From positions 2,108,992 through 2,172,991 of the forward strand of contig NZ_CP132333.1 of the NCBI RefSeq assembly GCF_030758935.1: 64,000 nt of DNA. Reading direction: 5' to 3'. The notes under the pieces are model-generated. The model saw nothing but the letters and a program-made list of their open reading frames with translations. It made no database searches and was not told the origin of the DNA. Position numbers and translations under genes: made by a program. Below are positions 1 through 64,000 of this stretch, piece by piece (the first letter of the stretch is position 1; every line of letters begins with the position of its first letter). The DNA is from Geothrix sp. PMB-07. Lineage in GTDB: Bacteria > Acidobacteriota > Holophagae > Holophagales > Holophagaceae.

Positions 1-119
1 GGAATCCCGGCGATCTGGCAGGGCGGTACCTCGGGCACGGTGGCCGTCGCGACTCCGGACACCGCTGCCTGGGCGAGCAGGGCCGTGCCCACAGATAGGA
101 GGACCGCCGCACGGATCAT
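1..119 (-). CDS. Exported protein, N-terminal fragment (runs off window)
   Basis: Only the first 39 codons are inside the window. The frame starts with ATG at 119, one base after the stop of the Nudix gene, and has a GGAGG ribosome site embedded in the end of that gene. The first ~19 residues (MIRAAVLLSVGTALLAQA) form a hydrophobic signal peptide with an Ala-rich cleavage region, so the product is probably secreted or periplasmic. The remaining visible residues are Val/Pro rich with one Cys, and no family can be recognised. It is the last visible gene of a tightly packed leftward operon. Confidence 0.6.
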   Translation of the reverse strand, partial: MIRAAVLLSVGTALLAQAAVSGVATATVPEVPPCQIAGI

Positions 120-120
120 C

Positions 121-726
121 TCAGGCCTCCAGACGTCGCTGCAGCTCCGGCCAGCCTTCCCACAGACTGAGGAACTGGAAGGCGGTGAGCACCAGGGCGT
201 GCTGGATTTCGCCGCGGCGCATGCGCTCCATCCACTCGGGCCAGGACGTGGCCCAGACCCGGAGTTCCTCGGCCGGATCCAGCTCGAGGGCCCCCTCCGG
301 TTCGCAGTCCAGGGCCAGGAAGCTGTGGCAGCGGTTGTTCTGGGTGGCGGGATTGGGGGTGCAGCTGCCCAGGGTCACCCAGCGCTGCGACACGAACCCC
401 GTTTCCTCGCGGAGTTCCCGGCGGGCGGCCTCGGCGGGATCCTCCCCCGCATCGCAGCCGCCCCCGGGGATTTCCAGCGTGGCCTGGTCGATGCCGTGGC
501 GGAACTGCTCCACCAGCAGCAACTCGCCAGCGCGGTTGAAGGCCACCACGTTCACCCAGTCCGGCCCCAGCAACCGGTAGAAGGCATGCTCCCGCCCCGT
601 ATGCGGGCTGCGCCGCTGGGCCACCACCTGCCGAAAGAGCCGGGAATCCTGGCGGATGCTTTCGGATTCCTGGGGCCAGGGCGTGGCAGGGTCAAAACCC
701 TCTGGCTGGGCGTGCAGCAGGCGCAT
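121..726 (-). CDS. Nudix hydrolase, ADP-ribose pyrophosphatase-like
   Basis: A 201-residue Nudix hydrolase. The Nudix box (G-x5-E-x7-RE-x2-EE-x-G) is complete at about residues 89-112, ending in RRELREETGF, and supplies the catalytic metal-binding glutamates. Preceding strands ending in LEIPGGG resemble ADP-ribose pyrophosphatases, which hydrolyse ADP-ribose or related nucleoside diphosphates in the cytoplasm. The exact substrate cannot be read from sequence. I chose the ATG at 726, which overlaps the TGA of the upstream rhodanese gene by one base; a TTG one codon earlier is possible. The coupling to uridine kinase and rhodanese suggests a shared transcript, not necessarily a shared pathway. 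Confidence 0.88.
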   Translation of the reverse strand: MRLLHAQPEGFDPATPWPQESESIRQDSRLFRQVVAQRRSPHTGREHAFYRLLGPDWVNVVAFNRAGELLLVEQFRHGIDQATLEIPGGGCDAGEDPAEAARRELREETGFVSQRWVTLGSCTPNPATQNNRCHSFLALDCEPEGALELDPAEELRVWATSWPEWMERMRRGEIQHALVLTAFQFLSLWEGWPELQRRLEA

Positions 727-1046
727 CAATACCTCGGCACGGAGGGATCCAGCCGGCTATAGGCGTCGATGCCGCCGGAGAGGTGGGCCAGATCCTTGAA
801 GCCCATGCCCCGGAGGAAATGCAGGGCTTGCAGGCTGCGCATGCCGTGGTGGCAGTAGGCGGCCACAGGCTTGGTGGAGTCCAGTTCCTTGACCCGTTCC
901 ACCAATTCGCCCAGGGGGATCAATACGGCACCGGGAATGCGGGCCTTGTCGAACTCCCACTGCTCACGCACGTCGAGGATTTGCACCTGGGTGGGATCGA
1001 GGGCCTGGAAGGTGGAAGCGTCGAGATGGGGTCCGCTTTCAAACAC
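726..1046 (-). CDS. Single-domain rhodanese-like sulfurtransferase
   Basis: A 106-residue single rhodanese domain. The active-site loop is YCHHGMRS with the catalytic Cys near residue 65. The CH2A-type motif LDVREQWEFDKARIPGAVLIPL typical of GlpE-like proteins lies at about residues 24-45. These cytoplasmic proteins carry a persulfide sulfur and pass it to thiol acceptors. The start is GTG at 1046, with GGAGG about 8 nt upstream, and it overlaps the 3' end of uridine kinase by 8 nt. The stop overlaps the Nudix start, so translation of the three genes is probably coupled. Sulfur donor and acceptor are not identifiable. Confidence 0.88.
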   Translation of the reverse strand: MFESGPHLDASTFQALDPTQVQILDVREQWEFDKARIPGAVLIPLGELVERVKELDSTKPVAAYCHHGMRSLQALHFLRGMGFKDLAHLSGGIDAYSRLDPSVPRY

Positions 1047-1692
1047 GGGGGAGTCCCTCCTGGCCGAGCACGCGGCTGCAGATGTGGTGGATGATCACGT
1101 CCAGGGCGGTGCGGTTCTCCACACCCGTGGGGACGATGAGGTCGGCCCAGCGCTTGCTGGGCTCGACGAATTCGAGATGCATGGGCCGCACGCTGTTCTC
1201 GTACTGATCCATGACGCTTTCCAGGCTGCGGCCCCGCTCGTGGGTGTCGCGGCGGATGCGGCGCAGGATGCGGATGTCGGCGTCCGTATCCACGAAGATC
1301 TTCACGTCCAACTGGTCGCGAAGCTCCTTGAGGGCGAAGAGCAGCAGGCCCTCCAGGATCACCACCTGGCCGGGCGGCACAGGCTCTTCCCAGCCTGTGC
1401 GGTCGGACTGGGTGAAGTCGTAGCGCGGCTTGCGGATGGATTCACCCTCGTGCAGGGCCCCCAGATGGGCGGCCATGAGCTCCAGATCGAAGGCGTGGGG
1501 ATGGTCCCAGTTCACGGGACGGCTGCCGAAGCGGCCCTTCACCACTTCCAAAGGGGCATAGTAGGCGTCCATGTCCAGCAGCATGGTGGCGACGCTCTTC
1601 TTCTTGAGGCGTTTCACCAGTTCAGCGGCCACGGAGGTCTTGCCGCTGCCGGAGCCCCCCACGATGCCCACCAGCATCGGTCTATCCGCCAT
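1039..1692 (-). CDS. udk: Uridine kinase
   Basis: A 217-residue P-loop kinase of the uridine kinase/phosphoribulokinase family. It phosphorylates uridine or cytidine to the monophosphate in pyrimidine salvage. The Walker A motif GGSGSGKTS is at residues 12-20. It is followed by LDMDAYY, where the family has its DxDxFY-type catalytic and substrate segment, and by ILEGLLLF. Length matches bacterial Udk (about 210 residues). It is the first gene of the leftward operon, with GGAG-rich purine sequence upstream of the ATG at 1692. It is divergent from the lipoprotein gene at 1754, so both promoters must lie in or near a gap of about 60 bp. Confidence 0.9.
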   Translation of the reverse strand: MADRPMLVGIVGGSGSGKTSVAAELVKRLKKKSVATMLLDMDAYYAPLEVVKGRFGSRPVNWDHPHAFDLELMAAHLGALHEGESIRKPRYDFTQSDRTGWEEPVPPGQVVILEGLLLFALKELRDQLDVKIFVDTDADIRILRRIRRDTHERGRSLESVMDQYENSVRPMHLEFVEPSKRWADLIVPTGVENRTALDVIIHHICSRVLGQEGLPRV

Positions 1693-1753
1693 GACATCCC
1701 CCTTCCCTCCATGCTACTTCAACGCGGCCCTCCGCTCTGGTATGGTTCGGGCC

Positions 1754-2377
1754 ATGAGCTGCGTTCGATCTGCCACTGTCCTGGCCTTCCTGGCCCTGCT
1801 GGCGGGGTGCAGCTCCGAAGATCCCAGGCTCCCGGCCAACCTCTACGAGGAGTCCCGCAAGCTCAACCTCGAAGGCCGAAGCCTGGAAGCACGGGCCATG
1901 ATGAAGCAGCTGACGGAGCGCTACCCGGATTCCGAAGCGGCCGCCCAGGCCAAGCGGGATCTCTACCTCATCGAGGCCTTCGTCAACCGCGACATGGCCG
2001 ACCGCCAGAAGCAGGTGCGGGCCGCCATGAAGCGCCTCACGGATGCGCTCACCCGCTACAAGACGAAAAAAGGCGAGTATCCCTTCTCCACGCAAGATCT
2101 GGTGCCCGAGTATCTCGACCAGGTGCCCGAGGCGCCCTGGGGTCACCCTTTCCTCTACCGGGCCTATGTCACGCGCCCCATCGAGGATGTTCCTGTAAAG
2201 CGCGGGCCCGCCCGGCAGCGCTTCAACACCAAATTCGACGGCTACTACCTGGCCTGCCTCGGGACCGACCTGCAGCCTGGCGGCGAGGGCCTGGCCGCAG
2301 ACACCCTCATCAAAGACGGCCTGCCCCTGGCCGAAGCCGCCTTCCCGCCGGTGCCCCAGCCCCAGCCTCTGCGTTGA
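1754..2377 (+). CDS. Lipoprotein with pseudopilin (GspG)-like C-terminal domain
   Basis: A 207-residue predicted lipoprotein. The N-terminus MSCVRSATVLAFLALLAGCSS has a clear lipobox (LAGC) with the modified Cys near residue 19. A helical segment with a TPR-like pattern (about 25-75) follows. A stretch near residues 95-135 containing YKTKKGEYPFSTQDL, LVPEYLDQVPEAPWGHPF and LYR resembles the C-terminal half of type II secretion major pseudopilins (GRYPTTEQGL / YLDKLPKDPWG pattern). No type IV prepilin leader is present, so this is an envelope-anchored lipoprotein, not a pilin. An in-frame ATG at 1742 is an alternative start but lengthens the basic n-region. The two hairpins after its stop form its terminator. 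Function unknown. Confidence 0.7.
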   Translation: MSCVRSATVLAFLALLAGCSSEDPRLPANLYEESRKLNLEGRSLEARAMMKQLTERYPDSEAAAQAKRDLYLIEAFVNRDMADRQKQVRAAMKRLTDALTRYKTKKGEYPFSTQDLVPEYLDQVPEAPWGHPFLYRAYVTRPIEDVPVKRGPARQRFNTKFDGYYLACLGTDLQPGGEGLAADTLIKDGLPLAEAAFPPVPQPQPLR

Positions 2378-2401
2378 GGTTCCGATCAAACATGTTGCGT
2401 T

Positions 2402-2452
2402 CTGCGCACCTCGTGCGCAGTTAACAAAATGCGGCCCTTCGGCCGCATTTTG
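2402..2452. terminator. Bidirectional double-hairpin terminator
   Basis: There are two consecutive perfect inverted repeats. The first is CTGCGCAC-CTC-GTGCGCAG (2402-2420). The second is AAAATGCGGCC-CTTC-GGCCGCATTTT (2426-2451), whose flanking A and T runs supply a U-tract on either strand. They separate the convergent lipoprotein gene and tdh and would terminate both. Confidence 0.85.
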
Positions 2453-2476
2453 CTGACGTTCTCTCGGCGAAATGGG

Positions 2477-3508
2477 CTACTTCACGCCCCAATCCAGAAT
2501 CACCTTGCCCGATTGCCCGCTGCGCATGGCATCGAAGCCCTTCTGGAATTCATCGATGCTGTAGTGGTGGGTGATGACGGGGGTGATGTCCAGGCCGCTC
2601 TGAACCATGGCAGCCATCTTGTACCAGGTCTCAAACATCTCGCGGCCGTAGATGCCCTTGAGGATCAGCCCCTTGAAGATCACCTGGCTCCAGTCGATGG
2701 CGCAGTCACCGGGGAGGATGCCCAGCAGGGCGATGCGGCCGCCGTGGTGCATGGCCTCCAGCATGGATTCAAACGCATTGCGGTTGCCGCTCATCTCCAG
2801 GCCCACGTCGAAGCCCTCGGTCATGCCCAGGTCCTTCATGACCTCAGGCAGGGCCTTCTTCATGGGGTTCACTGCGACCGTGGCACCCATCTTCCGGGCC
2901 AGATCCAGGCGGTATTCGTTCACATCGGTGATGACCACATGCCGGGCGCCCACGTGCTTGGCGATGGCCACGGCCATGATGCCGATGGGGCCGGCGCCGG
3001 TGATGAGCACGTCCTCACCCACCATGTCAAAGCTGAGGGCCGTATGGGCGGCGTTGCCGTAGGGATCGAAGATGGCCGCGACGTCATCGGGCACGTTGTC
3101 AGGCACCTTGAACACGTTGAAGGCCGGAATGGATAGGTACTCCGCGAAGGAGCCCGTGCGGTTCACGCCCACGCCCACAGTGTTGCGGCAGAGGTGGCGC
3201 TTGCCCGCCCGGCAGTTGCGGCAGTGGCCGCAGGTGATGTGGCCCTCGCCGCTGACGCGGTCGCCCACGCTGTAACCTTCCACCTCGGCGCCCACCTTCT
3301 CGATGACGCCCACGTACTCGTGGCCCACCACCATGGGCACGGGGATGGTCTTCTGGGCCCACTCGTCCCAGTTGTAGATGTGGACGTCCGTGCCGCAGAT
3401 GGCGCTCTTGTGGACGCGGATCAGCACGTCATTGGGTCCCACTTCCGGCATGGGGACATCCCCCATCCAGATGCCTTCCTCTCGCTTGGTCTTCAACAGG
3501 GCTTTCAT
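2477..3508 (-). CDS. tdh: L-threonine 3-dehydrogenase
   Basis: A 343-residue zinc-dependent medium-chain dehydrogenase. It oxidises L-threonine to 2-amino-3-ketobutyrate with NAD+, the substrate of Kbl encoded further along on the same strand. Visible motifs are the catalytic zinc site [16 protein letters not shown] and GHEYVGVI, the structural zinc Cys cluster ([15 protein letters not shown], about residues 92-106) and the Rossmann motif GAGPIG. Length equals E. coli Tdh (341). The frame is open for another 37 codons upstream, but the ATG at 3508, with GGAGG seven bases away and start MKALLK, matches the family. It is divergent from the asnB leader. Confidence 0.95.
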
Positions 3509-3572
3509 GCGTGCCTCCAACCCGACCATTTCATCATCAAGTGCAACAGGAACCAACTTTCCCCATCGGCCC

Positions 3573-3602
3573 TTGACGATCCGTGAATGAGACCGATAAG
3601 GT
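3573..3602 (+). promoter_or_regulatory. Predicted sigma-70 promoter of the asnB leader
   Basis: A TTGACG -35 (3573-3578) is followed at 16-18 bp by GATAAG (3595-3600) or TAAGGT (3597-3602) as -10. Transcription would begin around 3608, about 10 nt before the leader peptide ATG, so the leader mRNA has a very short 5' end. The assignment is by eye. Confidence 0.5.
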
Positions 3603-3617
3603 TCAGATAGGCAACCC

Positions 3618-3704
3618 ATGACCCTTTCCCTTCAGCGGTTCAACCGCAATACCAATCGGCTCCCTCGCGCGGATCGCGCGTGGGCCGGTGAGGGTCTCTC
3701 CTAA
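3618..3704 (+). CDS. Asn-codon leader peptide of asnB attenuator
   Basis: A 28-codon reading frame from ATG 3618 to TAA 3702-3704 lies between the asnB promoter and a rho-independent terminator. It contains the cluster FNRNTNR, with Asn codons AAC at 3642, AAT at 3648 and AAT at 3654: three in five codons and no Asn elsewhere. This is the expected layout for a leader peptide whose translation speed reports charged tRNA-Asn. The ribosome site is weak (TAGG about 6 nt upstream). The product is probably non-functional as a peptide. The frame is too short for ordinary gene finding and is called from position, composition and the RNA structures after it. Confidence 0.65.
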
Positions 3705-3760
3705 GAATCCTGACACCCCGGACCACCCCGATTCGCGCAAGCGGATCGGGGTTTTTTCTT
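3662..3760 (+). promoter_or_regulatory. Transcription attenuator controlling asnB
   Basis: Three alternative RNA pairings are visible. A pause/protector hairpin is CGCGC (3666-3670) with GCGCG (3676-3680), extendable by CCCTC (3662-3666) with GAGGG (3690-3694). An antiterminator is GCGCGGATCG (3667-3676) pairing with CGATTCGCGC (3729-3738), 10 bp with one G-U. A terminator is 3726-3736 with 3741-3751, 11 bp including one G-U, GCAA tetraloop, then six T (3752-3757). The antiterminator takes eight of the eleven bases in the terminator's 5' arm, so the two exclude each other. The inferred logic is that stalling at the Asn codons favours antitermination and asnB expression when asparagine is scarce. 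Confidence 0.65.
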
Positions 3761-3772
3761 TTGGAGCCAGCC

Positions 3773-5485
3773 ATGTGCGGCATTCTCAGCATCCTCAACC
3801 TCGACCCCAAGAAGTCCCATGCGGCGGAACTGCGGCGCCAGGCCCTGGCCATGGCCCGGAAGATCCGTCACCGGGGGCCCGACTGGAGCGGCATCTACAG
3901 CGATGACCACGCCATCCTGGTGCATGAGCGCCTCTCCATCGTGGATGTGGAGCACGGCGCTCAGCCGCTCATCGACACCCTCCAGGGCACGGTGCTGGCT
4001 GTCAACGGTGAGATCTACAACCACCAGGACCTGCGCCATGGCCTGCGGGAAACCCATGACTTCCAGACCCTTTCGGACTGCGAGGTGATCCTCTACCTCT
4101 ACGACGAGCTGCCGCCCCGGGATTTCCTCAACCGCATGAACGGCATCTTCGCCTTCGTGCTCTACGACCCCAAGCGGGAAACGTACCTCATCGCCCGGGA
4201 TCCCATCGGCGTCATCCCCCTCTACGTGGGCTGGGACCGCCACGACCACCTCTACGTGGCCTCGGAGATGAAGGCCCTGGTGGGCCACTGCGAACGCATC
4301 CGCGAGGTGCCACCCGGCCATTTCTTCCTGGGCCACGAGGCCGACAAGGGGTTCCAGCGCTACTACCAGCCCGACTGGGCTGAGCCTGGCTTCGTGCCGG
4401 CCGAGCCTTTTGATCCGGTCAAGCTGCGTGCGGCCCTCGAGGCCGCCGTGAAGCGCCAGCTCATGTGCGATGTGCCCTATGGCGTGCTCATTTCCGGCGG
4501 GGTGGATTCGTCCATCGTGTCGTCCATTGCGGCGAAGTACCGGGAAGGCCGCGTGGAAGAAGGCGGGGCCTCGCCCGCCTGGTGGCCCCGCATCCATTCC
4601 TTCGCCATCGGCCTGGAAGGCGCGCCCGACCTCGCCCCGGCCCGCAAGGTGGCCGAGCACATCGGTGCCATCCACCACGAAATCCATTTCACGGTGCAGG
4701 AGGGCCTGGATGCGCTTTCCGACGTGGTCTACCACCTGGAGACCTTCGACATCACCACCATCCGGGCCTCCACGCCCATGTACCTCCTCATGCGGAAGAT
4801 CCGGGCCATGGGCATCAAGATGGTGCTGTCGGGTGAGGGTGCAGACGAGATCTTCGGCGGGTATCTCTACTTCCACAAGGCGCCAGACGGCGCGGAACTG
4901 CATGCGGAGCTGGTGCGCAAGCTCCAGAAGCTGCACCTCTACGACTGCGCCCGCGCCAACAAGGCCAGCTGCGCCTGGGGCGTGGAGGCCCGAGTGCCCT
5001 TCCTGGACCGGGAGTTTCTGGACGTGGCCATGCGCATGGATCCCTCCATCAAGCTGCCCCGCAACGCCCCGAGACCCCGCCCCATCGAGAAGTTCCCCCT
5101 ACGGCAGGCCTTTGACGGTGCCCTCCCCGATGAGGTGCTCTGGCGGCAGAAAGAGCAGTTCTCCGACGGTGTGGGCTACGCCTGGATCAATGCCCTCAAG
5201 GCCACAGCTGAGCGCGACATCAGCGACAGCATGATGAAGGGCGCTGCGGAGCGCTTCCCCGTGAAGACGCCCGAAACCAAGGAGGCCTACCTCTACCGGC
5301 AGCTCTTCGAGCACCACTTCCCCAGCGCCACCGCCGTGAACTGCGTGCCCTTTGAGCGCAGCGTGGCCTGCAGCACGGAAACGGCCCTGCGCTGGGATGC
5401 CGCCTTCGCCGGGATGGCGGATCCCTCCGGGCGGGCCGTCATGGACATCCATGACCAGGGCTACCAGGGATCCGGAGGGCAATGA
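3773..5485 (+). CDS. asnB: Asparagine synthetase (glutamine-hydrolysing)
   Basis: A 570-residue class II glutamine amidotransferase fused to an ATP-dependent synthetase. It makes asparagine from aspartate, ATP and glutamine. The start at 3773 is fixed by biology: processing must expose Cys2 of MCGILSI as the N-terminal nucleophile. The N-terminal glutaminase domain covers about residues 1-200 (RHRGPDWSG, NGEIYNH). The synthetase domain has the PP-loop SGGVDSS near residue 241 and SGEGADEIFGGY near 354. Length is close to E. coli AsnB (554). GGAG lies 7-10 bases upstream, directly after the attenuator terminator, so the gene is transcribed only after readthrough. The next gene starts 58 nt later. 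Confidence 0.95.
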   Translation: MCGILSILNLDPKKSHAAELRRQALAMARKIRHRGPDWSGIYSDDHAILVHERLSIVDVEHGAQPLIDTLQGTVLAVNGEIYNHQDLRHGLRETHDFQTLSDCEVILYLYDELPPRDFLNRMNGIFAFVLYDPKRETYLIARDPIGVIPLYVGWDRHDHLYVASEMKALVGHCERIREVPPGHFFLGHEADKGFQRYYQPDWAEPGFVPAEPFDPVKLRAALEAAVKRQLMCDVPYGVLISGGVDSSIVSSIAAKYREGRVEEGGASPAWWPRIHSFAIGLEGAPDLAPARKVAEHIGAIHHEIHFTVQEGLDALSDVVYHLETFDITTIRASTPMYLLMRKIRAMGIKMVLSGEGADEIFGGYLYFHKAPDGAELHAELVRKLQKLHLYDCARANKASCAWGVEARVPFLDREFLDVAMRMDPSIKLPRNAPRPRPIEKFPLRQAFDGALPDEVLWRQKEQFSDGVGYAWINALKATAERDISDSMMKGAAERFPVKTPETKEAYLYRQLFEHHFPSATAVNCVPFERSVACSTETALRWDAAFAGMADPSGRAVMDIHDQGYQGSGGQ

Positions 5486-5543
5486 CTCAGGCCCAGGCGG
5501 ATGACGCCAGGCCAGCACCCTGGGGTATCATCCCCGGAGCCGG

Positions 5544-5921
5544 ATGCCACCCATGACGCCTTCCCTCGAACATCGGCAACATCGCCGTGTTCCCATCGCC
5601 TACCAAGTGAAGCTCGTCGCCGACGACCGGATCATCGCGTACCCCCAGGCCATCAACCTGAGCCTGGGGGGCATCCTGGTGAAGGGCCGCGACCACCTGC
5701 CCGTGGGCTGCCAGTGCGGTGTGGCGATCCTGGTGGGCCAGGGAGAGCCGGGGCGCCGGGTGGTGGCTCGGGGCACGGTGGTGCGCAACGACGAACAGGG
5801 CATGGCCATCGCCTTTTCCAAGGCTTTGGATGCCAACAGCGAAGCAGCCTTGCGCCAACTCCTCGAGGCCCTTGGGGTCGATGGTGACCCTTTTCTCCTG
5901 CCGGACACCGGGAGCGAATGA
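5544..5921 (+). CDS. PilZ-domain protein
   Basis: A 125-residue single PilZ domain, the standard bacterial c-di-GMP receptor fold. Both binding signatures are present: an arginine motif HRQHRR near residue 11 and NLSLGG near residue 39, with the expected beta-barrel pattern between and after them. It probably acts as a cytoplasmic c-di-GMP adaptor, but no output partner is identifiable. ATG 5544 has GGAG 4 nt upstream; an in-frame ATG at 5553 is possible. The stop overlaps the next start (ATGA), so it heads a four-gene co-directional operon ending with the MauE-like gene. A second PilZ protein lies at 51011. Confidence 0.85.
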   Translation: MPPMTPSLEHRQHRRVPIAYQVKLVADDRIIAYPQAINLSLGGILVKGRDHLPVGCQCGVAILVGQGEPGRRVVARGTVVRNDEQGMAIAFSKALDANSEAALRQLLEALGVDGDPFLLPDTGSE

Positions 5922-6166
5922 TGCCGGATCCAGAACAGTCCCTGATCCACCTTCTGGATCGCATCAAGCCTGGTTCTTCCCGGCGGCTGAAGGAAGCCGA
6001 GGCCTGGGAGCCACCCGCCTTTGAAACCTACGAGGACATCCGGGAGTGGCTCAAGGAATCCGTCATGAGCGCCACGCTGTACGAACGCTACCCCGATGGG
6101 CGCTGGACCATCCAGCTCATGCTGAAAGAGCAGATCCCCAGCGGTTACAAGCACCTCGTGCTCTGA
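5918..6166 (+). CDS. Small conserved-looking protein of unknown function
   Basis: An 82-residue soluble protein rich in charged residues, beginning MMPDPEQSLIHLLDRI and ending GYKHLVL. No signal peptide, membrane segment or cysteine is present, and I do not recognise the family. It is supported as a gene by its ATGA overlap with the PilZ stop, by GGAG (5911-5914) just upstream, and by same-strand packing with the rhodanese four bases after its stop. A second ATG one codon later is equally possible. A role connected to the PilZ protein is only an inference from coupling. Confidence 0.7.
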   Translation: MMPDPEQSLIHLLDRIKPGSSRRLKEAEAWEPPAFETYEDIREWLKESVMSATLYERYPDGRWTIQLMLKEQIPSGYKHLVL

Positions 6167-6170
6167 CCCT

Positions 6171-6878
6171 GTGAACCGCCCCATGCCCAAAGCTCGCCCT
6201 TCCCTTCCGCTCCAGATGCTGGCCCTGGCCGGTCTGGCGCTGACAGCGGCGTTCCTGGCGAACCTCACGGCTCCTCCGGCGCGGCGCCTGGCCTGGAAGG
6301 GCTCCGTGCCCGCTCCGCCACCAGTGGTGGTTCTGGGCCCCGCTGCGCCCGCCGCACCATCCGTCGTGGCATCCGTCGTGGCACCCGTTCCGTCGCCAAC
6401 GCCCGCACCACCTGCCCCCAGATCCGATGACGAGATGGTCAGGCCCCAGCGCCCACTGCCACCTTTGCCGCCCAAGCCGCCGCTGCCGGTCCAAGGCGCC
6501 GCACCACCCACCACAACCCCTGCCCCAGCTCCCATCCAGGAGATCAGCGGTGCGGAAGCCTGGAGGGCCTATCAGGCAGGAACCCCCTTCCTGGATGCCC
6601 GGCGCAGCGCCGAGTTCGCCGAAGGCCACATCGCCAAGGCCTGGAGCGCGCCCGTGTGGGAATCGGATCTGGAGGATCACCTCTTCGCCTTCAAGGCCGC
6701 GCGGCGGCCCGGCCCGGAGGATCCCATCGTCATCTACTGCAGCGGCGGCGACTGCCGGGATTCCCACCTCCTGGCCGCGAAGCTGCTTGAGCAGGGCTAC
6801 TTCCACCTGCTCATCTTCCGGGATGGCTTCCCCGCCTGGGTGGCCCAGGGCCATCCGGTAGAGAAGGGGCAGCCATGA
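6171..6878 (+). CDS. Membrane-anchored rhodanese with proline-rich linker
   Basis: A protein of about 235 residues with three parts. An N-terminal hydrophobic segment (about residues 12-33) acts as a signal anchor. A long Ala/Pro/Val-rich low-complexity linker covers about 40-120. A C-terminal rhodanese domain carries the active-site loop YCSGGDCRDS, which contains the catalytic Cys and a second Cys. The domain is therefore probably displayed in the periplasm at the end of a flexible tether. The start may be GTG 6171 or ATG 6183 (MPKARPS). The stop overlaps the MauE-like start by four bases. Pairing with MauE suggests thiol or sulfur chemistry in the envelope. Confidence 0.82.
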   Translation: MNRPMPKARPSLPLQMLALAGLALTAAFLANLTAPPARRLAWKGSVPAPPPVVVLGPAAPAAPSVVASVVAPVPSPTPAPPAPRSDDEMVRPQRPLPPLPPKPPLPVQGAAPPTTTPAPAPIQEISGAEAWRAYQAGTPFLDARRSAEFAEGHIAKAWSAPVWESDLEDHLFAFKAARRPGPEDPIVIYCSGGDCRDSHLLAAKLLEQGYFHLLIFRDGFPAWVAQGHPVEKGQP

Positions 6879-7369
6879 GGAACCTGCTCCTGCACCCGAG
6901 GACCACGCTCCTCTGCCGCATCCTTCTGGGCCTCGTGTTCATCGCCGCGGCCCTGCCCAAGATTGCCGATCCACCTGCCTTTGCGAAGGCCATCTGGGCC
7001 TATGAGCTCTTTCCCGCCTGGAGCCTGAATCCCCTCGGCCTGGCGCTGCCCTGGCTGGAACTCGTCTGCGGGATGGCCCTGTGCCTGCGTTTCTGGCCCC
7101 GGGCCGCAGCTCTCTGGGTGGCCGGTTTGCTGTTGGCCTTCATGGTGGCGCTGTCCATCAACCTCGCCCGACGCCATCCGGTGGATTGCGGCTGCTTTGG
7201 GGGCACCGCCCATCACACCCAGGCGGAGCGGCTCATCGACATGCGCTGGGTCCTGCTCCGGGATGCCGGGCTGCTGCTGCTGGCGCTCCAGGTCCTCTCG
7301 ACTTCCGGCAGGTCGCGGGAATCAGCTCCGGCCCACAGCCAGCAGGTCCGAGGCCCACTCCAGCCATAG
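6875..7369 (+). CDS. MauE/DoxX-family membrane protein
   Basis: A 164-residue inner-membrane protein with four hydrophobic helices at roughly residues 13-30, 48-70, 78-96 and 122-140. The motif VDCGCFGG after helix 3 is the conserved paired-Cys signature of MauE-like proteins, which are related to DoxX and are thought to handle thiol redox for periplasmic proteins. The overlap with the membrane-anchored rhodanese gene (ATGA) supports joint function. The C-terminal ~20 residues are polar. The last 48 nt overlap the end of the convergent unknown gene on the opposite strand, an unusually long tail-to-tail overlap. Confidence 0.8.
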   Translation: MRNLLLHPRTTLLCRILLGLVFIAAALPKIADPPAFAKAIWAYELFPAWSLNPLGLALPWLELVCGMALCLRFWPRAAALWVAGLLLAFMVALSINLARRHPVDCGCFGGTAHHTQAERLIDMRWVLLRDAGLLLLALQVLSTSGRSRESAPAHSQQVRGPLQP

Positions 7370-8092
7370 TCCCGCCGCCGAGTCTCGGCCCAGATCCCGG
7401 GACAGCTGATCCCGGTTGGGTTCGGGCAGGGACAACACGGGAATGCCAGGCATGCCGTAGGCGATGGCGCACATCATGAATCGGGCTGCCTCGCCCAGGG
7501 TGACGATCTTCAACCGCTCCATGGAGCGGCTCCAGGAGGCTTCCGCCAATGTCTCCAGCCGGTGGATGTTCCAGGGGTGGACCACATGGTTGAAATCCAC
7601 CTCGCCGTGCTCCGGTTTGAAGCCCACATAGGTCATGGCCAGGCCCAGGGTGCGGGGCGGCGCTGGATCCCAGAACCCGCCTCGACCCAGGGTGAAGTCC
7701 GCATCTTTCTTGTGCAGCAGACCGGCCCGGCCCAGGGCCTGCCACACCAAGTAGCCGCCTGCGCTGTCGTCCTCCCAGAAGGGCGCAGCGTGGCGCAGTG
7801 AGGCATCCGTGGCGAAGCCCCCCACCAGGAGGATGAGGATGGGTCCCTTCTCCGGGAACAGCGTGGGCAAATCGAGCGGCTTGAAGGTGCGCCGTTCCTG
7901 GGATGGGGAGGCCATGGGCCCAGGCAGGCGTCGCTCCTGCGGAGGCGCCTCGGCATGGGTCACCACGAGGCGGGAGCCGCCCTCGGTGGCCTCCACCTGG
8001 AGTCGGCCCAGTTCCAACCGGGCGACAATCTCCTCGAAGGTGTACTCCGTGGTATCCAGCGGCGAGGGCTCACGCTCGGGCGGCAACGTCAC
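7322..8092 (-). CDS. Unknown protein, possibly uracil-DNA-glycosylase-fold
   Basis: A 256-residue soluble protein. I chose GTG 8092 because GGAGG sits 4 bases upstream; TTG 8146 would add 18 residues. The C-terminal half has LILLVGGFATDASLR, GGYLVWQALGRAGLL, TYVGFKP and NHVVHPWNIHRL. The order (a GGFxTD-type loop, a G-L-x-x-L-x-x-x-G-L helix, an N-x-x-x-P-W-N-x-H loop) is reminiscent of uracil-DNA-glycosylase superfamily proteins. I cannot confirm this, and the N-terminal ~70 residues look unrelated. It lies 72 nt downstream of kbl on the same strand and probably shares its transcript. Confidence 0.6.
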   Translation of the reverse strand: MTLPPEREPSPLDTTEYTFEEIVARLELGRLQVEATEGGSRLVVTHAEAPPQERRLPGPMASPSQERRTFKPLDLPTLFPEKGPILILLVGGFATDASLRHAAPFWEDDSAGGYLVWQALGRAGLLHKKDADFTLGRGGFWDPAPPRTLGLAMTYVGFKPEHGEVDFNHVVHPWNIHRLETLAEASWSRSMERLKIVTLGEAARFMMCAIAYGMPGIPVLSLPEPNRDQLSRDLGRDSAAGLWLEWASDLLAVGRS

Positions 8093-8164
8093 AGTGCCTC
8101 CAGGGAATACCCTGAAAACCTTGCGCCGATGGCCGCCCGGTGGCAAGCCCTACGGTCTTTCCAG

Positions 8165-9358
8165 CTAGGAGATGACGCCCAGCTCCTTGCCGACCTTGGT
8201 GAAGGCGGCGATGGCGTGATCCAGATCGGCCGTGGTGTGCGCGGCGCTCATCTGGGTGCGGATGCGCGCCTGGCCCTTGGGCACCACGGGGAAGAAGAAG
8301 CCGATGACATAGACCCCCTCATCCAGCAGCCGCTTGGCGAATTCCTGGGCCAGGGGGGCTTCGTAGAGCATGACGGGCACGATGGGGTGCTCACCGGGCA
8401 GCAGCTTGAAGCCAGCCCTCTCCATGCCGGCACGGAAATACCTGGCGTTCTCGTGCACCTTCTGGATGAGGCCCTGGCTGTTCTTGAGCAGCTCCAGCAC
8501 CTTCAGGGTCGCGGCCACGATGGCAGGGGCCACGGAGTTGGAGAAGAGGTAGGGCCGGGCCTTCTGACGCAGCCAATCGATGGCCACCTGCTTGCCCGCG
8601 ATGTAGCCGCCCGAGGCGCCGCCCAGGGCCTTGCCGAAGGTGCCGGTCATGAAGTCCACCCGACCCATGACGCCGCAGTGCTCGTGGGTACCGCGGCCAT
8701 TCACGCCCATGAAGCCCACGGCGTGGCTGTCGTCCACCATCACCATGGCGCCGTATTTCTCGGCCAGGTCGCAGACCTCGCCCAGCTTGGCGATGTAACC
8801 GTCCATGCTGAAGACGCCGTCGGTGACCACCAGCTTGAAGCGGGCGCCCGCCTCATCGGCGGCCTTGAGCTGGGCTTCCAGGTCGGCCATGTCGGAGTTG
8901 GCGTAGCGGAAGCGCTTGGCCTTGCAGAGGCGGATGCCATCAATGATGGAGGCGTGGTTCAGCGCGTCGCTGATGATGGCGTCCTCCTCGCCCAGCAGAC
9001 CCTCGAAGATGGCGCCGTTGGCGTCGAAGCAGCTTGAGTACAGCTGGGTGTCCTCGAAGCCCAGGAACTCGGCCAGTTTCTGTTCCAGCTCCCGGTGGAT
9101 GTCCTGGGTGCCACAGATGAAGCGCACGGAGGCCATGCCGAAGCCGTGCTGGTCCATGACCTGCTTGGCGGCGGCGATCACGTCGGGGTGGTTGGCCAGG
9201 CCCAGGTAGTTGTTGGCACAGAGGCAGACCACATCCTTGCCGTTGGCCTTCATCTGAGGCTGCTGGGGCGAGGTGATCACGCGCTCGGTCTTGTAGAGGC
9301 CGGCCTCCTTCAGCAGTTCGATTTCGCGGGTGAGATGGGCCAGGTAGCCAGGGTTCAC
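8165..9358 (-). CDS. kbl: 2-Amino-3-ketobutyrate CoA ligase (glycine C-acetyltransferase)
   Basis: A 397-residue PLP enzyme of the alpha-oxoamine synthase family. It cleaves 2-amino-3-ketobutyrate with CoA to glycine and acetyl-CoA, the step after Tdh in threonine catabolism. Visible motifs are [12 protein letters not shown], the PLP-contact segment [12 protein letters not shown] and the catalytic lysine in [14 protein letters not shown]. Length equals E. coli Kbl (398). The GTG start at 9358 has GGAG 6 nt upstream. Kbl and tdh are on the same strand but about 4.7 kb apart with a rightward operon between them, so they are not one operon here as in E. coli. Confidence 0.95.
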
Positions 9359-9457
9359 GGCAGTCTCCTATCGACGCAAGTCGTTAGGATACTGCCGGGT
9401 TGCTTGACGGGCAGCGGCATGTGTCACCATTCTTCCGAAACGACAAGGAAACCGACC

Positions 9458-10003
9458 ATGCGCCACCTGCTGCTCCTGCCCGCCCTCCTCCTCACCCTGG
9501 CCTGCAGTTCCAAGCTGGACAAGAGCCGCGCCGAGGATCTGCTCCGCAAAGACTATCCCGTGGTGGTCACCACCACCGTGCCGGAGCATGCCTCCGCGGA
9601 GAAGGGGAGCCCCGAGCACCTTCGCCTCACCGCCCTCCGGGAGGGCGTCGCCAAGACGGGCTGGTTCGACATCGAGGTCAAGCCCGAGGGAAACCGGGAG
9701 ACCTTCACCTTCCGCTTGAAGCCGGACGCGCCCAAGGCCATCAAGGCCGCGCCCAAGGGCTTCAGCATGCCCGCAGCGGAGGCAGTCTTCGTCCGGGCCG
9801 CCAAGATGGAACCCACCCGCGAAGGGGCCCGCGTGACCTATGAAGTGCGCCTGGAGAAACCCACAGCCCAGTTCCCCCTGTTCCAGGCTCAGTTCCCCAA
9901 CGCCCGCTTGGGCCAGATCCACCCCCGCTTCGCCACCTTCGAGCGGCGTCGGGGCGCCTGGGAGCTCACGGGCACCAGTGAGACCTTCCGGAAGGCTGAG
10001 TAG
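9458..10003 (+). CDS. Small lipoprotein of unknown function
   Basis: A 181-residue predicted lipoprotein. The signal peptide MRHLLLLPALLLTLACSS has a lipobox LLTLAC with the lipid-modified Cys at about residue 16. The mature part is charged and predicted mostly beta and helical, with no cysteine and no family I recognise. It begins with a helical segment (KLDKSRAEDLLRKDYP) and contains several Lys/Glu-rich strands. ATG 9458 follows an AAGGAA ribosome site. The gene is divergent from kbl. A TTGACG element at 9404-9409 could be the -35 of its promoter, with a poor -10 near 9428. Confidence 0.75.
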   Translation: MRHLLLLPALLLTLACSSKLDKSRAEDLLRKDYPVVVTTTVPEHASAEKGSPEHLRLTALREGVAKTGWFDIEVKPEGNRETFTFRLKPDAPKAIKAAPKGFSMPAAEAVFVRAAKMEPTREGARVTYEVRLEKPTAQFPLFQAQFPNARLGQIHPRFATFERRRGAWELTGTSETFRKAE

Positions 10004-10092
10004 GCCACCGCGCCGGGACTTGATCGGAGTTACAGCCTTGTGGCTATGGGGATGGGCGCGCCTCCGGTACCTTTGAAGGCATCGAGGTTCCT

Positions 10093-11436
10093 TTGGATCA
10101 CAGTCCTGCCTTTCGTCTGCGGCGCTTCCTGAACTGGTTTCCCCTGGGCCTGACCTACGCGGCCATGTACATGGGCCGCTACAACTTCAACATCGTGAAA
10201 AACGACATCGGCGCCTGGTACCACCTGGACAAATGGCAGATGGGCGTCATCGCCTCTGCGGGTTTCTGGACCTACGGCCTGGCCGTGGCCCTCAACGGGC
10301 CCATCGCGGATCGCATCGGCGGCCGCAAAGCCATCCTGGTGGGTTCCATCGGAGCGGCCCTGCTGAACCTCCTCATCGGCTTCATGTTCCTGAACGGCCA
10401 TGTGACCCAGCTCCTCCTGAGCATGAGCCTGCTCTGGAGTGTGAACATGTACTTCCAGAGTTTCGGCGCCCTCTCGGTGGTGAAGGTGAACAGCACCTGG
10501 TTTCACGTGCGGGAGCGCGGCGTCTTCGGCGGCATCTTCGGCATCATGATCAGCTCGGGCTACTTCCTGGCCACCACCATCGGCGCCTGGCTGCTGGCCA
10601 GCTTCCACAGCTGGACGGTCATCTGGTTCGTGCCTTCCGCGGCCATGGCCCTGATGTTCTGCGTGGATTGGTTCCTCGTGCGCAACCGCCCCAGCCATGC
10701 GGGCCATGCAGACTTCGACACCGGCGATGGCTCCAACGCCGCGTCAGCGGAAGACGCCCCCCTGCCCATGGCCGACCTGGCGAAGAAGGTCTTCCACAAC
10801 CCCGTGATCGTGGCGCTGATTTTCGCGGAATTCTGCACGGGCTTCGTCCGCCAGGGCGTGATGCTCTACTTCACCGAGTATCTGCAGGAGGTCTACCACC
10901 TGGGCAAGAAGGAACATCTCTTCTGGTTCACGGGCATCGCCTTCATGGCCGGTGGCATCCTGGGCGGCCTGCTCTGCGGTTGGATGAGCGACAAATTATT
11001 CCAGTCCCGGCGCCCTCCCGTGGCCTTCCTCTTCTACCTCGTGCAGGTGCTCATGCTGGGCCTGCTGGGCATGACCCTGGGCCAAGGCACACTGGGCGGC
11101 CAGATCTGGGCCGTGATCCTGCTGGGCCTCACCGCCATGTTCATCTTCGGGGTGCACGGCATGCTCAGCGGCACGGCCAGCATGGACTTCGGAGGCCGCA
11201 AGGCAGCGGCCTCCGTGGCAGGCGCCCTGGACGGCATCCAGTACATCGGCTCGGGCCTGACAGGCTTCGGCCTGGGCTGGGTCCTGAAGACCTACGGCTG
11301 GGATGGCGTCGCCATGCACGGCCATCAACCAGCGAATGCCTGGGTGTGGGTCGGGGCCATCATCCCCTTCAGCCTCATCGGTGCCTTCATCATGACCCGC
11401 ATCTGGAACGCCAAGGCGGGCGCCGGGGCGCACTGA
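10093..11436 (+). CDS. MFS transporter, organophosphate:phosphate antiporter type
   Basis: A 447-residue inner-membrane transporter with about twelve hydrophobic helices, of the GlpT/UhpT (organophosphate:Pi antiporter) family. The N-terminus (LTYAAMYMGRYNFN followed by a short helix-loop) is characteristic. The inter-helix loop GPIADRIGGRKA between TM2 and TM3 is the MFS signature. GGRKAAASVAGALDG in the second half matches the family. The likely substrate is a sugar phosphate or glycerol-3-phosphate, but the residues seen do not discriminate. It starts with TTG 10093, preceded by GAGG at 5 nt. The structured repeat 11446-11513 follows. Confidence 0.85.
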   Translation: MDHSPAFRLRRFLNWFPLGLTYAAMYMGRYNFNIVKNDIGAWYHLDKWQMGVIASAGFWTYGLAVALNGPIADRIGGRKAILVGSIGAALLNLLIGFMFLNGHVTQLLLSMSLLWSVNMYFQSFGALSVVKVNSTWFHVRERGVFGGIFGIMISSGYFLATTIGAWLLASFHSWTVIWFVPSAAMALMFCVDWFLVRNRPSHAGHADFDTGDGSNAASAEDAPLPMADLAKKVFHNPVIVALIFAEFCTGFVRQGVMLYFTEYLQEVYHLGKKEHLFWFTGIAFMAGGILGGLLCGWMSDKLFQSRRPPVAFLFYLVQVLMLGLLGMTLGQGTLGGQIWAVILLGLTAMFIFGVHGMLSGTASMDFGGRKAAASVAGALDGIQYIGSGLTGFGLGWVLKTYGWDGVAMHGHQPANAWVWVGAIIPFSLIGAFIMTRIWNAKAGAGAH

Positions 11437-11445
11437 AAGACAGGT

Positions 11446-11513
11446 CCACAGATTCCACCGATCTCACAGATTCAAGAGCACCTGAATTCTGTGTGAATCT
11501 GTGAAATCTGTGG
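11446..11513. repeat. Imperfect long palindrome built from CACAGATT words
   Basis: Nested inverted repeats: CCACAGATT (11446-11454) with AATCTGTGG (11505-11513), and TCACAGATTCA (11464-11474) with TGAATCTGTGA (11494-11504). It separates the transporter from the convergent P-loop gene and may act as a terminator. The AT-rich wording is unlike the surrounding GC-rich DNA. A related phrase occurs at 40897. Confidence 0.75.
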
Positions 11514-11522
11514 ATGAAGTCT

Positions 11523-12509
11523 TTACTTCGCCAGCTGATCGAAGGCCGCCTTCAGCCCGCTGTGGATGGCGTTCACATCCTCCACCTTCCACAGCTTCTG
11601 ATCCTCGCGGACGAAGGTGGTCAGGTCGTTGCGGTTGTCGAAGCGGGCCACGGGCAGGTGGTAGACCTTGGTTTCAAAGCGATCACCCGCCTGGATGAGA
11701 CGTTCCACGCGGATGGTACCGGGCTTGTCACTCTGCTCCATCAGGTAGGCCATGTCGTCGGTGCCGTACTGGCCCAGCATCACTTCCATCGGCACGCTGT
11801 GATGCAGGATGCTGCCCTGGCCATTGGGACGGCCCCGCTCGATGTTCTTGCGGCGGCTTTCGGTGGGATCCACCCAGACGTAGAGCACCGAGGCCTTGGC
11901 AAGGATGGCCGGATCCAGGGTCTGGAAGGCCGTGTCGTAGCCGTGGGGTGGGCACAGCGGGAAAGACGAGCCGTGGGCGCCGCCGCGGGCCGCTTCGATG
12001 ACCAGGGTGCGTCCCGCCTTGTCCTGGGCGTTCTGGCGGTTGAGGGCGTCCAGTTCAGCCCGGCATTCCGCTTCCAACGCCTCAGCCATGCGGACGCGGA
12101 TGCGGTGGGGGATGTCGCCGAGGTACTCGTGCAGGCCCACCTTGGCGTGGGCGGCGTCCAGGCGGTCGAAGAGGTGCTGGGCGGCGCTGGCGACTTCCAC
12201 CTGGCGGCTGGCCATGAGGTGGGCGTGATCCTCGTTGAGCAGCTCGATGAGCACAGCCCAGGTCCAGTTGTCGCGGAAGGGTCGGCTGGGGCCGTGGTAG
12301 TAGGCGTAGCCCAGACCGTTGGCCCTCAACTCGTCATCAATGCGGTGCATGAGGTGGACGTAGGGGTAGTCGTCCAGCTGCAGCGTGGGGCCCATGTGGA
12401 AGTCGTTGCGGCACTGGTCGGGCGTGAGGCTGGCCAGGTAGCGGCGCACCTCCGACTTGCCCGAAGCCGGCAGGCTGAAAAGCAGAATGGTGTCGAGGAG
12501 CTGGGCCAT
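11523..12509 (-). CDS. P-loop NTPase/kinase-like protein of unknown function
   Basis: A 328-residue cytoplasmic protein. It opens MAQLLDTILLFSLPASGKSE, with a Walker A-like motif (LPASGKSE, residues 13-20) directly after a beta strand, as in small nucleotide or zeta-toxin-like kinases. A long charged helical middle contains LDDYPYVHLMHRID. A later strand, ASVLYVWVDPTESRRKNIERGRPNGQ, resembles the Walker B/lid region with Arg residues. I do not recognise a named family or substrate. It is transcribed leftward and divergent from dnaG, with about 75 bp between the starts. Confidence 0.7.
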   Translation of the reverse strand: MAQLLDTILLFSLPASGKSEVRRYLASLTPDQCRNDFHMGPTLQLDDYPYVHLMHRIDDELRANGLGYAYYHGPSRPFRDNWTWAVLIELLNEDHAHLMASRQVEVASAAQHLFDRLDAAHAKVGLHEYLGDIPHRIRVRMAEALEAECRAELDALNRQNAQDKAGRTLVIEAARGGAHGSSFPLCPPHGYDTAFQTLDPAILAKASVLYVWVDPTESRRKNIERGRPNGQGSILHHSVPMEVMLGQYGTDDMAYLMEQSDKPGTIRVERLIQAGDRFETKVYHLPVARFDNRNDLTTFVREDQKLWKVEDVNAIHSGLKAAFDQLAK

Positions 12510-12584
12510 GGGCGTTCACCGTGCGAATCCTCAAGAATGCCACGAATCCTCGATCTGGGCCCGCGCTCATGTTATGCCTGGAGG

Positions 12585-14312
12585 ATGCGTGACCGTGAAA
12601 TCGTCGAGCGCGTCCGGGAGGCGACCGACCTGCTGGCCCTGGTGGGTCAGGCGGTGAAGCTGCGCAAGCAGGGCTCGGCGCACGTGGGCCTCTGTCCTTT
12701 CCATGCGGAGCGCAGCCCCAGCTTCCAGGTGGTGGCCAACCGGGGCTTCTACCATTGCTTCGGCTGTGGCAAGCACGGCGATGCTTTCACCTGGCTCATG
12801 GAGCGGGAGGGCATGACCTTCCCTGAAGCCCTGGAGACCCTGGCCCGAGGTGCAGGTATCGACCTGCCCCAGCGCCGGGAGCGGCCCAGCGCCGAAGTGG
12901 ACTTGGAAACACGCATGCGCTCGGCCCTCGACGCGGCCCAGTCCTTCTTCGAGGCCCAGCTGGCCAGGCACGCGGGCGCCCAGACCTACCTGCGGGAACG
13001 GGGCTATAAAGGCCCCTTCCTGGCTAAGGCCGGTTTCGGCATGGCCCCCGATGGCTGGGAGGGCCTGGTCTCCCATCTACGCAACTTGAACTTCTCAGGA
13101 GAATTGCTGGAACAAGCTGGCTTGGCCAGCCGCAGCGAACGGGGAACCCAAATCGATTTCCTGCGGAACCGGCTCACCATTCCCATCCACGACGTCCGAG
13201 GGAGGCTGGTGGCCTTCGGGGGCCGCATCATGGGCGAGGGTCAGCCCAAGTACCTCAACACCCGCGATACGCCCCTCTTCCACAAAGGTGAAACACTGTT
13301 CGGCTTTCATCGCGCCAAGGGCGCCATGAAGGATGGCGCCCTGGTGGTGGAAGGCTACTTCGACGTGCTTCAGCTCCACCAGCACGGCATCCACCAGGCC
13401 GTGGCGCCCCTGGGCACAGCCCTCACGGAGGAACACCTCAAGGCCCTGGGCCGCTTCACCCGCCGAGTGATCCTCTGCTTCGACGGCGACAATGCGGGCC
13501 GCCGCGCCATGGAAAAGAGCCTGCGCATGGCCCTGCCTCTGGGTTTCGAAGTGCGGCTGCTGGAACTGCCCCAGGGGGAGGATCCCGATACCTGGTGCCT
13601 GAAACTGGGGGGCGAGGCCTTCCGCGATCTTCTGCGCGCCGCCCCGGACTGGACCGCCTTCATGGTGGACCGGGCCATGGAAGGCAAGGATCTGCGGCGC
13701 ATCACGGATCGCATGGGGGCCTTCAAGGACCTGCTGGATTTCCTGCCCTACCTGCCCCGCACCACCGAAAGCCGCGACCTCTTCTCCAGCCTGGCTCATC
13801 AGCTGCAAGTGCCGATTCAGGAGCTGGACCGGGCCGTGAAGAACCGTCAGGCGCCCACCCCGTCCACTGATGAACCCGGTCCAACGGCGCCACCACTGCC
13901 GGAAATGGACGATTTGATCCGCAGCCTCCTTCTGCTCTGCGCCAGTGGCCATTGGCGGCGGGTGCAGGAAACACCCCCCGCCTGGTGGGAAACCCTGGAG
14001 GGGGCCCCTCTGCTGCAGGCCCTGTTGGATGTGGAGGGCGATGTGACCCTCCTGCCAGATGGGGCCGTGGCGGTACTCCGCCACATCGAGGCCCAGGCCA
14101 GCCACAAGGACGAGGCGGGGCGCGATGCGGAATCCCTGCTGGTGAAGCTCGAAGGGCGCTACGTGGATCGGGAGATCCAGGCCAACAACCGGCTCCTCCA
14201 GGATCCCAGCACCGTGGTGGATACGGCCCTCACCCGCCGGATCATGGCCCGGCAGAATGACCTGCTGGCCCGCCAGAAAAAGCTCTCCCAGCTGCGGCGG
14301 AGCCTGCGTTGA
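12585..14312 (+). CDS. dnaG: DNA primase
   Basis: A 575-residue bacterial DnaG primase that makes RNA primers for replication. The N-terminal CHC2 zinc domain has Cys37, His40, Cys58 and Cys61 (CPFHAERSP...[12 protein letters not shown]). The RNA polymerase/Toprim core follows with [13 protein letters not shown] and [10 protein letters not shown]. The C-terminal DnaB-interaction region is less conserved. The frame is open far upstream, but ATG 12585 gives the canonical DnaG start. GGAGG abuts the ATG with almost no spacer, which is odd and may lower initiation. rpoD follows 166 nt later, the dnaG-rpoD core of the macromolecular synthesis operon; rpsU is absent upstream. Confidence 0.93.
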
Positions 14313-14333
14313 TCGCATTCTGAACCTCAGCCC

Positions 14334-14361
14334 TTGCCTGATTTCGCAGATTCCCTATACT
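14334..14361 (+). promoter_or_regulatory. Predicted rpoD promoter
   Basis: TTGCCT (14334-14339), 16-bp spacer, TATACT (14356-14361) in the dnaG-rpoD gap: a good sigma-70-type match. It would start transcription near 14368 and give rpoD an untranslated leader of about 110 nt in addition to readthrough from dnaG. Confidence 0.65.
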
Positions 14362-14478
14362 GAAAAGTTCCGGATTCGGCCGGTACATTGGCCGAGATCT
14401 GTACCTCCCTCGGCCACCGGGTTCCCCGGTCCCCACCGGATCACCCGGCCGATGTTCGCAGCGCTCTTTGAGGTCCGA

Positions 14479-16203
<1,725 letters not shown>

Positions 16204-16218
16204 CCCCAGGTTGGATTT

Positions 16219-16251
16219 CGAGGCCCGCCGACGATTCTCTGGCGGGCCTCG
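16219..16251 (+). terminator. Hairpin after rpoD
   Basis: Perfect 11-bp stem CGAGGCCCGCC (16219-16229) with GGCGGGCCTCG (16241-16251) around an 11-nt loop. No U-tract follows, so termination strength is uncertain. Confidence 0.55.
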
Positions 16252-16304
16252 TGGCGTACAAGCTTGTCGATGATCCAGCCTCGGGAGTGCGTTAGCCTGA
16301 GTTT

Positions 16305-17924
16305 GTGTCTGAATCCAAGAGCCCCTTCGCCCCGCTGCGGAACCATCTCTTCCTGGCCATCTGGATTGCGGCCATGGCCTCGAACGTGGGCACCTGGGTG
16401 CAGAGCGTGGGCGAGAAGTGGCTCATGGCGGAGATCACGCGCTCCCCCCTGCTCATGAGCCTCATCGAGACCGGCTCCACCCTGCCCATGCTCATTCTCT
16501 CCATGCCCGGTGGGGCCATCGCCGACATTGTGGACCGCCGCCGCTTGCTGCTGCTCACCCAGGGCTGGATGCTGCTGGCCGCCACGGCCATGGCAGTCCT
16601 GTCCGCCCTGCACCTGGTGTCGCCCCTCCTCCTCATTTCCATGTCCCTGCTGCTGGGCGTGGGCGCGGCCCTCAACGCCCCGGCCTGGCAGGCCTCCGTG
16701 CCCGACCTGGTGCCCAAGGATCAAATCGCTGCGGGCGTGGCTCTCAACAGCGCCGGATTCAATGTGAGCCGGGCCGTGGGCCCTGCCCTGGGCGGCCTCA
16801 TCGTGGGCTGGTTCGGCCCCACCTGGGCGTTTGCACTCAATGCTGTGTCCTTCGTGGGCGTGCTGGTGGTGCTGAAGGGCTGGAAGCGGCAGCCCACCAC
16901 CACCGATCTGCCCGCCGAGCGCTTCACCGCCGCCATGAAGGTGGGCCTGCGCTACACCCGCCACCGCAAGGCCCTGCAGGTCATCCTGCTGCGCGGCGGC
17001 GGCTTTGTCTTCTTTGGCGGCCCCATCTTCTCCCTGCTGCCCACCCTGGCCATCCACCACCTGCACCTGAGCTCCTCGGCCTTCGGCCTGCTGCTGGGGT
17101 GCACGGGGGTGGGCGCCGTCTCAGCCACCCTGGCGCTGCCGAGCCTGCGGCCTCGGATCAGCCCCAACCAACTGCTGGCCCTGGCCACGGCGGTGTTCGC
17201 CTGCGGGCTGCTGCTGCTTTCCTACGTCGTGCATGTGCTGCCCGTGGCCCTCATCCTCCTGGTCTGCGGCGGGGGCTGGCTCACGGTGCTCAGCACCTGC
17301 AACACCGGCGTCCAGCTCTCGGTGCCTTCCTGGGTGAGGGCCCGCGCCCTGGGCGTCTACATCACCACCTGGGGTGGCGCCATGGCCGGCGGGGCGGCCT
17401 TCTGGGGCTGGGTGGGCGAGCACCGCGGCATTCACACCGCCTTCGCCGCGGCGGGTCTGGGCATGCTGGCGATGCTGGCCGTCACGGCCCGACTGAAGAT
17501 CCAGGCTCTGCACGAGCCGATGGACCTGAGCCCCCACCGCCTGCAGCCCCACGCTCCGGAATCCATTCACCCCGATGAAGGTCCCATCCTCACCGTGCTG
17601 GAGTACCTGATTCCCGAGGACCGGAAAGCGGCCTTCCAGGAGGCCATGCGGGAGGTGCGCCGCATCCGCATTCGGGATGGCGCCGTGCGCTGGTCTTTGT
17701 TCCATGATCTGGCCCGGCCAGAGCCCGGGCTCATCCGTTTCGTCGAAAGCTTCCTGAGCTCCAGCTGGGGCGAGCACCTGCGTCAGCACCACCGCGCCAC
17801 CGTGGAGGATCGGGCCGTGTTCCGCAACGCCTATGCCCTGGGCCGGGAGCCCAAGCCGCGGATCAGCCACCTGGCGGCGTCCTGGGAGGACCGGGGCTCC
17901 ATTCTTGACCGCATTCTCGAGTAG
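16305..17924 (+). CDS. MFS exporter with C-terminal ABM-like domain (MFS_3 type)
   Basis: A 539-residue inner-membrane protein. About 12 hydrophobic helices (residues ~15-400) open NHLFLAIWIAAMASNVGTWVQSVGEKWLM, typical of the enterobactin-exporter/transmembrane secretion effector (MFS_3) family. A soluble C-terminal domain (about 420-539) contains VLEYLIPEDRKAAFQEAMREV and WSLFHDLARPEPGLIRFVE. It resembles the ABM (antibiotic biosynthesis monooxygenase) dimeric ferredoxin-like fold often fused in this family. The substrate is unknown; efflux is likely. The start is GTG 16305 (MSESKSPFAPLRN). It stands between rpoD and the kinase gene, same strand. Confidence 0.82.
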   Translation: MSESKSPFAPLRNHLFLAIWIAAMASNVGTWVQSVGEKWLMAEITRSPLLMSLIETGSTLPMLILSMPGGAIADIVDRRRLLLLTQGWMLLAATAMAVLSALHLVSPLLLISMSLLLGVGAALNAPAWQASVPDLVPKDQIAAGVALNSAGFNVSRAVGPALGGLIVGWFGPTWAFALNAVSFVGVLVVLKGWKRQPTTTDLPAERFTAAMKVGLRYTRHRKALQVILLRGGGFVFFGGPIFSLLPTLAIHHLHLSSSAFGLLLGCTGVGAVSATLALPSLRPRISPNQLLALATAVFACGLLLLSYVVHVLPVALILLVCGGGWLTVLSTCNTGVQLSVPSWVRARALGVYITTWGGAMAGGAAFWGWVGEHRGIHTAFAAAGLGMLAMLAVTARLKIQALHEPMDLSPHRLQPHAPESIHPDEGPILTVLEYLIPEDRKAAFQEAMREVRRIRIRDGAVRWSLFHDLARPEPGLIRFVESFLSSSWGEHLRQHHRATVEDRAVFRNAYALGREPKPRISHLAASWEDRGSILDRILE

Positions 17925-17987
17925 ACGCTTCTAGGCTCTGTAGCGGGTTTCGGTCATGCTGGAGCCATCGCTTCGGAGCTTCTTCCC

Positions 17988-18956
17988 GTGCTTTCCAAGG
18001 ACCAGACCCTGGGCAAATACCAGATCCTGGACCGCCTCGGTTCCGGCGGTTTCGGCGCCGTGTACCTGGCCATGGACACCTGGGTGAATCGCAAGGTGGC
18101 GCTGAAGGTGCCGCACCAGCAGCAGGACGAAATCGTGGACCTGCTGAAGGAACCCCGCATCATGGCGGGCCTTAAGCACCCCAACATTGTTGAGCTCATC
18201 ACCGTCGAGCGGAAGAACGGCATCTTCTTCATGGTGCTGGAATACGTCGAAGGCGAGGGACTCGACCGCTACATCCGCCGCGAGCGCTCCCTGCCGCCCA
18301 CGCGGGCCCTGGAGATCGGTCTCGATGTGTGCAGCGCCATCGCCTTCGCCCACGGCCACCAGATCCTCCACCGTGATCTGCGCCCCGCCAACATCCTGGT
18401 GAACAAGGATGGCGTGGCCAAGGTCACCGACTTCGGCACCTCGCGGGTGCTGGAGATGCAGCACGTGCCCTACGCGCCCACGCGCATTGGCTCACCCCCC
18501 TACATGGCGCCTGAGCATTTCCGCGGGCGGGCCGTGTTCCAATCCGATCTCTGGTCGCTGGGCATCACGCTCTACGAAATGCTGACGGGCACCGTGCCCT
18601 TCTACGATGCCGATCCCCTCAAGATCGCCCAGGCCCTCAGCAGCCAGCAGATTGTGGCGCCGCACCTGCGCAATCCCATCGTGCCCAAGGCCTTTTCGGA
18701 AGTGGTGATGAAGGCCCTGGCTGTCAATCTGGGTGAGCGGTTCCTGTCGGCGCAGGCCCTGCTGGAAGCCCTGCGCCGCCTCAAGGACAGCGTCGCCCGC
18801 GAGACCCGCCCGCTCGGCACCGCCGTGCTCTCCACCAGCATGTCCGGACCCCACCCCACCCTGAGGGCAGCCACCCAATCGCGGCTCTGCCGCTTCTGCT
18901 ACAGGCAGCTTCCGCGCATGGCCATGGTCTGCCCCAACTGCGGCGAAAAGAACTGA
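17988..18956 (+). CDS. Hanks-type Ser/Thr protein kinase with zinc-ribbon tail
   Basis: A 322-residue cytoplasmic kinase. Visible motifs are the glycine loop GSGGFGAVY near residue 19, the ATP-positioning VALKV (Lys40), the catalytic loop HRDLRPANIL near 128, metal-binding DFGTSR near 147, the APE-equivalent MAPEHF and DLWSLG. The loop carries Arg where most such kinases have Lys (HRDLKPEN), but Asp and Asn remain, so it may be active. A Ser/Thr/Pro-rich linker leads to a C-terminal zinc ribbon, CRFC near 297 and CPNCGEKN at the end. No transmembrane segment or PASTA sensor is present. The start is GTG 17988. The stop overlaps the tamB start by one base. Confidence 0.88.
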   Translation: MLSKDQTLGKYQILDRLGSGGFGAVYLAMDTWVNRKVALKVPHQQQDEIVDLLKEPRIMAGLKHPNIVELITVERKNGIFFMVLEYVEGEGLDRYIRRERSLPPTRALEIGLDVCSAIAFAHGHQILHRDLRPANILVNKDGVAKVTDFGTSRVLEMQHVPYAPTRIGSPPYMAPEHFRGRAVFQSDLWSLGITLYEMLTGTVPFYDADPLKIAQALSSQQIVAPHLRNPIVPKAFSEVVMKALAVNLGERFLSAQALLEALRRLKDSVARETRPLGTAVLSTSMSGPHPTLRAATQSRLCRFCYRQLPRMAMVCPNCGEKN

Positions 18957-21900
18957 TGGTTTGGCATCCCACGAAGGAAGCCGTGCAGCGCCTCTGGGGA
19001 CGCCGGTGGGTTCGTCGCGTGTCCTACCTTCTGGTGGCGGGCACGGCCACCTTCATGGTGACGCCCTGGGTGGCCTCGCGCCCGGCTGTGCTCCGTTGGG
19101 CCACCCGCCGCCTGGATGCTCTGCTCCGCGAGGAAACCGGGCTCTCCCTTGCCATCGGCGGCATGGAGTTCCACCCGGCCCTGGGCACGGCGGCGCTGCA
19201 GAACATCCGGCTGGGCGGCGACCTCCTCACCATCCAGCGGGTGGAGGTTCACCTCGACCTCTGGTCCCTGCTCGGACCCACCCGTCGCATCTACTCCGTG
19301 CGGCTTGAAAAGCCCCACCTCCGTCTGACCGATGCGGGTCTGGCGGCCTTCAAGCTCAAATCCCATCCGCCGCGGACAGGGCCCCTGCCGCAGATCCAGC
19401 TGGATTACCTGAGCCTCACAGGTGGAGAAATCGAAGTACCCAGGCCCGTGGGAAACATCCCGGCACTGAAATACCTCTTTGAAGTGAAGGGCACCGGTCT
19501 TGGACCAAACCAGCTTCGCATCGATCTCACCGGGGCCCAGCTCAGCGTCCAGAGCCCCACAGGCTGGGAGAAGGGTCGCCTGGACATCAATGGCGAACTC
19601 TCAGAGACCACCCAGATTGTGCGCGAAGGGTACCTGCGCCTGGGCGAAAGTCAGATCCGGCTTGGCGGACGGTTGGTGACTGGGCCTGCCAAGGAGGCAG
19701 CTCGCGCCGAGGCGCGCCTTTCCGGCGTGGTGGATCTGGCCCAGGTGGCTCACTGGGGAGGCAGCAAGCGGGCCCCCATGGCGGGCGATCTCGAGATCGC
19801 AGCCACCCTTCAGGGGCCCCTGAACAACCCCACATGGACCCTGACTGCAGAAGGGCAGGATCTGCGGCCCGCCGCGGTCGCCTTTCTTCCGGGCAACCTG
19901 GATCTGAAGGGCAGCGGAAGCCTCGACCATGCGCGCTTGGAGCGGTTCCATTGGGCCTCCAGCCAAGGGGAATGGCAGGCCGAAGGCGCCTGGTCCAAGA
20001 AGGCTCCCATTGAGGCCAAGCTGCACGGGGCCGGCCTTGATCTGGAAGCGGTGGGACAGGCCCTGCATGTTCAGGAACTGAAGGGTGTCCGTGGGGCGCT
20101 CGACATCCAGATCAAGGGGCCCCAATCCCACGAAGAGCTGGAACGGCCAGACCGCTGGAAGGCCTCAGTCCAGGCAACCCTGTCCCAGCATGGCCTGGAA
20201 GCGGGTGAGTTTCAGGCGAGGCTGGCCAATGGGCAGCTTCAGCTGGATCAGGTGCGACTCGATCTCGAATCCCTGAAACTGGAAGGCTCCGGCCAAGCCA
20301 GCCTGGATGCCCGGGGCCTGCGGCAACTGGACGCCAAGGGCCGGGTTGCAGTGGGCGCGGATCAGGTGGCCCAGGCCCTGAGGGTCTGGAAGATCGTGGA
20401 TCTGGACATGGAAGGAGCTGCCGATGCCACGGCCCAGGTGCGCTGGAGCCGCAGCGGCGGCCTGGAACTGGATGGTTCGGTGCAGGTGGCACACCCCCGC
20501 TGGCATGGGGCTCATGCGGATCAGGTGCTGGCCAAAACCGTCGAAATCCGCGGCTCGGATCTGCGGATCAAGGACATCGACTTGGTGAAGGACCAAGGCC
20601 GCGGGGGCGGAGATCTGTGGCTCACCTGGGCCAAGCTCCCTCCAGGACAGTCTCAGATGGACATGTGCTACACCGCCTACCGGCTTCCGGTGGTGGAGGG
20701 CCTTCGAGCGGCCGATTTGAAAGACGATGAAGGCAACGACCTGCCCCTGACGGGCACCGGAAGCGGCTGGGTGCGGCTCTGGGGACCTTTCGATGGCCTC
20801 AGCATGATGGGCAGCGCTCAAGTTGAATCAGGAGAAACGTACGGAATTAAAATTCCAGCGGCTTCTGGGGTTTTTTGGATGGATCTGGAAACCCTGCACA
20901 TGAAGGTGTCGGATGTACGCCTTTCGGAGCGACCAGACCTTTTGGGACGAGGTGAGCTGCCACCCGAAGGCGCCCTGGCGCTCAGCGGCCAGGCGGACAT
21001 GGATTTCCGCCGCTGGACCTGGTGGGTGGACCTGAACGGACGCGTGGATTCCCAACTCCTGGCCCTGCCGGGACCGCGATTCCAGGCCCAGGCCCAGGTT
21101 CGGCTGCTGGGACCCATCACCAGTCCCTTCGGTTCCCTGCAGCTGCCAGAAGGCCAGGCCCAGTGGAGCCAGGGCCGATTCTTCTTCGGCAACCGCAGTG
21201 TGGAAGGGCTCGAGGGCCAGGTAACCCTGGGGCGGGGCCATCTGTCGGGCCGCGTGGGCATCGCAGGCATGGCTCGCCAAGTGCTGGATTTCCAGGTGCA
21301 CCCGGATGGCGAGGACCTGGTGGGCAACCTGGGCCTGACCATCTCGCCCGAGAGTGCCCAGACGGGGCTGCTGGCCCAGGGACTCACCAACGACCTGCTC
21401 GAGGATCTGAACCTTGCGGTCACCGCCCAAGGTCGCTGGAAAGGTGGTCGGGATCTGGAATGGACGGGATCCATTCATCGCCTGGCGGCGCAATTCAGCG
21501 CCTTTGAGCTGCATCAATCCACCCCCTCCCCACTTCGGGGCAATGCGCTGGGCGCCAACCTGGATCTGGCCCTGGAAGGTGTTGCACGGGGTGCCTCTGC
21601 CGAGGCCACCCCCAAGGCAGCTCATGTCCACCTGTCGGGCACCCTGCCCTTTTCTGATACCGCGCCTTTGGCTCTCAGGACTCAGGGCGACGCGGATCTG
21701 GCCCATGTCAAATCCATCCTCGACCGGGTGCTCGAGGTGGATGAGTACAGCCTTTTGTCAGACTTGAGTGTCCAGGGCACCAGCCGCTTCAATGTGCTCA
21801 CCCACGGCACCTATTTCGATCCACTGCTGGATGGGAGACTGTCCCTGGACAAGGGCCGCATGAACCTGCGCGGCTACCAGGGGGCCGAGGACATCCAGGG

Positions 21901-23053
21901 CGAGGCGATCCTGAAGAATCGCACCCTGACCATTCCCGAAGACAAACCAGTGCAGGGCACCTTGGCGCACGGCGCCTTGAATGCCAGCGGGACCCTTCTC
22001 TGGCGCCTGGGCGGCCTGGATTCCTATGCTTTCAAGGCCTCGCTCACCAACTTCCAGTTGCGGGACGTGCCCGATGGGCTGGACTTGCAAGGGGATTTGC
22101 AAGCCACTTTCAACGGCAACGAGGAGGGCGGCCTGCTGAAGGGTAGCCTCAGCGCGGACCGGCTGAGCTACCAGACCGAAGTGAAGCTGTCCGATCTCAT
22201 TCTCCGGAGTGCCCTCAGTGATAGCGGCACCCTGACCGGGCTCGAGCTGGACGACCCGCTGGAGCGAATCCGCCTGGACCTGGACCTGGAACTCCGCACC
22301 CCCTGGCGCTTCGACACGAACCTTCTGAAGCTGGATGGCCGCACCGAAGGGCCGTTCCAGGTCGTCGGCACCCTGGGCCATCCTGTGCCCAAGGGCACGA
22401 TGGTGTTCCAGCCCGGAGGCCGGGTCACGAACATCTTCCCGGCGGGCGACATGGTTGTGGATCGGGGATCCCTGACGTTCTCGGAAGTCCGCCCGCTGGA
22501 TCCCATGATCAGCATCCAGGGCAGCGTCACATCGATTCCCGGTTACACCGTGAACATGGATATCCACGGCACCATGAGCAAGCTGTCCGTGATTCCCACA
22601 TCGACGCCCAGCCTGCGCCAGGATGAGATCATGGCGATCCTCATCAACCCAGGCAACGTGAACAACGTGGGCACCGCCGGAACCTCCAGTGGCGCTTCCC
22701 AGGGCGCCATCACCTCTGGCCTCGCCAGCGCCGGCTCTGGACTCATCTCCACCCTCGCTTTCGCGCCTCTGCAGGAGCAGGTGAGGCGATCCCTGGGACT
22801 GGACCGTGTGAACGTCTCGGTGAGAACCACCTCGCTTGGCAACAACGAAACCGAGGTGACCATTGGTCAAAGTTTCGACCTTTTTGGACAACGCACGGCC
22901 TGGGTTGGATCCCACAGGAAGAGCGGCGAACTGAGCATCAGTTCGGTGCAAGGCGAATTGCGTTTTGGCAATCTGATCCTTCAGATCGGCTTCACCAAGG
23001 GCAGCGAGGTCGGCCTCTCTGGAGAGATCCGCCACACCTGGAGCCCCAAATAG
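18956..23053 (+). CDS. tamB: TamB-like translocation/assembly protein (DUF490)
   Basis: A 1365-residue envelope protein of the TamB/AsmA-like bridge family, thought to span the periplasm and move phospholipids or help outer-membrane protein insertion. An N-terminal membrane anchor lies at about residues 20-42 (SYLLVAGTATFMVTPWV). A long series of beta-taco repeats follows. The conserved C-terminal DUF490 domain covers about 1000-1365 and includes PTSTPSLRQDEIMAILINP, the family hallmark. The protein ends in a beta strand. Translation is coupled to the preceding kinase gene (TGATG). No TamA/Omp85 gene is visible in the window. moaD follows after 18 nt. Confidence 0.88.
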   Translation: MVWHPTKEAVQRLWGRRWVRRVSYLLVAGTATFMVTPWVASRPAVLRWATRRLDALLREETGLSLAIGGMEFHPALGTAALQNIRLGGDLLTIQRVEVHLDLWSLLGPTRRIYSVRLEKPHLRLTDAGLAAFKLKSHPPRTGPLPQIQLDYLSLTGGEIEVPRPVGNIPALKYLFEVKGTGLGPNQLRIDLTGAQLSVQSPTGWEKGRLDINGELSETTQIVREGYLRLGESQIRLGGRLVTGPAKEAARAEARLSGVVDLAQVAHWGGSKRAPMAGDLEIAATLQGPLNNPTWTLTAEGQDLRPAAVAFLPGNLDLKGSGSLDHARLERFHWASSQGEWQAEGAWSKKAPIEAKLHGAGLDLEAVGQALHVQELKGVRGALDIQIKGPQSHEELERPDRWKASVQATLSQHGLEAGEFQARLANGQLQLDQVRLDLESLKLEGSGQASLDARGLRQLDAKGRVAVGADQVAQALRVWKIVDLDMEGAADATAQVRWSRSGGLELDGSVQVAHPRWHGAHADQVLAKTVEIRGSDLRIKDIDLVKDQGRGGGDLWLTWAKLPPGQSQMDMCYTAYRLPVVEGLRAADLKDDEGNDLPLTGTGSGWVRLWGPFDGLSMMGSAQVESGETYGIKIPAASGVFWMDLETLHMKVSDVRLSERPDLLGRGELPPEGALALSGQADMDFRRWTWWVDLNGRVDSQLLALPGPRFQAQAQVRLLGPITSPFGSLQLPEGQAQWSQGRFFFGNRSVEGLEGQVTLGRGHLSGRVGIAGMARQVLDFQVHPDGEDLVGNLGLTISPESAQTGLLAQGLTNDLLEDLNLAVTAQGRWKGGRDLEWTGSIHRLAAQFSAFELHQSTPSPLRGNALGANLDLALEGVARGASAEATPKAAHVHLSGTLPFSDTAPLALRTQGDADLAHVKSILDRVLEVDEYSLLSDLSVQGTSRFNVLTHGTYFDPLLDGRLSLDKGRMNLRGYQGAEDIQGEAILKNRTLTIPEDKPVQGTLAHGALNASGTLLWRLGGLDSYAFKASLTNFQLRDVPDGLDLQGDLQATFNGNEEGGLLKGSLSADRLSYQTEVKLSDLILRSALSDSGTLTGLELDDPLERIRLDLDLELRTPWRFDTNLLKLDGRTEGPFQVVGTLGHPVPKGTMVFQPGGRVTNIFPAGDMVVDRGSLTFSEVRPLDPMISIQGSVTSIPGYTVNMDIHGTMSKLSVIPTSTPSLRQDEIMAILINPGNVNNVGTAGTSSGASQGAITSGLASAGSGLISTLAFAPLQEQVRRSLGLDRVNVSVRTTSLGNNETEVTIGQSFDLFGQRTAWVGSHRKSGELSISSVQGELRFGNLILQIGFTKGSEVGLSGEIRHTWSPK

Positions 23054-23071
23054 GCCGGGAGGGAGGTTTGA

Positions 23072-23293
23072 ATGATCACCGTAAAATGCTTCGCCCGTTA
23101 CCGCGCCCTGCTGGGGTTTGAAGAGGTGCAGGTGGCAGCCGTTCCCACCTTGGCGGATCTGCTGGCGGACTCCCGGTTCGCCGCCCTGCCGAAGGATGCC
23201 CTCCTGGCCGTGAACATGAGCTTCGCCGACCGGACTTCCCCCTTACGGGATGGCGATGAGGTTGCCCTGATGCCGCCCGTTTCCGGCGGCTGA
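23072..23293 (+). CDS. moaD: Molybdopterin synthase sulfur-carrier subunit
   Basis: A 73-residue ubiquitin-fold sulfur carrier. The C-terminus PPVSGG ends in the Gly-Gly that is adenylated and thiocarboxylated before delivering sulfur to molybdopterin. The N-terminal strand ITVKCFARYRALLG and the DGDEVALMPPVSGG segment are diagnostic of MoaD rather than ThiS. GGGAGG precedes the ATG at 23072. It sits 18 nt after tamB, with no other moa genes around it, so MoaE must be elsewhere. The gene ends 11 nt before the end of convergent dnaX. Confidence 0.88.
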   Translation: MITVKCFARYRALLGFEEVQVAAVPTLADLLADSRFAALPKDALLAVNMSFADRTSPLRDGDEVALMPPVSGG

Positions 23294-23304
23294 AGGCTGG
23301 TGTC

Positions 23305-24936
23305 TCAGGCCTCTCGGCGGATATCCAGCACTTCCCCACCCGTGAGGCGGAGCAGTTCCTGGAAGGCAGGTTCCCGGCGGAGGCGGTCCTCAGGCCGCTC
23401 GGGCGTGACGGCAGCCCCTTGCTCATCGAAGCTCATCTCAATGGCCTTCAGGCCAGGCAGTACGGTGGCCAGGGCCGCCAGCAGATGGGGACTGGCCTTC
23501 TCCCGCTCGAAATCCTGGAGGGTCTGCCGGACATTCCCAGGGAACCGGAAGCGCAGCACGGGGGCTTCCCAGCGCAGGTCCGCCGCCATCTGAGGGGCCG
23601 TGGCCAGGGCCCGGAGGCCCGGAACCCCCCGCAGGGCTTCGCTGCAGGCGGCGCGGAGCTGATCAGGAGAGCCCGGAGCCGGGGAACGAATCGGTGTCGA
23701 GGTCGATGCAACGACCGCCGGGGCTGGCGCGGGGGCTGCCGGCCTGCGAGGCCCCTCAGGCGCCGGCGCGACCTGGGGGGCCCTGGAAGGGACCGGCGGC
23801 GGACCCAACGATGAACCCGACGAGGAGCCAGGAGGCCGAGGCGGAAGACTGGCTGCGGCGGCACCCGAAACCAGGGCATCCAGCGGAGCGAGGTGGGGCA
23901 GCTGGGCGGCGGTGATGAGGGCCAGCTCCACCACCACCCGCGGCAGGCTGCTGTCACGGAGATCGCGCTCACGACTCAGGAGCAGGCTCAGCATGCGCGA
24001 CCAGCGCAGCAGCTCCTGGGGCCCCCGGTTGGCGCGGGCCTCCTGCTCGAGCCGATCCCGGAAGGCCAGCACCAGTTCCCGCCAGAAGGTGGCCCAGTCG
24101 GCGCCCTGTTCTGTGAGTTCCCGGCAGGCTTCCATGAGGGCTGCAGAATCGCCGATGGCCAGGGCGGACATGACGCCCTGCACCAGGTGGGCGCTGACGA
24201 TGCCCAGCTGCTCGCGGACTGCCTCTTCCAGCACGGTGCCGTCGCCGGCGGAGATGACGCGGTCGAGGATGGTGAGGGCGTCGCGCATGGAGCCCTGCCC
24301 CGCCTCGGCCACCAGGCGCAGGCTGCCGCCTTCGAAGGTGACGCCCTCCTGCTCGCAGACATGTTTCAGGCGACCCTCGATGAGGCCCACGGGGATGAGG
24401 CGGAACGGGAAGATCTGCACCCGGCTCTTGATGGTGTCGGGCACATCCTGGAGCTCGGTGGTCGCCAGCACGAAGATGGCGTGGGGCGGCGGCTCCTCGA
24501 TGACCTTCAGCAGCGCGTTGAAGGCCTCGGTGCTGAGCATGTGCACTTCGTCGATGATGTAGACGCGGTAGCGGCAGAAGGCGGGCCGCGTCTGCACCTG
24601 CTCGCGCAGGGCGCGGGCATCGGCCACCGAGGCGCGGCTGGCGGCGTCGATCTCGACGATGTCCAGGCTGCTGTCCGGCTGCTCGGCGGCGCGGCAGGGA
24701 TCGCAGACGCCGCAGGGCGTGGCCGTGGGCCCTTCGGCGCAGTTCAGGGCCCGCGCCAGGATGCGCGCCGTGCTGGTCTTGCCCGTGCCACGCACGCCGG
24801 CGAAGAGGTAGGCCTGGTGGATCTTTCCACTCTCCTTGGCCCGCTTCAGGGCGTTGGCCAGGGCCCGGACGCTGCCTTCCTGCCCCACCAGGTCGGACAG
24901 GAGACGCGGACGGTATTTGAGGGCGAGGGTGGTCAT
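23305..24936 (-). CDS. dnaX: DNA polymerase III subunits gamma/tau
   Basis: A 543-residue clamp-loader ATPase. The Walker A motif GVRGTGKTS is at residues 47-55. Four cysteines of the zinc module lie at about 66, 75, 78 and 81. Walker B is IIDEVHML, then ALLKVIEEPPPH and SRVQIFPFR for the sensor and lid regions. A Pro/Ser/Ala-rich linker (about 365-440) leads to a C-terminal domain that would bind DnaE in tau. The frame stays open 13 codons upstream, but ATG 24936 with GGAGG and start MTTLALKYRP is standard. I see no obvious A-rich slippery site for a gamma frameshift in this GC-rich gene. Confidence 0.93.
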   Translation of the reverse strand: MTTLALKYRPRLLSDLVGQEGSVRALANALKRAKESGKIHQAYLFAGVRGTGKTSTARILARALNCAEGPTATPCGVCDPCRAAEQPDSSLDIVEIDAASRASVADARALREQVQTRPAFCRYRVYIIDEVHMLSTEAFNALLKVIEEPPPHAIFVLATTELQDVPDTIKSRVQIFPFRLIPVGLIEGRLKHVCEQEGVTFEGGSLRLVAEAGQGSMRDALTILDRVISAGDGTVLEEAVREQLGIVSAHLVQGVMSALAIGDSAALMEACRELTEQGADWATFWRELVLAFRDRLEQEARANRGPQELLRWSRMLSLLLSRERDLRDSSLPRVVVELALITAAQLPHLAPLDALVSGAAAASLPPRPPGSSSGSSLGPPPVPSRAPQVAPAPEGPRRPAAPAPAPAVVASTSTPIRSPAPGSPDQLRAACSEALRGVPGLRALATAPQMAADLRWEAPVLRFRFPGNVRQTLQDFEREKASPHLLAALATVLPGLKAIEMSFDEQGAAVTPERPEDRLRREPAFQELLRLTGGEVLDIRREA

Positions 24937-24972
24937 GAGGCCTCCAGTTTCCCACAGGGCGGGCGGGCCCGT

Positions 24973-25017
24973 CATAAGCGAGTTTGGGGGTCCCCCATAA
25001 GCGAGTCTTGGGGTCCC
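24973..25017. repeat. Two tandem 22-bp direct repeats upstream of gltB
   Basis: CATAAGCGAGT plus a TTGGGG-type core and TCCC occurs at 24973-24994 and again at 24996-25017, matching at about 20 of 22 positions with a 23-bp period. It lies in the divergent dnaX-gltB gap and could be an operator or a decayed mobile end. Confidence 0.7.
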
Positions 25018-25067
25018 GCCCGCGCCCCCTTTGGAGTACGCTGCTCCTCATTCCGAAGGGAAAAGAG

Positions 25068-28000
25068 ATGCCGAATGCATCCAGGACCGAGCACGATGCG
25101 TGCGGGGTTGGCTTTATCGCCAGCCGGACCGGCGAGGCCTGCCACCAGATTCTGCTGGATGCCCTCCATGCCCTGAGATGCGTGGAGCATCGCGGCGGCT
25201 GCGCTGCGGACCAGATCTCCAGCGATGGCGCCGGCATCATGACCGACATCCCCTTCGCCATGCTGGGCTACAAGCCCGGCGACATCGCCGTGGCCAACCT
25301 CTTCATGCCGCAGGATCCGGGCCGCCTTCAGCGCGCCCTGGAGACCTTTGCCAGCACCTTTAGCTTCTTCGATCTCGAAATCCTTGCCGAACGCGAAGTG
25401 CCCGTGGACGTCTCGGTGCTGGGCGAGGATGCCCGCCGCAGCCTGCCCTCCCTGCGCCAGGTCATCCTCAAGCGCCCGGCCCACTGCCGCACGGACGCCT
25501 CCTTCGACAAGCTGCTCTACAACGCCAAGCAGGTGCTGCGCACCAAGCAACGGGAACAGGGCATCAAGCGCGAGTTCTTCTTCGCCTCGCTGTCGGCCCG
25601 CACCATCGTCTACAAGGCCCTCACCCGCGCCGTGGATCTGCATCGCTTCTACCTCGACCTGCAGGATCCCCGCTACACCACCCGCTTCGCCCTGATCCAC
25701 CGGCGCTTCAGCACCAACACGCGCACCTCCTGGGACAAGGCGCAGCCCTTCCGCCTCATCGCCCACAACGGCGAGATCAACACCATCGCCGGCAACCGCT
25801 CCCGCGCCATCTCCCGCGAGATGTCCATCGGTCTCAAGAAAGATCAGCTGGTGACCCACGGCTCCATCAGTGATTCGGGCAGCCTGAATGAAATCGCCGA
25901 GGCCATGCTGTACCGCAGCAGCATCCCGCACATGGAGGACATCCTCGCCATCATGATGCCGCCCGCCGAGGGCCAGACGGATTTCTACACCTTCTGGAGT
26001 CGGGCCATGGAGCCCTGGGACGGGCCCGCCATCATCATGTTCTCCGATGGCAACACCGTGGGTGCCCGCCTCGACCGCAACGGCTTCCGGCCGGCCCGCT
26101 GGACCCTCACGGACGATCGCTTCATCCTGGCCTCCGAAGCCGGCGCCTTCCCCGTGGACGAGGCCCGCGTTCAGCGCAAGGGCATCGTGTATGCGGGCAC
26201 CGGCGTGAAGGTGGACCTGCCCACGGGCCGCGTGCACTTCCGCGACGCCAGCCTGTCCCGCGAAAACCGCGATGCCGCCTTCGATGCCCGCGCCACGCCC
26301 ATCGGCTCGCTGCCCGAAGAACCCGCGACCGAAGGCCCCGTCAGCGTCTTCAAGAAGACCCTCTTCACCTGCTCCAAGGAGGAGCTGGAAAAGCTGATCT
26401 ACCCGATGATCGCCACGGGCAAGGAAGCCATCGGCTCCATGGGCGACACCGCCCGGCCCAATGTGTTCTCCTCCGAGCCCCGCCCCTTCTTCGACTACTT
26501 CTACCAGCACTTCGCCCAGGTCACGAACCCGCCTCTGGACTACATCCGCGAGGGGAACATCACCGACCTGCGGGTGTTCCTCGGGCGCGCGCCGAACATC
26601 TTCTTCCCCAAGGATCTGGTGCCGCTCAACGAGGCGCTGGAGCTGCCGCGCCCCCTGCTCGACCTGGGCCAGATGCGCTTCCTGGCGCGCATGCAGACGC
26701 TGCGGCCCTCGGAATCCCAGATCATCCCCCGCACCTTCCCCATCCTCTTCCAGCGGGCCGATGGCATCAGCGGCTTCCACGCCGCCATCGAGCAGCTGGC
26801 CCAGGAGGTGCGCAAGGCGGTGGAGCATGGCACCACGGTCATCATCCTCAGCGATCAGGATGCCAGCGTGGACCGCCCGCCCATCCCGGGCCTCATCGCC
26901 CTGCGCGCCGTGGTGCACACCCTCAACGAATGCGGGCTGCGGCTCAACGCCTCCATCGTCATGCACACGGCGGAAGCGCGCACCTCCCACCACATCGCCG
27001 CCCTCGTGAGCTTCGGCGCCTCGGCGGTCTGCCCCTACTTGGCCCTGGAGATCGCACGCCGGGACGAGCATCCCTCCTTTGCGAACCTGACGCCCGACCA
27101 GCGCGAACAGAACCTCATGGCGGCCCTGGAATCGGGCCTGCTGAAGATCATGGCCAAGTGCGGCATTTCCGTGGTGCAGAGCTACATGAGCGCCAAGCTT
27201 TTCACTGCTGTGGGCCTGGGCCCCGAACTCATGGAGATCTTCTTCCCCGGCCACGCCAGTCCTCTGGGTGGCATCGGCTACGAAGAACTCGCGGGTGACG
27301 TGCTGCTGAAGACCAGCCTGGCCGCCCAATCCGGCTTCTCGGACAAGCTGCTTCACACCCATCAGTTCCGCGAGTCCACCAAGCCCGGCGAAGGCGAACG
27401 GCACGGCATGACCTCGGCCCGGTCGAAGCTGGTGCACCGCCTGGTGGCCCTGGATCCGGATCTGCCGGAGGCCTCCGCCCTCTATCAGGACTACCTGGCC
27501 TCCCTGAAGGCCGATGAGCCCATCAACCCCCGGCACCTCCTCGCCTTCCGGGAAGCCCCGGTCCAGTTGGCCCTGCAGGAGGTGGAACCCCGCTCGGAGA
27601 TCCTCAGCCGCTTCGGTGCGGGCGCCATGTCCTTCGGCGCCGTCAGCGCCGAAAGCCAGCGGGATCTCATCCTGGCCATGGAAGCCGTGGGGGGCCGCAG
27701 CAACAGCGGCGAGGGCGGCGAGAACCCCTTCTACTGGACCGATGGCCTCAGCGCCAGCACCAAGCAGGTGGCCTCGGCCCGCTTCGGGGTCACCGCCGAA
27801 TACCTGGTGTCGGGCCAGGAGATCCAGATCAAGGTGGCCCAGGGCGCCAAGCCCGGCGAGGGCGGCCAGCTCATGAAGGTGAAGGTGGATGCCACCATCG
27901 CCAAGGCCCGGTTCTCCCTGCCCGGCGTCGATCTCATCTCGCCGCCGCCCTTGCATGACATCTACAGCATCGAGGATCTGAAGGAACTCATCTACGAGCT

Positions 28001-29480
28001 GAAGCAGGTCCATCCCGGGGCAAAGATCAGCGTGAAGCTGGTCTCGGGCACCGGCATTGGCACCATCGCCATGGGCGTGGCCAAGGCGGGTGCCGACATC
28101 ATCTACATCGCCGGTGGCGACGGTGGCACCGGCGCGGCCACGCTGGGCTCCATGAAGCACGCGGGCCTGCCCTGGGAGATCGGGTTGGTGGAAGCGCACC
28201 AGACCTTGCGCGAGAACCGCATGCGCGACCAGGTGGAATTGCGCGTGGACGGCGGCCTGCTCACAGGCAAGGATCTGGTCACCGCCGCCATCCTGGGCGC
28301 CGAGGGTTTCGAGTTCGGCAAGCTGCTGCTGGTGGCCGAGGGTTGCGTCATGGCCCGCATCTGCGAGAAGAACACCTGCCCCGCTGGCATCGCCACCCAC
28401 GATCCCAAGTTCAAGGCCCGCTACACCGGCACCCCCGAGGCCATTGAGCGCATGCTCATCCATCTGGCCGAAGATGTGCGGCGCCATCTGGCCCACCTGG
28501 GCCTCAGCAGTCTGGCGGAACTCCAAGACCGCACCGACCTGCTGATGATCGCACCCGAGCACGCCGTCTTTGTCCAGGACCGGAAACTGGATTTGTCAGC
28601 CTTCCTGGCGGCCCCTTCCGAACCCGAGGTGGGAGAGCCGCCCGTCCTCCGGCCCGAGGGCGTGGGCGAGTTGAACCGCCAGATCCTCGAAGCCGCCAAA
28701 CCCTTCCTGGATCAAGGCGGAGAGCACCAGCTGACCTTCGCCATCGGCACCGAGGACCGCGGCGTCCTGGCCACCCTGGCCGGGGAGATTGCCCAGGGCA
28801 TCCGTGAACGCCGCCGCACGGGCGCGGATCCTGGCGTGTCAGGACGACTGCAGATCACTTTCACCGGCAGCGCTGGCCAGGGTTTCGGCGCCTTCCTCAC
28901 CGAAGGCCTGGAGGTGAAGCTGCTGGGCGAGGCCAACGACTCCGTGGCGAAGTCCATGTCTGGCGGCACCCTGAGCCTGCGGCCAGCACCCTCCGCCACC
29001 TTCGTTCCAGAGGAGAACGCGATCCTGGGCAACGGCGCCCTCTATGGCGCCACCGGGGGCCGCTTCTTCGCCCGGGGCCTCGCGGGGGATCGTTTCGCAG
29101 TTCGCAACAGCGGCGCCAGCGCCGTGGTGGAAGGGGCCGGTCACCATGCCTGCGAATACATGACCCGCGGCGCCGTGGCCATCCTGGGCCAGGTGCTCAG
29201 CAACGTGGGCGCGGGCATGACAGGCGGCTGCCTCTTCCTGCGGCGCGAGCATCTGCCCCGCGTCAACGGCGACTACCTGTCCCCCATTGCGTGGCGCCCG
29301 GAGGAGGAAGGCCTCTTCCGCGACCTGCTGGAAGCCCACCGCGCGGAAACGGACAGCGCTACCGCCGTTGCGCTGCTGGCGGACTGGGCCGGAACCTTGA
29401 AGGCCTTCCGGCCTTTCGTGCCCATCGCCGTGGCGGCCGGACTCCCTGCCCACTCCACTGAACCCACCGCCAAGGCTTGA
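25068..29480 (+). CDS. gltB: Glutamate synthase large (alpha) subunit
   Basis: A 1470-residue enzyme that transfers the amide of glutamine to 2-oxoglutarate, giving two glutamates. The domains run in the usual order: N-terminal glutamine amidotransferase whose nucleophile is Cys12 after removal of an 11-residue propeptide (ACGVGFIASR), central domain, FMN-binding synthase domain (GAGAMSFGAVS, SNSGEGGEN) with the 3Fe-4S cysteines CEKNTCPAGIATHDP, and C-terminal GXGXG beta-helix. Length matches E. coli GltB (about 1486). ATG 25068 has GAAGGG at 7 nt. No gltD is adjacent, so the small subunit must be elsewhere or a ferredoxin-type donor is used. Confidence 0.93.
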   Translation: MPNASRTEHDACGVGFIASRTGEACHQILLDALHALRCVEHRGGCAADQISSDGAGIMTDIPFAMLGYKPGDIAVANLFMPQDPGRLQRALETFASTFSFFDLEILAEREVPVDVSVLGEDARRSLPSLRQVILKRPAHCRTDASFDKLLYNAKQVLRTKQREQGIKREFFFASLSARTIVYKALTRAVDLHRFYLDLQDPRYTTRFALIHRRFSTNTRTSWDKAQPFRLIAHNGEINTIAGNRSRAISREMSIGLKKDQLVTHGSISDSGSLNEIAEAMLYRSSIPHMEDILAIMMPPAEGQTDFYTFWSRAMEPWDGPAIIMFSDGNTVGARLDRNGFRPARWTLTDDRFILASEAGAFPVDEARVQRKGIVYAGTGVKVDLPTGRVHFRDASLSRENRDAAFDARATPIGSLPEEPATEGPVSVFKKTLFTCSKEELEKLIYPMIATGKEAIGSMGDTARPNVFSSEPRPFFDYFYQHFAQVTNPPLDYIREGNITDLRVFLGRAPNIFFPKDLVPLNEALELPRPLLDLGQMRFLARMQTLRPSESQIIPRTFPILFQRADGISGFHAAIEQLAQEVRKAVEHGTTVIILSDQDASVDRPPIPGLIALRAVVHTLNECGLRLNASIVMHTAEARTSHHIAALVSFGASAVCPYLALEIARRDEHPSFANLTPDQREQNLMAALESGLLKIMAKCGISVVQSYMSAKLFTAVGLGPELMEIFFPGHASPLGGIGYEELAGDVLLKTSLAAQSGFSDKLLHTHQFRESTKPGEGERHGMTSARSKLVHRLVALDPDLPEASALYQDYLASLKADEPINPRHLLAFREAPVQLALQEVEPRSEILSRFGAGAMSFGAVSAESQRDLILAMEAVGGRSNSGEGGENPFYWTDGLSASTKQVASARFGVTAEYLVSGQEIQIKVAQGAKPGEGGQLMKVKVDATIAKARFSLPGVDLISPPPLHDIYSIEDLKELIYELKQVHPGAKISVKLVSGTGIGTIAMGVAKAGADIIYIAGGDGGTGAATLGSMKHAGLPWEIGLVEAHQTLRENRMRDQVELRVDGGLLTGKDLVTAAILGAEGFEFGKLLLVAEGCVMARICEKNTCPAGIATHDPKFKARYTGTPEAIERMLIHLAEDVRRHLAHLGLSSLAELQDRTDLLMIAPEHAVFVQDRKLDLSAFLAAPSEPEVGEPPVLRPEGVGELNRQILEAAKPFLDQGGEHQLTFAIGTEDRGVLATLAGEIAQGIRERRRTGADPGVSGRLQITFTGSAGQGFGAFLTEGLEVKLLGEANDSVAKSMSGGTLSLRPAPSATFVPEENAILGNGALYGATGGRFFARGLAGDRFAVRNSGASAVVEGAGHHACEYMTRGAVAILGQVLSNVGAGMTGGCLFLRREHLPRVNGDYLSPIAWRPEEEGLFRDLLEAHRAETDSATAVALLADWAGTLKAFRPFVPIAVAAGLPAHSTEPTAKA

Positions 29481-29499
29481 CGCACCGCTTCGCTCGCCA

Positions 29500-30390
29500 T
29501 CAACCCACCCGGTCGAATAGCCCTGGCTGGGCGACCGGGATGGTGACTGAGGCTGGAGAGGGCTTGGACCTGGGTTCCCGCATCCGTTTCTTCAAAGGGA
29601 AGGCCTCCTGGAAGGCCGCGCGGATGCCATCCTTGTAGTCGGGGTTCAGGATCTTCAGCCAGCCTTGATCGGCCAGCACCTTGTAGAACGGATCCTCCTT
29701 GAGCAGGCGCAGGCCACCGACCCAGGCCGCGCTGGCACCGCTGGCCCTGGCGCGGCGCGCGAAGGCCTTGGCATCGTGCACCGCCAGGAGGGGCGCCACC
29801 GCGATGGTGACGGAAACCCCACCGGCGGCGAGGCGCTCAGCGGCAGCCCAGCGGCTGGGAATGGCCGGTGCGTGGGGCTCGACGACCTGCCGCACGGTGT
29901 CGTCATCGGTGGGGATGGATAGGCCCACCGTGAGCCGATCCCCGAAGGCCCGCAGCAGATCCAGATCCTGAAGCACCAGGGGTGAACGCGTGTGGAGGAT
30001 GACTTCCGTGGTGGGACAGAGCAGCAGCACTTCCAGACAGCGGCGGGTCAGGCGGTACTGGCGCTCCAGGGGCTGGTAGGGATCCGTGGCCGAGGCCATG
30101 AACACCCGTGCGTTGTGGAGCTTGTGCCGCTGGGACCAGAGCAGCTCCGGGGCATTCACCTTGGGTGCCACCCACTGGCCCCATTCACTGGGCTTGTGGA
30201 GGGCATTGGGATACTCGCGAACGTAGCAGTAGCGGCAGCCGTGGCCGCAACCCCGATAAGGGCTCAGGGCGAACCCGAAACCGTACCGTTCATCCTTTTG
30301 CGGGCGAAGGATGGTGCGGGCCTCCTCGGGTTCCACGAGCAGGTCTTTGAAAAGGGAGGGCGGCGCCAGGGTGGACGGAAGGAATGTCAT
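29500..30390 (-). CDS. Radical SAM protein, spore-photoproduct-lyase-like (Rv2578c type)
   Basis: A 296-residue radical SAM enzyme. The 4Fe-4S motif CGHGCRYC has Cys48, Cys52 and Cys55, preceded by ALSPYRG as in the SplB-like/Rv2578c group. Further motifs are VFMASATDPYQPLE, ILHTRSPLVL and VGLSIPTDDD, which line the barrel. The chemical substrate of this group is not established, so only the cofactor chemistry is inferred. ATG 30390 has GGAG almost adjacent. It is the last gene of a leftward run starting at the DUF481-like gene and ends 19 nt from convergent gltB. Confidence 0.85.
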   Translation of the reverse strand: MTFLPSTLAPPSLFKDLLVEPEEARTILRPQKDERYGFGFALSPYRGCGHGCRYCYVREYPNALHKPSEWGQWVAPKVNAPELLWSQRHKLHNARVFMASATDPYQPLERQYRLTRRCLEVLLLCPTTEVILHTRSPLVLQDLDLLRAFGDRLTVGLSIPTDDDTVRQVVEPHAPAIPSRWAAAERLAAGGVSVTIAVAPLLAVHDAKAFARRARASGASAAWVGGLRLLKEDPFYKVLADQGWLKILNPDYKDGIRAAFQEAFPLKKRMREPRSKPSPASVTIPVAQPGLFDRVG

Positions 30391-30429
30391 GCTCCAAGTG
30401 TTCGCTTTTTATTCGTTTCGTCAAGCCCT

Positions 30430-30945
30430 CTAGGAAGCCTTGGCCACCACATTGATGCGCCCGTTGGTTTCCAGGATGGCCACCCGCACCTCCGCCAGAT
30501 CCGACAGCCCAGCCTGGCGAACCGCGGCCATGAGTTCGTGGCGGGTGATGCGCTCGGCGGCCAACATGGCCTCATCCACCTGGCCGTTGTGGACGAGGAT
30601 CTGGGGCCTTCCCTCCAGCAGGGTTTCCGCCTTCTTGCTGCGCCAGGTGATCCAGGACAGCAGCCCGTTGGCGGCCAGCAGCGTGGCCACCAGGATGAAC
30701 CCCGCGGCCACGGTGTTGTCCCCGGCGTTCATGCTGTTCTGCACGGCATTGCTCAGCACCAGCAGCAGCACCAGGTCGAAGGGGGCCAGTTGCCCCACCT
30801 GGCGCTTGCCCGTCAGCCGCAGGGTGATGAGCAGGAAGCCGTAGACCAGCAGGCCGCGCAGCACGAACTCCCACCAGGGCTGCGCGATCTTCCACATGGA
30901 GATTCCCACGGGCAGGGCACCGTCAAAGGTGGCCAGAAGGGACAT
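30430..30945 (-). CDS. YetF/DUF421-family membrane protein
   Basis: A 171-residue protein with three N-terminal hydrophobic helices (about residues 25-45, 55-72, 80-100) containing LRLTGKRQVGQLAPFDLVLLLVLSNAVQ, the DUF421 signature. A cytoplasmic domain follows with GRPQILVHNGQVD and ITRHELMAAVRQAG. Members are inner-membrane proteins of unknown molecular role, some linked to spore or stress phenotypes. ATG 30945 has GGAG at 5 nt. The gene lies 39 nt upstream of the radical SAM gene on the same strand. Confidence 0.85.
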   Translation of the reverse strand: MSLLATFDGALPVGISMWKIAQPWWEFVLRGLLVYGFLLITLRLTGKRQVGQLAPFDLVLLLVLSNAVQNSMNAGDNTVAAGFILVATLLAANGLLSWITWRSKKAETLLEGRPQILVHNGQVDEAMLAAERITRHELMAAVRQAGLSDLAEVRVAILETNGRINVVAKAS

Positions 30946-31060
30946 GCTGACTCCAACTTAGAAAACATAAGGTTCGGCTCACCCGGCTTCCAACGGGATC
31001 AGCAGCCGACGGGCGGCTCAAGGCATGAGGATGCGGTCGCTGCCATGACTTAGAGCGATT

Positions 31061-31441
31061 TTACTGAACCTCAACCTTGAACGTGGCCGATCCCAGTTCG
31101 GTGTTCTGTGCGCTGAGAAGCTTCACAGTCCACTCGCCGTCATCCCCCTTCCGGAAGGTGCGGTAGGCGTTGGTGCGGTACGGAGAGCGCGGCACCTTGA
31201 GCTCCTGCTTCGTGCTCTTGTCGCCTTTGCTGAAGACGATGATGACGGTGCTGTCCGCGGCGCCTGTGACCTTCGCCCAGACGAAGATGCGGGTGCCTGC
31301 GGGCACCTTGAAATCAGAGGATTCGCCCACCAGTTCCATCTTCTCGACGGCGGAGCCGGTTTTCAGCTCGGCCTGCGGCTTGTCCGTCTGGGCCAGCAGC
31401 AGGGAAGGAAGCAGGAGGGCGGCAAACAGCGAGCGGCGCAT
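31061..31441 (-). CDS. Secreted DUF2914-like protein
   Basis: A 126-residue exported protein. The signal peptide MRRSLFAALLLPSLLLAQ ends with a plausible LLA-Q cleavage site. The mature domain is a small beta-rich fold with VPAGTRIFVWAKV, RSPYRTNAYRTFRKGDDGEWTVKLL and a terminal TFKVEVQ strand, matching the DUF2914 pattern. No cysteines are present. The role is unknown; a periplasmic ligand-binding or wall-associated domain is possible. The frame extends 13 codons upstream, but ATG 31441 is where the signal peptide begins. Confidence 0.72.
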   Translation of the reverse strand: MRRSLFAALLLPSLLLAQTDKPQAELKTGSAVEKMELVGESSDFKVPAGTRIFVWAKVTGAADSTVIIVFSKGDKSTKQELKVPRSPYRTNAYRTFRKGDDGEWTVKLLSAQNTELGSATFKVEVQ

Positions 31442-31516
31442 GAGAGCTCCGGGGAAGGGGTGGCCCCATTCTGGTCCCATGCCCGGGGGTTGTCACTTGG
31501 CCTTTGGAAGAAAGCC

Positions 31517-32374
31517 CTAGAAGGTGACCACCAGGGAGGTGGTGAACACCGTATCCGTTTTCTTCAGCTGGTAGGGCACCTGCCCAATCACCACAGGGGG
31601 CGTGGCCACGGGCGTCTGGGTGACATCCACCGCCACCGATGCAGGCTGGTTCTTGTAGGTCACGTCGTAGGCCACTTTGAGGGCCAGCCGCGAGGAGAGG
31701 TTGGTGGTGAAAGCCGTGCGCCACACGGCCAGGTAGTTCTGGCTGTGCTTCAGGCTGTCTGACAGGGTCAATTCCGAGGCCAGCAGCGAGGTGGCGAAGA
31801 CCTTCTGCTCGACCTTGGCCCCCAGCCGGAAAGTGGCATAGCCGGTATCAGCCCCCGCGGGCCGAAAGACCTGGGTTTCCTTCGTATAGCCCAGACCAGC
31901 GTCGGTGAAGCATTTGGTGCGGTCTTCCTTGATCCACCAGTGGCCAAGCCCAGCCAAGGCCGAGGTGCGGGCTTCAAGCCCTGCCGGAAGGTTGCGCTCC
32001 CAGCCGCCCGAGGCGAACCATTGGAGCCGGTCGCTCAGATTGCGGTCGTAACGAAGATTCGCGTAGTAGCTTTCACTGCTGGTCTCCGTGTCACTGGTCT
32101 GGACCACGGTGGCATTGGCGAGGCTGGTGCCGGAGGCGCTGCGCGCGAAGGTCGTGGTGGACACCCGCACCCCGCCCAGGTTGAAGGCGAAGGCGGCATC
32201 GCTCCAGGTGTATTTGTACTCGTTGGCGAAGCCCAGGCTCTGACTCGCCGCGTTCCCGCCGACTGACACGTAGCTGAGGGAGCCTTTGTCGGACCAGGCC
32301 TGCTTCGGGGCCTCGGGCGCCTGGGCCAGCAGCGGAAGGGCGCTCATCAGAACGAAGGGGAGGGACAGTCGCAT
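31517..32374 (-). CDS. DUF481-like outer-membrane beta-barrel protein
   Basis: A 285-residue exported protein. The signal peptide MRLSLPFVLMSALPLLAQA is followed by alternating amphipathic strands with aromatic girdles (SLGFANEYKYTW, SESYYANLRYDRNLSDRLQW, NYLAVWRTAFTTNLS). The protein ends VTF with a C-terminal Phe, the usual signal for BamA-assisted insertion. The pattern fits DUF481 barrels (salt-induced outer-membrane protein type). Cargo or function is unknown. ATG 32374 has GGAG at 5 nt. It lies 105 nt downstream of hemY on the same strand, so it may or may not share that transcript. Confidence 0.75.
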   Translation of the reverse strand: MRLSLPFVLMSALPLLAQAPEAPKQAWSDKGSLSYVSVGGNAASQSLGFANEYKYTWSDAAFAFNLGGVRVSTTTFARSASGTSLANATVVQTSDTETSSESYYANLRYDRNLSDRLQWFASGGWERNLPAGLEARTSALAGLGHWWIKEDRTKCFTDAGLGYTKETQVFRPAGADTGYATFRLGAKVEQKVFATSLLASELTLSDSLKHSQNYLAVWRTAFTTNLSSRLALKVAYDVTYKNQPASVAVDVTQTPVATPPVVIGQVPYQLKKTDTVFTTSLVVTF

Positions 32375-32479
32375 GGGGGCTCCAGAACGTGACCCATCCA
32401 TTCTGGCGCAGCCGGGTGCCCCGTTCCTCACGGTTCCTTACAACCACCCCACGCACGGCACCTCATTCCCTGCCCTGAT

Positions 32480-33739
32480 TCAGAAGGTCCAGCTCTCAAG
32501 GCCTTCCAGGATGTCGCGCACGCCGGGACCGAACCGGGCATTGCTCAACCAGTCGATCCCGCCGGGCAGGCCTTCGAGCGCCGCCTTGACGCGGCCGCGG
32601 TGGCCCAGCTCGGGCCGCGGGATGGCGCGATCAGCACGTTCGTGGCGCACGGCCGTGGCGTCGCTCAGGGTGGGAATCCAATGCTTCAGGCGGGCAGCGA
32701 TTCCCTCCCATTGCTCCAGGTCCGCGGGTTTCCCAAAGGCGCCACCGATGAAGCTGCGCAGCTGCATGACGCCTTCTGGCGCACTCTGGGGATCCATCCA
32801 GGAGGGCACCAGGGAGCCGAGGTAGCCCCGCCCTTCCGGCGGATGGATGAGGAAGCCGAAACTGTCCTTCAGCGCGGGCAGCGGCAGGTGACGGCTGTGC
32901 CAGAGATCCACGGAAGTATAGGGGATGGCCGCCAGGGCCTCGGCGCTCTGCGCCGCCACCGGGCCCAGCAGGGCCGCGGCCTCAAACGCGGGCAAGGCCA
33001 GCACCACCCGATCAGCCTCGCGCACCTCGCCGCCGCCACTCACGCGCCAGCGGCCCTCGGCCAGTCGTTCCAGACGTTCGGCGCGCAGGCCTGTGCGAAC
33101 CGCGGAAAGTTTCGAGGCCAGGCGGATGGGCAGCTGTCCCATGCCGCCCTCGGGCACCACCATGTGGCTGACGCCACTCTTGCGGATGCCGTTCACCAGG
33201 CTGCCCGTGGCCTCCCACTGCTTGAGCTTGGGGATGGCATCCACGGAGAGGATTTCCGGCGGCGCGGCGAGGATGCCCGCCACCATGGCCGGCAGCAGCT
33301 CCGTGGCCACACCCTTGCCGAGGCGACGCGTGATGAAGGCGGAGAGGCCCTCTTCCGGCTCGGGGTCGCGCACACCGATGAATGGCTCCAGCACCATGCG
33401 CAGCTTGGCGCCCGCGGACATGAGGGGAGAGAACATCAGCGCCGGGGGCGAAGCGGGCACGGGGATGAGGCGCCCGCCCTTCCCCACCCAGCGGGCGCCG
33501 GTGCCTGGGGATTTGAACGGCAGGTCGATGGCACTGAAGAGGCGATCCACCGCCGTGCCCTTCTGCCACAACACCCCCTGGGGGCCGGTCTCAAAGTGAC
33601 CGCCTTCCCAAGGCAGGGTCTTCATCCAGCCGCCCACGCTGGCGCCGGCCTCCCACACTTCCACGGCCTCCCCGCGCTGCTGCAGATGCCAGGCCGCCGC
33701 GAGTCCCGTGACGCCGCCGCCGAGGATGAGGGTGCTCAT
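32480..33739 (-). CDS. hemY: FAD-dependent protoporphyrinogen/coproporphyrinogen oxidase
   Basis: A 419-residue flavoprotein of the HemY family, which oxidises protoporphyrinogen IX (or coproporphyrinogen III) in late haem synthesis. The N-terminal FAD dinucleotide-binding motif LILGGGVTGLAAAWHLQQRG is at residues 4-23. Family landmarks include GPQGVLWQ, AGILAAPPEILS and a C-terminal LSNARFGPGVRD in place of the usual GN..GVGV. That end is somewhat divergent. ATG 33739 overlaps the hemH stop by 4 nt, so the two enzymes, consecutive in the pathway, are translationally coupled. Which porphyrin branch is used cannot be settled here. Confidence 0.88.
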   Translation of the reverse strand: MSTLILGGGVTGLAAAWHLQQRGEAVEVWEAGASVGGWMKTLPWEGGHFETGPQGVLWQKGTAVDRLFSAIDLPFKSPGTGARWVGKGGRLIPVPASPPALMFSPLMSAGAKLRMVLEPFIGVRDPEPEEGLSAFITRRLGKGVATELLPAMVAGILAAPPEILSVDAIPKLKQWEATGSLVNGIRKSGVSHMVVPEGGMGQLPIRLASKLSAVRTGLRAERLERLAEGRWRVSGGGEVREADRVVLALPAFEAAALLGPVAAQSAEALAAIPYTSVDLWHSRHLPLPALKDSFGFLIHPPEGRGYLGSLVPSWMDPQSAPEGVMQLRSFIGGAFGKPADLEQWEGIAARLKHWIPTLSDATAVRHERADRAIPRPELGHRGRVKAALEGLPGGIDWLSNARFGPGVRDILEGLESWTF

Positions 33740-34683
33740 GGGAGGACCTCCAGGACGCGCCGCGTGAGGCACTGGATGTAGGCGGGATCGGTGCCCGGAG
33801 CGGCCACGCGCCGGTAGGTGCGGATGCCCGCCGCATCGGCCACATGGCGGTATTCGATGTCCAGTTCGTGCAAGGTCTCGATGTGCTCGCTGACGAAGCT
33901 CATGGGCACCACGATGACATCCTTGCCCTTCATGGTTTCGAGGACATCTTTCAGGGGCGGTTGCAGCCACTTCACGGGGCCGGTGCGGCTCTGGTAGGCC
34001 AGCAGGTAGCCTCCAGGAATCTCGCCGATGCGGGCCATGAGGGCATCGCGGGTGGCGTGGATCTCCTTCTCGTAGGGATCACCGGCTTCGATCTGGCGCA
34101 GGGGCAGGCTGTGCGCGCTGAAGATGACCGTGGCCCCGGGCAGTTCCTGCAAAGCCTTGCGCAGCGGGGCTTCCAGCGAATCGAGGTAGTCGGCATCGGT
34201 GGCGTAATGATCCACGCCCGGGAGGATCTCCAGACCCGCCTTCGCCGCTTCGACCGCCAACTCCCGCAGGCTCGATCCAGTCGTGGCCCGGCAGTCGTGG
34301 GGGTAGAGCGTGACGGGCACCAATTTCCGGATGCCATCGCGCTTGAGGGCCTTGAGCAATCCCGCCGCCCGGGGCGCGGCGTAGCGGAAACAGAGTTTCA
34401 CGGGCTCGTGTCGGCCCTGGGCTCGCAGCGCAGCCCGCAGGGCCGAAGCCTGGAAGGCGCTCTCCTTCAGCAAGGGAGAGCCTCCGCCGATCTCCGAGTA
34501 CCGGCCCCGGGCGCCGGGAGCCCGCAGCTTGGCGATGAGCTTCGAGAAGGGTCCCTGCAGCCAGGCGGGGCCCGGCAGCTTGATGAGATCCCGGTCGCCG
34601 AAGAGCGCGGCCAGGAAGGGTTCCACCTGATCCAGGTTCACCGGACCGCCCAGGTTCAGGAGAAGAATCGCTGTGTCTCGCAT
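33736..34683 (-). CDS. hemH: Ferrochelatase
   Basis: A 315-residue chelatase that inserts Fe2+ into the porphyrin, the last or next-to-last step of haem synthesis. The N-terminus AILLLNLGGPVNLDQVEPFL is typical. The catalytic His lies in FSAHSLPLR near residue 184, and the acidic partner in SFVSEHIETLHELDIEY near 262. Length matches bacterial HemH. ATG 34683 faces a 166-bp gap shared with a divergent gene and containing a 16-bp direct repeat. No Cys cluster for a 2Fe-2S centre is evident. Confidence 0.92.
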   Translation of the reverse strand: MRDTAILLLNLGGPVNLDQVEPFLAALFGDRDLIKLPGPAWLQGPFSKLIAKLRAPGARGRYSEIGGGSPLLKESAFQASALRAALRAQGRHEPVKLCFRYAAPRAAGLLKALKRDGIRKLVPVTLYPHDCRATTGSSLRELAVEAAKAGLEILPGVDHYATDADYLDSLEAPLRKALQELPGATVIFSAHSLPLRQIEAGDPYEKEIHATRDALMARIGEIPGGYLLAYQSRTGPVKWLQPPLKDVLETMKGKDVIVVPMSFVSEHIETLHELDIEYRHVADAAGIRTYRRVAAPGTDPAYIQCLTRRVLEVLP

Positions 34684-34736
34684 CGTCCTCCACCTTAGCG
34701 AGAAGTGGCCTGAACAATCGTCACGGAAGCCTGGAC

Positions 34737-34791
34737 GAGCCCTGTTTGAACAGAGCGAGCTTTCCCGAGCATTAGGAGCCCTGTTTGAACA
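34737..34791. repeat. Pair of 16-bp direct repeats in hemH divergent gap
   Basis: GAGCCCTGTTTGAACA occurs exactly at 34737-34752 and again at 34776-34791, a spacing of 39 bp. Both lie between the divergent hemH and the gene at 34850, a position suited to a regulator binding on one face of the DNA. Confidence 0.75.
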
Positions 34792-34849
34792 AGAGACGGA
34801 TCGCTTTCAGGCGGCATCCCATAGACTGTCCCTACAGCTTGGAGCGCCC

Positions 34850-35377
34850 ATGTCCCTGTCCGCCTTCACCGCCCTGCCCGCCTTCTCCGCGCTTCCTGAT
34901 GGCGCCCGGCTTTGGCTCCTGGCCCTGGTCCATCCCACAGAAGCCGCCACGCTGGCACCGGAGATGGAGGCCCTGATGGCGCGCTGGCGGCATAAGGGCG
35001 TGCAGTACCAAGGCGCCTGGGCCCTGCTGGAGAACCGCATCCTGGCCGTGGCCGAACCCACCCTCGCCGCCGAACCTTCGGGCTGTGCCATCGATGGCAT
35101 GCTGCGCGGCGTAAACCAGCTGACCTCGCGCCTCGGCCTTGCCGTGGAGGACCCTCAGGCGGTGCTCGTGCGCTTGGAGGACGGCATCCACGCCATCTCC
35201 CGCACCGATCTGGAGGAGCGCCTCGCCGATGGAACCCTGGATGGCGCCACGCCGGTTCTGGACCTGGCCCTGCTGACCCTGGGCGATCTGCGCGAGGGTC
35301 GGCTGGAGCGCCCCCTCGCCGCCACCTGGATCGGGCGGAAGTACAAGATTCAGGCCCCGGCAGTGACCGGGGCCTGA
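34850..35377 (+). CDS. Unknown cytoplasmic protein
   Basis: A 175-residue soluble protein beginning MSLSAFTALPAFSALPDGAR. ATG 34850 has GGAG at 5 nt, although the frame is open another 59 codons upstream across the repeat-containing intergenic region. Visible features are WLLALVHPTEAATLAPEMEA, a single Cys in PSGCAIDGMLRGVNQ near residue 84, and a C-terminal ATWIGRKYKIQ. I do not recognise the family. There is no signal peptide or membrane segment. Its end overlaps a perfect 14-bp stem terminator. The gene is monocistronic. Confidence 0.65.
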   Translation: MSLSAFTALPAFSALPDGARLWLLALVHPTEAATLAPEMEALMARWRHKGVQYQGAWALLENRILAVAEPTLAAEPSGCAIDGMLRGVNQLTSRLGLAVEDPQAVLVRLEDGIHAISRTDLEERLADGTLDGATPVLDLALLTLGDLREGRLERPLAATWIGRKYKIQAPAVTGA

Positions 35378-35380
35378 ATC
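35347..35380 (+). terminator. 14-bp perfect hairpin
   Basis: GATTCAGGCCCCGG (35347-35360) pairs with CCGGGGCCTGAATC (35367-35380) around a 6-nt loop. It overlaps the last codons and stop of the preceding gene and faces the convergent small gene; there is no U-tract. Confidence 0.6.
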
Positions 35381-35395
35381 AGGATTTCACTCGAC

Positions 35396-35797
35396 CTAGA
35401 AGATTGATTCGCCGGGCTTGCGACGCCAGGCTTCGGAGCGCTTCTGGCCTTCGGCCTTGGGCTTCGCATCCTTCGCAGCGGCCAGGGTCTGCAGCAGCGA
35501 GCCACCCAGCTTGGAGGCCACGTTCTTGGCCAGGGCAGGAGCAGCGGGTACCACGGGGGCGCTCACGGGGCCAGAGGCGGAGACTTCCGGGGCCGAACTC
35601 TTGGCGGTGACTTCCTTCAGGCGCTTCTCGTACCAAACCTTCCGCTTGGGATCGATGACCCGGATATTCCCGGCCTTCTCCCCCTTCTTCAGAACCTTGG
35701 GCTTGGGCTTTTCGCGGTCTTCCCGCAACACGGAATCAGGCTTTGCAGCTTCTTCAAGGATCTTCGCCAGGTTTCCTAGGCCACGCAGGTTCATCAT
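35396..35797 (-). CDS. Small basic Ala/Lys-rich protein, unknown
   Basis: A 133-residue protein starting MMNLRGLGNLAKILEEAAK at 35797. It begins with a helix followed by a Lys-rich stretch (KPKPKVLKKGEKAGNIRVID, KRKVWYEKRLKEV). An Ala/Pro/Val spacer and a second basic helix ending RRKPGESIF complete it. The composition suggests binding to nucleic acid or another acidic partner. No known domain is recognised. The frame stays open far upstream, and the ribosome site is weak (GGAG about 12 nt away), so the start is uncertain. Divergent from the DUF2400 gene. Confidence 0.55.
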   Translation of the reverse strand: MMNLRGLGNLAKILEEAAKPDSVLREDREKPKPKVLKKGEKAGNIRVIDPKRKVWYEKRLKEVTAKSSAPEVSASGPVSAPVVPAAPALAKNVASKLGGSLLQTLAAAKDAKPKAEGQKRSEAWRRKPGESIF

Positions 35798-35938
35798 GTG
35801 CGGTAGTTTCTCCAAAAGGGGCCACGGGCCACCACGAACCAGACTAGCGGCAAATCCTTCATACACATAGTGATTTAAAGCACGAGTGGCTTGTTTTTCG
35901 CGGTGTCTGGCCACGGACCCACCTGGGACACTGAAGAC

Positions 35939-36805
35939 ATGGGAACTCCAATCAAGACCCTGAAGGCCCGGCTGGACAGCCTCTGTGATCGCTACGACAC
36001 CGGCGGCGCCCTGGACCGGGATCCACTCAGCGTCGTCCTCGCCTATGAGGCGCCCATGGATCGTGAGGTCGCGGCCTTCGTGGCCGCCCACCTGGCCTAC
36101 GGACGGGTGGAGCCCATGATCCGCGCCGTTCAAAGTGCCTTGGCCCCACTGGGACCCGACCCCGCGGCCTGGCTGCGAGCCCAATCCGAGCGGGACATTC
36201 AGAAAAAGCTGGATCACGCCCTGAAGGACTGGGCCTGGCGCTTCCACACCGGACCCGATCTGGCCGCCTGGCTGCTGGCCTGGAAGCGGCTCGATGCTGA
36301 AAGTGCCCAGGGGCTGGAACCCCATCTCCTGCCCCAACCGAAAAAAGGAGCGGACGAATCCCTGTCCCAGCTGGTGCAGCGCCTCCGCCTGGAATTGCCA
36401 CCGACCTACGGCGCCCGCTTTTCCCTGCCCGATCCTCTGGAAGGCGCGGCTTGCAAACGCTGGCGCATGTTCCTGCGCTGGATGGCGCGGCCCGGTTGGC
36501 CTGACCTCGGTCTCTGGGCCCACTACCCCGTGGGCAGCCTCATCATCCCCCTCGACACCCATGTGGCGCGGGTCTCCCGCTTCATCGGCCTCAGTGACCG
36601 CAGCACGCCGGATGGGAAGATGGCCCTGGAGATCACGGCCTCCCTGCGTCGCCTGGATTCGGAAGATCCCCTCCGCTACGACTTCGCCCTCAGCCACCTG
36701 GGCATCCTCGGCGACTGCCCAGGCCTGCGCCACCGCAGCACCTGCGCGGATTGCCCGCTCTATACGGTGTGTTCGGCGGGGGCCAAACCTCGGAAACGTA
36801 AATAG
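35939..36805 (+). CDS. TIGR02757/DUF2400-family protein with possible Fe-S motif
   Basis: A 288-residue protein of the DUF2400 (TIGR02757) family, recognised from PLSVVLAYEAPMDREVAAFVAA near the N-terminus, RWRMFLRWMARP and VGSLIIPLDTHVARVSRFIGL. The C-terminus has Cys-x8-Cys-x2-Cys-x5-Cys (CPGLRHRSTCADCPLYTVC), close to the 4Fe-4S loop of endonuclease III-type helix-hairpin-helix glycosylases. The central helices also resemble that fold. A DNA repair role is an inference; no biochemical activity is known to me for the family. ATG 35939 was chosen because the family begins shortly after it. Confidence 0.82.
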   Translation: MGTPIKTLKARLDSLCDRYDTGGALDRDPLSVVLAYEAPMDREVAAFVAAHLAYGRVEPMIRAVQSALAPLGPDPAAWLRAQSERDIQKKLDHALKDWAWRFHTGPDLAAWLLAWKRLDAESAQGLEPHLLPQPKKGADESLSQLVQRLRLELPPTYGARFSLPDPLEGAACKRWRMFLRWMARPGWPDLGLWAHYPVGSLIIPLDTHVARVSRFIGLSDRSTPDGKMALEITASLRRLDSEDPLRYDFALSHLGILGDCPGLRHRSTCADCPLYTVCSAGAKPRKRK

Positions 36806-36843
36806 GCGACAGCGCCCATGGAGTGGCCCCTTCGTCTGGAGGC

Positions 36844-36930
36844 AGGCCAGTGCCGACCTGTGAGCGCAAGCCGAAGGCGCGGCGCGAACGGATGGTAGGG
36901 CTGGCCCCGAAAGGGGCCGGGCTTACCACG
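36844..36930. repeat. 87-bp repeat, copy 1
   Basis: Begins AGGCCAGTGCCGACC and ends GGGCTTACCACG. It differs from copy 2 at only about two positions and contains the hairpin GGCCCC-GAAA-GGGGCC. Confidence 0.9.
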
Positions 36931-36999
36931 TGCGCGACCTAAGGGGGTCGCGGAGCAGAGCCCAGCGGGCTCTGAGGAGCGGGGACCCACTGGGAGCGT

Positions 37000-37086
37000 A
37001 GGCCAGTGCCGACCCGTGAGCGCAAGCCGAAGGCGCGGCGCGAACGGATGGTAAGGCTGGCCCCGAAAGGGGCCGGGCTTACCACG
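37000..37086. repeat. 87-bp repeat, copy 2
   Basis: Near-identical direct copy of 36844-36930, offset by 156 bp. The same GAAA-tetraloop hairpin is retained. Confidence 0.9.
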
Positions 37087-37291
37087 GCACTCGGGGGAAC
37101 GACTTAGGGCTGCTTCTTCCGATCTGACCCGGTTCATCGCACCCCGATGCATGGGGCCCGGCTTGAATTCAGCGTATCCGCGATCCGGGTCGGCACGCCA
37201 GTGCATGAGGCCTTCGCAAGCTGGCGCTGCCACTGAAAGTGGCGGATTTACGCACTCTTTTTAAGCAGCCGAAAAATCCGCCGCTCGCCCC

Positions 37292-37320
37292 TTGACACCC
37301 CTACATCTTGGGGCCATCCT
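37292..37320 (+). promoter_or_regulatory. nrdJ promoter with NrdR-box-like operator
   Basis: A consensus -35 TTGACA (37292-37297) is followed by the palindrome CCCCTACATCTTGGGG (37298-37313) and a weak -10 CATCCT (37315-37320, 17-bp spacer). The palindrome keeps the conserved core positions of the NrdR box (C-w-A-t-A-T-a-T-w-G pattern), the operator of the RNR repressor NrdR. Sitting exactly between -35 and -10, it would block polymerase when bound. Confidence 0.65.
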
Positions 37321-37451
37321 TTTCTCCCGGCACAACCCATAGAGGTCAACCTAAGTCCCTGCCCTTCCTGGGAGGGCTTTGCGCGCCTCGCGGGAAAGTT
37401 GTGTCTCCACTCCCCCTGCCTTCTCCACCCCAATCACGCCAGGACCACCCG

Positions 37452-40400
37452 ATGAAGATCGCCCGCCATTTCACCAAGGCAGGTCACGACCCCTTGGAAG
37501 GCATTCCCTTCGTCCCGCGCACCAGCCGCATTTCCAAGCTCGATGGCACCGTGGTGTTCGAGGCCAAGGATGTGATGGTGCCGGAAACCTGGTCCCAGGT
37601 GGCCGTGGACATCCTGGCGCAGAAATACTTCCGCCGGAAGGGTATTGATGCCAACAACGGCGGTGAAAAGGATGCGCGGCAGGTCTTCCACCGCCTGGCA
37701 GGCTGCTGGCGCCATTGGGGCGAGACGCACAGCTACTTCGACTCCGCCGAGGATGCCCAGGCCTTCTACGACGAACTCACGTACATGCTGGCGAACCAGA
37801 TGTGCGCGCCCAATTCGCCCCAGTGGTTCAACACCGGCCTGCACTACGCCTACGGCATCTCAGGCCCGGCCCAGGGCCACAGCTTCGTCAATCCCCTCAC
37901 CGGGCAGATGGAGAAATCCACCTCCGCCTACGAGCGCCCCCAGCCTCACGCCTGCTTCATCCAGAGCGTGGCCGACGACCTCGTCAACGAGGGCGGCATC
38001 ATGGACCTGTGGACCCGCGAGGCCCGCATCTTCAAGTACGGCTCCGGCACCGGCACCAACTTCTCCAAGGTGCGCGGCTCCGAGGAACCCCTCTCCGGCG
38101 GCGGCCGCAGCTCGGGCCTGATGAGCTTCCTGGCCGTGGGCGACCGCGCCGCGGGTGCCATCAAGAGCGGCGGCACCACGCGCCGTGCCGCCAAGATGGT
38201 CTGCCTCGACCTCGACCATCCCGACATCGAAGCCTTCATCGACTGGAAGGTCACGGAAGAGCGCAAGGTGGCCATGATCGCCGCGGGTAGCGCTGTGGTG
38301 CGCCGCCATTGGGACGCCATCTGCAAATCCGTGGAGGGCTCCACCACCAAGGATGCCGATCCACTCACCAACGAAGCGCTCCGCAAGGCCCTGGCCCGCG
38401 CCAAGCGCGAGGGCGTGCCTGCAGCGTTCCTGACCCAGTGCCTGGGCCGCCTGGCCGAGGGTGATTTCGCCCGTGACCTGCAGGGCTACGACACGTCCTG
38501 GGATGGCGAAGGCTACCTCACCGTGGGCGGCATGAACTCCAACAACTCAGTGCGCGTGCCCGACGCTTTCATGCGCGCCCTCGAGATGGACGGCGACTGG
38601 GAACTGAAGCGCCGCATCGACGGGAAGGCCTGCAAGAAGCTGCGCGCCAAAGATCTCTGGGAGAAGGTGAACCGCGCCGCCTGGGCTTGCGCCGACCCCG
38701 GCATCCAGTTCAACACCACCATCAATGACTGGCACACCTGCCCCGAAGACGGCCCCATCAACGCGAGCAATCCCTGCTCCGAGTACATGTTCCTGGATGA
38801 CACGGCCTGCAACCTGGCCTCGCTGAATCTCTGCACCTTCCTCACGGAAGATGGCGGGTTCGACCTGACGGGCTACCGCCATGCCATCCGCCTCTGGACG
38901 GTGGTGCTGGAAATCAGCGTGCTCATGGCCCAGTTCCCCAGCGATTCCATCGCCAAGCTCAGCTATGAGTTCCGCACCCTGGGCCTGGGCTACGCCAACC
39001 TCGGCGCCATGCTCATGCGCATGGGCATCCCCTATGACAGCGTGGAGGGCACCCAGTGGTGCGCTTCGCTGACCGCCATCCTCACGGGCGACGCCTACGC
39101 CGCCAGCGCCGAGATGGCACGGGAGCTGGGCCCCTTCCCCGGCTACCAGAAGAACGCCCAGCACATGCTGCGGGTCATCCGCAACCACCGCCGGGCCGCC
39201 TACAACGCGCCTGCCTCCGAATACGAGCAGCTCTCCATCCGCCCCCAGGGCCTGCATGGTGCAGGCGTGCCCAAGCGCATCACCGATGCGGCCCGCGAAA
39301 GCTGGGACACGGCCCTCACCTACGGCGAGCAGTGGGGCTACCGCAACGCCCAGGTGAGTGTGCTGGCCCCCACGGGCACCATCGGCCTGCTCATGGACTG
39401 TGACACCACGGGCGTCGAGCCCGACTTCGCCCTGGTGAAGTTCAAGAAACTGGCGGGCGGCGGCTACTTCAAGCTGGTGAACCGCGCCATTCCCGAGGCC
39501 ATGGCCCGCCTGGGCTACACGCCGGATCAGATCCACGACATCGAGCGCCACGTGGTGGGCTGGCTGCAGATCACCGAGGAGACCCCCGGCATCACCCGCA
39601 GCATGCTCAAGGGCGCGGGCTGGGCCGAGGAGGAGATCGCCCTGGTGGAGCAGAAACTCCCCACGGCCTTCGACCCCGCCTTCGCCATCGACACCGACCG
39701 CCTGAAGAAGGATTTCAGCGCCGAGCAGGTGGAAACCTTCCTGCTGGCCCTCAGCGGCACCATGACCGTGGAAGGTGCGCCGCACCTCAAGGATGAGCAT
39801 CTGCCCATCTTTGACTGCGCCAACCGCTGCGGCCGCACGGGCAAGCGCTACATCGCCCCCATGGGCCACCTGCGCATGATGGGTGCCGCCCAGCCCTTCC
39901 TCAGCGGGGCCATCAGCAAGACCATCAACCTGCCCGCCGAGGCCACCGTGCCGGAGATCGGCGGCATTTATGAAGCCAGCTGGCAGCTCATGCTGAAGGC
40001 GGTGGCCCTCTACCGCGATGGCTCCAAGATGAGCCAGGCCATGGCCACCAACCTGGATCTGCTGGATGGCGCGGACACCCTGCTGGACGACTCCGCCACC
40101 GCCACCGAGAAGGCCCCGGCCGTGGCCCAGGCCCTCACGCAGCAGCTGGTGCGCACCTACCGCCGCCGCATGCCCAACCGCCGCGGCGGCTACACCCAGA
40201 GCGCCACCATCGGCGGCACCAAGCTCTACCTCCGCACCGGTGAATACGAGGACGGCAGCCTCGGCGAGATCTTCCTCGACATCCACCGCGAAGGCGCCGC
40301 CCTGCGCGCCATCCTCAACTGCTTCGCCATCGCCGTGAGCATGGGCCTGCAGCACGGCGTGCCCCTGGAAGAGTTCTGCGACGCCTTCCTGTTCACGCGC

Positions 40401-40844
40401 TTCGAGCCCGGCGGCATGGTGGCTGGCAGTGACACCATCAAGCTGAGCACCAGCCTCATCGACTTTGTGTTCCGCGAACTGGCCATCAGCTACCTGGGCC
40501 GCTACGACCTGGCCCACGTGGATCCCGAGCAGCTCATCAACGCCACCACGGGCCTGCGTCCCGGCAGCCAGGCGCCCAACCTCGTGGCCGCCATGCCCGC
40601 GCTGCCTACGGGCACGCCCCTGCCCTTCCCCGAGGGGCCAGTGGCTGGCGCCTCAGCCTCGCCCGCGCCCGAGCCCGTGCTCGTGGGCACAACGGGGGGC
40701 CGGGCCACGGTCAGCGCCGCGCAGGCCGCCCGCGAGAAGGGCTACACCGGCGACCCCTGCCCCGAATGCGGCCACCTCACCCTGGTGCGCAACGGCGCCT
40801 GCATGAAGTGCCAGACCTGCGGCGCCACCACGGGCTGCAGCTAA
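37452..40844 (+). CDS. nrdJ: Class II (adenosylcobalamin-dependent) ribonucleotide reductase
   Basis: A 1130-residue enzyme reducing ribonucleotides to deoxyribonucleotides with a B12-derived radical, needing no oxygen. The N-terminal NrdJ region has MCAPNSPQWFNTGLHYAYGI. The active-site barrel has NPCSEYMFLDDTACNLASLNL with the conserved Cys, and SVLAPTGTIGLLMDCDTTG. The C-terminal extension ends with a Cys-rich tail, CPECGH and CMKCQTCGATTGC, that re-reduces the active site and may bind zinc. ATG 37452 has AGGA at 7 nt. It carries its own promoter with a NrdR-like operator and its own terminator, so it is monocistronic. Confidence 0.94.
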   Translation: MKIARHFTKAGHDPLEGIPFVPRTSRISKLDGTVVFEAKDVMVPETWSQVAVDILAQKYFRRKGIDANNGGEKDARQVFHRLAGCWRHWGETHSYFDSAEDAQAFYDELTYMLANQMCAPNSPQWFNTGLHYAYGISGPAQGHSFVNPLTGQMEKSTSAYERPQPHACFIQSVADDLVNEGGIMDLWTREARIFKYGSGTGTNFSKVRGSEEPLSGGGRSSGLMSFLAVGDRAAGAIKSGGTTRRAAKMVCLDLDHPDIEAFIDWKVTEERKVAMIAAGSAVVRRHWDAICKSVEGSTTKDADPLTNEALRKALARAKREGVPAAFLTQCLGRLAEGDFARDLQGYDTSWDGEGYLTVGGMNSNNSVRVPDAFMRALEMDGDWELKRRIDGKACKKLRAKDLWEKVNRAAWACADPGIQFNTTINDWHTCPEDGPINASNPCSEYMFLDDTACNLASLNLCTFLTEDGGFDLTGYRHAIRLWTVVLEISVLMAQFPSDSIAKLSYEFRTLGLGYANLGAMLMRMGIPYDSVEGTQWCASLTAILTGDAYAASAEMARELGPFPGYQKNAQHMLRVIRNHRRAAYNAPASEYEQLSIRPQGLHGAGVPKRITDAARESWDTALTYGEQWGYRNAQVSVLAPTGTIGLLMDCDTTGVEPDFALVKFKKLAGGGYFKLVNRAIPEAMARLGYTPDQIHDIERHVVGWLQITEETPGITRSMLKGAGWAEEEIALVEQKLPTAFDPAFAIDTDRLKKDFSAEQVETFLLALSGTMTVEGAPHLKDEHLPIFDCANRCGRTGKRYIAPMGHLRMMGAAQPFLSGAISKTINLPAEATVPEIGGIYEASWQLMLKAVALYRDGSKMSQAMATNLDLLDGADTLLDDSATATEKAPAVAQALTQQLVRTYRRRMPNRRGGYTQSATIGGTKLYLRTGEYEDGSLGEIFLDIHREGAALRAILNCFAIAVSMGLQHGVPLEEFCDAFLFTRFEPGGMVAGSDTIKLSTSLIDFVFRELAISYLGRYDLAHVDPEQLINATTGLRPGSQAPNLVAAMPALPTGTPLPFPEGPVAGASASPAPEPVLVGTTGGRATVSAAQAAREKGYTGDPCPECGHLTLVRNGACMKCQTCGATTGCS

Positions 40845-40868
40845 CGGCCATCGAAACCCATTGAGTGC

Positions 40869-40896
40869 AAAAGGGCGGGAGTCATCCCGCCCTTTT
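40869..40896 (+). terminator. Rho-independent terminator of nrdJ
   Basis: Perfect 12-bp stem AAAAGGGCGGGA (40869-40880) with TCCCGCCCTTTT (40885-40896), tetraloop GTCA, ending in a four-T run. Confidence 0.85.
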
Positions 40897-40926
40897 CATC
40901 TGTGTTCATCCGCGTTTATCCGTGGC
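40897..40926. repeat. ATCTGTGTTCATCCG-type intergenic phrase
   Basis: CATCTGTGTTCATCCGCGTT followed by TATCCGTGGC, AT-rich and with an internal TTCATCCG/TTTATCCG period, lies directly after the nrdJ terminator. It resembles the CACAGATT palindrome at 11446 in wording and differs from the local base composition. Confidence 0.45.
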
Positions 40927-40957
40927 TCATCTTTCCTTCTCGTCGGAAGATGAAGCC

Positions 40958-41719
40958 ATGCCTGACCCCCTGGATCCCACCACCCTCGACCTCGGCTCCG
41001 ATCCCGAGCTGGGTCCTCTGCTGTCGGCCCATCCCGACATCGAGCCCCTGCGCTTCCGCGACGGGGAGCGGCTGGTGGTGGAGGGGGAGGATTCCCAGGA
41101 TCTCTACATCCTGCTGAGGGGCGCCCTGGTGGTGGAGAAGGTCCTGCCCGATGGCACCCAGCGCCCTCTGGCCCAGTTGGAGTGTCGACCGCAGGCCCCG
41201 GTCATCATCGGTGAGATGGCCTATTTCGGAGCCCAGCGCCGCACGGCCACGGTGCGCGCCGTGGGCAGCTGCCAAGCCCTGCACCTGAAGCCGAGCCACC
41301 TGGATGCCATCATGGCGGGCTTCCCAGGGCTCACCCGCATCCTCTGCCGCCAGTTCACGGCCCGGCTCTCGGAGGCCAATCAAGAGCTGCGCGATCTGAG
41401 GGCCCGCTTCGATCTGGCCGCCCATCCGCGCATGGCCCAGCCCGGCGAAGTGCTCCTGGAAACAGGTGAGCCCGCCCACGCCCTATTCCAACTCACGATG
41501 GGCTCCGTCCGGGTGGACGAGGGGATGACGAGTCGCGTTGTCCGCGCTGAGGATCTACCCGAGGGTTTCCTCGGCCTGGAGGCCTTCCTGCGCGGCATCC
41601 CACATCCATTCACCGCCACCGTCGAAGAGCCCTGCTTCCTGGCTGTGATCGAAGCCGAACGCCGCGAGGCCTTCCTCCGCAGCTATCCGGGCCTGGTGAT
41701 CAGGCTCCTCCAGTCCTAG
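40958..41719 (+). CDS. Cyclic-nucleotide-binding-domain protein
   Basis: A 253-residue cytoplasmic protein with a cNMP-binding fold at about residues 15-125 (RLVVEGEDSQDLYILLRGAL, IIGEMAYFGAQRRTATVRA). The phosphate-binding cassette-like segment GEMAYFGAQRRTATV has the family's G-E and R-x-A-x-V pattern. A second, degenerate beta-roll may span 145-250 (PGEVLLETGEPAHALFQL). There is no HTH, membrane or catalytic domain, so it is not a CRP regulator. Whether it binds cAMP or c-di-GMP is not evident. The frame extends upstream; ATG 40958 is the first plausible start after the nrdJ terminator. Confidence 0.8.
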   Translation: MPDPLDPTTLDLGSDPELGPLLSAHPDIEPLRFRDGERLVVEGEDSQDLYILLRGALVVEKVLPDGTQRPLAQLECRPQAPVIIGEMAYFGAQRRTATVRAVGSCQALHLKPSHLDAIMAGFPGLTRILCRQFTARLSEANQELRDLRARFDLAAHPRMAQPGEVLLETGEPAHALFQLTMGSVRVDEGMTSRVVRAEDLPEGFLGLEAFLRGIPHPFTATVEEPCFLAVIEAERREAFLRSYPGLVIRLLQS

Positions 41720-41909
41720 GCATTTGGTCACAACTGGAAAACGGAAGGCAGGCTCTGTGGGACGGGCCTCCTGGACCCTCCCTTGCCATGGCCAGGAAAA
41801 ATAACGGCATTGGACCGCTTGCCGATAAGACCGTGAAAACCATTAAGGCTTTTCAGAACACCGCGTTTCGCAATACTCAACCCAGGTCAATCCGACCACG
41901 GTGAAATCC

Positions 41910-42212
41910 ATGGAGTTCGTCCACATCAAGGATCCTTCAGGCATGGGGAGCTGGCTCCTCATCCTGGGATGTCCCCTGAAGGCCTCCCACCAGCTGCGAG
42001 ATGAGGCGCGGCACCTGTCCGGCCCCACCTTCGCCACCTGCGCCGAATGCATTCATCAGGCCGGTGCCTGCTTCGAGAACCGCGACCCGGACCTGGACTG
42101 GAGCCTGGGTGCCTACCCTGAGCAGCTGCAATGCGGGTATTGCCATGGCGCCGAGGAAGGCCAGGAAGCCGAAGTTGAAGCCATCATCCAAAGCAGTTGG
42201 AAGGTGGGCTAG
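41910..42212 (+). CDS. Small Cys-rich protein, possible zinc binding
   Basis: A 100-residue protein starting MEFVHIKDPSGMGSW. It has two paired-Cys motifs, ATCAEC near residue 45 and QCGYCHG near 81, plus an intervening Cys (GACFEN), which together could coordinate zinc or an Fe-S cluster. No family is recognised. A GTG three codons upstream (41901) is another start. The last four bases overlap the end of convergent nudC. The 190 bp upstream (41720-41909) contain no gene or clear promoter that I can see. An opposing frame in the same DNA lacks any domain and is treated as a shadow. Confidence 0.6.
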   Translation: MEFVHIKDPSGMGSWLLILGCPLKASHQLRDEARHLSGPTFATCAECIHQAGACFENRDPDLDWSLGAYPEQLQCGYCHGAEEGQEAEVEAIIQSSWKVG

Positions 42213-42967
42213 GAGGCCGCTCCTGGCTCATGCCAGGGATGGCCCAAGGCCGCATCGATCATCCAACGTGCAATGCTGATGGGGCTGGGCAAGGGAGGCA
42301 TCTCCTCCTTCCCGAACCAGCGGGCATCTTCCAGTTCGCTGGGATCGGGCCGCAGGTCGCCATCGAGGTATTCGGCCGTGAAGCCCACCATGAGGCCGTT
42401 GGGGAAAGGCCAGGGCTGGCTGCCAAAGTAGCGCAGGTGCTGGATGCGGATGCCCAGTTCTTCCGCCACCTCCCGGTGCACGCACTGCTCCAGGGATTCG
42501 CCGGGCTCTGCGAACCCCGCCACGGCGCTGTAGACGCCGGGCTTGAAATGCGGTGATCGGGCGAGGGCCCACTGGCGCCGCTCACCCTCGCCCCGGTGGA
42601 TGAGCACGATGATGGCGATGGCATTGGAGGGGAACACCGTGCGGCCACAGGCCGGACAGCGCCGCCCCTGCCCCTCGCCCGGTTCCAGGGCCGTGGCACA
42701 CCCCCCGCAGAACCGGTGGCCCTCCTCCCATTCCAGCCACTGGTGCGCCCGTCCGGCCTGAAGCCAGTCCTCCTGGGCCATCCGGGGATGGGCGTCGCGC
42801 AGACCCAAGGCCTCCACCCCTGGAGGGAGGGGTTGCTCGGGAGAGACCCGCTGGGCCAGCCATCCCTCTGGCAGCCGAAGGCTGGTCAACGTTGGGAGGT
42901 CCGCCGGCAGGGCCTCGAAAGGCAGCCAGAGCCGGTTTTCCTGAAACACCATGCGCCTGTCGTTCAT
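42209..42967 (-). CDS. nudC: NADH pyrophosphatase / NAD-decapping Nudix enzyme
   Basis: A 252-residue NudC. The zinc ribbon uses Cys87, Cys90, Cys104 and Cys107 (FCGGC and CPACGR). It is followed by the Nudix box GFAEPGESLEQCVHREVAEELGI and then the NADH-specific motif SQPWPFP. This combination is diagnostic: it cleaves NAD(H) to NMN(H) and AMP and removes NAD caps from RNA. GAGG lies 5 nt before ATG 42967; a GTG two codons earlier is possible. It is monocistronic and convergent with the small Cys-rich gene. Confidence 0.93.
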   Translation of the reverse strand: MNDRRMVFQENRLWLPFEALPADLPTLTSLRLPEGWLAQRVSPEQPLPPGVEALGLRDAHPRMAQEDWLQAGRAHQWLEWEEGHRFCGGCATALEPGEGQGRRCPACGRTVFPSNAIAIIVLIHRGEGERRQWALARSPHFKPGVYSAVAGFAEPGESLEQCVHREVAEELGIRIQHLRYFGSQPWPFPNGLMVGFTAEYLDGDLRPDPSELEDARWFGKEEMPPLPSPISIARWMIDAALGHPWHEPGAAS

Positions 42968-43081
42968 TCCCACCTCGGCCCTTCCAGCCTAGCCAGGGTT
43001 TGGCGCTGCAGGCAGGTGGGCGACCGCCCTTCCACCCATAAACCGGAGCCTCGCCTGCCCGTAGGCTGGCAAGGAGCCCCC

Positions 43082-43780
43082 ATGCCTTCGAACATGACCC
43101 ATGCCCGGATGGCGGGCCTGCTCTATCTGGTGGTGGTGCTGACCGGCTTCTTCAGCCTCGCCTACGTCCCTTCGCAGACCCTGGTTCCTGGAGACGCCGC
43201 CGGGACGCTGAACCGCATCGCATCTTCCGAATCGCTATTCCGCCTGGGCATCGCGGCGGGCTTTCTGTGTTACCTGGCCTTCCTCTTGCTCCCTTTCCCG
43301 CTCTACAGGCTGCTTAGCCCAGTCCACAACGGCGCCGCCCTCCTCATGGTCGCCTTCGTGCTGGTGAGCACCCCCATCTCCTTCCTCACCCTCACTCACA
43401 AGCTCAACATCGTGTCGTTCCTGGGGGAAGGTGGGCGCCTCGGGACGCTCCGCGGAGAGCAGCTGCAAACCCAGGTGATGCTGTCACTGGAGGCCTACCG
43501 GAACGGTGTGCTGCTCGCCAAGATCTTCTGGGGCCTCTGGCTGCTGCCCTTCGGCTACCTCGTCTACAAGTCCCGCCTGCTCCCCAGGGTTCTGGGCCTG
43601 TTGCTCATGGCGGGGTGCTTCGGCTACCTGATCGATGTCTTCGCCCGGGTGCTGGCGCACGGATACGCTGGGAGCCGCCTGGCAGCCTTCATTCCGATGC
43701 CCGGTTCTCTCGGTGAGATCAGCATCTGCCTGTGGCTTCTGATCGTGGGCGCCCGGGAATCAGCGCGCGCCGCGGGCTGA
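43082..43780 (+). CDS. DUF4386-family membrane protein
   Basis: A 232-residue integral membrane protein with about six hydrophobic helices (for example residues 10-30, 52-77, 82-103, 135-165, 172-195, 200-225). The N-terminal ARMAGLLYLVVVLTGFFSLAYVPS and GVLLAKIFWGLWLLPFGYLVYKS are characteristic of DUF4386. Function unknown. AGGAG precedes the ATG at 43082 by about 5 nt. The gene is divergent from nudC and convergent with the decayed MoaD-like gene. Confidence 0.8.
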   Translation: MPSNMTHARMAGLLYLVVVLTGFFSLAYVPSQTLVPGDAAGTLNRIASSESLFRLGIAAGFLCYLAFLLLPFPLYRLLSPVHNGAALLMVAFVLVSTPISFLTLTHKLNIVSFLGEGGRLGTLRGEQLQTQVMLSLEAYRNGVLLAKIFWGLWLLPFGYLVYKSRLLPRVLGLLLMAGCFGYLIDVFARVLAHGYAGSRLAAFIPMPGSLGEISICLWLLIVGARESARAAG

Positions 43781-43846
43781 GGCCCGATCACACGAACAGC
43801 AGGGCATGAACCGGTGGCAGATGTTCGGCGAACGTGAGCCAGTTCT

Positions 43847-44104
43847 GACAGGGCCTGCATGACAAAGCCTTCCCCGGCCGGGGACACCGGATCGCTGAGC
43901 CCCTGCCGTTCGCTGATGGGCACTCCGTCCACATAGATCGCCATGTGAACCCTCGGGGCGCCGTGCTCATCCAGCACGTAATCGCGGAGCTTCGGATAAC
44001 CCGCAAAGGCCGCTTCCAGGCTTCCCGCACCGTGCTGCCCATCGCCCGCCGGGCGGACAGGCCACATGACGCTGGAGGTTGCGGGTGAATGAGACATGAG
44101 GCAT
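43847..44104 (-). pseudogene. Degenerate MoaD/ThiS-like sulfur-carrier gene
   Basis: Homology to MoaD/ThiS-type proteins is scattered over three frames. MPHVSFTRNLQRHVACPP starts at 44104 in one frame. GSTVREA lies in a second. A long third-frame segment contains AAFAGYPKLRDYVLDEHG, HMAIYVDGVPISERQGLSDP and VMQALS. Single-base indels at about 44050 and about 44030 would rejoin them. The expected Gly-Gly terminus after VMQALS is missing, replaced by SELAHVRR. The gene is therefore broken both internally and at its functional end. It may represent real decay or, less likely, base errors. The intact moaD at 23072 is a different type. Confidence 0.65.
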
Positions 44105-44232
44105 GGGCGTTCGGAGGAATGCGCAAAAGAGCAGCGCCCCATGATGTTTGTCAAGACAGACGATGTTCAGGCCCGCCCTCCCTCCGTGTGCCCCATCTGT
44201 CGAATCAATCCGAGCGGCCACCGGTCAGCCTT

Positions 44233-44261
44233 TTGGCCCCTGGCCGGAAAAAGCCTATAAT
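44233..44261 (+). promoter_or_regulatory. Strong predicted promoter of the EF-hand gene
   Basis: TTGGCC (44233-44238), 17-bp spacer, perfect TATAAT (44256-44261). Transcription would start near 44268, 33 nt before the ATG at 44301. Confidence 0.7.
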
Positions 44262-44300
44262 GAACGTTGTCACTAGACCCTTTTACCTCAGGGGGCACCG

Positions 44301-44582
44301 ATGCAGGTCGGAAGCGTCCAGAGTTCCTTGAATGCAGGGCTTCAGCCCCTGAAGGCGTCAGCCAAGGTGGCGACTCAGGCCAAGAGCACGACCTACATTG
44401 ATCCCCGTGACACCAATCAGGATGGGGTCGTATCTCCGGCAGAAATAGCAGCCTATGAATTAAGGCACCCCAGCATGAATTCAACCCATGCTGCCCATGC
44501 GACGTCACCGGGCTACACCCACCAAGGATTGCGGCAACAGGCCCCCCAGGCTGTCCATAGCCTGTTGGACCTGAAGGCCTGA
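44301..44582 (+). CDS. Small single EF-hand protein
   Basis: A 93-residue protein with no signal peptide. One canonical EF-hand loop, DTNQDGVVSPAE (about residues 36-47), provides Asp1, Asn3, Asp5, the central Gly6 and Glu12 for calcium. Flanking sequence YIDPR and IAAYELRHP gives short helices. The rest is Ser/Gln/His-rich and likely disordered. An AGGGG ribosome site precedes the ATG. It has its own strong promoter and a following hairpin, so it appears to be an expressed monocistron. It is immediately left of the IS481-type element. The target of calcium signalling is unknown. Confidence 0.72.
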   Translation: MQVGSVQSSLNAGLQPLKASAKVATQAKSTTYIDPRDTNQDGVVSPAEIAAYELRHPSMNSTHAAHATSPGYTHQGLRQQAPQAVHSLLDLKA

Positions 44583-44594
44583 GCGGAGCCCCGA

Positions 44595-44630
44595 GGCTGT
44601 GGCCCGAGACTGTGCAAGCGGGCCGCAGCC
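44595..44630 (+). terminator. Hairpin after the EF-hand gene
   Basis: GGCTGTGGCCCG (44595-44606) pairs with CGGGCCGCAGCC (44619-44630), 12 bp with one G-U, 12-nt loop, no U-tract. Confidence 0.5.
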
Positions 44631-44648
44631 CTGGCGGAAGCGCGATTC

Positions 44649-45587
44649 CTAGTTGTCGGTGCCAACGAGGTTGACCAGCCGGGTAACCGGGGGCTGACCA
44701 CCTAAGGCCTTGTGGGGCCTGTGGTGATTGTAGAAGTGGAGCCAGGCGCCGAGCGCCTGGTTTCTTTCGTCTGAGCTCTGCCAGGTGGGACCGTAGGCCC
44801 ACTCTCGCAGGGCCGTCTGGATGAGGCGCTCGGCCTTGCCGTTGGTCCGTGGGCGGTAGGGGCGGGTGCGGCTGTGCGTGAGGCCGAAGGCTTCGCGCAT
44901 GGCCTTGAACGCCTTGGACCGGTAGGGCGAGCCGTTGTCGGTCAGCAGCTTGCGGGCGGTGACGCCCCGGGCCTGGAAGTGCAACAGCGCCCTCTGGAGG
45001 AATGAGGCAGTGGTCTCCTTCTTCTCGTCCGGGAGCACTTCCATGTAGCAGGCCCGCGAGTGGTCGTCCGAGCAGACATGGAGCACCTGGTAGCCCGCAT
45101 CGCGGTTCTTGTGGTGGCGGATGCCTGTGGCGCGGTGGCCCACTTCGTGGAAGTTGGCGAGCTTCTTGGTGTCCAGGTGGAGGAGGTCGCCGGGGGCCGC
45201 GTGTTCGTAGCGGTTGTCGGGTTCCTTGGGCTGGAGGTCCGAAGCCTTGGAGATGCGCGCCTTGCGGAGCCAGAAGCCCACGGTGGAACGGGGCACGCCC
45301 AGTTCCGAGGCAATCCGGATCGCCGCCTGGCCCCGCCGCCTTCGACCTACGGCCTCGACGACGAGGCCAAGCTCGTGGCTTCGCGCCAGGCGATGCGGCT
45401 GGCTGGAGCGATCCAGGAGTCCGGCCGGACCCTCTGTTTTGAACCGAGCGAGCCATCGGTAGGCCCTGCGCGTGCTGATTCCTATGGATTCAGCCGCATC
45501 CCGGACCGTCCAGTCCTCCTCCAGAACGCGCTTCACCATTAATGCTCGACTGGCGGGGCAAGACTTTGCTGAACTGTGGAGGTTCAC
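44649..45587 (-). CDS. IS481-family DDE transposase
   Basis: A 312-residue transposase. An N-terminal helix-turn-helix pair (about residues 25-115: DAAESIGISTRRAYRWLARF, ELGVPRSTVGFWLRKARI) is followed by an rve integrase core. Catalytic acidic residues are probably Asp in LLHLDTKKL, Asp in LTDNGSPYRS and Glu in TNGKAERLIQT, with the usual C-terminal YNHHRPHKALGG. The GTG start at 45587 gives MNLHSSAK, matching family N-termini. The frame runs out through the left inverted repeat and stops at TAG at 44649-44651, which belongs to the duplicated CTAG target, not to the element. Confidence 0.92.
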   Translation of the reverse strand: MNLHSSAKSCPASRALMVKRVLEEDWTVRDAAESIGISTRRAYRWLARFKTEGPAGLLDRSSQPHRLARSHELGLVVEAVGRRRRGQAAIRIASELGVPRSTVGFWLRKARISKASDLQPKEPDNRYEHAAPGDLLHLDTKKLANFHEVGHRATGIRHHKNRDAGYQVLHVCSDDHSRACYMEVLPDEKKETTASFLQRALLHFQARGVTARKLLTDNGSPYRSKAFKAMREAFGLTHSRTRPYRPRTNGKAERLIQTALREWAYGPTWQSSDERNQALGAWLHFYNHHRPHKALGGQPPVTRLVNLVGTDN

Positions 45588-45664
45588 CCGAGGCTCCGAG
45601 AAAGCTGTTTGTTGGCGCTTTCAGCTTCCCAGATCTCGGGTGAACAACCTGATTGGCACTTACA
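44654..45664 (-). mobile_element. IS481-family insertion sequence, complete
   Basis: An element of 1011 bp. Its terminal inverted repeats are 44654-44680 and 45638-45664; both begin TGT and share GTGCCAA and AGGTTG blocks (20 of 27 positions identical). Both ends are flanked by the direct duplication CCTAGT (44648-44653 and 45665-45670), which fits the NCTAGN target preference known for IS481. The single transposase gene is intact, so the copy could be active. No other copy is in the window. The insertion lies between the EF-hand gene and the small gene at 45666. Confidence 0.9.
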
Positions 45665-45665
45665 C

Positions 45666-45881
45666 CTAGTCGAATCGGGTGGGATCGTTCCAATCATCCA
45701 GGTGGATCACTGCCCGTCGCTTGCCCTGGTCCAAGTGCAGGCGCGCCTCCAGGAATTCCTCATCCTCCAGCAGCGTGGGATCAGGCAGGGGACGGCCATC
45801 CAGTTCGTGAATGGGCGCCGCGCGCCGTTCCACGCCGATGATCCGGTTCCAGGTCTGCCGCCGTTCCAAGGGACTCATCAT
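45666..45881 (-). CDS. Small acidic protein of unknown function
   Basis: A 71-residue soluble protein starting MMSPLERRQTWNRIIGVERR, with GGAGG 6 nt before ATG 45881. It has no cysteine, signal or membrane segment and ends AVIHLDDWNDPTRFD. No family is recognised. Its TAG stop lies inside the CTAG of the IS target duplication; because the target was duplicated the stop codon was preserved, so the insertion left the gene intact. It lies downstream of mdh on the same strand but behind the mdh terminator. Confidence 0.6.
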   Translation of the reverse strand: MMSPLERRQTWNRIIGVERRAAPIHELDGRPLPDPTLLEDEEFLEARLHLDQGKRRAVIHLDDWNDPTRFD

Positions 45882-45935
45882 GGTCCACCTCCGGCTGTGA
45901 CCCAGCATAGGTCCGTCCATGCTGGGCGCCAGCCG

Positions 45936-45969
45936 GAAAAAAAGAGGCGGGGATTGAACCCCGCCCCTC
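45936..45969 (-). terminator. Rho-independent terminator of mdh
   Basis: On the minus strand GAG(G)GGCGGGG pairs with CCCCGCCTC around TTCAAT (45944-45969), followed by a run of seven T (45943-45937). Just beyond is a second palindrome, CCCAGCAT/ATGCTGGG (45901-45926), of unknown role. Confidence 0.85.
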
Positions 45970-45987
45970 CAAAGCTGCAAACCCGTT

Positions 45988-46974
45988 TTAGACCAGGCCG
46001 AGCTGCTTCACGGCCTGACGTTCTTCATCCAGTTCCTTGGCCGTGGCGTCCATCTTGGCGCGGCTGAAGGCATTGATCTCCAGACCCTGCACGATCTCCA
46101 CCTGGCCGTTCTTCACGGTGACGGGGAAGCCGTAGACCAGACCCTCGGGCACGCCGTAGCTGCCGTCGGATACGAAGGCCATGCTGGTCCACTCGCCCTC
46201 GGGCGTGCCCAGCGCCCAGCTGTGCATGTGGTCGATGGCGGCGTTCGCGGCGCTGGCGGCGCTGCTGAGGCCGCGGGCCTCGATGATGGCCGCGCCGCGC
46301 TTGGCCACGGTGGGGATGTACGTGGTTTCGTACCAGGCGTGGTCATTGACCAGCTCGTAGGCGTTCTTGCCGTCCACGGTGGCGTGGTAGAGGTCGGGGA
46401 ACTGGGTGACGCTGTGGTTGCCCCAGATGGTCATGTTCTTGATGGCGGTGACGGGCTTGCCGGTCTTCTCCGCCAGCTGCGAAATGGCGCGGTTGTGGTC
46501 CAGGCGCACCATGGCGTGGAACTGGGTGGCCTTGAGTTTGGGCGCGTTGGACAGCGCGATGAAGGCGTTCGTGTTGGCGGGGTTGCCCACCACCAGCACC
46601 TTCACGTTGCGGCTGGCCACTTCGCTCAGGGCATGGCCCTGGGGCTTGAAGATGCCGCCGTTGGCGTTCAGCAGGTCGCTGCGCTCCATGCCGGCCTTGC
46701 GCGGCAGGGCGCCCACCAGCAGGGCGTAGTCCGCATCCTTGAAAGCCACCATGGGATCGTCGGAGGTAACGATGCCCGCCAGCAGCGGGAAGGCACAATC
46801 GTTGAGTTCCATCACGACGCCCTGCAGGGCCTTCAGAGCCGGGGTGATCTCCAGCAGCTGGAGGATCACGGGCTGGTCATTGCCAAGCATCGCGCCGCTG
46901 GCGATGCGGAAAAGCAGGCTGTATCCGATCTGGCCGGCTGCGCCGGTGACCGCCACGCGAACAGGGGGTTTCAT
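45988..46974 (-). CDS. mdh: Malate dehydrogenase
   Basis: A 328-residue NAD-dependent malate dehydrogenase of the cytosolic/type 2 form, a TCA-cycle enzyme. The nucleotide-binding [18 protein letters not shown] is at about residues 9-26. [18 protein letters not shown] supplies substrate arginines, [10 protein letters not shown] and RLDHNRA follow, and the catalytic His is in [15 protein letters not shown] 46974 with AGGAGG at 7 nt is preferred over an upstream in-frame start. It has its own terminator and is divergent from the diguanylate cyclase gene. Confidence 0.95.
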
Positions 46975-47122
46975 GCTGGATCCTCCTAAGGGTCCGCTCA
47001 TTCTATACCGGTGTCATCACTTGGTCACCAGAGGGTCCGGAATCGGGGCGCTTCCTCCGTTTTGACAGGGCCGAACCAAAGGTATTGCACAACCGCACCG
47101 ATGGGATGGGATGCTTTCCCCC

Positions 47123-50100
47123 ATGCACCGAATCGTTTTCCGACTCGCCGCGTTCCTCCTCGTCTTATTCACCACTCTGACATCCGCCTCCGCAGCTGGC
47201 ATTCCCACCTCGGGGCGCATGGTGTTCCGCGCCTACGGTGCCCCCGAGGGCCTGGAGCACATGAGCCTCACCTGCCTGGCCCAGGACCGATCCGGCTTCC
47301 TGTGGGTGGGCACCGAAGGCGGCGCCTACCGCTATGACGGCACCGCGTTCCGTCTTTGGAGTCTGCCTGAGGGGCTGCCCTCGGCCTGGGTGCGCACCTT
47401 CGCCGCGGCCACCGATGGCAACCTCTGGATCGGCACCCGCGGGGGCCTTTGCCGCTTGAGGGACGGTCACATTCACCGTGTGGATTCACAGGACCCCCTG
47501 GCCCACGCCCTCATTTCCCAGATCGCAGAGGATAGCCGCGGCCGCATCTGGGTCGCTTCCCAGCTGGGTCTGTTCCGCAACGAGGGCGGCACCAGCGGCT
47601 TCAGACGGATTCCTGAATGGCCCGAAGGGCCCGCCTTCTCGCTGGCGCGGAACGGCTCCTCCATGTGGGTTGGCGGCCCCTCGCTGCTGCGCCAGATGAG
47701 GGATGATGGCGCCATCACCCCCTGGAACACCTCGCAGGGGGTGCCCGATGAACCCGTGAAAGCGCTGTTGTTTTCGGGCGTCGGCGATCTGTGGATCCGC
47801 ACGCCGAGTCAGCTCCGGCTGCTGCGGTGCGGCGCAGATGCCATCACCTTACCGGCGGCCGGGCTGCCGCCGTTGGCAGTGAGTTTCTACGAGGAGAACC
47901 TGGCAGCGGATGGCAGCGGCGGCCTCTTTGTGCCCACCGCCAAGGGCCTGCTGCACTTCCCCAGCACCGGCGGCTGGCGGTTGCTCGGCGAGGAGCGCGG
48001 CATTCCCCAGGGCTGGACCAACCAGGCCCTGGTGGATGCGCAGGGCAACCTCTGGCTCGCGAGCCTGGGCCTGCACCTGCTGCAGGGCAACGGCTCCTGG
48101 CAGAACTATACGCACATGGACGGCCTGCCCGGCGACACCACCTGGGGCCTGCTCCGGGACCGTCAGGGCTGCCTCTGGATCAGCACCAGCAATGGCCTGG
48201 CCCGTATGGATGCCCAGGGCCTCAAAACCTTCCCCCTGGGCAGCGGTTTGGTGCTCTACACCTTGGCCGAGGCCGCCGATGGAAGCATCTGGGGCGCTGG
48301 GGAACATCCCTTCCTCGTGCGCATCGCGCCGGATCGCCAGAGCGTGACGCGCCTTCCCCTGCCGCCTTCCCAGGGCCTGGCCATTCCCGTCGCGCTCACG
48401 TTCGATGAGCGCGGTTCCCTGTGGATCGCCACGTCCAACGATGGCCTCTGGCAGCTGCAGGATCCCATGGGCAACCGGCGCTTCCAGCGGGCAGAGCTAC
48501 CCGGCCAGGGCGAGCTCGGCCAAATCACCGCGCTGCACCTGGATGGGGCAAAGCGGCTCTGGGCCTGCACGGGCCGGGGATTGGCACGGCTCGATCAACA
48601 GGGCTGGCGGATGTTCGGCCCAGAGGTTGGGCTGCACGATGCGCCCCTCTGGGCCCTGGCGCCCCTGCCCGATGGCACAGTTTGGCTGGGCTACCTCGAA
48701 CCCTTCGGGCTCACCCATTTGGATCTGAGTGGCGCCACGCCCAAGGTGCTGGAGCACCGCAGCCGCAAAAACGGTTTGGCCAGTGATTCGGTGTACAGCC
48801 TCGTGGCGGACCCCACAGGCGCCCTCTGGGTGGGTGGCCCCCGCGGCGTGCAGCGACTGAGCGGTGCGACCCAACGGCTGTTCCGACGCGAGGATGGCCT
48901 GGTGGGCACGGACTGCAATCCCTTTTCCACTTGGGCCGATGCCGATGGCAGCCTCTGGTTTGGTTCCACCACGGGCCTGCTGCGGCACCTGCCTGAATCC
49001 AATGTTGGCAACACACCAGCTCCCGGCACCGTGCTGCTGGGCCTGGGGCTCGGCCGGCGCACCTGGGACCTCCCCTTCATGGGCTCCCTGGATCTCGGCA
49101 GCGTGCCCTATGCCGATCACACCCTTTCGGCTCGCTGCACCTCCCTCGATTTCCAGCAGGAGGACCGCCTGCAGTTCCAGGCCCGGCTGCTCGGCCTGGA
49201 GGAGGAATGGGTCAGTCTGCGGAACCGCGATCTGCGCTACGCCGCCCTGCCCCCCGGGAAATACGAGCTCCAGGTCCGCACACTCATCGAAGGGGGCCAG
49301 CCGGGCCCCATGGCCACGGCCCGCTTCCAGATTCTTTCGCCCTGGTGGTCGCGATGGTGGATGTGGATCATCGCCTTGGGCCTGGGCCACGTGGTGGGCC
49401 GCGCCGGCTTCCGCTGGCGCACCCGCCGACTGCGGCGGCGGAACGAGGATCTCCAAGCCCTGGTGCAGGAGCGCACCCAGGCCCTGGAGCTCAGCAACCT
49501 GGCCGTGGAAACCATCTCCACCACGGATCCCCTTACCTCGCTGCGGAACCGGCGCTACCTGAGTCAGGAACTTCCAGCTGCATTGGCCCTGGTAACGCGC
49601 AACCAGCGGGCTGGCGCCACAGGGCCGGATGCGGCCCTGGTGTTCGCCCTGCTGGACATCGATCACTTCAAACGGATCAACGACACCTGGAACCATGAGG
49701 CTGGAGATCGCGCCCTGAAGCAGATCGCCGAGATTCTGCGCCGTGAGGCCCGTGAATCCGATTTCCTCATCCGGTGGGGCGGAGAGGAGATCCTCTTCGT
49801 GGGCCGTACTGCGGATCTGGACAGCGCGTCGGCGGTGGTGGACCGCCTCCATCAGGCCATTCGAGAGCGGGCCTTCGATCTGGGCGTCACGCACCCCGTG
49901 CCGCTCACCTGCTCCATTGGTTTCTCCGTGTATCCCTTCCAGCCGGATCACCTGGAAGCCACCACCTGGGAAGATCAGGTCCGGCTGGCGGATCGCTGCC
50001 TCTACGCCGTGAAACGGTCCGGCCGCGACAGCTGGCTTGGCGTGGCGGGACTGCCAGGAGCGGCGCCCGACCTGGCCCAGGCCTTTGAAGCCAATCCGGC

Positions 50101-50182
50101 CGAGGTGGCCGCCAGCGGGGCCGTGGCCCTGCGGGCCCGGGAGGAACGCCCTCTGCACTGGGAGTCCTACGGGCAACCTTGA
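47123..50182 (+). CDS. Beta-propeller sensor diguanylate cyclase (Reg_prop-Y_Y_Y-TM-GGDEF)
   Basis: A protein of about 1019 residues. A signal peptide (MHRIVFRLAAFLLVLFTTLT, cleaved near SASAA) precedes a periplasmic seven-bladed-type propeller region with many W-(V/I)-G-T/G repeats (LWVGTEGGAYRYDG, LWIGTRGGLCRL). A Y_Y_Y-like domain (YAALPPGKYELQV) and one transmembrane helix (about 750-770, WWMWIIALGLGHVVG) follow. The cytoplasmic GGDEF domain has DIDHFKRINDTWNHEAGD and the catalytic signature RWGGEEI. It likely makes c-di-GMP in response to an unknown periplasmic ligand. An in-frame ATG at 47111 is also possible. Two PilZ proteins in this window are candidate readers. Confidence 0.88.
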   Translation: MHRIVFRLAAFLLVLFTTLTSASAAGIPTSGRMVFRAYGAPEGLEHMSLTCLAQDRSGFLWVGTEGGAYRYDGTAFRLWSLPEGLPSAWVRTFAAATDGNLWIGTRGGLCRLRDGHIHRVDSQDPLAHALISQIAEDSRGRIWVASQLGLFRNEGGTSGFRRIPEWPEGPAFSLARNGSSMWVGGPSLLRQMRDDGAITPWNTSQGVPDEPVKALLFSGVGDLWIRTPSQLRLLRCGADAITLPAAGLPPLAVSFYEENLAADGSGGLFVPTAKGLLHFPSTGGWRLLGEERGIPQGWTNQALVDAQGNLWLASLGLHLLQGNGSWQNYTHMDGLPGDTTWGLLRDRQGCLWISTSNGLARMDAQGLKTFPLGSGLVLYTLAEAADGSIWGAGEHPFLVRIAPDRQSVTRLPLPPSQGLAIPVALTFDERGSLWIATSNDGLWQLQDPMGNRRFQRAELPGQGELGQITALHLDGAKRLWACTGRGLARLDQQGWRMFGPEVGLHDAPLWALAPLPDGTVWLGYLEPFGLTHLDLSGATPKVLEHRSRKNGLASDSVYSLVADPTGALWVGGPRGVQRLSGATQRLFRREDGLVGTDCNPFSTWADADGSLWFGSTTGLLRHLPESNVGNTPAPGTVLLGLGLGRRTWDLPFMGSLDLGSVPYADHTLSARCTSLDFQQEDRLQFQARLLGLEEEWVSLRNRDLRYAALPPGKYELQVRTLIEGGQPGPMATARFQILSPWWSRWWMWIIALGLGHVVGRAGFRWRTRRLRRRNEDLQALVQERTQALELSNLAVETISTTDPLTSLRNRRYLSQELPAALALVTRNQRAGATGPDAALVFALLDIDHFKRINDTWNHEAGDRALKQIAEILRREARESDFLIRWGGEEILFVGRTADLDSASAVVDRLHQAIRERAFDLGVTHPVPLTCSIGFSVYPFQPDHLEATTWEDQVRLADRCLYAVKRSGRDSWLGVAGLPGAAPDLAQAFEANPAEVAASGAVALRAREERPLHWESYGQP

Positions 50183-50199
50183 GCCGCCTGCCGCTGGCC

Positions 50200-50931
50200 C
50201 TACAGCGCCTTGACCACCTGCTCGCCGCCCAGCTGACGCATCTGGTTCAGGATCCAGGCCTGGCGACCGCGGATGTATTCGCTTGGGGCGTTGGCGTGGA
50301 ATTTCCGCGGATTGGGCAGCACCGCGGCCAGCAGGGCCGCCTCCGAGGGTGAGAGCCGCTTGGCGGGCTTGCCAAAGTATGTGCGCGCGGCGGCCTCGGC
50401 ACCGTAAACGCCATCACCGAACTCCACGATGTTCAGGTAGACCTCGAGGATGCGCCGCTTCGACCAGCCGGTTTCGATGAGCAGCGTGAACCAGGCCTCG
50501 AAGCCTTTGCGCACCCAGGAGCGGCTGCTCCACAAGAAGAGGTTCTTGGCCGTCTGCTGGGAAACCGTGGACGCACCCCGCTTCCGGCGGCTGACCTCAT
50601 TGTGCTGGATGGCCTTCTCGATGGCCTGCCAGTCAAACCCGAAATGATCGGCGAAGTTCTGGTCCTCTGCAGCGATGACCGCCACGCCCAGGCTGGGGCT
50701 GATGTCCTCCAGAGGCACCCACTGGTGACGCGCCACGTACGGCTTGTCAGCGGACCAGGATTCCACCCGACGCTGCAGCATGAGCCCCGAAGTCGGCACC
50801 GGCGCAAAGCGGAAAGTCAGCACCAGAATGATGTTCAACGCAAGAAAGAGCCCCAGAGCCCAAGCTAAGCCCAGCAGAATCCGCTTTCCCCAACCCCGTT
50901 TTTTCGCCATCGCCCGCACCCGCCGAAACAT
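50200..50931 (-). CDS. mtgA: Monofunctional peptidoglycan glycosyltransferase
   Basis: A protein of about 236-243 residues with one N-terminal membrane helix ([22 protein letters not shown]) and a GT51 glycosyltransferase domain in the periplasm, polymerising lipid II. Motifs: [18 protein letters not shown] with the catalytic Glu, [31 protein letters not shown] and [20 protein letters not shown]. No transpeptidase domain follows, as expected for MtgA. Start may be ATG 50931 or 50910 (MAKKRGWG); neither has a strong ribosome site. It converges with the diguanylate cyclase gene, 17 nt apart. Confidence 0.92.
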
Positions 50932-51010
50932 TCAGTCTGCCAGGGCCCAGGCCGATGAGTGGAGGTCGGTTTCCACCAAGGGAGGGCGGCCGGCAAGGGG
51001 GCATTTCTGG

Positions 51011-51385
51011 ATGTCGACCCAGGAGGAAAAAAGGAAGTACCCGCGCCTGAGCATCAGCGACAGGTCCTACGGCATACGCTTGCGGGTCAACGGGTCGGCG
51101 GTTCAGGATCTGCACCTGGTCAACCTGAGCGCGGGAGGCTGCGGTCTGGAAATCCAGATGGCGGAAGCGCGGTACCTGGAAATGGGCGATCTCCTGGAAT
51201 CTGTCTTCCTCGATCACCCGGATCTCCCCTTCGTTCCGTTGAGCGCTGCCGTGGTCCGGATGCTTGGCAAGGTGGCCGGCAAGACCGGTGGTTACGTGCT
51301 GGTGGGCCTGGAATTCCAGGAGATCACACCCTTCGTGCGGGATCTCATCGCCGACCACGTGATGGAAAGACTGAAACAGGAATGA
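51011..51385 (+). CDS. PilZ-domain protein
   Basis: A 124-residue PilZ protein: KRKYPRLS near residue 8 (Arg motif) and NLSAGGCGLEI near 39 form the c-di-GMP site. The C-terminus is helical (VRDLIADHVMERLKQ). ATG 51011 follows a G-rich stretch about 9 nt upstream. The HEAT-repeat gene starts 40 nt after its stop on the same strand. The pair may form a c-di-GMP-responsive scaffold, but that is inference from adjacency. Confidence 0.85.
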   Translation: MSTQEEKRKYPRLSISDRSYGIRLRVNGSAVQDLHLVNLSAGGCGLEIQMAEARYLEMGDLLESVFLDHPDLPFVPLSAAVVRMLGKVAGKTGGYVLVGLEFQEITPFVRDLIADHVMERLKQE

Positions 51386-51425
51386 CCCCTCCGGCTGGAA
51401 CCTCAGGAAGCCAAGTCAGCGCCCC

Positions 51426-53366
51426 ATGAAACAAACCCCATTCGAGATCTTCCTGGACCGCCTCGACCCCACCTGGCGCGGTGATCAGCTGGCCTTTTTC
51501 CGGACCGTCGCAGGCCTTGGCACCGAGGCCGTGGAAGAACTGGCGGGCCGGGTGTCCCGGGTGTCCTGTCCCGTGGGCCTGCGGCAACTCACCCTCGAGT
51601 TCAGCTTCTACTTCCCGTGGGTGGAGTGGATTCCTGCGGTGGACCGCGTCCTCCGCCACGAAAAGGATCTTCGCCTGTTCGAGACCGGCGTCCGCGCCCT
51701 GGGCCGCATCGGCACACCTGCGGCCCTGGAGAGCCTCCGCTCCCTGTCCCTCAGCCGGGCCACACCGGGTTTCCAGGACATCGTCAATCAGGTATTGCAG
51801 GAATCAGACCCCTCCGAGGCCTTCAACCATCACTTCGCCCGCCTTCTCCAAGGCAGCGCCCAACCCTCTGATGCGAACGAAGGCGCACACCAATTGGCGA
51901 AGCTGATTGGCGCCGAGAGCTTCGAGCCCCTGAAGAGCGCCGTGGGGCATCCCGATCCCCTGGTGTTCCGGCACGCCCTGCGCCTCATGGGCACAGTGCC
52001 TTCCGCCGAAGCCGCCGAGTTTCTCCTGTCGCTCCTGAAGGAAACGCACCTGGAATCGCTGGAGGATCGCGATGTCCGCGGGCTGCTCACGGAGTTCCGG
52101 ATTCTGTCCCACGCAGAGGTGAAGGCGAAGGCACTCCAGCTGCTGGCGTCCCGCCTGGAGGCGAGCCCGGCTCCGCCCGTGGCTGAGCTCGCCGATCTGA
52201 CATCAGAGGAACCAGCCCGAGTCCAGGCCGCCGCAGCACGCTTGAAGGACAGGGACCTGGGCCTCCTGGACAGCTTCCTCCGGGATACCCTTCTGGATGC
52301 CCTCACGGACAAGCCCGCCCACCTGGCCAAGCGCCTGGGACAATCCGCAGAGACCGCCCAGCGCCGAACGCGCCGCATCGAATTCGCGCTGGATTCCGCC
52401 GCACAATCCCTGGCCACCATGGTGGAAGACAGTCTGATCGAGCCCGCCCAGGTGATGCCGGTCCTCGCCGAATCCCTTCGTCTCGGCACAGGCCATGGGG
52501 GCGTGGCCAGCGCCCTGGCGAGGCTGGTGCAACCGGAAGCGGAAGATCTCATCGACCTGATGCTCGGCCAAGCGGATGGCGCCATCCGCGGCGCAGCCCT
52601 GGAAGTGCTGGGCGGCCGGTTCGAGCCAGGGTTCCGCCCCGCCTTCATGAAGCTTCGGCGAGATGCCATCACGGACATTGCCGATCGCGGCCTCTGGCAC
52701 CTCGGGAAGCTGCCTGAACCGGTCGAAACAGGGCGACGTTTCCTCGCTGACGGGGATCCGGAAGAAGTCCTCGTGGGCCTCCGGTTCATCGCCATGCACA
52801 AACTGGAGGAACTGGTGCCGGATCTGGTGGAGCGGGTGGCGAGCGAAACCCGTGAAACCCTGTTGATCGCGGCACTGCAAACCCTGGGTGCCATCGGTTC
52901 ACCCCGGGCCGTGGACCCCCTGCTGGCGCTCCTCCACTCCGGACAGGGGCCCAGGATCCTCCTCGCCCTTGCCGAGTCCTTGCGGGATCTCGGGAATCCC
53001 GATGGTGCTCTCGCGCTTTGCGCGAAGGCCGAGGAACTCAACAGCCCAGTGCTGCGGGCCGTCGCTGTGGAGGCACTCGCCAAAGCCCACGGCACCGAAG
53101 AGCAGCCGCTTCCCGCCAACCGGTCCTATGTGCTCATCAAGGCCGTGCGGGGGGCCTGGAATGACCGCCAGCCATGGCCGCTGCGCCGTCGCATCGGCGA
53201 TGCACTGCTGAGCCTCCGGCCCGAGAACTCAGGCATCTGGATCGAACTTTCGGGGCTCTTCCAATCCACCCTCGAGGAAAAACGGCCTCCGGGAGCCGTG
53301 TCCACCGAGGATCTCACCCGAATTCAAGCCTGCGCCCGCACCCTGGCGCAGCTGGCGGCACTCTAA
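51426..53366 (+). CDS. HEAT-repeat protein
   Basis: A 646-residue alpha-solenoid protein with many HEAT-like helical pairs (for example ETGVRALGRIGTPAALESLR, FRHALRLMGTVPSAEAAEFLL, LIAALQTLGAIGSPRAVDPLL). It has no signal peptide, membrane segment or catalytic motif. Such proteins act as protein-binding scaffolds. Its position 40 nt after a PilZ gene suggests the PilZ domain is its partner. The ATG at 51426 lacks a clear ribosome site, so translation may depend on the upstream gene. Confidence 0.8.
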   Translation: MKQTPFEIFLDRLDPTWRGDQLAFFRTVAGLGTEAVEELAGRVSRVSCPVGLRQLTLEFSFYFPWVEWIPAVDRVLRHEKDLRLFETGVRALGRIGTPAALESLRSLSLSRATPGFQDIVNQVLQESDPSEAFNHHFARLLQGSAQPSDANEGAHQLAKLIGAESFEPLKSAVGHPDPLVFRHALRLMGTVPSAEAAEFLLSLLKETHLESLEDRDVRGLLTEFRILSHAEVKAKALQLLASRLEASPAPPVAELADLTSEEPARVQAAAARLKDRDLGLLDSFLRDTLLDALTDKPAHLAKRLGQSAETAQRRTRRIEFALDSAAQSLATMVEDSLIEPAQVMPVLAESLRLGTGHGGVASALARLVQPEAEDLIDLMLGQADGAIRGAALEVLGGRFEPGFRPAFMKLRRDAITDIADRGLWHLGKLPEPVETGRRFLADGDPEEVLVGLRFIAMHKLEELVPDLVERVASETRETLLIAALQTLGAIGSPRAVDPLLALLHSGQGPRILLALAESLRDLGNPDGALALCAKAEELNSPVLRAVAVEALAKAHGTEEQPLPANRSYVLIKAVRGAWNDRQPWPLRRRIGDALLSLRPENSGIWIELSGLFQSTLEEKRPPGAVSTEDLTRIQACARTLAQLAAL

Positions 53367-53462
53367 CCGGCGGCACAGGCCTGCCTCGGCACCGTCCAAC
53401 ACTTCCGGCCTCCACGGTCGACAGCTCCCGCCCCATCGGGCATGCTCCCAGGGGAGGACAGC

Positions 53463-54623
53463 ATGATCGGACACCCCGTAGATCCCTTGACCGGCGCAGA
53501 ACTGGTGGCGCTCGTGCAGCGGGTGTTCCAGCCCCAGCCAGGGGAAAACGCCCTGACCATCCTGGTGGACCTGCCAGATGCCAAGGTGGCCGATGACGCC
53601 CATTGGGCCGCCGGGCGGGAGATGGCCCAAGCCTGGGTGGATGAGCTGTCGGCACACAAAGCCGACTTGGGTATGGACGCCCACTTGTTTCTCTACCCCA
53701 ATGTGCACACCAACAACGGGGATCTGCCCGAGAGGGCGTGGCGCCACACCAGTGGCCCCCTGCCCTCGGCAGAGGCCCTGGATCCCTCCAAGTCCATCGC
53801 CTTTGCCGAACTCTACGCCACGCATCCCATCCTCCTTGCCCTCACCAAGTTCTCGGCCACGGCCCCCTTGAAGATGGCCGCGAAGAAGCACCCCTTCCGC
53901 GCCGCCACCATGCCCGGCTTCCGGGCCGACATGATTCCCGCGCTGCGCCTGGATTACACCGAGGTGAACCGCCGGGTGAACCTGCTGAAAGATCTGCTGG
54001 ACGAGGCGGACGGCGCCGCTTTCCGCTTCGGCACCCCGGCGGGGCCCTGCGAGCTCTTCGTGGACCTGCGCCACCGCCAGGGCCACGCCAGCGGCGGCCT
54101 GCTGCCAACCCCCGGCACGGCGGGCAACCTGCCCTCGGGCGAGGCCTACATCGTGCCCTACGAGGGTGAGCGCCCCGGCGATCCCAGCCGCACGGCGGGC
54201 ATCATGCCCGTGGAATTGAACGGCGAGGTGGTGCGCTACCGCTTGGAGGCCAACCGGGCCGTGGCGGTGCTCAGCGAAGGCCCGCAGTCCGTGGCCGAGG
54301 CGGAACACCTGCGGCGCGAACCCGCGTACGGCAACCTGGCGGAACTGGGACTGGGCGTGCTGGCGGGTTTCGGCGTGAAGCCCAACGGCACCGTGCTGCT
54401 GGACGAAAAGCTCGGCTTGCACCTGGCCTTCGGCCGCAGCGATCACTTCGGAGGCCAGGTGGGCCCCCAGCATTTCAGCGGCCCCGAGGCCGTCATCCAC
54501 ATCGACCGGGTGTACGTGCCCGAGGTGCAGCCCCGCGTGCGGGTGGAGGCTGTGGACCTGATGCGGGCCGATGGAAGCCTGCATCCGCTGATGCGGAACG
54601 GCGATTACTCGGTAGCGTTCTAG
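53463..54623 (+). CDS. M29-type metal-dependent aminopeptidase
   Basis: A 386-residue protein resembling thermophilic (M29) aminopeptidases. The C-terminal half has metal-binding and catalytic segments in order: NLPSGEAYIVPYEG (Glu), the LAELGLGV segment (Glu), HLAFGRSDHFGG (His, Asp) and VIHIDRVYV (Asp). The N-terminal half is more divergent than usual. Cytoplasmic peptide turnover is the likely role. ATG 53463 has GGGGAGG at 5 nt. The TAG stop lies in the first of four evenly spaced CTAG tetramers shared with convergent ahpF. Confidence 0.75.
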   Translation: MIGHPVDPLTGAELVALVQRVFQPQPGENALTILVDLPDAKVADDAHWAAGREMAQAWVDELSAHKADLGMDAHLFLYPNVHTNNGDLPERAWRHTSGPLPSAEALDPSKSIAFAELYATHPILLALTKFSATAPLKMAAKKHPFRAATMPGFRADMIPALRLDYTEVNRRVNLLKDLLDEADGAAFRFGTPAGPCELFVDLRHRQGHASGGLLPTPGTAGNLPSGEAYIVPYEGERPGDPSRTAGIMPVELNGEVVRYRLEANRAVAVLSEGPQSVAEAEHLRREPAYGNLAELGLGVLAGFGVKPNGTVLLDEKLGLHLAFGRSDHFGGQVGPQHFSGPEAVIHIDRVYVPEVQPRVRVEAVDLMRADGSLHPLMRNGDYSVAF

Positions 54624-54647
54624 CCCGCTAGGCTCCTAGCCCCCTAG
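54620..54647. repeat. Four CTAG tetramers at 8-bp spacing
   Basis: CTAG occurs at 54620, 54628, 54636 and 54644, exactly every 8 bp, with C/G-rich spacers. The first contains the stop of the aminopeptidase gene and the last the stop of ahpF on the other strand. Confidence 0.9.
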
Positions 54648-56206
54648 CCAGAGACCGGCTGGCGCAGCAGGTGCTCGAAGGCGCCCAGGCTGGCCTTGGC
54701 CCCCTCGCCCATGGCGATGATGATCTGCTTGTAGGGCACCGTGGTGGCGTCCCCCGCGGCAAACACGCCGGGCCGCGAAGTCTGTCCCCGCGCATCCACC
54801 ACCACCTCACCCCGGGGCGTCAGCTCCAGGGCGCCCTTCAGCCACTCGGTGTTGGGCTGCAGGCCGATCTGCACAAAGATGCCGTCTAAAGCAATCTGAC
54901 GGATCTCCCCCGTACGCCGGTCCTCATAGGTCAGGCCGGTCACCTGGCGGCCATCCCCCAGTACCTCGGTGGTGCGGGCGCCCGTGAGGATGGCGGCGTG
55001 GGGCAGGCTCCGCAGGCGATCCTGCAGCACGCCATCGGCCCGCAGGGTGTCATCGAATTCCAGCAGCGTCACGTGGGCCGCCAGGCCCGCCAGGTCCAGG
55101 GCCGCCTCCACACCGGAGTTGCCGCCCCCCACCACCGCCACGCGCTTGCCCTTGAACAGAGGCCCATCGCAATGGGGGCAGTAGGCCACGCCCTTGGTGC
55201 GGTAGGCCGCCTCCCCGGGCACGTTCAGTTCCCGCCACCGGGCGCCTGGGGCCAGCACCAGGGTGCGGCTGCGCAGCACGGCGCCACTGGCCAGCCGCAG
55301 CCCCAGGCGGCCCTCGCCATCCTCGGGCAGCAGGGCCTCGGCCCGCTGCAGGGGCATGAGGTCCACGTCGTACTCCCGCACGTGGGCCTCCAGGGCCTGA
55401 GCCAGGCGCGGGCCTTCGGTGGCCTTCACGGAAATGAGGTTCTCGATGCCGAGGGTGTCCAGCACCTGGCCGCCCAGGCGCTCGGCCACGAGGCCCGTGC
55501 GCACGCCTTTCCGGGCCGCGTAGATGGCCGCGGCGCTGCCCGCGGGGCCCCCTCCCACCACCAGCACGTCGAAGGGGGCCTTGGCCGCCAAGGCCTCGGC
55601 TGCCGCCTGCCCCGCCGAGTCGTCGAGCTTGGCGAGGATCTCGTCGAGGCTAGCCCGGCCCTGGAGGAAAGGCTCCCCATCCAGGAACACGGCGGGCACG
55701 GCCAGGATGCCCCGGGCCTCGGCCTCAGCCTGGAAGCGGGCTCCATCCACCATGACGGTCTGGATGCCGGGATTCAGCACCGCCAGCACGTTGAGGGCCT
55801 GCACCACGTCGGGGCAGTTGTGGCAGCCCAGGGAGACGAACACCTCGAAGCGCCGCTCGCCCGGCAGCCCCTGGATGCGTTGGGCCAGCTCCGGCGCAAG
55901 GCGGGGCGGATGACCGCCGACCTGCAGCAGGGCCAGGGCCAGCGAGGTGAACTCGTGGCCCAGCGGCACGCCTGCAAACCCAATGCGGGCCGCCTCGCCG
56001 GGCCTGGCCACGGCAAAGGAGGGCCGCCGTTCCGCCGCCCCATCCCAGCGCACCGTCACCTGAGGGCTCAAGGCCGCGATTTCCGTGAGCAACGCCCGCA
56101 GCTCGGCGGAGGCGGCGCCGTCGTCCACGCTGGCCTGAAGCTCCACGGGAGACTTCAAGTGCTGGAAGGCGGACTGCAGTTGGGCACGGAGGTCGGGCGT
56201 GAGCAT
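54644..56206 (-). CDS. ahpF: Alkyl hydroperoxide reductase subunit F
   Basis: A 520-residue flavoprotein that passes electrons from NAD(P)H to AhpC. The N-terminal tandem thioredoxin-like domain has the CHNC disulfide (Cys128/Cys131). The FAD domain starts with [19 protein letters not shown] near residue 215, the redox centre CPHC is near 343, and the NAD-binding [17 protein letters not shown] is near 357. Length matches AhpF (about 520). It lies 68 nt downstream of ahpC on the same strand, so the two form the usual operon. Confidence 0.95.
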
Positions 56207-56274
56207 GGGTCACCAGGATGGAGCCGGGCGGCCACACGCCGCCCGGCGGGTTTCACAAACAGGTCAGGAACGCT

Positions 56275-56844
56275 TCAGATCTTCCCCACCAGATCGAGGC
56301 TGGGGGCCAGCGTGGCGGCGCCTTCCTGCCACTTGGCGGGGCACACCTCGCCCGGGTGGCTCGCCACGTACTGGGCCGCCTTCACCTTGCGCAGCAGCTC
56401 TTCCGCGTTGCGTCCCACGCCCCCGGCATTCACCTCGATGATCTGGATCTTGCCTTGGGGATCGATGACGAAGGTGCCGCGATCCGCCAGGCCCGCACCC
56501 TCGATGAGCACGCCGAAGTTGCGGGAGAGCACGTGGGCCGGATCGCCCACCAGGGGGAACTGGATCTTGCGGATTGTCTCGCTGGCATCGTGCCAGGCCT
56601 TGTGGGTGAAGTGGGTGTCCGTGGACACGCCGTAGATCTCCACGCCCAGCTGCTGGAACTCGGCGTAGTGGTCCGCGAGATCGCCCAGCTCCGTGGGGCA
56701 CACGAAGGTGAAGTCGGCGGGGTAGAAGAAGACCACGGACCACTTGCCCTGCAGGTCCGCCTCCGTCAAAGGCACGAACTGGCCTCGGTGGTAGGCGGTG
56801 GCCGAGAAGGGCTTCACGTCGGTGGCGATGAGAGAGGTGGACAT
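56275..56844 (-). CDS. ahpC: Alkyl hydroperoxide reductase subunit C (peroxiredoxin)
   Basis: A 189-residue typical 2-Cys peroxiredoxin. The peroxidatic Cys is in [14 protein letters not shown] (about Cys49) and the resolving Cys in [11 protein letters not shown] (about 168). It reduces peroxides and is recycled by AhpF, encoded next. ATG 56844 has GGAG at 5 nt. The 170-bp upstream gap carries three palindromes. No OxyR or PerR box is evident by eye. Confidence 0.95.
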
Positions 56845-56932
56845 GGGGGCTCCGAAAGGCCGCATGCGGCGGCATTCCAGAAGAGCCAGCGTCGTGCCAA
56901 TTCACCATTCACAGCAATGCCGGGCCTTACAC

Positions 56933-56994
56933 GACAACAGCCGCGCTGAGCACGGCTGTTGTCTCGACATGTCGTGAGGCCGATTCGCGAATCG
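56933..56994. repeat. Three adjacent palindromes between ahpC and the protease gene
   Basis: GACAACAGCCG (56933-56943) with CGGCTGTTGTC (56953-56963) is a hairpin, probably the terminator of the protease gene. Next are the perfect palindromes CGACATGTCG (56965-56974) and CGATTCGCGAATCG (56981-56994), which could be operators. Confidence 0.7.
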
Positions 56995-57016
56995 TCGAGA
57001 GCGGCCCAGGGTCTGC

Positions 57017-60000
57017 CTAACGCTTGGGGTAGGCCGGAATCGGCGGGAAGGTCGGCGTCGGGTTGTCCTTGAGCTGCTTCAAAAGGGTCTGGATTCCGAC
57101 TTCCAGCTGCGGGTCGCGGCCCTGCATGAGGCTGGCGGGATCGTTTTCCACGGTGAGATCAGGTTCGGCGCCGTGGTTTTCCACCCACCACTGCCCTTCC
57201 TTGCCGTAGAAGGCGTTGTTGCTCTGCTCCACGCGGCCACCATCCAGGGTGAACTGCGTGTTGATGATGCCCACCAGGCCGCCCCAGCTGGGCTTGCCCA
57301 CGATGGTACCCAGGTTGCGGGCCTTCACGTGGGCCAGGAAAGCCTCGCCGTCGCTGCCGTTCTGTTCGTTGGTGAGGAACACGTAGCGGCCATCGGAAGC
57401 CGTTCCGGGATAGCGGAAGGGCCCCATGCCGCGCAGCACATTGAAGCCGACCTGCTTGCGCTCCAGCTTGTCGATCATGAAGTACTCAGTCCAGCCGCCG
57501 CCGTTGCCGCGCACGTCGATGACGATGCCCTTCTTGTAGCGGAAGGCCCGCCAGTATTTGTCGAACTGGCCAATGTTCTGATCCGCCATGGCGGTGATGT
57601 GCATGTAGCCCAGCTGGCCGTTGGAGGCCTTGTCCACGGCGGCGATGTTGCCTGCGACCCAGTGTTCATAGCGCAGATCCCAATCGTTGGGCACCGGCTC
57701 CACCTCGATGGTGCGGGCGCCTTCCAACGTGGGCTTGCTGTTCACGGTGAGGGTCACCTTCTGGCCACGGATGACCTGCAGCCGGGACTGAATGGCTTCC
57801 GGGGCGCGCACAGGCTTGCCATCGATGGCCAGCAGGAATTCACCAGCCTTCACCCGAGGAGCGGGATCCGCCAGTGGGGCCTTCAGGCCCTGGGCGTAGG
57901 GTGTGGGCCCATAGACAGTGGTGAATTTGTAGACGCCATTCTCTGCGGTGAAATCAGCGCCCAGCAGGCCCGAGAAGACGGGGCTCGGCAGGGGCCGGGC
58001 GGGGCCGAGATCACCGCCGCTCACGTAGGTGTGGCTGGCGCTCAGCTCACCGACCATCTGACTCAGCAGGCCATTCAATTCCTGGCGGGAATTCAACTCC
58101 GGCACCAGGGCCCTGAACTTGGCGCCGATGGCGTTCCAGTCGCTGCCGTTCATGTTCACGTCGTAGAAGAAATCCCGGTACCAGCGCCAGGTGTCCTCGA
58201 AGATCTGCTTCCACTCTTCACGGGGCGCGGCGGTCATGACCATGCGTTCCAGATCCAGGCGCTCCGGCAGGGCCTTCGAGGCGAACACGGCAGCGGCCTC
58301 TCCCGTGTGGAAGTTCGGCCCCTTGCGAATGAGCACCCGCTTGCCCTCGGCATCGAAGGTCCAGTCGCTGATAGGCTCGGTGAGCACCGACTCCTTCTTC
58401 GAGTTGGGATCGTAGAGGTGCACCTTCCACTTGTCCGCACCCCGGGGCGAGTAGAGCTCCTCCACCACGCCGTCATCCCAGCCCTCCACCTCGTCCCAGC
58501 CCACCAGCCCCTTCCCGGCCTTGAGGTGGAACAGGTTGCCCGGCTTCACGGGCAGGGGCGCGATCCGGTCCGAGAGACCGGCCACATCGATGCGGAAGGC
58601 CCCCTTCTCGTCGCTGGCCTTCAGCTTCACCGACATCACCTGCACCGGGGCGGACTGGATGTGGTTGTCCTGACTGGGGTCGAGCTGCGTGTGGAAATGG
58701 TTGTAGCTGAGGAAATACAGGTTGTTCCCATCCTGGTCGAAGGCTGGGTTCACGCAGTCGTAGAAGCCGTCGGTCAAGGTGACCTTCTGCTTTGTGGCCA
58801 GGTTGAAGAGGTGGATGCGGCTGTTGCGGCTGGGCTCCACGAAGCTGTAGGCGACCCACTGCGAATCCGGTGACCAGACATAGTCACTCACTTCCCAGGT
58901 GAACTGGTCGTTCTTCAGTTCGTGGGATTCGTCGATCTTCGTGAGCTTCTTGGTGGCCACATCCACCACATACAGGGCGAAGCTCTTGTCGCCGAACAGG
59001 ATCTTCGTGCCGTCCGGGCTCCACTCCAGGTGGTAGAACGCGGTCTTCAGGCCCGTGGGGATGCGCTCGGCGGTGCCATCCACCGCTTGCACGTAGAGGT
59101 CGTAGTCCCCGCTGGCATCGCTGAAATAGGCCACCCGCTTGCCATCGGGCGACAGGCGGGGCATGCGCTCGCGCACACCCGGCGTCTTGGTGAGGTTTTT
59201 GGCAGGCTTGGTGGCGTCGGTGGGTACCAGGAAGACTTCGCCGCGGGCCTCAAAAACAGCGTTGCCCGCCGTGAGGCTCATGGCCTGGATCCAGTCTTTG
59301 GGGTTGAGGGGACGCGGCGCCGCCTTCCAGCCATCGCTGCTGGTGGTCACCGGCACGGCATGAACCAGCTTGGTGGCGAGATCGAGGGCCTGCAGCTGCC
59401 CCGCCTGCACGAAGACCACGGTGCGGCCATCGGTGCTGGGCTGCTGGGCGTCGAAGGCCTTCAGATCAGTCAGCGGCTCCACGGCCTTGGTGGCAGGATC
59501 CACCGCGTAGAGGTTGGTGATGCCGCTGGTGCCGCGATCCGATTCAAAGATCACCTTGCCACCGGCCCAGATGGGGGCGCCATTGCGGCCCACGAAATCC
59601 GTGAGCTTCTCAAACGTCCCCGACTTCAGATCGGCCAGCCAGAGATCCTGGTGGTCACCGCCCTTGTAGCGCTTCCAGTAGTACTCGACCTTGCCCTTGG
59701 CGTTGTAAGCCAGGCGCTGCCCATCGGGCGAGAGGGTGCCCTGCACGCCACGGGGCACAGGCAGGACATTGGGCTGGTGGCCCTCCAGATCCACGGTGAA
59801 GAAGCGCTCCACGGGACGGCGGTCGAAGTCGGCAATGGTCTTGAACAGCACCTGCTTGCTGTCTGGCGTCCAGCCATGCACCGTGCCACCGCTCCAAGTG
59901 AGGCGCTTGGGCGTTCCACCCTCGGCTGGCATCACGTAGACCTGGAGGCCGCCGCCATCGTACTGGCCGCTGAAGGCGATCCACTTGCCGTCCGGACTGA

Positions 60001-60205
60001 AGCGGGCCGCCGTTTCCACGCCTGGATGCGTGGTGAGGCGCCGCGCAGCTCCGCCTTTCAGCGACCCGAGCCAGAGGTCATCCTCCCAGGTGAACACCAC
60101 ACGGTCGCCGTTCACATCTGGCGAACTGACGAAGCGAGGCGTGCGTTCCTGGGCCACCAGGGCGCAGGTCACGAGAAGCACGGCGGAAGCGCGGACGCTC
60201 TTCAT
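57017..60205 (-). CDS. Tricorn-like S41 peptidase, exported
   Basis: A 1062-residue protein. The signal peptide MKSVRASAVLLVTCALVAQE is followed by WD40/TolB-type propeller repeats (about 25-650: FSPDGKWIAFSG, LSPDGQRLAYNA, YVWSPDSQWVAYS). A helical S41 core cap, a PDZ domain (about 780-850: RVKAGEFLLAIDGKPVRAPE) and the S41 catalytic domain follow, with KKGIVIDVRGNGGG and the serine in NEQNGSDGEAF. This is the tricorn-protease layout, here directed to the periplasm. ATG 60205 has AGGAG at 6 nt. It probably degrades peptides outside the cytoplasm. Monocistronic. Confidence 0.9.
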   Translation of the reverse strand: MKSVRASAVLLVTCALVAQERTPRFVSSPDVNGDRVVFTWEDDLWLGSLKGGAARRLTTHPGVETAARFSPDGKWIAFSGQYDGGGLQVYVMPAEGGTPKRLTWSGGTVHGWTPDSKQVLFKTIADFDRRPVERFFTVDLEGHQPNVLPVPRGVQGTLSPDGQRLAYNAKGKVEYYWKRYKGGDHQDLWLADLKSGTFEKLTDFVGRNGAPIWAGGKVIFESDRGTSGITNLYAVDPATKAVEPLTDLKAFDAQQPSTDGRTVVFVQAGQLQALDLATKLVHAVPVTTSSDGWKAAPRPLNPKDWIQAMSLTAGNAVFEARGEVFLVPTDATKPAKNLTKTPGVRERMPRLSPDGKRVAYFSDASGDYDLYVQAVDGTAERIPTGLKTAFYHLEWSPDGTKILFGDKSFALYVVDVATKKLTKIDESHELKNDQFTWEVSDYVWSPDSQWVAYSFVEPSRNSRIHLFNLATKQKVTLTDGFYDCVNPAFDQDGNNLYFLSYNHFHTQLDPSQDNHIQSAPVQVMSVKLKASDEKGAFRIDVAGLSDRIAPLPVKPGNLFHLKAGKGLVGWDEVEGWDDGVVEELYSPRGADKWKVHLYDPNSKKESVLTEPISDWTFDAEGKRVLIRKGPNFHTGEAAAVFASKALPERLDLERMVMTAAPREEWKQIFEDTWRWYRDFFYDVNMNGSDWNAIGAKFRALVPELNSRQELNGLLSQMVGELSASHTYVSGGDLGPARPLPSPVFSGLLGADFTAENGVYKFTTVYGPTPYAQGLKAPLADPAPRVKAGEFLLAIDGKPVRAPEAIQSRLQVIRGQKVTLTVNSKPTLEGARTIEVEPVPNDWDLRYEHWVAGNIAAVDKASNGQLGYMHITAMADQNIGQFDKYWRAFRYKKGIVIDVRGNGGGWTEYFMIDKLERKQVGFNVLRGMGPFRYPGTASDGRYVFLTNEQNGSDGEAFLAHVKARNLGTIVGKPSWGGLVGIINTQFTLDGGRVEQSNNAFYGKEGQWWVENHGAEPDLTVENDPASLMQGRDPQLEVGIQTLLKQLKDNPTPTFPPIPAYPKR

Positions 60206-60231
60206 CAAAGACTCCTGATTCAAGTGCCATC

Positions 60232-60258
60232 ACTATACATCGTTTAACGAGGAATCAA
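60232..60258 (-). promoter_or_regulatory. Possible promoter of the tricorn-like protease gene
   Basis: On the minus strand, TTGATT (60258-60253) and TATAGT (60237-60232) are separated by 15 bp, slightly short. The -10 match is good. Confidence 0.4.
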
Positions 60259-60283
60259 GGGGAGGACTCCGTGCCGCTCCGCC

Positions 60284-60312
60284 TTGTGCATCCTGAGACG
60301 CAGTGCTAGTTT
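60284..60312 (+). promoter_or_regulatory. Predicted promoter of the ilvA leader
   Basis: TTGTGC (60284-60289), 17-bp spacer, TAGTTT (60307-60312). Transcription would begin near 60319, about 15 nt ahead of the leader peptide ATG. Confidence 0.45.
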
Positions 60313-60333
60313 GACCATTCAGATCTCAAACCC

Positions 60334-60402
60334 ATGAACCCTTTCCGCCTCCCCATCATTCCCATCGGCATCGCGATCATTACGTCGCGCGAGGGGGCAT
60401 AG
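60334..60402 (+). CDS. Ile-rich leader peptide of ilvA attenuator
   Basis: A 22-codon frame, ATG 60334 to TAG 60400-60402. Six of its codons are Ile (ATC/ATT at 60355, 60358, 60364, 60370, 60376 and 60379), clustered as PIIPIGIAIIT, with one Thr codon right after. Isoleucine is the end product of the pathway that ilvA starts and threonine is its substrate. The composition, position between promoter and terminator, and following RNA structures match a classic amino-acid leader peptide. No strong ribosome site is visible. Confidence 0.75.
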   Translation: MNPFRLPIIPIGIAIITSREGA

Positions 60403-60462
60403 GCCGAATCCGATCCCGATTCAAGCCACCCCCCGCACCGCCAGGTCGGGGGGTTCTTCTTT
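60371..60462 (+). promoter_or_regulatory. Transcription attenuator controlling ilvA
   Basis: A protector hairpin is TCGCG (60371-60375) with CGCGA (60388-60392), whose 5' arm overlaps the Ile codons. An antiterminator is GCG-A-GGGGG (60389-60397) pairing with CCCCCCGC (60429-60436), one bulged A. A terminator is CCCCCCG-c-ACC (60429-60439), loop GCCA, GGTCGGGGGG (60444-60453), then TTCTTCTTT. Each pairing excludes the next. Ribosome stalling at Ile codons would cover the 5' arm of the first hairpin, free the antiterminator and switch ilvA on. Confidence 0.7.
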
Positions 60463-60477
60463 GCATGGAGCCATGTC

Positions 60478-62016
60478 TTGAACTCAGAAGCCACCCAACC
60501 CTCCAAGGATCTGCTCGAGCGCATCCTCACCGCCCTGGTCTACGACGTGGCCATCGAATCCCCCCTGGAGGCCGCACCCAAGCTCTCCCGCCGCGTGGGC
60601 GCCCAGGTGTGGTTCAAGCGAGAGGATCTCCAGCCGGTCTTCTCCTTCAAACTGCGCGGCGCCTACAACCGGATCGCCCATCTGCAAGCCGCCGAGCGCA
60701 ACCGCGGTGTCATCGCTGCCTCCGCTGGCAACCATGCCCAGGGCGTGGCCCTGGCCACGCAGAAACTGGGCTGCCAGGCCGTCATCGTCATGCCCATCAC
60801 CACGCCGCTCATCAAGGTGGAAGCGGTGCGCACCCTGGGCGCCCAGGTGGTGCTTCACGGAGATTCCTTCGAGGAGGCCTATGCCCATTCCCAGGCCCTG
60901 GCCGCCACTGAAGGCAAGGTCTACATCCATCCCTATGATGATCTGGATGTCATTGCCGGACAGGGCACCATCGGTCTGGAACTGCTGCGCCAGATGCCCC
61001 GAAGCCTGAAGGCAGTCTTCGTCCCTGTGGGCGGGGGCGGCCTCATCGCAGGCATCGCTGCCTACCTCAAGCGCCTGCAGCCTGGGATTCGCATCATCGG
61101 CGTGGAGCCGGTGGATGCAGATGCCATGAGCCAATCCCTGGCCGCTGGCCACCGCGTGCGCCTTGAGCGCGTGGGCCTCTTCGCCGATGGTGTCGCCGTA
61201 AGCCAGGTGGGCGAGCAGACCTTCGAGCTGTGCCGGAAACATGTGGACGAGATCGTGCTGGTGAATACCGACGAGATCTGTGCGGCCATCAAGGATGTCT
61301 TTGAGGAGACCCGGTCCGTGCTGGAACCCGCCGGGGCCCTGGCGGTGGCGGGCCTCAAAGCCTGGGCCGCCCGCGAGGGTGTCACCGCCGCCTCGGGCAA
61401 CCTCGTGGCCATCCTTTCGGGAGCCAACGCCAACTTCGACCGCCTGCGCTTCGTGGCCGAGCGGGCCGAGCTGGGCGAGCGGCGCGAGGCCATCCTCGCC
61501 GTCACCATCCCCGAACGGCCCGGCAGCTTCAGGGCCTTCTGCGAACTCATTGGCCAGCGTTCCATCACGGAGTTCAACTACCGCCTGGCTGATCCGGATC
61601 GGGCCCACATCTTCGTGGGCCTGCAGATGGCGAGCCGTGCCGAGGTCGAGCCCCTCCTCGCCCGCCTGCGGGAAGAAGGACTGGAGGCCCTGGATCTCAG
61701 CGACAACGAGATGGCCAAGCTCCATGTGCGCCATTTGGTGGGCGGCCGCGCTCCGCGGGTCACCAACGAGCGCATCTACCGCTTCGAGTTCCCGGAGCGC
61801 CCCGGCGCCCTGCTCCGCTTCCTGGACTGCATGAGCCGCGGCTGGAACATCTCCCTCTTCCACTACCGCAACCACGGAGCAGACTACGGCCGTGTGCTGG
61901 CGGGCATCCAGGTGCCGCCGGAGGACCAGGAAGCCTTCCAGGCTTTCCTCGATGCCCTCGGTTACCGCTTTGTGGATGAAGGCGCCAATCCGGCCTATGG
62001 CCTGTTCTTGGCCTAG
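60478..62016 (+). CDS. ilvA: Threonine deaminase (ammonia-lyase), biosynthetic
   Basis: A 512-residue PLP enzyme converting threonine to 2-oxobutanoate, the committed step to isoleucine. The PLP lysine is in [10 protein letters not shown] (Lys58). [12 protein letters not shown] and the glycine loop [11 protein letters not shown] follow. Two C-terminal ACT-like regulatory domains (about 330-510, [20 protein letters not shown] and [18 protein letters not shown]) give isoleucine/valine allostery as in E. coli IlvA (514). The start is TTG 60478 with GGAG at 7 nt. An ATG at 60473 opens only ATG-TCT-TGA, a two-codon frame overlapping the start. It is preceded by the Ile attenuator. Confidence 0.95.
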
Positions 62017-63599
62017 ATCGAAAAGGCCTGGGTGAGCTGCTGCAGTTGCGAAGCTGTGGCCGCGATGTCATCGATGGTCCGCTTGGTTTCCGCAAGGCTG
62101 GCGGACAACTGGGTCGTGGCCGAAGCATTCCGTTCAGCCAAGCCCGCCGTGGTTCCCACGGACTGACTCACCTCCTGGCTGGACTTCGCCTGCTCTCCGA
62201 TGGCCAGGTTGATCGCCACGACCCCTTTGGAGCGTTCCGTGGCGTTCGCCTCGATGGCCTGCAGGCTGAGTTGAACCCTGGCCACGGTGTCGGCCCCGGC
62301 GCCCACCCGTTCGCTGCTTTCGGCGATCAGAGCGTGGATCTCGTTGGCGGCACCCGCACTGCGTTCCGCCAACTTGCGGATCTCCTCCGCCACCACGGCG
62401 AAGCCCTTGCCGGACTGACCCGCCTTGGCCGCTTCGATGGCGGCATTGAGGGAGAGCAGGTTGGTCTGCCGGGCGATTTCGGTGATGACCGACGTGATGC
62501 GGCCCACCTTTTCAGAGCTTTCCCGGATGGCCTCCATGGTGCGGGTGGTCTGCTCGGCGTTCTCCAGACCTGCCTTCGTCACCCGCTGCGATTCATCCGC
62601 CAATCCTCTTGCGATCTCCAGCCGCTGAGCGACTTCATGGGTCGAAGCCACCACCTGCTCCATGGCTGCGGCGGAGGTTTCCATGGCCTTGCGCTGCACG
62701 TCCGCGCCCTGACTCAGGTCGAGGGTGGTCGCATTGAGCTGCTCCGCCGTGGCCGTCAACTGGTGCGTGCCAGCGGCGGTCTGCTCTGAGATGTGTTTGA
62801 TGGTCTGCATGCTCGCGGCCAGCCGGTCGAGCGCCACATCCAGATCAGAGGAGATCTGCCCGATCTCATCCTTGGCCGCCACCTGGGCCCGCACCCGCAG
62901 ATCGCCCGCGGCCAAGGCGCGCATGGCGCGGCTGACCTTTCCGATCTCACCTTGGACATGGGTGAGGATCACCCGCAGGACCAACAGGCCCAGCCCGACG
63001 GACACCATGCCGAAAACCACAAGGGCCACCTGGATGCGGTCCCCGAAGGACGCAGTCTCAGCATTGATCCGCTCGGTGTGGGCGGCCAGATGCTTGAGCA
63101 CGGTCTCCAGCGTTTCACGAGCCTTCCGGGCCTCGCCGACATTGGCCTCCATCAGCACAGGATCGCCGTCGGCCTTGCCGCTCTTGGCCTTCTCGAGGAT
63201 CGCGGGGAACGCTTCCACATACTGTTTCTGGGCCAGCAGGGCCGCATCCACCAGCGGACGATCCTCGGCACTCCAGGCGAGGCCCCCCAGGCGCTGGAAA
63301 TCTCTGGCCAGGAGCGCCTCGAACGCCTTCATCCGATCACCGCGCTTCTGGAGGTAGGCCTCATCGTGGGCCGCCGCGATCATGGAGACATGAATGGTGC
63401 GCAGCACGTTCGCATCGTTGATGAATTGGGTAAGCGCTTCAGACGTGCGGGTGACAGCCAGGGAATCCGCCTGGCCGGCCTGGATGCGCTCGATGCAGAA
63501 GGATCCCATGGCTGCCATGGAGATGATCAACACCGCAGGCAGCAGAATGATCAGGCCGAACTTCTTTCCCAGAGTGAGACTGTCCAACCATCGGTGCAT
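62013..63599 (-). CDS. Methyl-accepting chemotaxis protein
   Basis: A 528-residue chemoreceptor. TM1 lies at about residues 15-36 ([19 protein letters not shown]). A periplasmic four-helix-bundle sensor of about 150 residues and TM2 at about 190-212 ([21 protein letters not shown]) follow. A HAMP domain ([18 protein letters not shown]) and a long signalling coiled coil complete it. The hairpin tip is [41 protein letters not shown] in sense, with the usual conserved Glu and Arg. No C-terminal NWETF-type CheR tether is present. It ends in a 4-nt tail-to-tail overlap with ilvA. Ligand unknown. Confidence 0.92.
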
Positions 63600-63743
63600 G
63601 GCTTGCGTTCTCCTCCCGGGGACGCCGCCCGGTTGGTTGAAAATATCACTACCGCATAGTCGTCAAAGCATACAAGTTCTTACGGCTGTGTAAAACGACA
63701 GAGCAACAGTCATTCGTTTCCGCCGCCGTCACCTTCGGGAAAC

Positions 63744-64000
63744 TCAGAACAGGCGACCCACCAAAGCGGCCAGTGCTGTTTCCGTCCGCAGAATGCGAGG
63801 GCCGAGGTCCAGGGGTTCTAGGCCCGCCTCAAGCAGACTGCGGACTTCGGGATCGATCCAGCCCCCTTCAGGACCGATGGCAAGGGTGACAGGAGTGGCC
63901 AGTGGCCTCGGCGCGGTTTCGCCGCTTCCCGGATGCGCCAGAAGACCGCAACCACTGTCCAGCAGTGCGGGCAAATCCGTTTCGACGAAAGGACGGAAGA
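63744..64000 (-). CDS. rsmE: 16S rRNA m3U1498 methyltransferase, C-terminal part (runs off window)
   Basis: The last ~85 codons of an RsmE methyltransferase; the 5' end lies beyond the right edge. The SPOUT-fold knot signature is visible: LAIGPEGGWIDPEVRSLLEAG followed by LGPRILRTETALAALVGRLF, where the GPEGG and LRTETA motifs bind S-adenosylmethionine. RsmE methylates U1498 in the decoding centre of 16S rRNA. It is on the same strand as the chemoreceptor gene, 144 bp upstream of it, and that gap holds no other gene. Confidence 0.9.
   Translation of the reverse strand, partial: FRPFVETDLPALLDSGCGLLAHPGSGETAPRPLATPVTLAIGPEGGWIDPEVRSLLEAGLEPLDLGPRILRTETALAALVGRLF

Follow-up and report, generated by a model that had tools for sequence, protein, structure and literature searches.

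A hairpin element probably inserted with a long target-site duplication beside the SRP RNA gene of Geothrix

Among the closest described counterparts of the arrangement reported here are IS1549 and IS1634, insertion sequences with direct repeats of 8-514 bp at their insertion sites, for which no mechanism was proposed (PMC2266710). Such long and variable target-site duplications (TSDs) were described in 1998-99 from two insertion sequences; according to a 2008 study of the family, no mechanistic model had by then been put forward for them (PMC2266710). On Geothrix repeats, or on small elements with long TSDs, nothing specific was found in open-licence papers, a body of literature in which a description published in a subscription journal could be missed.

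The window analyzed here, 64,000 nucleotides of the Geothrix sp. PMB-07 genome (NZ_CP132333.1), holds two 87-bp direct repeats (H) on either side of a hairpin element of ~69 nt (E), just downstream of an SRP RNA gene. It is strongly indicated that the repeat consists of the tail of the SRP gene plus its flank, placed on both sides of a hairpin that belongs to a dispersed family, and the case that E was inserted with a long TSD is a good one. We consider it probable that E, a non-autonomous element, inserted just downstream of the SRP gene with an 87-bp TSD reaching into the gene 3' end, giving the order SRP-H-E-H-native flank, and that it belongs to a Geothrix/Holophagaceae family with long, variable TSDs.

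The SRP RNA locus and its direct repeats

An earlier sequence-only reading had described two near-identical 87-bp copies, each with a GGCCCC-GAAA-GGGGCC hairpin, and further hairpins between them, and all of this was found exactly as placed: the copies agree at 85 of 87 positions (two mismatches, period 156), a similarity far above chance, the hairpin is present in both, and the sequence between them forms the hairpins GCGACC/GGGTCGC and CAGAGCCC/GGGCTCTG. The stretch, which had been called non-coding, is not simply so, as its minus strand holds the SRP RNA gene, part of which lies in one of the copies (Table 1). The match to RF00169 exceeds the gathering score of 40, and it is the sole Rfam RNA accepted in the whole window, in agreement with the view that the repeats are no CRISPR, tRNA, or riboswitch. 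A c-di-GMP-II match of 17.6 bits (gathering score 47.9) overlaps the SRP RNA and is put down to chance, Histone3 matches in both copies reflect nothing but the terminator-like hairpin, and a phage or plasmid origin found no match.

Table 1. Features of the SRP RNA locus in window coordinates
Feature	Position	Strand	Remarks
Neighbor, TIGR02757/DUF2400 family gene	35891..36805	+	Convergent with SRP gene
Right copy H of TSD	36844..36930	-	Orphan SRP 3' end and hairpin, joined to native downstream sequence; 98% identity to left copy
Hairpin element E	36931..36999 (covariance model match 36932-37000)	-	75.8 bits, E-value 1.5e-13 in own genome, model R1
Left copy H of TSD	37000..37086	-	Last 19 nt of SRP RNA gene (37068-37086), hairpin, and ~55 nt of 3' flank
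GC-rich hairpin in H, resembling second hairpin type (CGCGCCTTCGGCTTG...)	37015..37048; right copy ~36859-36892	-	Similar motif in L041, L056, L234; likeness judged by eye
SRP RNA gene (small bacterial type, ffs)	37163..37068	-	Rfam RF00169, 62.5 bits, E-value 2e-11, model 1-97, full length
Neighbor, vitamin B12-dependent ribonucleotide reductase (NrdJ)	37452..40844	+	

The left copy is contiguous with the working SRP gene and contains a terminator-like GGCCCC-TTTC-GGGGCC hairpin (37058-37074, minus strand). Because this copy starts inside the SRP RNA gene, the right copy, which begins 1 nt past the 3' end of E, is an orphan SRP 3' end, and the earlier suggestion of a repeated small-RNA domain holds in the sense that it is the 3' end of that gene that was duplicated. 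The SRP RNA core is ~95% identical across the genus, and many Geothrix species carry an extra piece 3' of the gene, at whose end stands a second SRP 3' end, shorter than the first; at the SRP locus of several species (L025, L026, L030), E or the second H is missing. As the SRP-hairpin arrangement is conserved in many species, the single-locus occurrence without conservation that had been named as counting against the sequence-only reading does not apply. In many species, the sequence past the SRP end (37040-37086 in the window) folds back on the SRP 3' strand (GGYAAGCCCGGCCC...GGGCCNGGCTTRCC), and this fold could act as a terminator or as a competitor of SRP folding.

A search of the 4.24-Mb single-contig genome for the 87-bp unit, of which dozens of copies would have indicated a REP-like family, returned two copies at one locus and no third. 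The proposal of a REP/REPIN-type mobile repeat is thus wrong for the 87-bp unit and comes close for the intervening 69 bp, which belong to a dispersed hairpin family other than the known REPs; this piece is also single in the genome by plain DNA similarity, and other genomes have related sequences at other loci.

A hairpin family of Geothrix and related Holophagaceae

Covariance modeling of relatives, which had been recommended, was carried out on E and revealed strong covariation. The model was built from an alignment of 20 copies (A1), in which 10 of 18 pairs show two-sided changes. In an alignment of 118 copies, which was fitted to the model and so favors the structure, as A1 was not, 97.8% of cells are paired, two-sided changes number 360 (106 in shuffles, at most 64 when slid), and the covariation score reaches 0.504 (0.174 in shuffles, at most 0.099 when slid). 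The outermost four bases pair as well, although they lie outside the structure of the model: this 4-bp terminal clamp occurs in the compensated versions TCGC/GCGA, TCCC/GGGA, TGAC/GTCA, and GTGC/GCAC and pairs completely in 13 of the 30 distinct types, compared with a shuffle mean of 2.3 and maximum of 8. The ends of E read TCGCTCCCTGTGGG...CCCACATGGTCGCGA, and its terminal inverted repeats, a hallmark of MITEs, are imperfect and ~15 bp long (TCGC-TCCCTGTGGG and TCGCGACCATGTGGG). In the E of the window (DNA fold z -3.7), part of the outer stem is lost and the element folds as two hairpins.

Copy numbers rest on searches with the covariance model, which found six copies of E in its own genome and between 1 and 24 in each of 45 of the 47 Geothrix genomes, the extremes being none in G013 and G033 and 24 in G006 and G018. 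Among 297 sampled Acidobacteriota genomes, matches were confined to Geothrix and two other genera of Holophagaceae, with none outside this family, and exact-pattern matches likewise bear Geothrix and Holophagaceae names.

Several side observations concern the family and its surroundings. Tandem arrays of partial E units with periods of ~66-92 bp lie beside full copies at L043, L050, L053, L111, and L189. At the SRP site (L004-L031), E belongs to one of two outer-stem subtypes (GTGGG or GCCGGG) depending on the species, with the same right junction, which suggests exchange of E or recurrent insertion. A second, different hairpin type (CTCACGCTGCACCTGCGGCTTGCGATC) was found at xerC at L234 (G006:C3:224000-225400), where a ~200-bp copy of the preceding DNA follows the hairpin; similar hairpins occur at L041 and L056.

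Duplications at E sites and orthologous sites without E

At most E sites, the DNA right after the last base of E is a copy of DNA lying shortly before it. When copies were grouped into 26 independent genomic sites, 16 had such a duplication, starting 0-6 nt after E, and 10 had none; none was found in 650 control pairs, each made of the upstream DNA of one site and the downstream DNA of another. The copied stretch begins 36-274 bp before E, depending on the site, and 86-87 bp before it in the window. In its own genome, E is flanked by a duplication at four of six copies, of which three lie at SRP, groEL, and a glutaredoxin gene; the two weakest show none. The duplication sites across genomes include genes of the groEL, xerC, SprT-like, glutaredoxin, HPPD, ElbB, zinc-ADH, and MacB/FtsX types. 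Most insertions are old and common to several species, and at groEL and glutaredoxin the species do not share one right junction, so that a mixture of erosion and repeated events is present there. We abandoned the view that gene 3' ends are what E specifically copies, as the other gene end is seemingly copied at one site (L047, L048, L078); long TSDs, together with the survival of insertions outside genes, can account for the gene-end pattern. At a SprT-like gene (L040, L044, L046, L054), the protein ends in THGIGSEPD upstream of E and the downstream copy reads THGIGHE in several species; to judge from these sequences, the left and right gene ends have by now diverged.

Orthologous sites without E at xerC, groEL, and one more gene carry a single copy of the stretch, from which we infer that E inserted with TSDs of 36-274 bp. 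In G010 and G034, xerC has E and two ~61-bp copies, whereas the orthologs of other species lack E and carry the stretch once; the alignment of filled and empty sites gives a net insertion of 135 bp, that is, a ~61-bp H plus a ~74-bp E. The left copy there ends in the conserved TGA of E, which is the stop codon at this site and thus appears to be supplied by E. A duplication at the insertion that is missing from empty sites, as expected of a MITE, was therefore seen at xerC, and duplications at 16 of 26 sites, with a length atypical of MITEs. At groEL in its own genome, E accompanies a duplication of ~274 bp spanning the coding end and the terminator, while the close relative G028 has neither E nor duplication and its native downstream sequence matches the right flank (L136 vs. 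L153). At the third gene (L112), the spacer between the coding end and E is native sequence found at E-less sites and therefore part of a duplicated target that has decayed on the right side; L188 keeps this type of spacer on both sides of E. No SRP site without E was found in a very close relative, G028 having another E subtype there (L004), and for this reason the insertion step at the SRP locus is drawn from the sister loci.

A local tandem duplication, in which E already lay 3' of the gene, replication slippage or template switching from its 3' end back upstream duplicated the H-E unit, and the second E was later lost, would agree with the tandem H-E units present at L145 and L015, with the tendency of hairpins to promote slippage, and with some right H ends at groEL that fit CATG microhomology. 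We judge it unlikely, given that the usual structure is H-E-H with a single E and native flank directly after the right H, that the second E would have to have been lost cleanly at most of the 16 sites, and that xerC fits a one-step insertion with a TSD.

After insertion with a long TSD, the two H copies seem to have had histories of their own. The groEL right copies of three species share a derived insertion, the remaining left and right sequences being alike, which suggests an old insertion followed by gene conversion; some right copies are eroded, and tandem H-E arrays are found at L015 and L145. At xerC of G060 (L218), the gene end resembles a chimera of left and right H, possibly because E was removed by recombination between the copies. 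In view of later conversion, erosion, and recombination between H copies at sister loci, the high identity of the window's copies, which had been read as a sign of recent duplication or selection, is no proof of recent origin, and selection is taken up below.

Candidate enzymes and comparison with known systems

The duplication, the family, its conserved fold with the clamp, the fixed junction at the 3' end of E, and the single-copy E-less sites elsewhere were all observed directly. Beyond these, we propose that an enzyme acting in trans would recognize the folded strand of E, nick both strands of the target at points separated by tens to hundreds of bases, and join E to it, with fill-in yielding the TSD. 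Insertions would persist mainly just outside genes, so that, with the insertion point outside the reading frame and the duplication reaching back, a TSD would often copy a gene 3' end and leave the gene intact. At a later stage, H copies may be homogenized by recombination or conversion between them, which may also build (H-E)n arrays or delete E. What we can say of the enzyme, the strand recognized, and any function for the SRP gene is weakly held.

Transposases of the IS1634 type came into consideration through the direct repeats of 8-514 bp documented for IS1549 and IS1634 (PMC2266710), and the long variable TSDs of E (36-274 bp) are a trait reported for these two members of the IS1634 family. 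That E is a MITE of such an insertion sequence, a proposal on the enzyme within the insertion model, would also suit its ~15-bp imperfect terminal inverted repeats, but it is improbable: a transposase above the cut-off was found in only 5 of the 47 genomes, and neither in the genome studied here nor in most E-rich ones, the ends of the recovered insertion sequences (CTGAAGTTCCATAT, CTAGCCCAAGTTCCGCAC) differ from those of E, and no long TSD was seen at these elements. IS1634 parentage was rejected as unsupported, and since the transposase is so restricted and the ends are unmatched, the likeness is one of product and not of membership.

A reverse-transcriptase route resembling target-primed reverse transcription, in which one nick would serve for the reverse transcription of E RNA and a second nick would lie far away, would explain the one fixed junction at the 3' end of E, the long variable TSDs, and the conserved RNA-like fold. 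RVT_1 (PF00078), however, was found in 15 of 47 genomes and not in the E-rich G018, G008, and G001, so the E-bearing genomes do not consistently hold the reverse transcriptase expected for a DGR or retroelement, and we give this route little chance. None of the IS1634, Y1/RAYT, and reverse transcriptase genes tracks E across the 47 genomes, the latter two being missing in several genomes with 19-24 copies, and no autonomous parent with E-like ends was found among the IS1634, Y1_Tnp, and RVT_1 families; a lost parent or partner, or an enzyme family beyond these three, is possible. Y1 (IS200/IS605-like) transposase matches number seven in the genome of the window (G000:C1:701572 and six others) and few in congeners.

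A selected duplicate of the SRP 3' processing or termination signal, with no mobility, would account for the high identity of the 87-bp copies and for the duplicated terminator-like hairpin; the same arrangement at protein genes, and the several species without E or second H at the SRP gene, make this very improbable. Movement of a REP/REPIN by RAYT (TnpA-REP), suggested by a small intergenic hairpin near gene 3' ends, is scarcely tenable, being contradicted by the distribution of Y1_Tnp (PF01797), which is present in 5 of the 47 genomes and missing from the E-rich G018, G006, G008, and G001; TSDs of 36-274 bp are also not known from REPs.

The preferred reading, insertion of E with a long TSD, makes the family one way in which gene 3' ends become duplicated or altered. 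Because it offers dozens of comparable insertions with long TSDs, together with empty sites, in Geothrix species of which several are cultured, the question of long TSDs becomes directly testable. More speculatively, and with doubt, a distinct class of non-autonomous elements may comprise E and, at a minimum, the second Geothrix hairpin type (L234); its members would insert as a folded single strand via widely separated target nicks, every insertion copying tens to hundreds of bases of the neighboring gene.

Compared with known systems, the SRP RNA gene of this locus is of the standard small bacterial type (RF00169) and is the origin of the duplicated tail, the right copy being a 3' fragment only. 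E shares long variable direct repeats with IS1549 and IS1634; in contrast to these full insertion sequences of 1.5-2 kb with ends C-----YT, it is a hairpin of ~69 nt with other ends, and their transposase is missing in most E-bearing genomes. Like MITEs, E is short, non-coding, dispersed, and TSD-flanked, with imperfect terminal inverted repeats, but MITE TSDs measure a few bp, whereas those of E reach 36-274 bp, no parent transposon was found, and its internal fold is strongly conserved. With REP/REPIN sequences and their RAYT, it has in common small intergenic hairpins near gene ends, a conserved fold, and possible arrays; it differs in low copy number (at most 24), long flanking duplications, and the lack of a RAYT in most genomes (42 of 47). 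E is thus a new long-duplication MITE/REP-like family.
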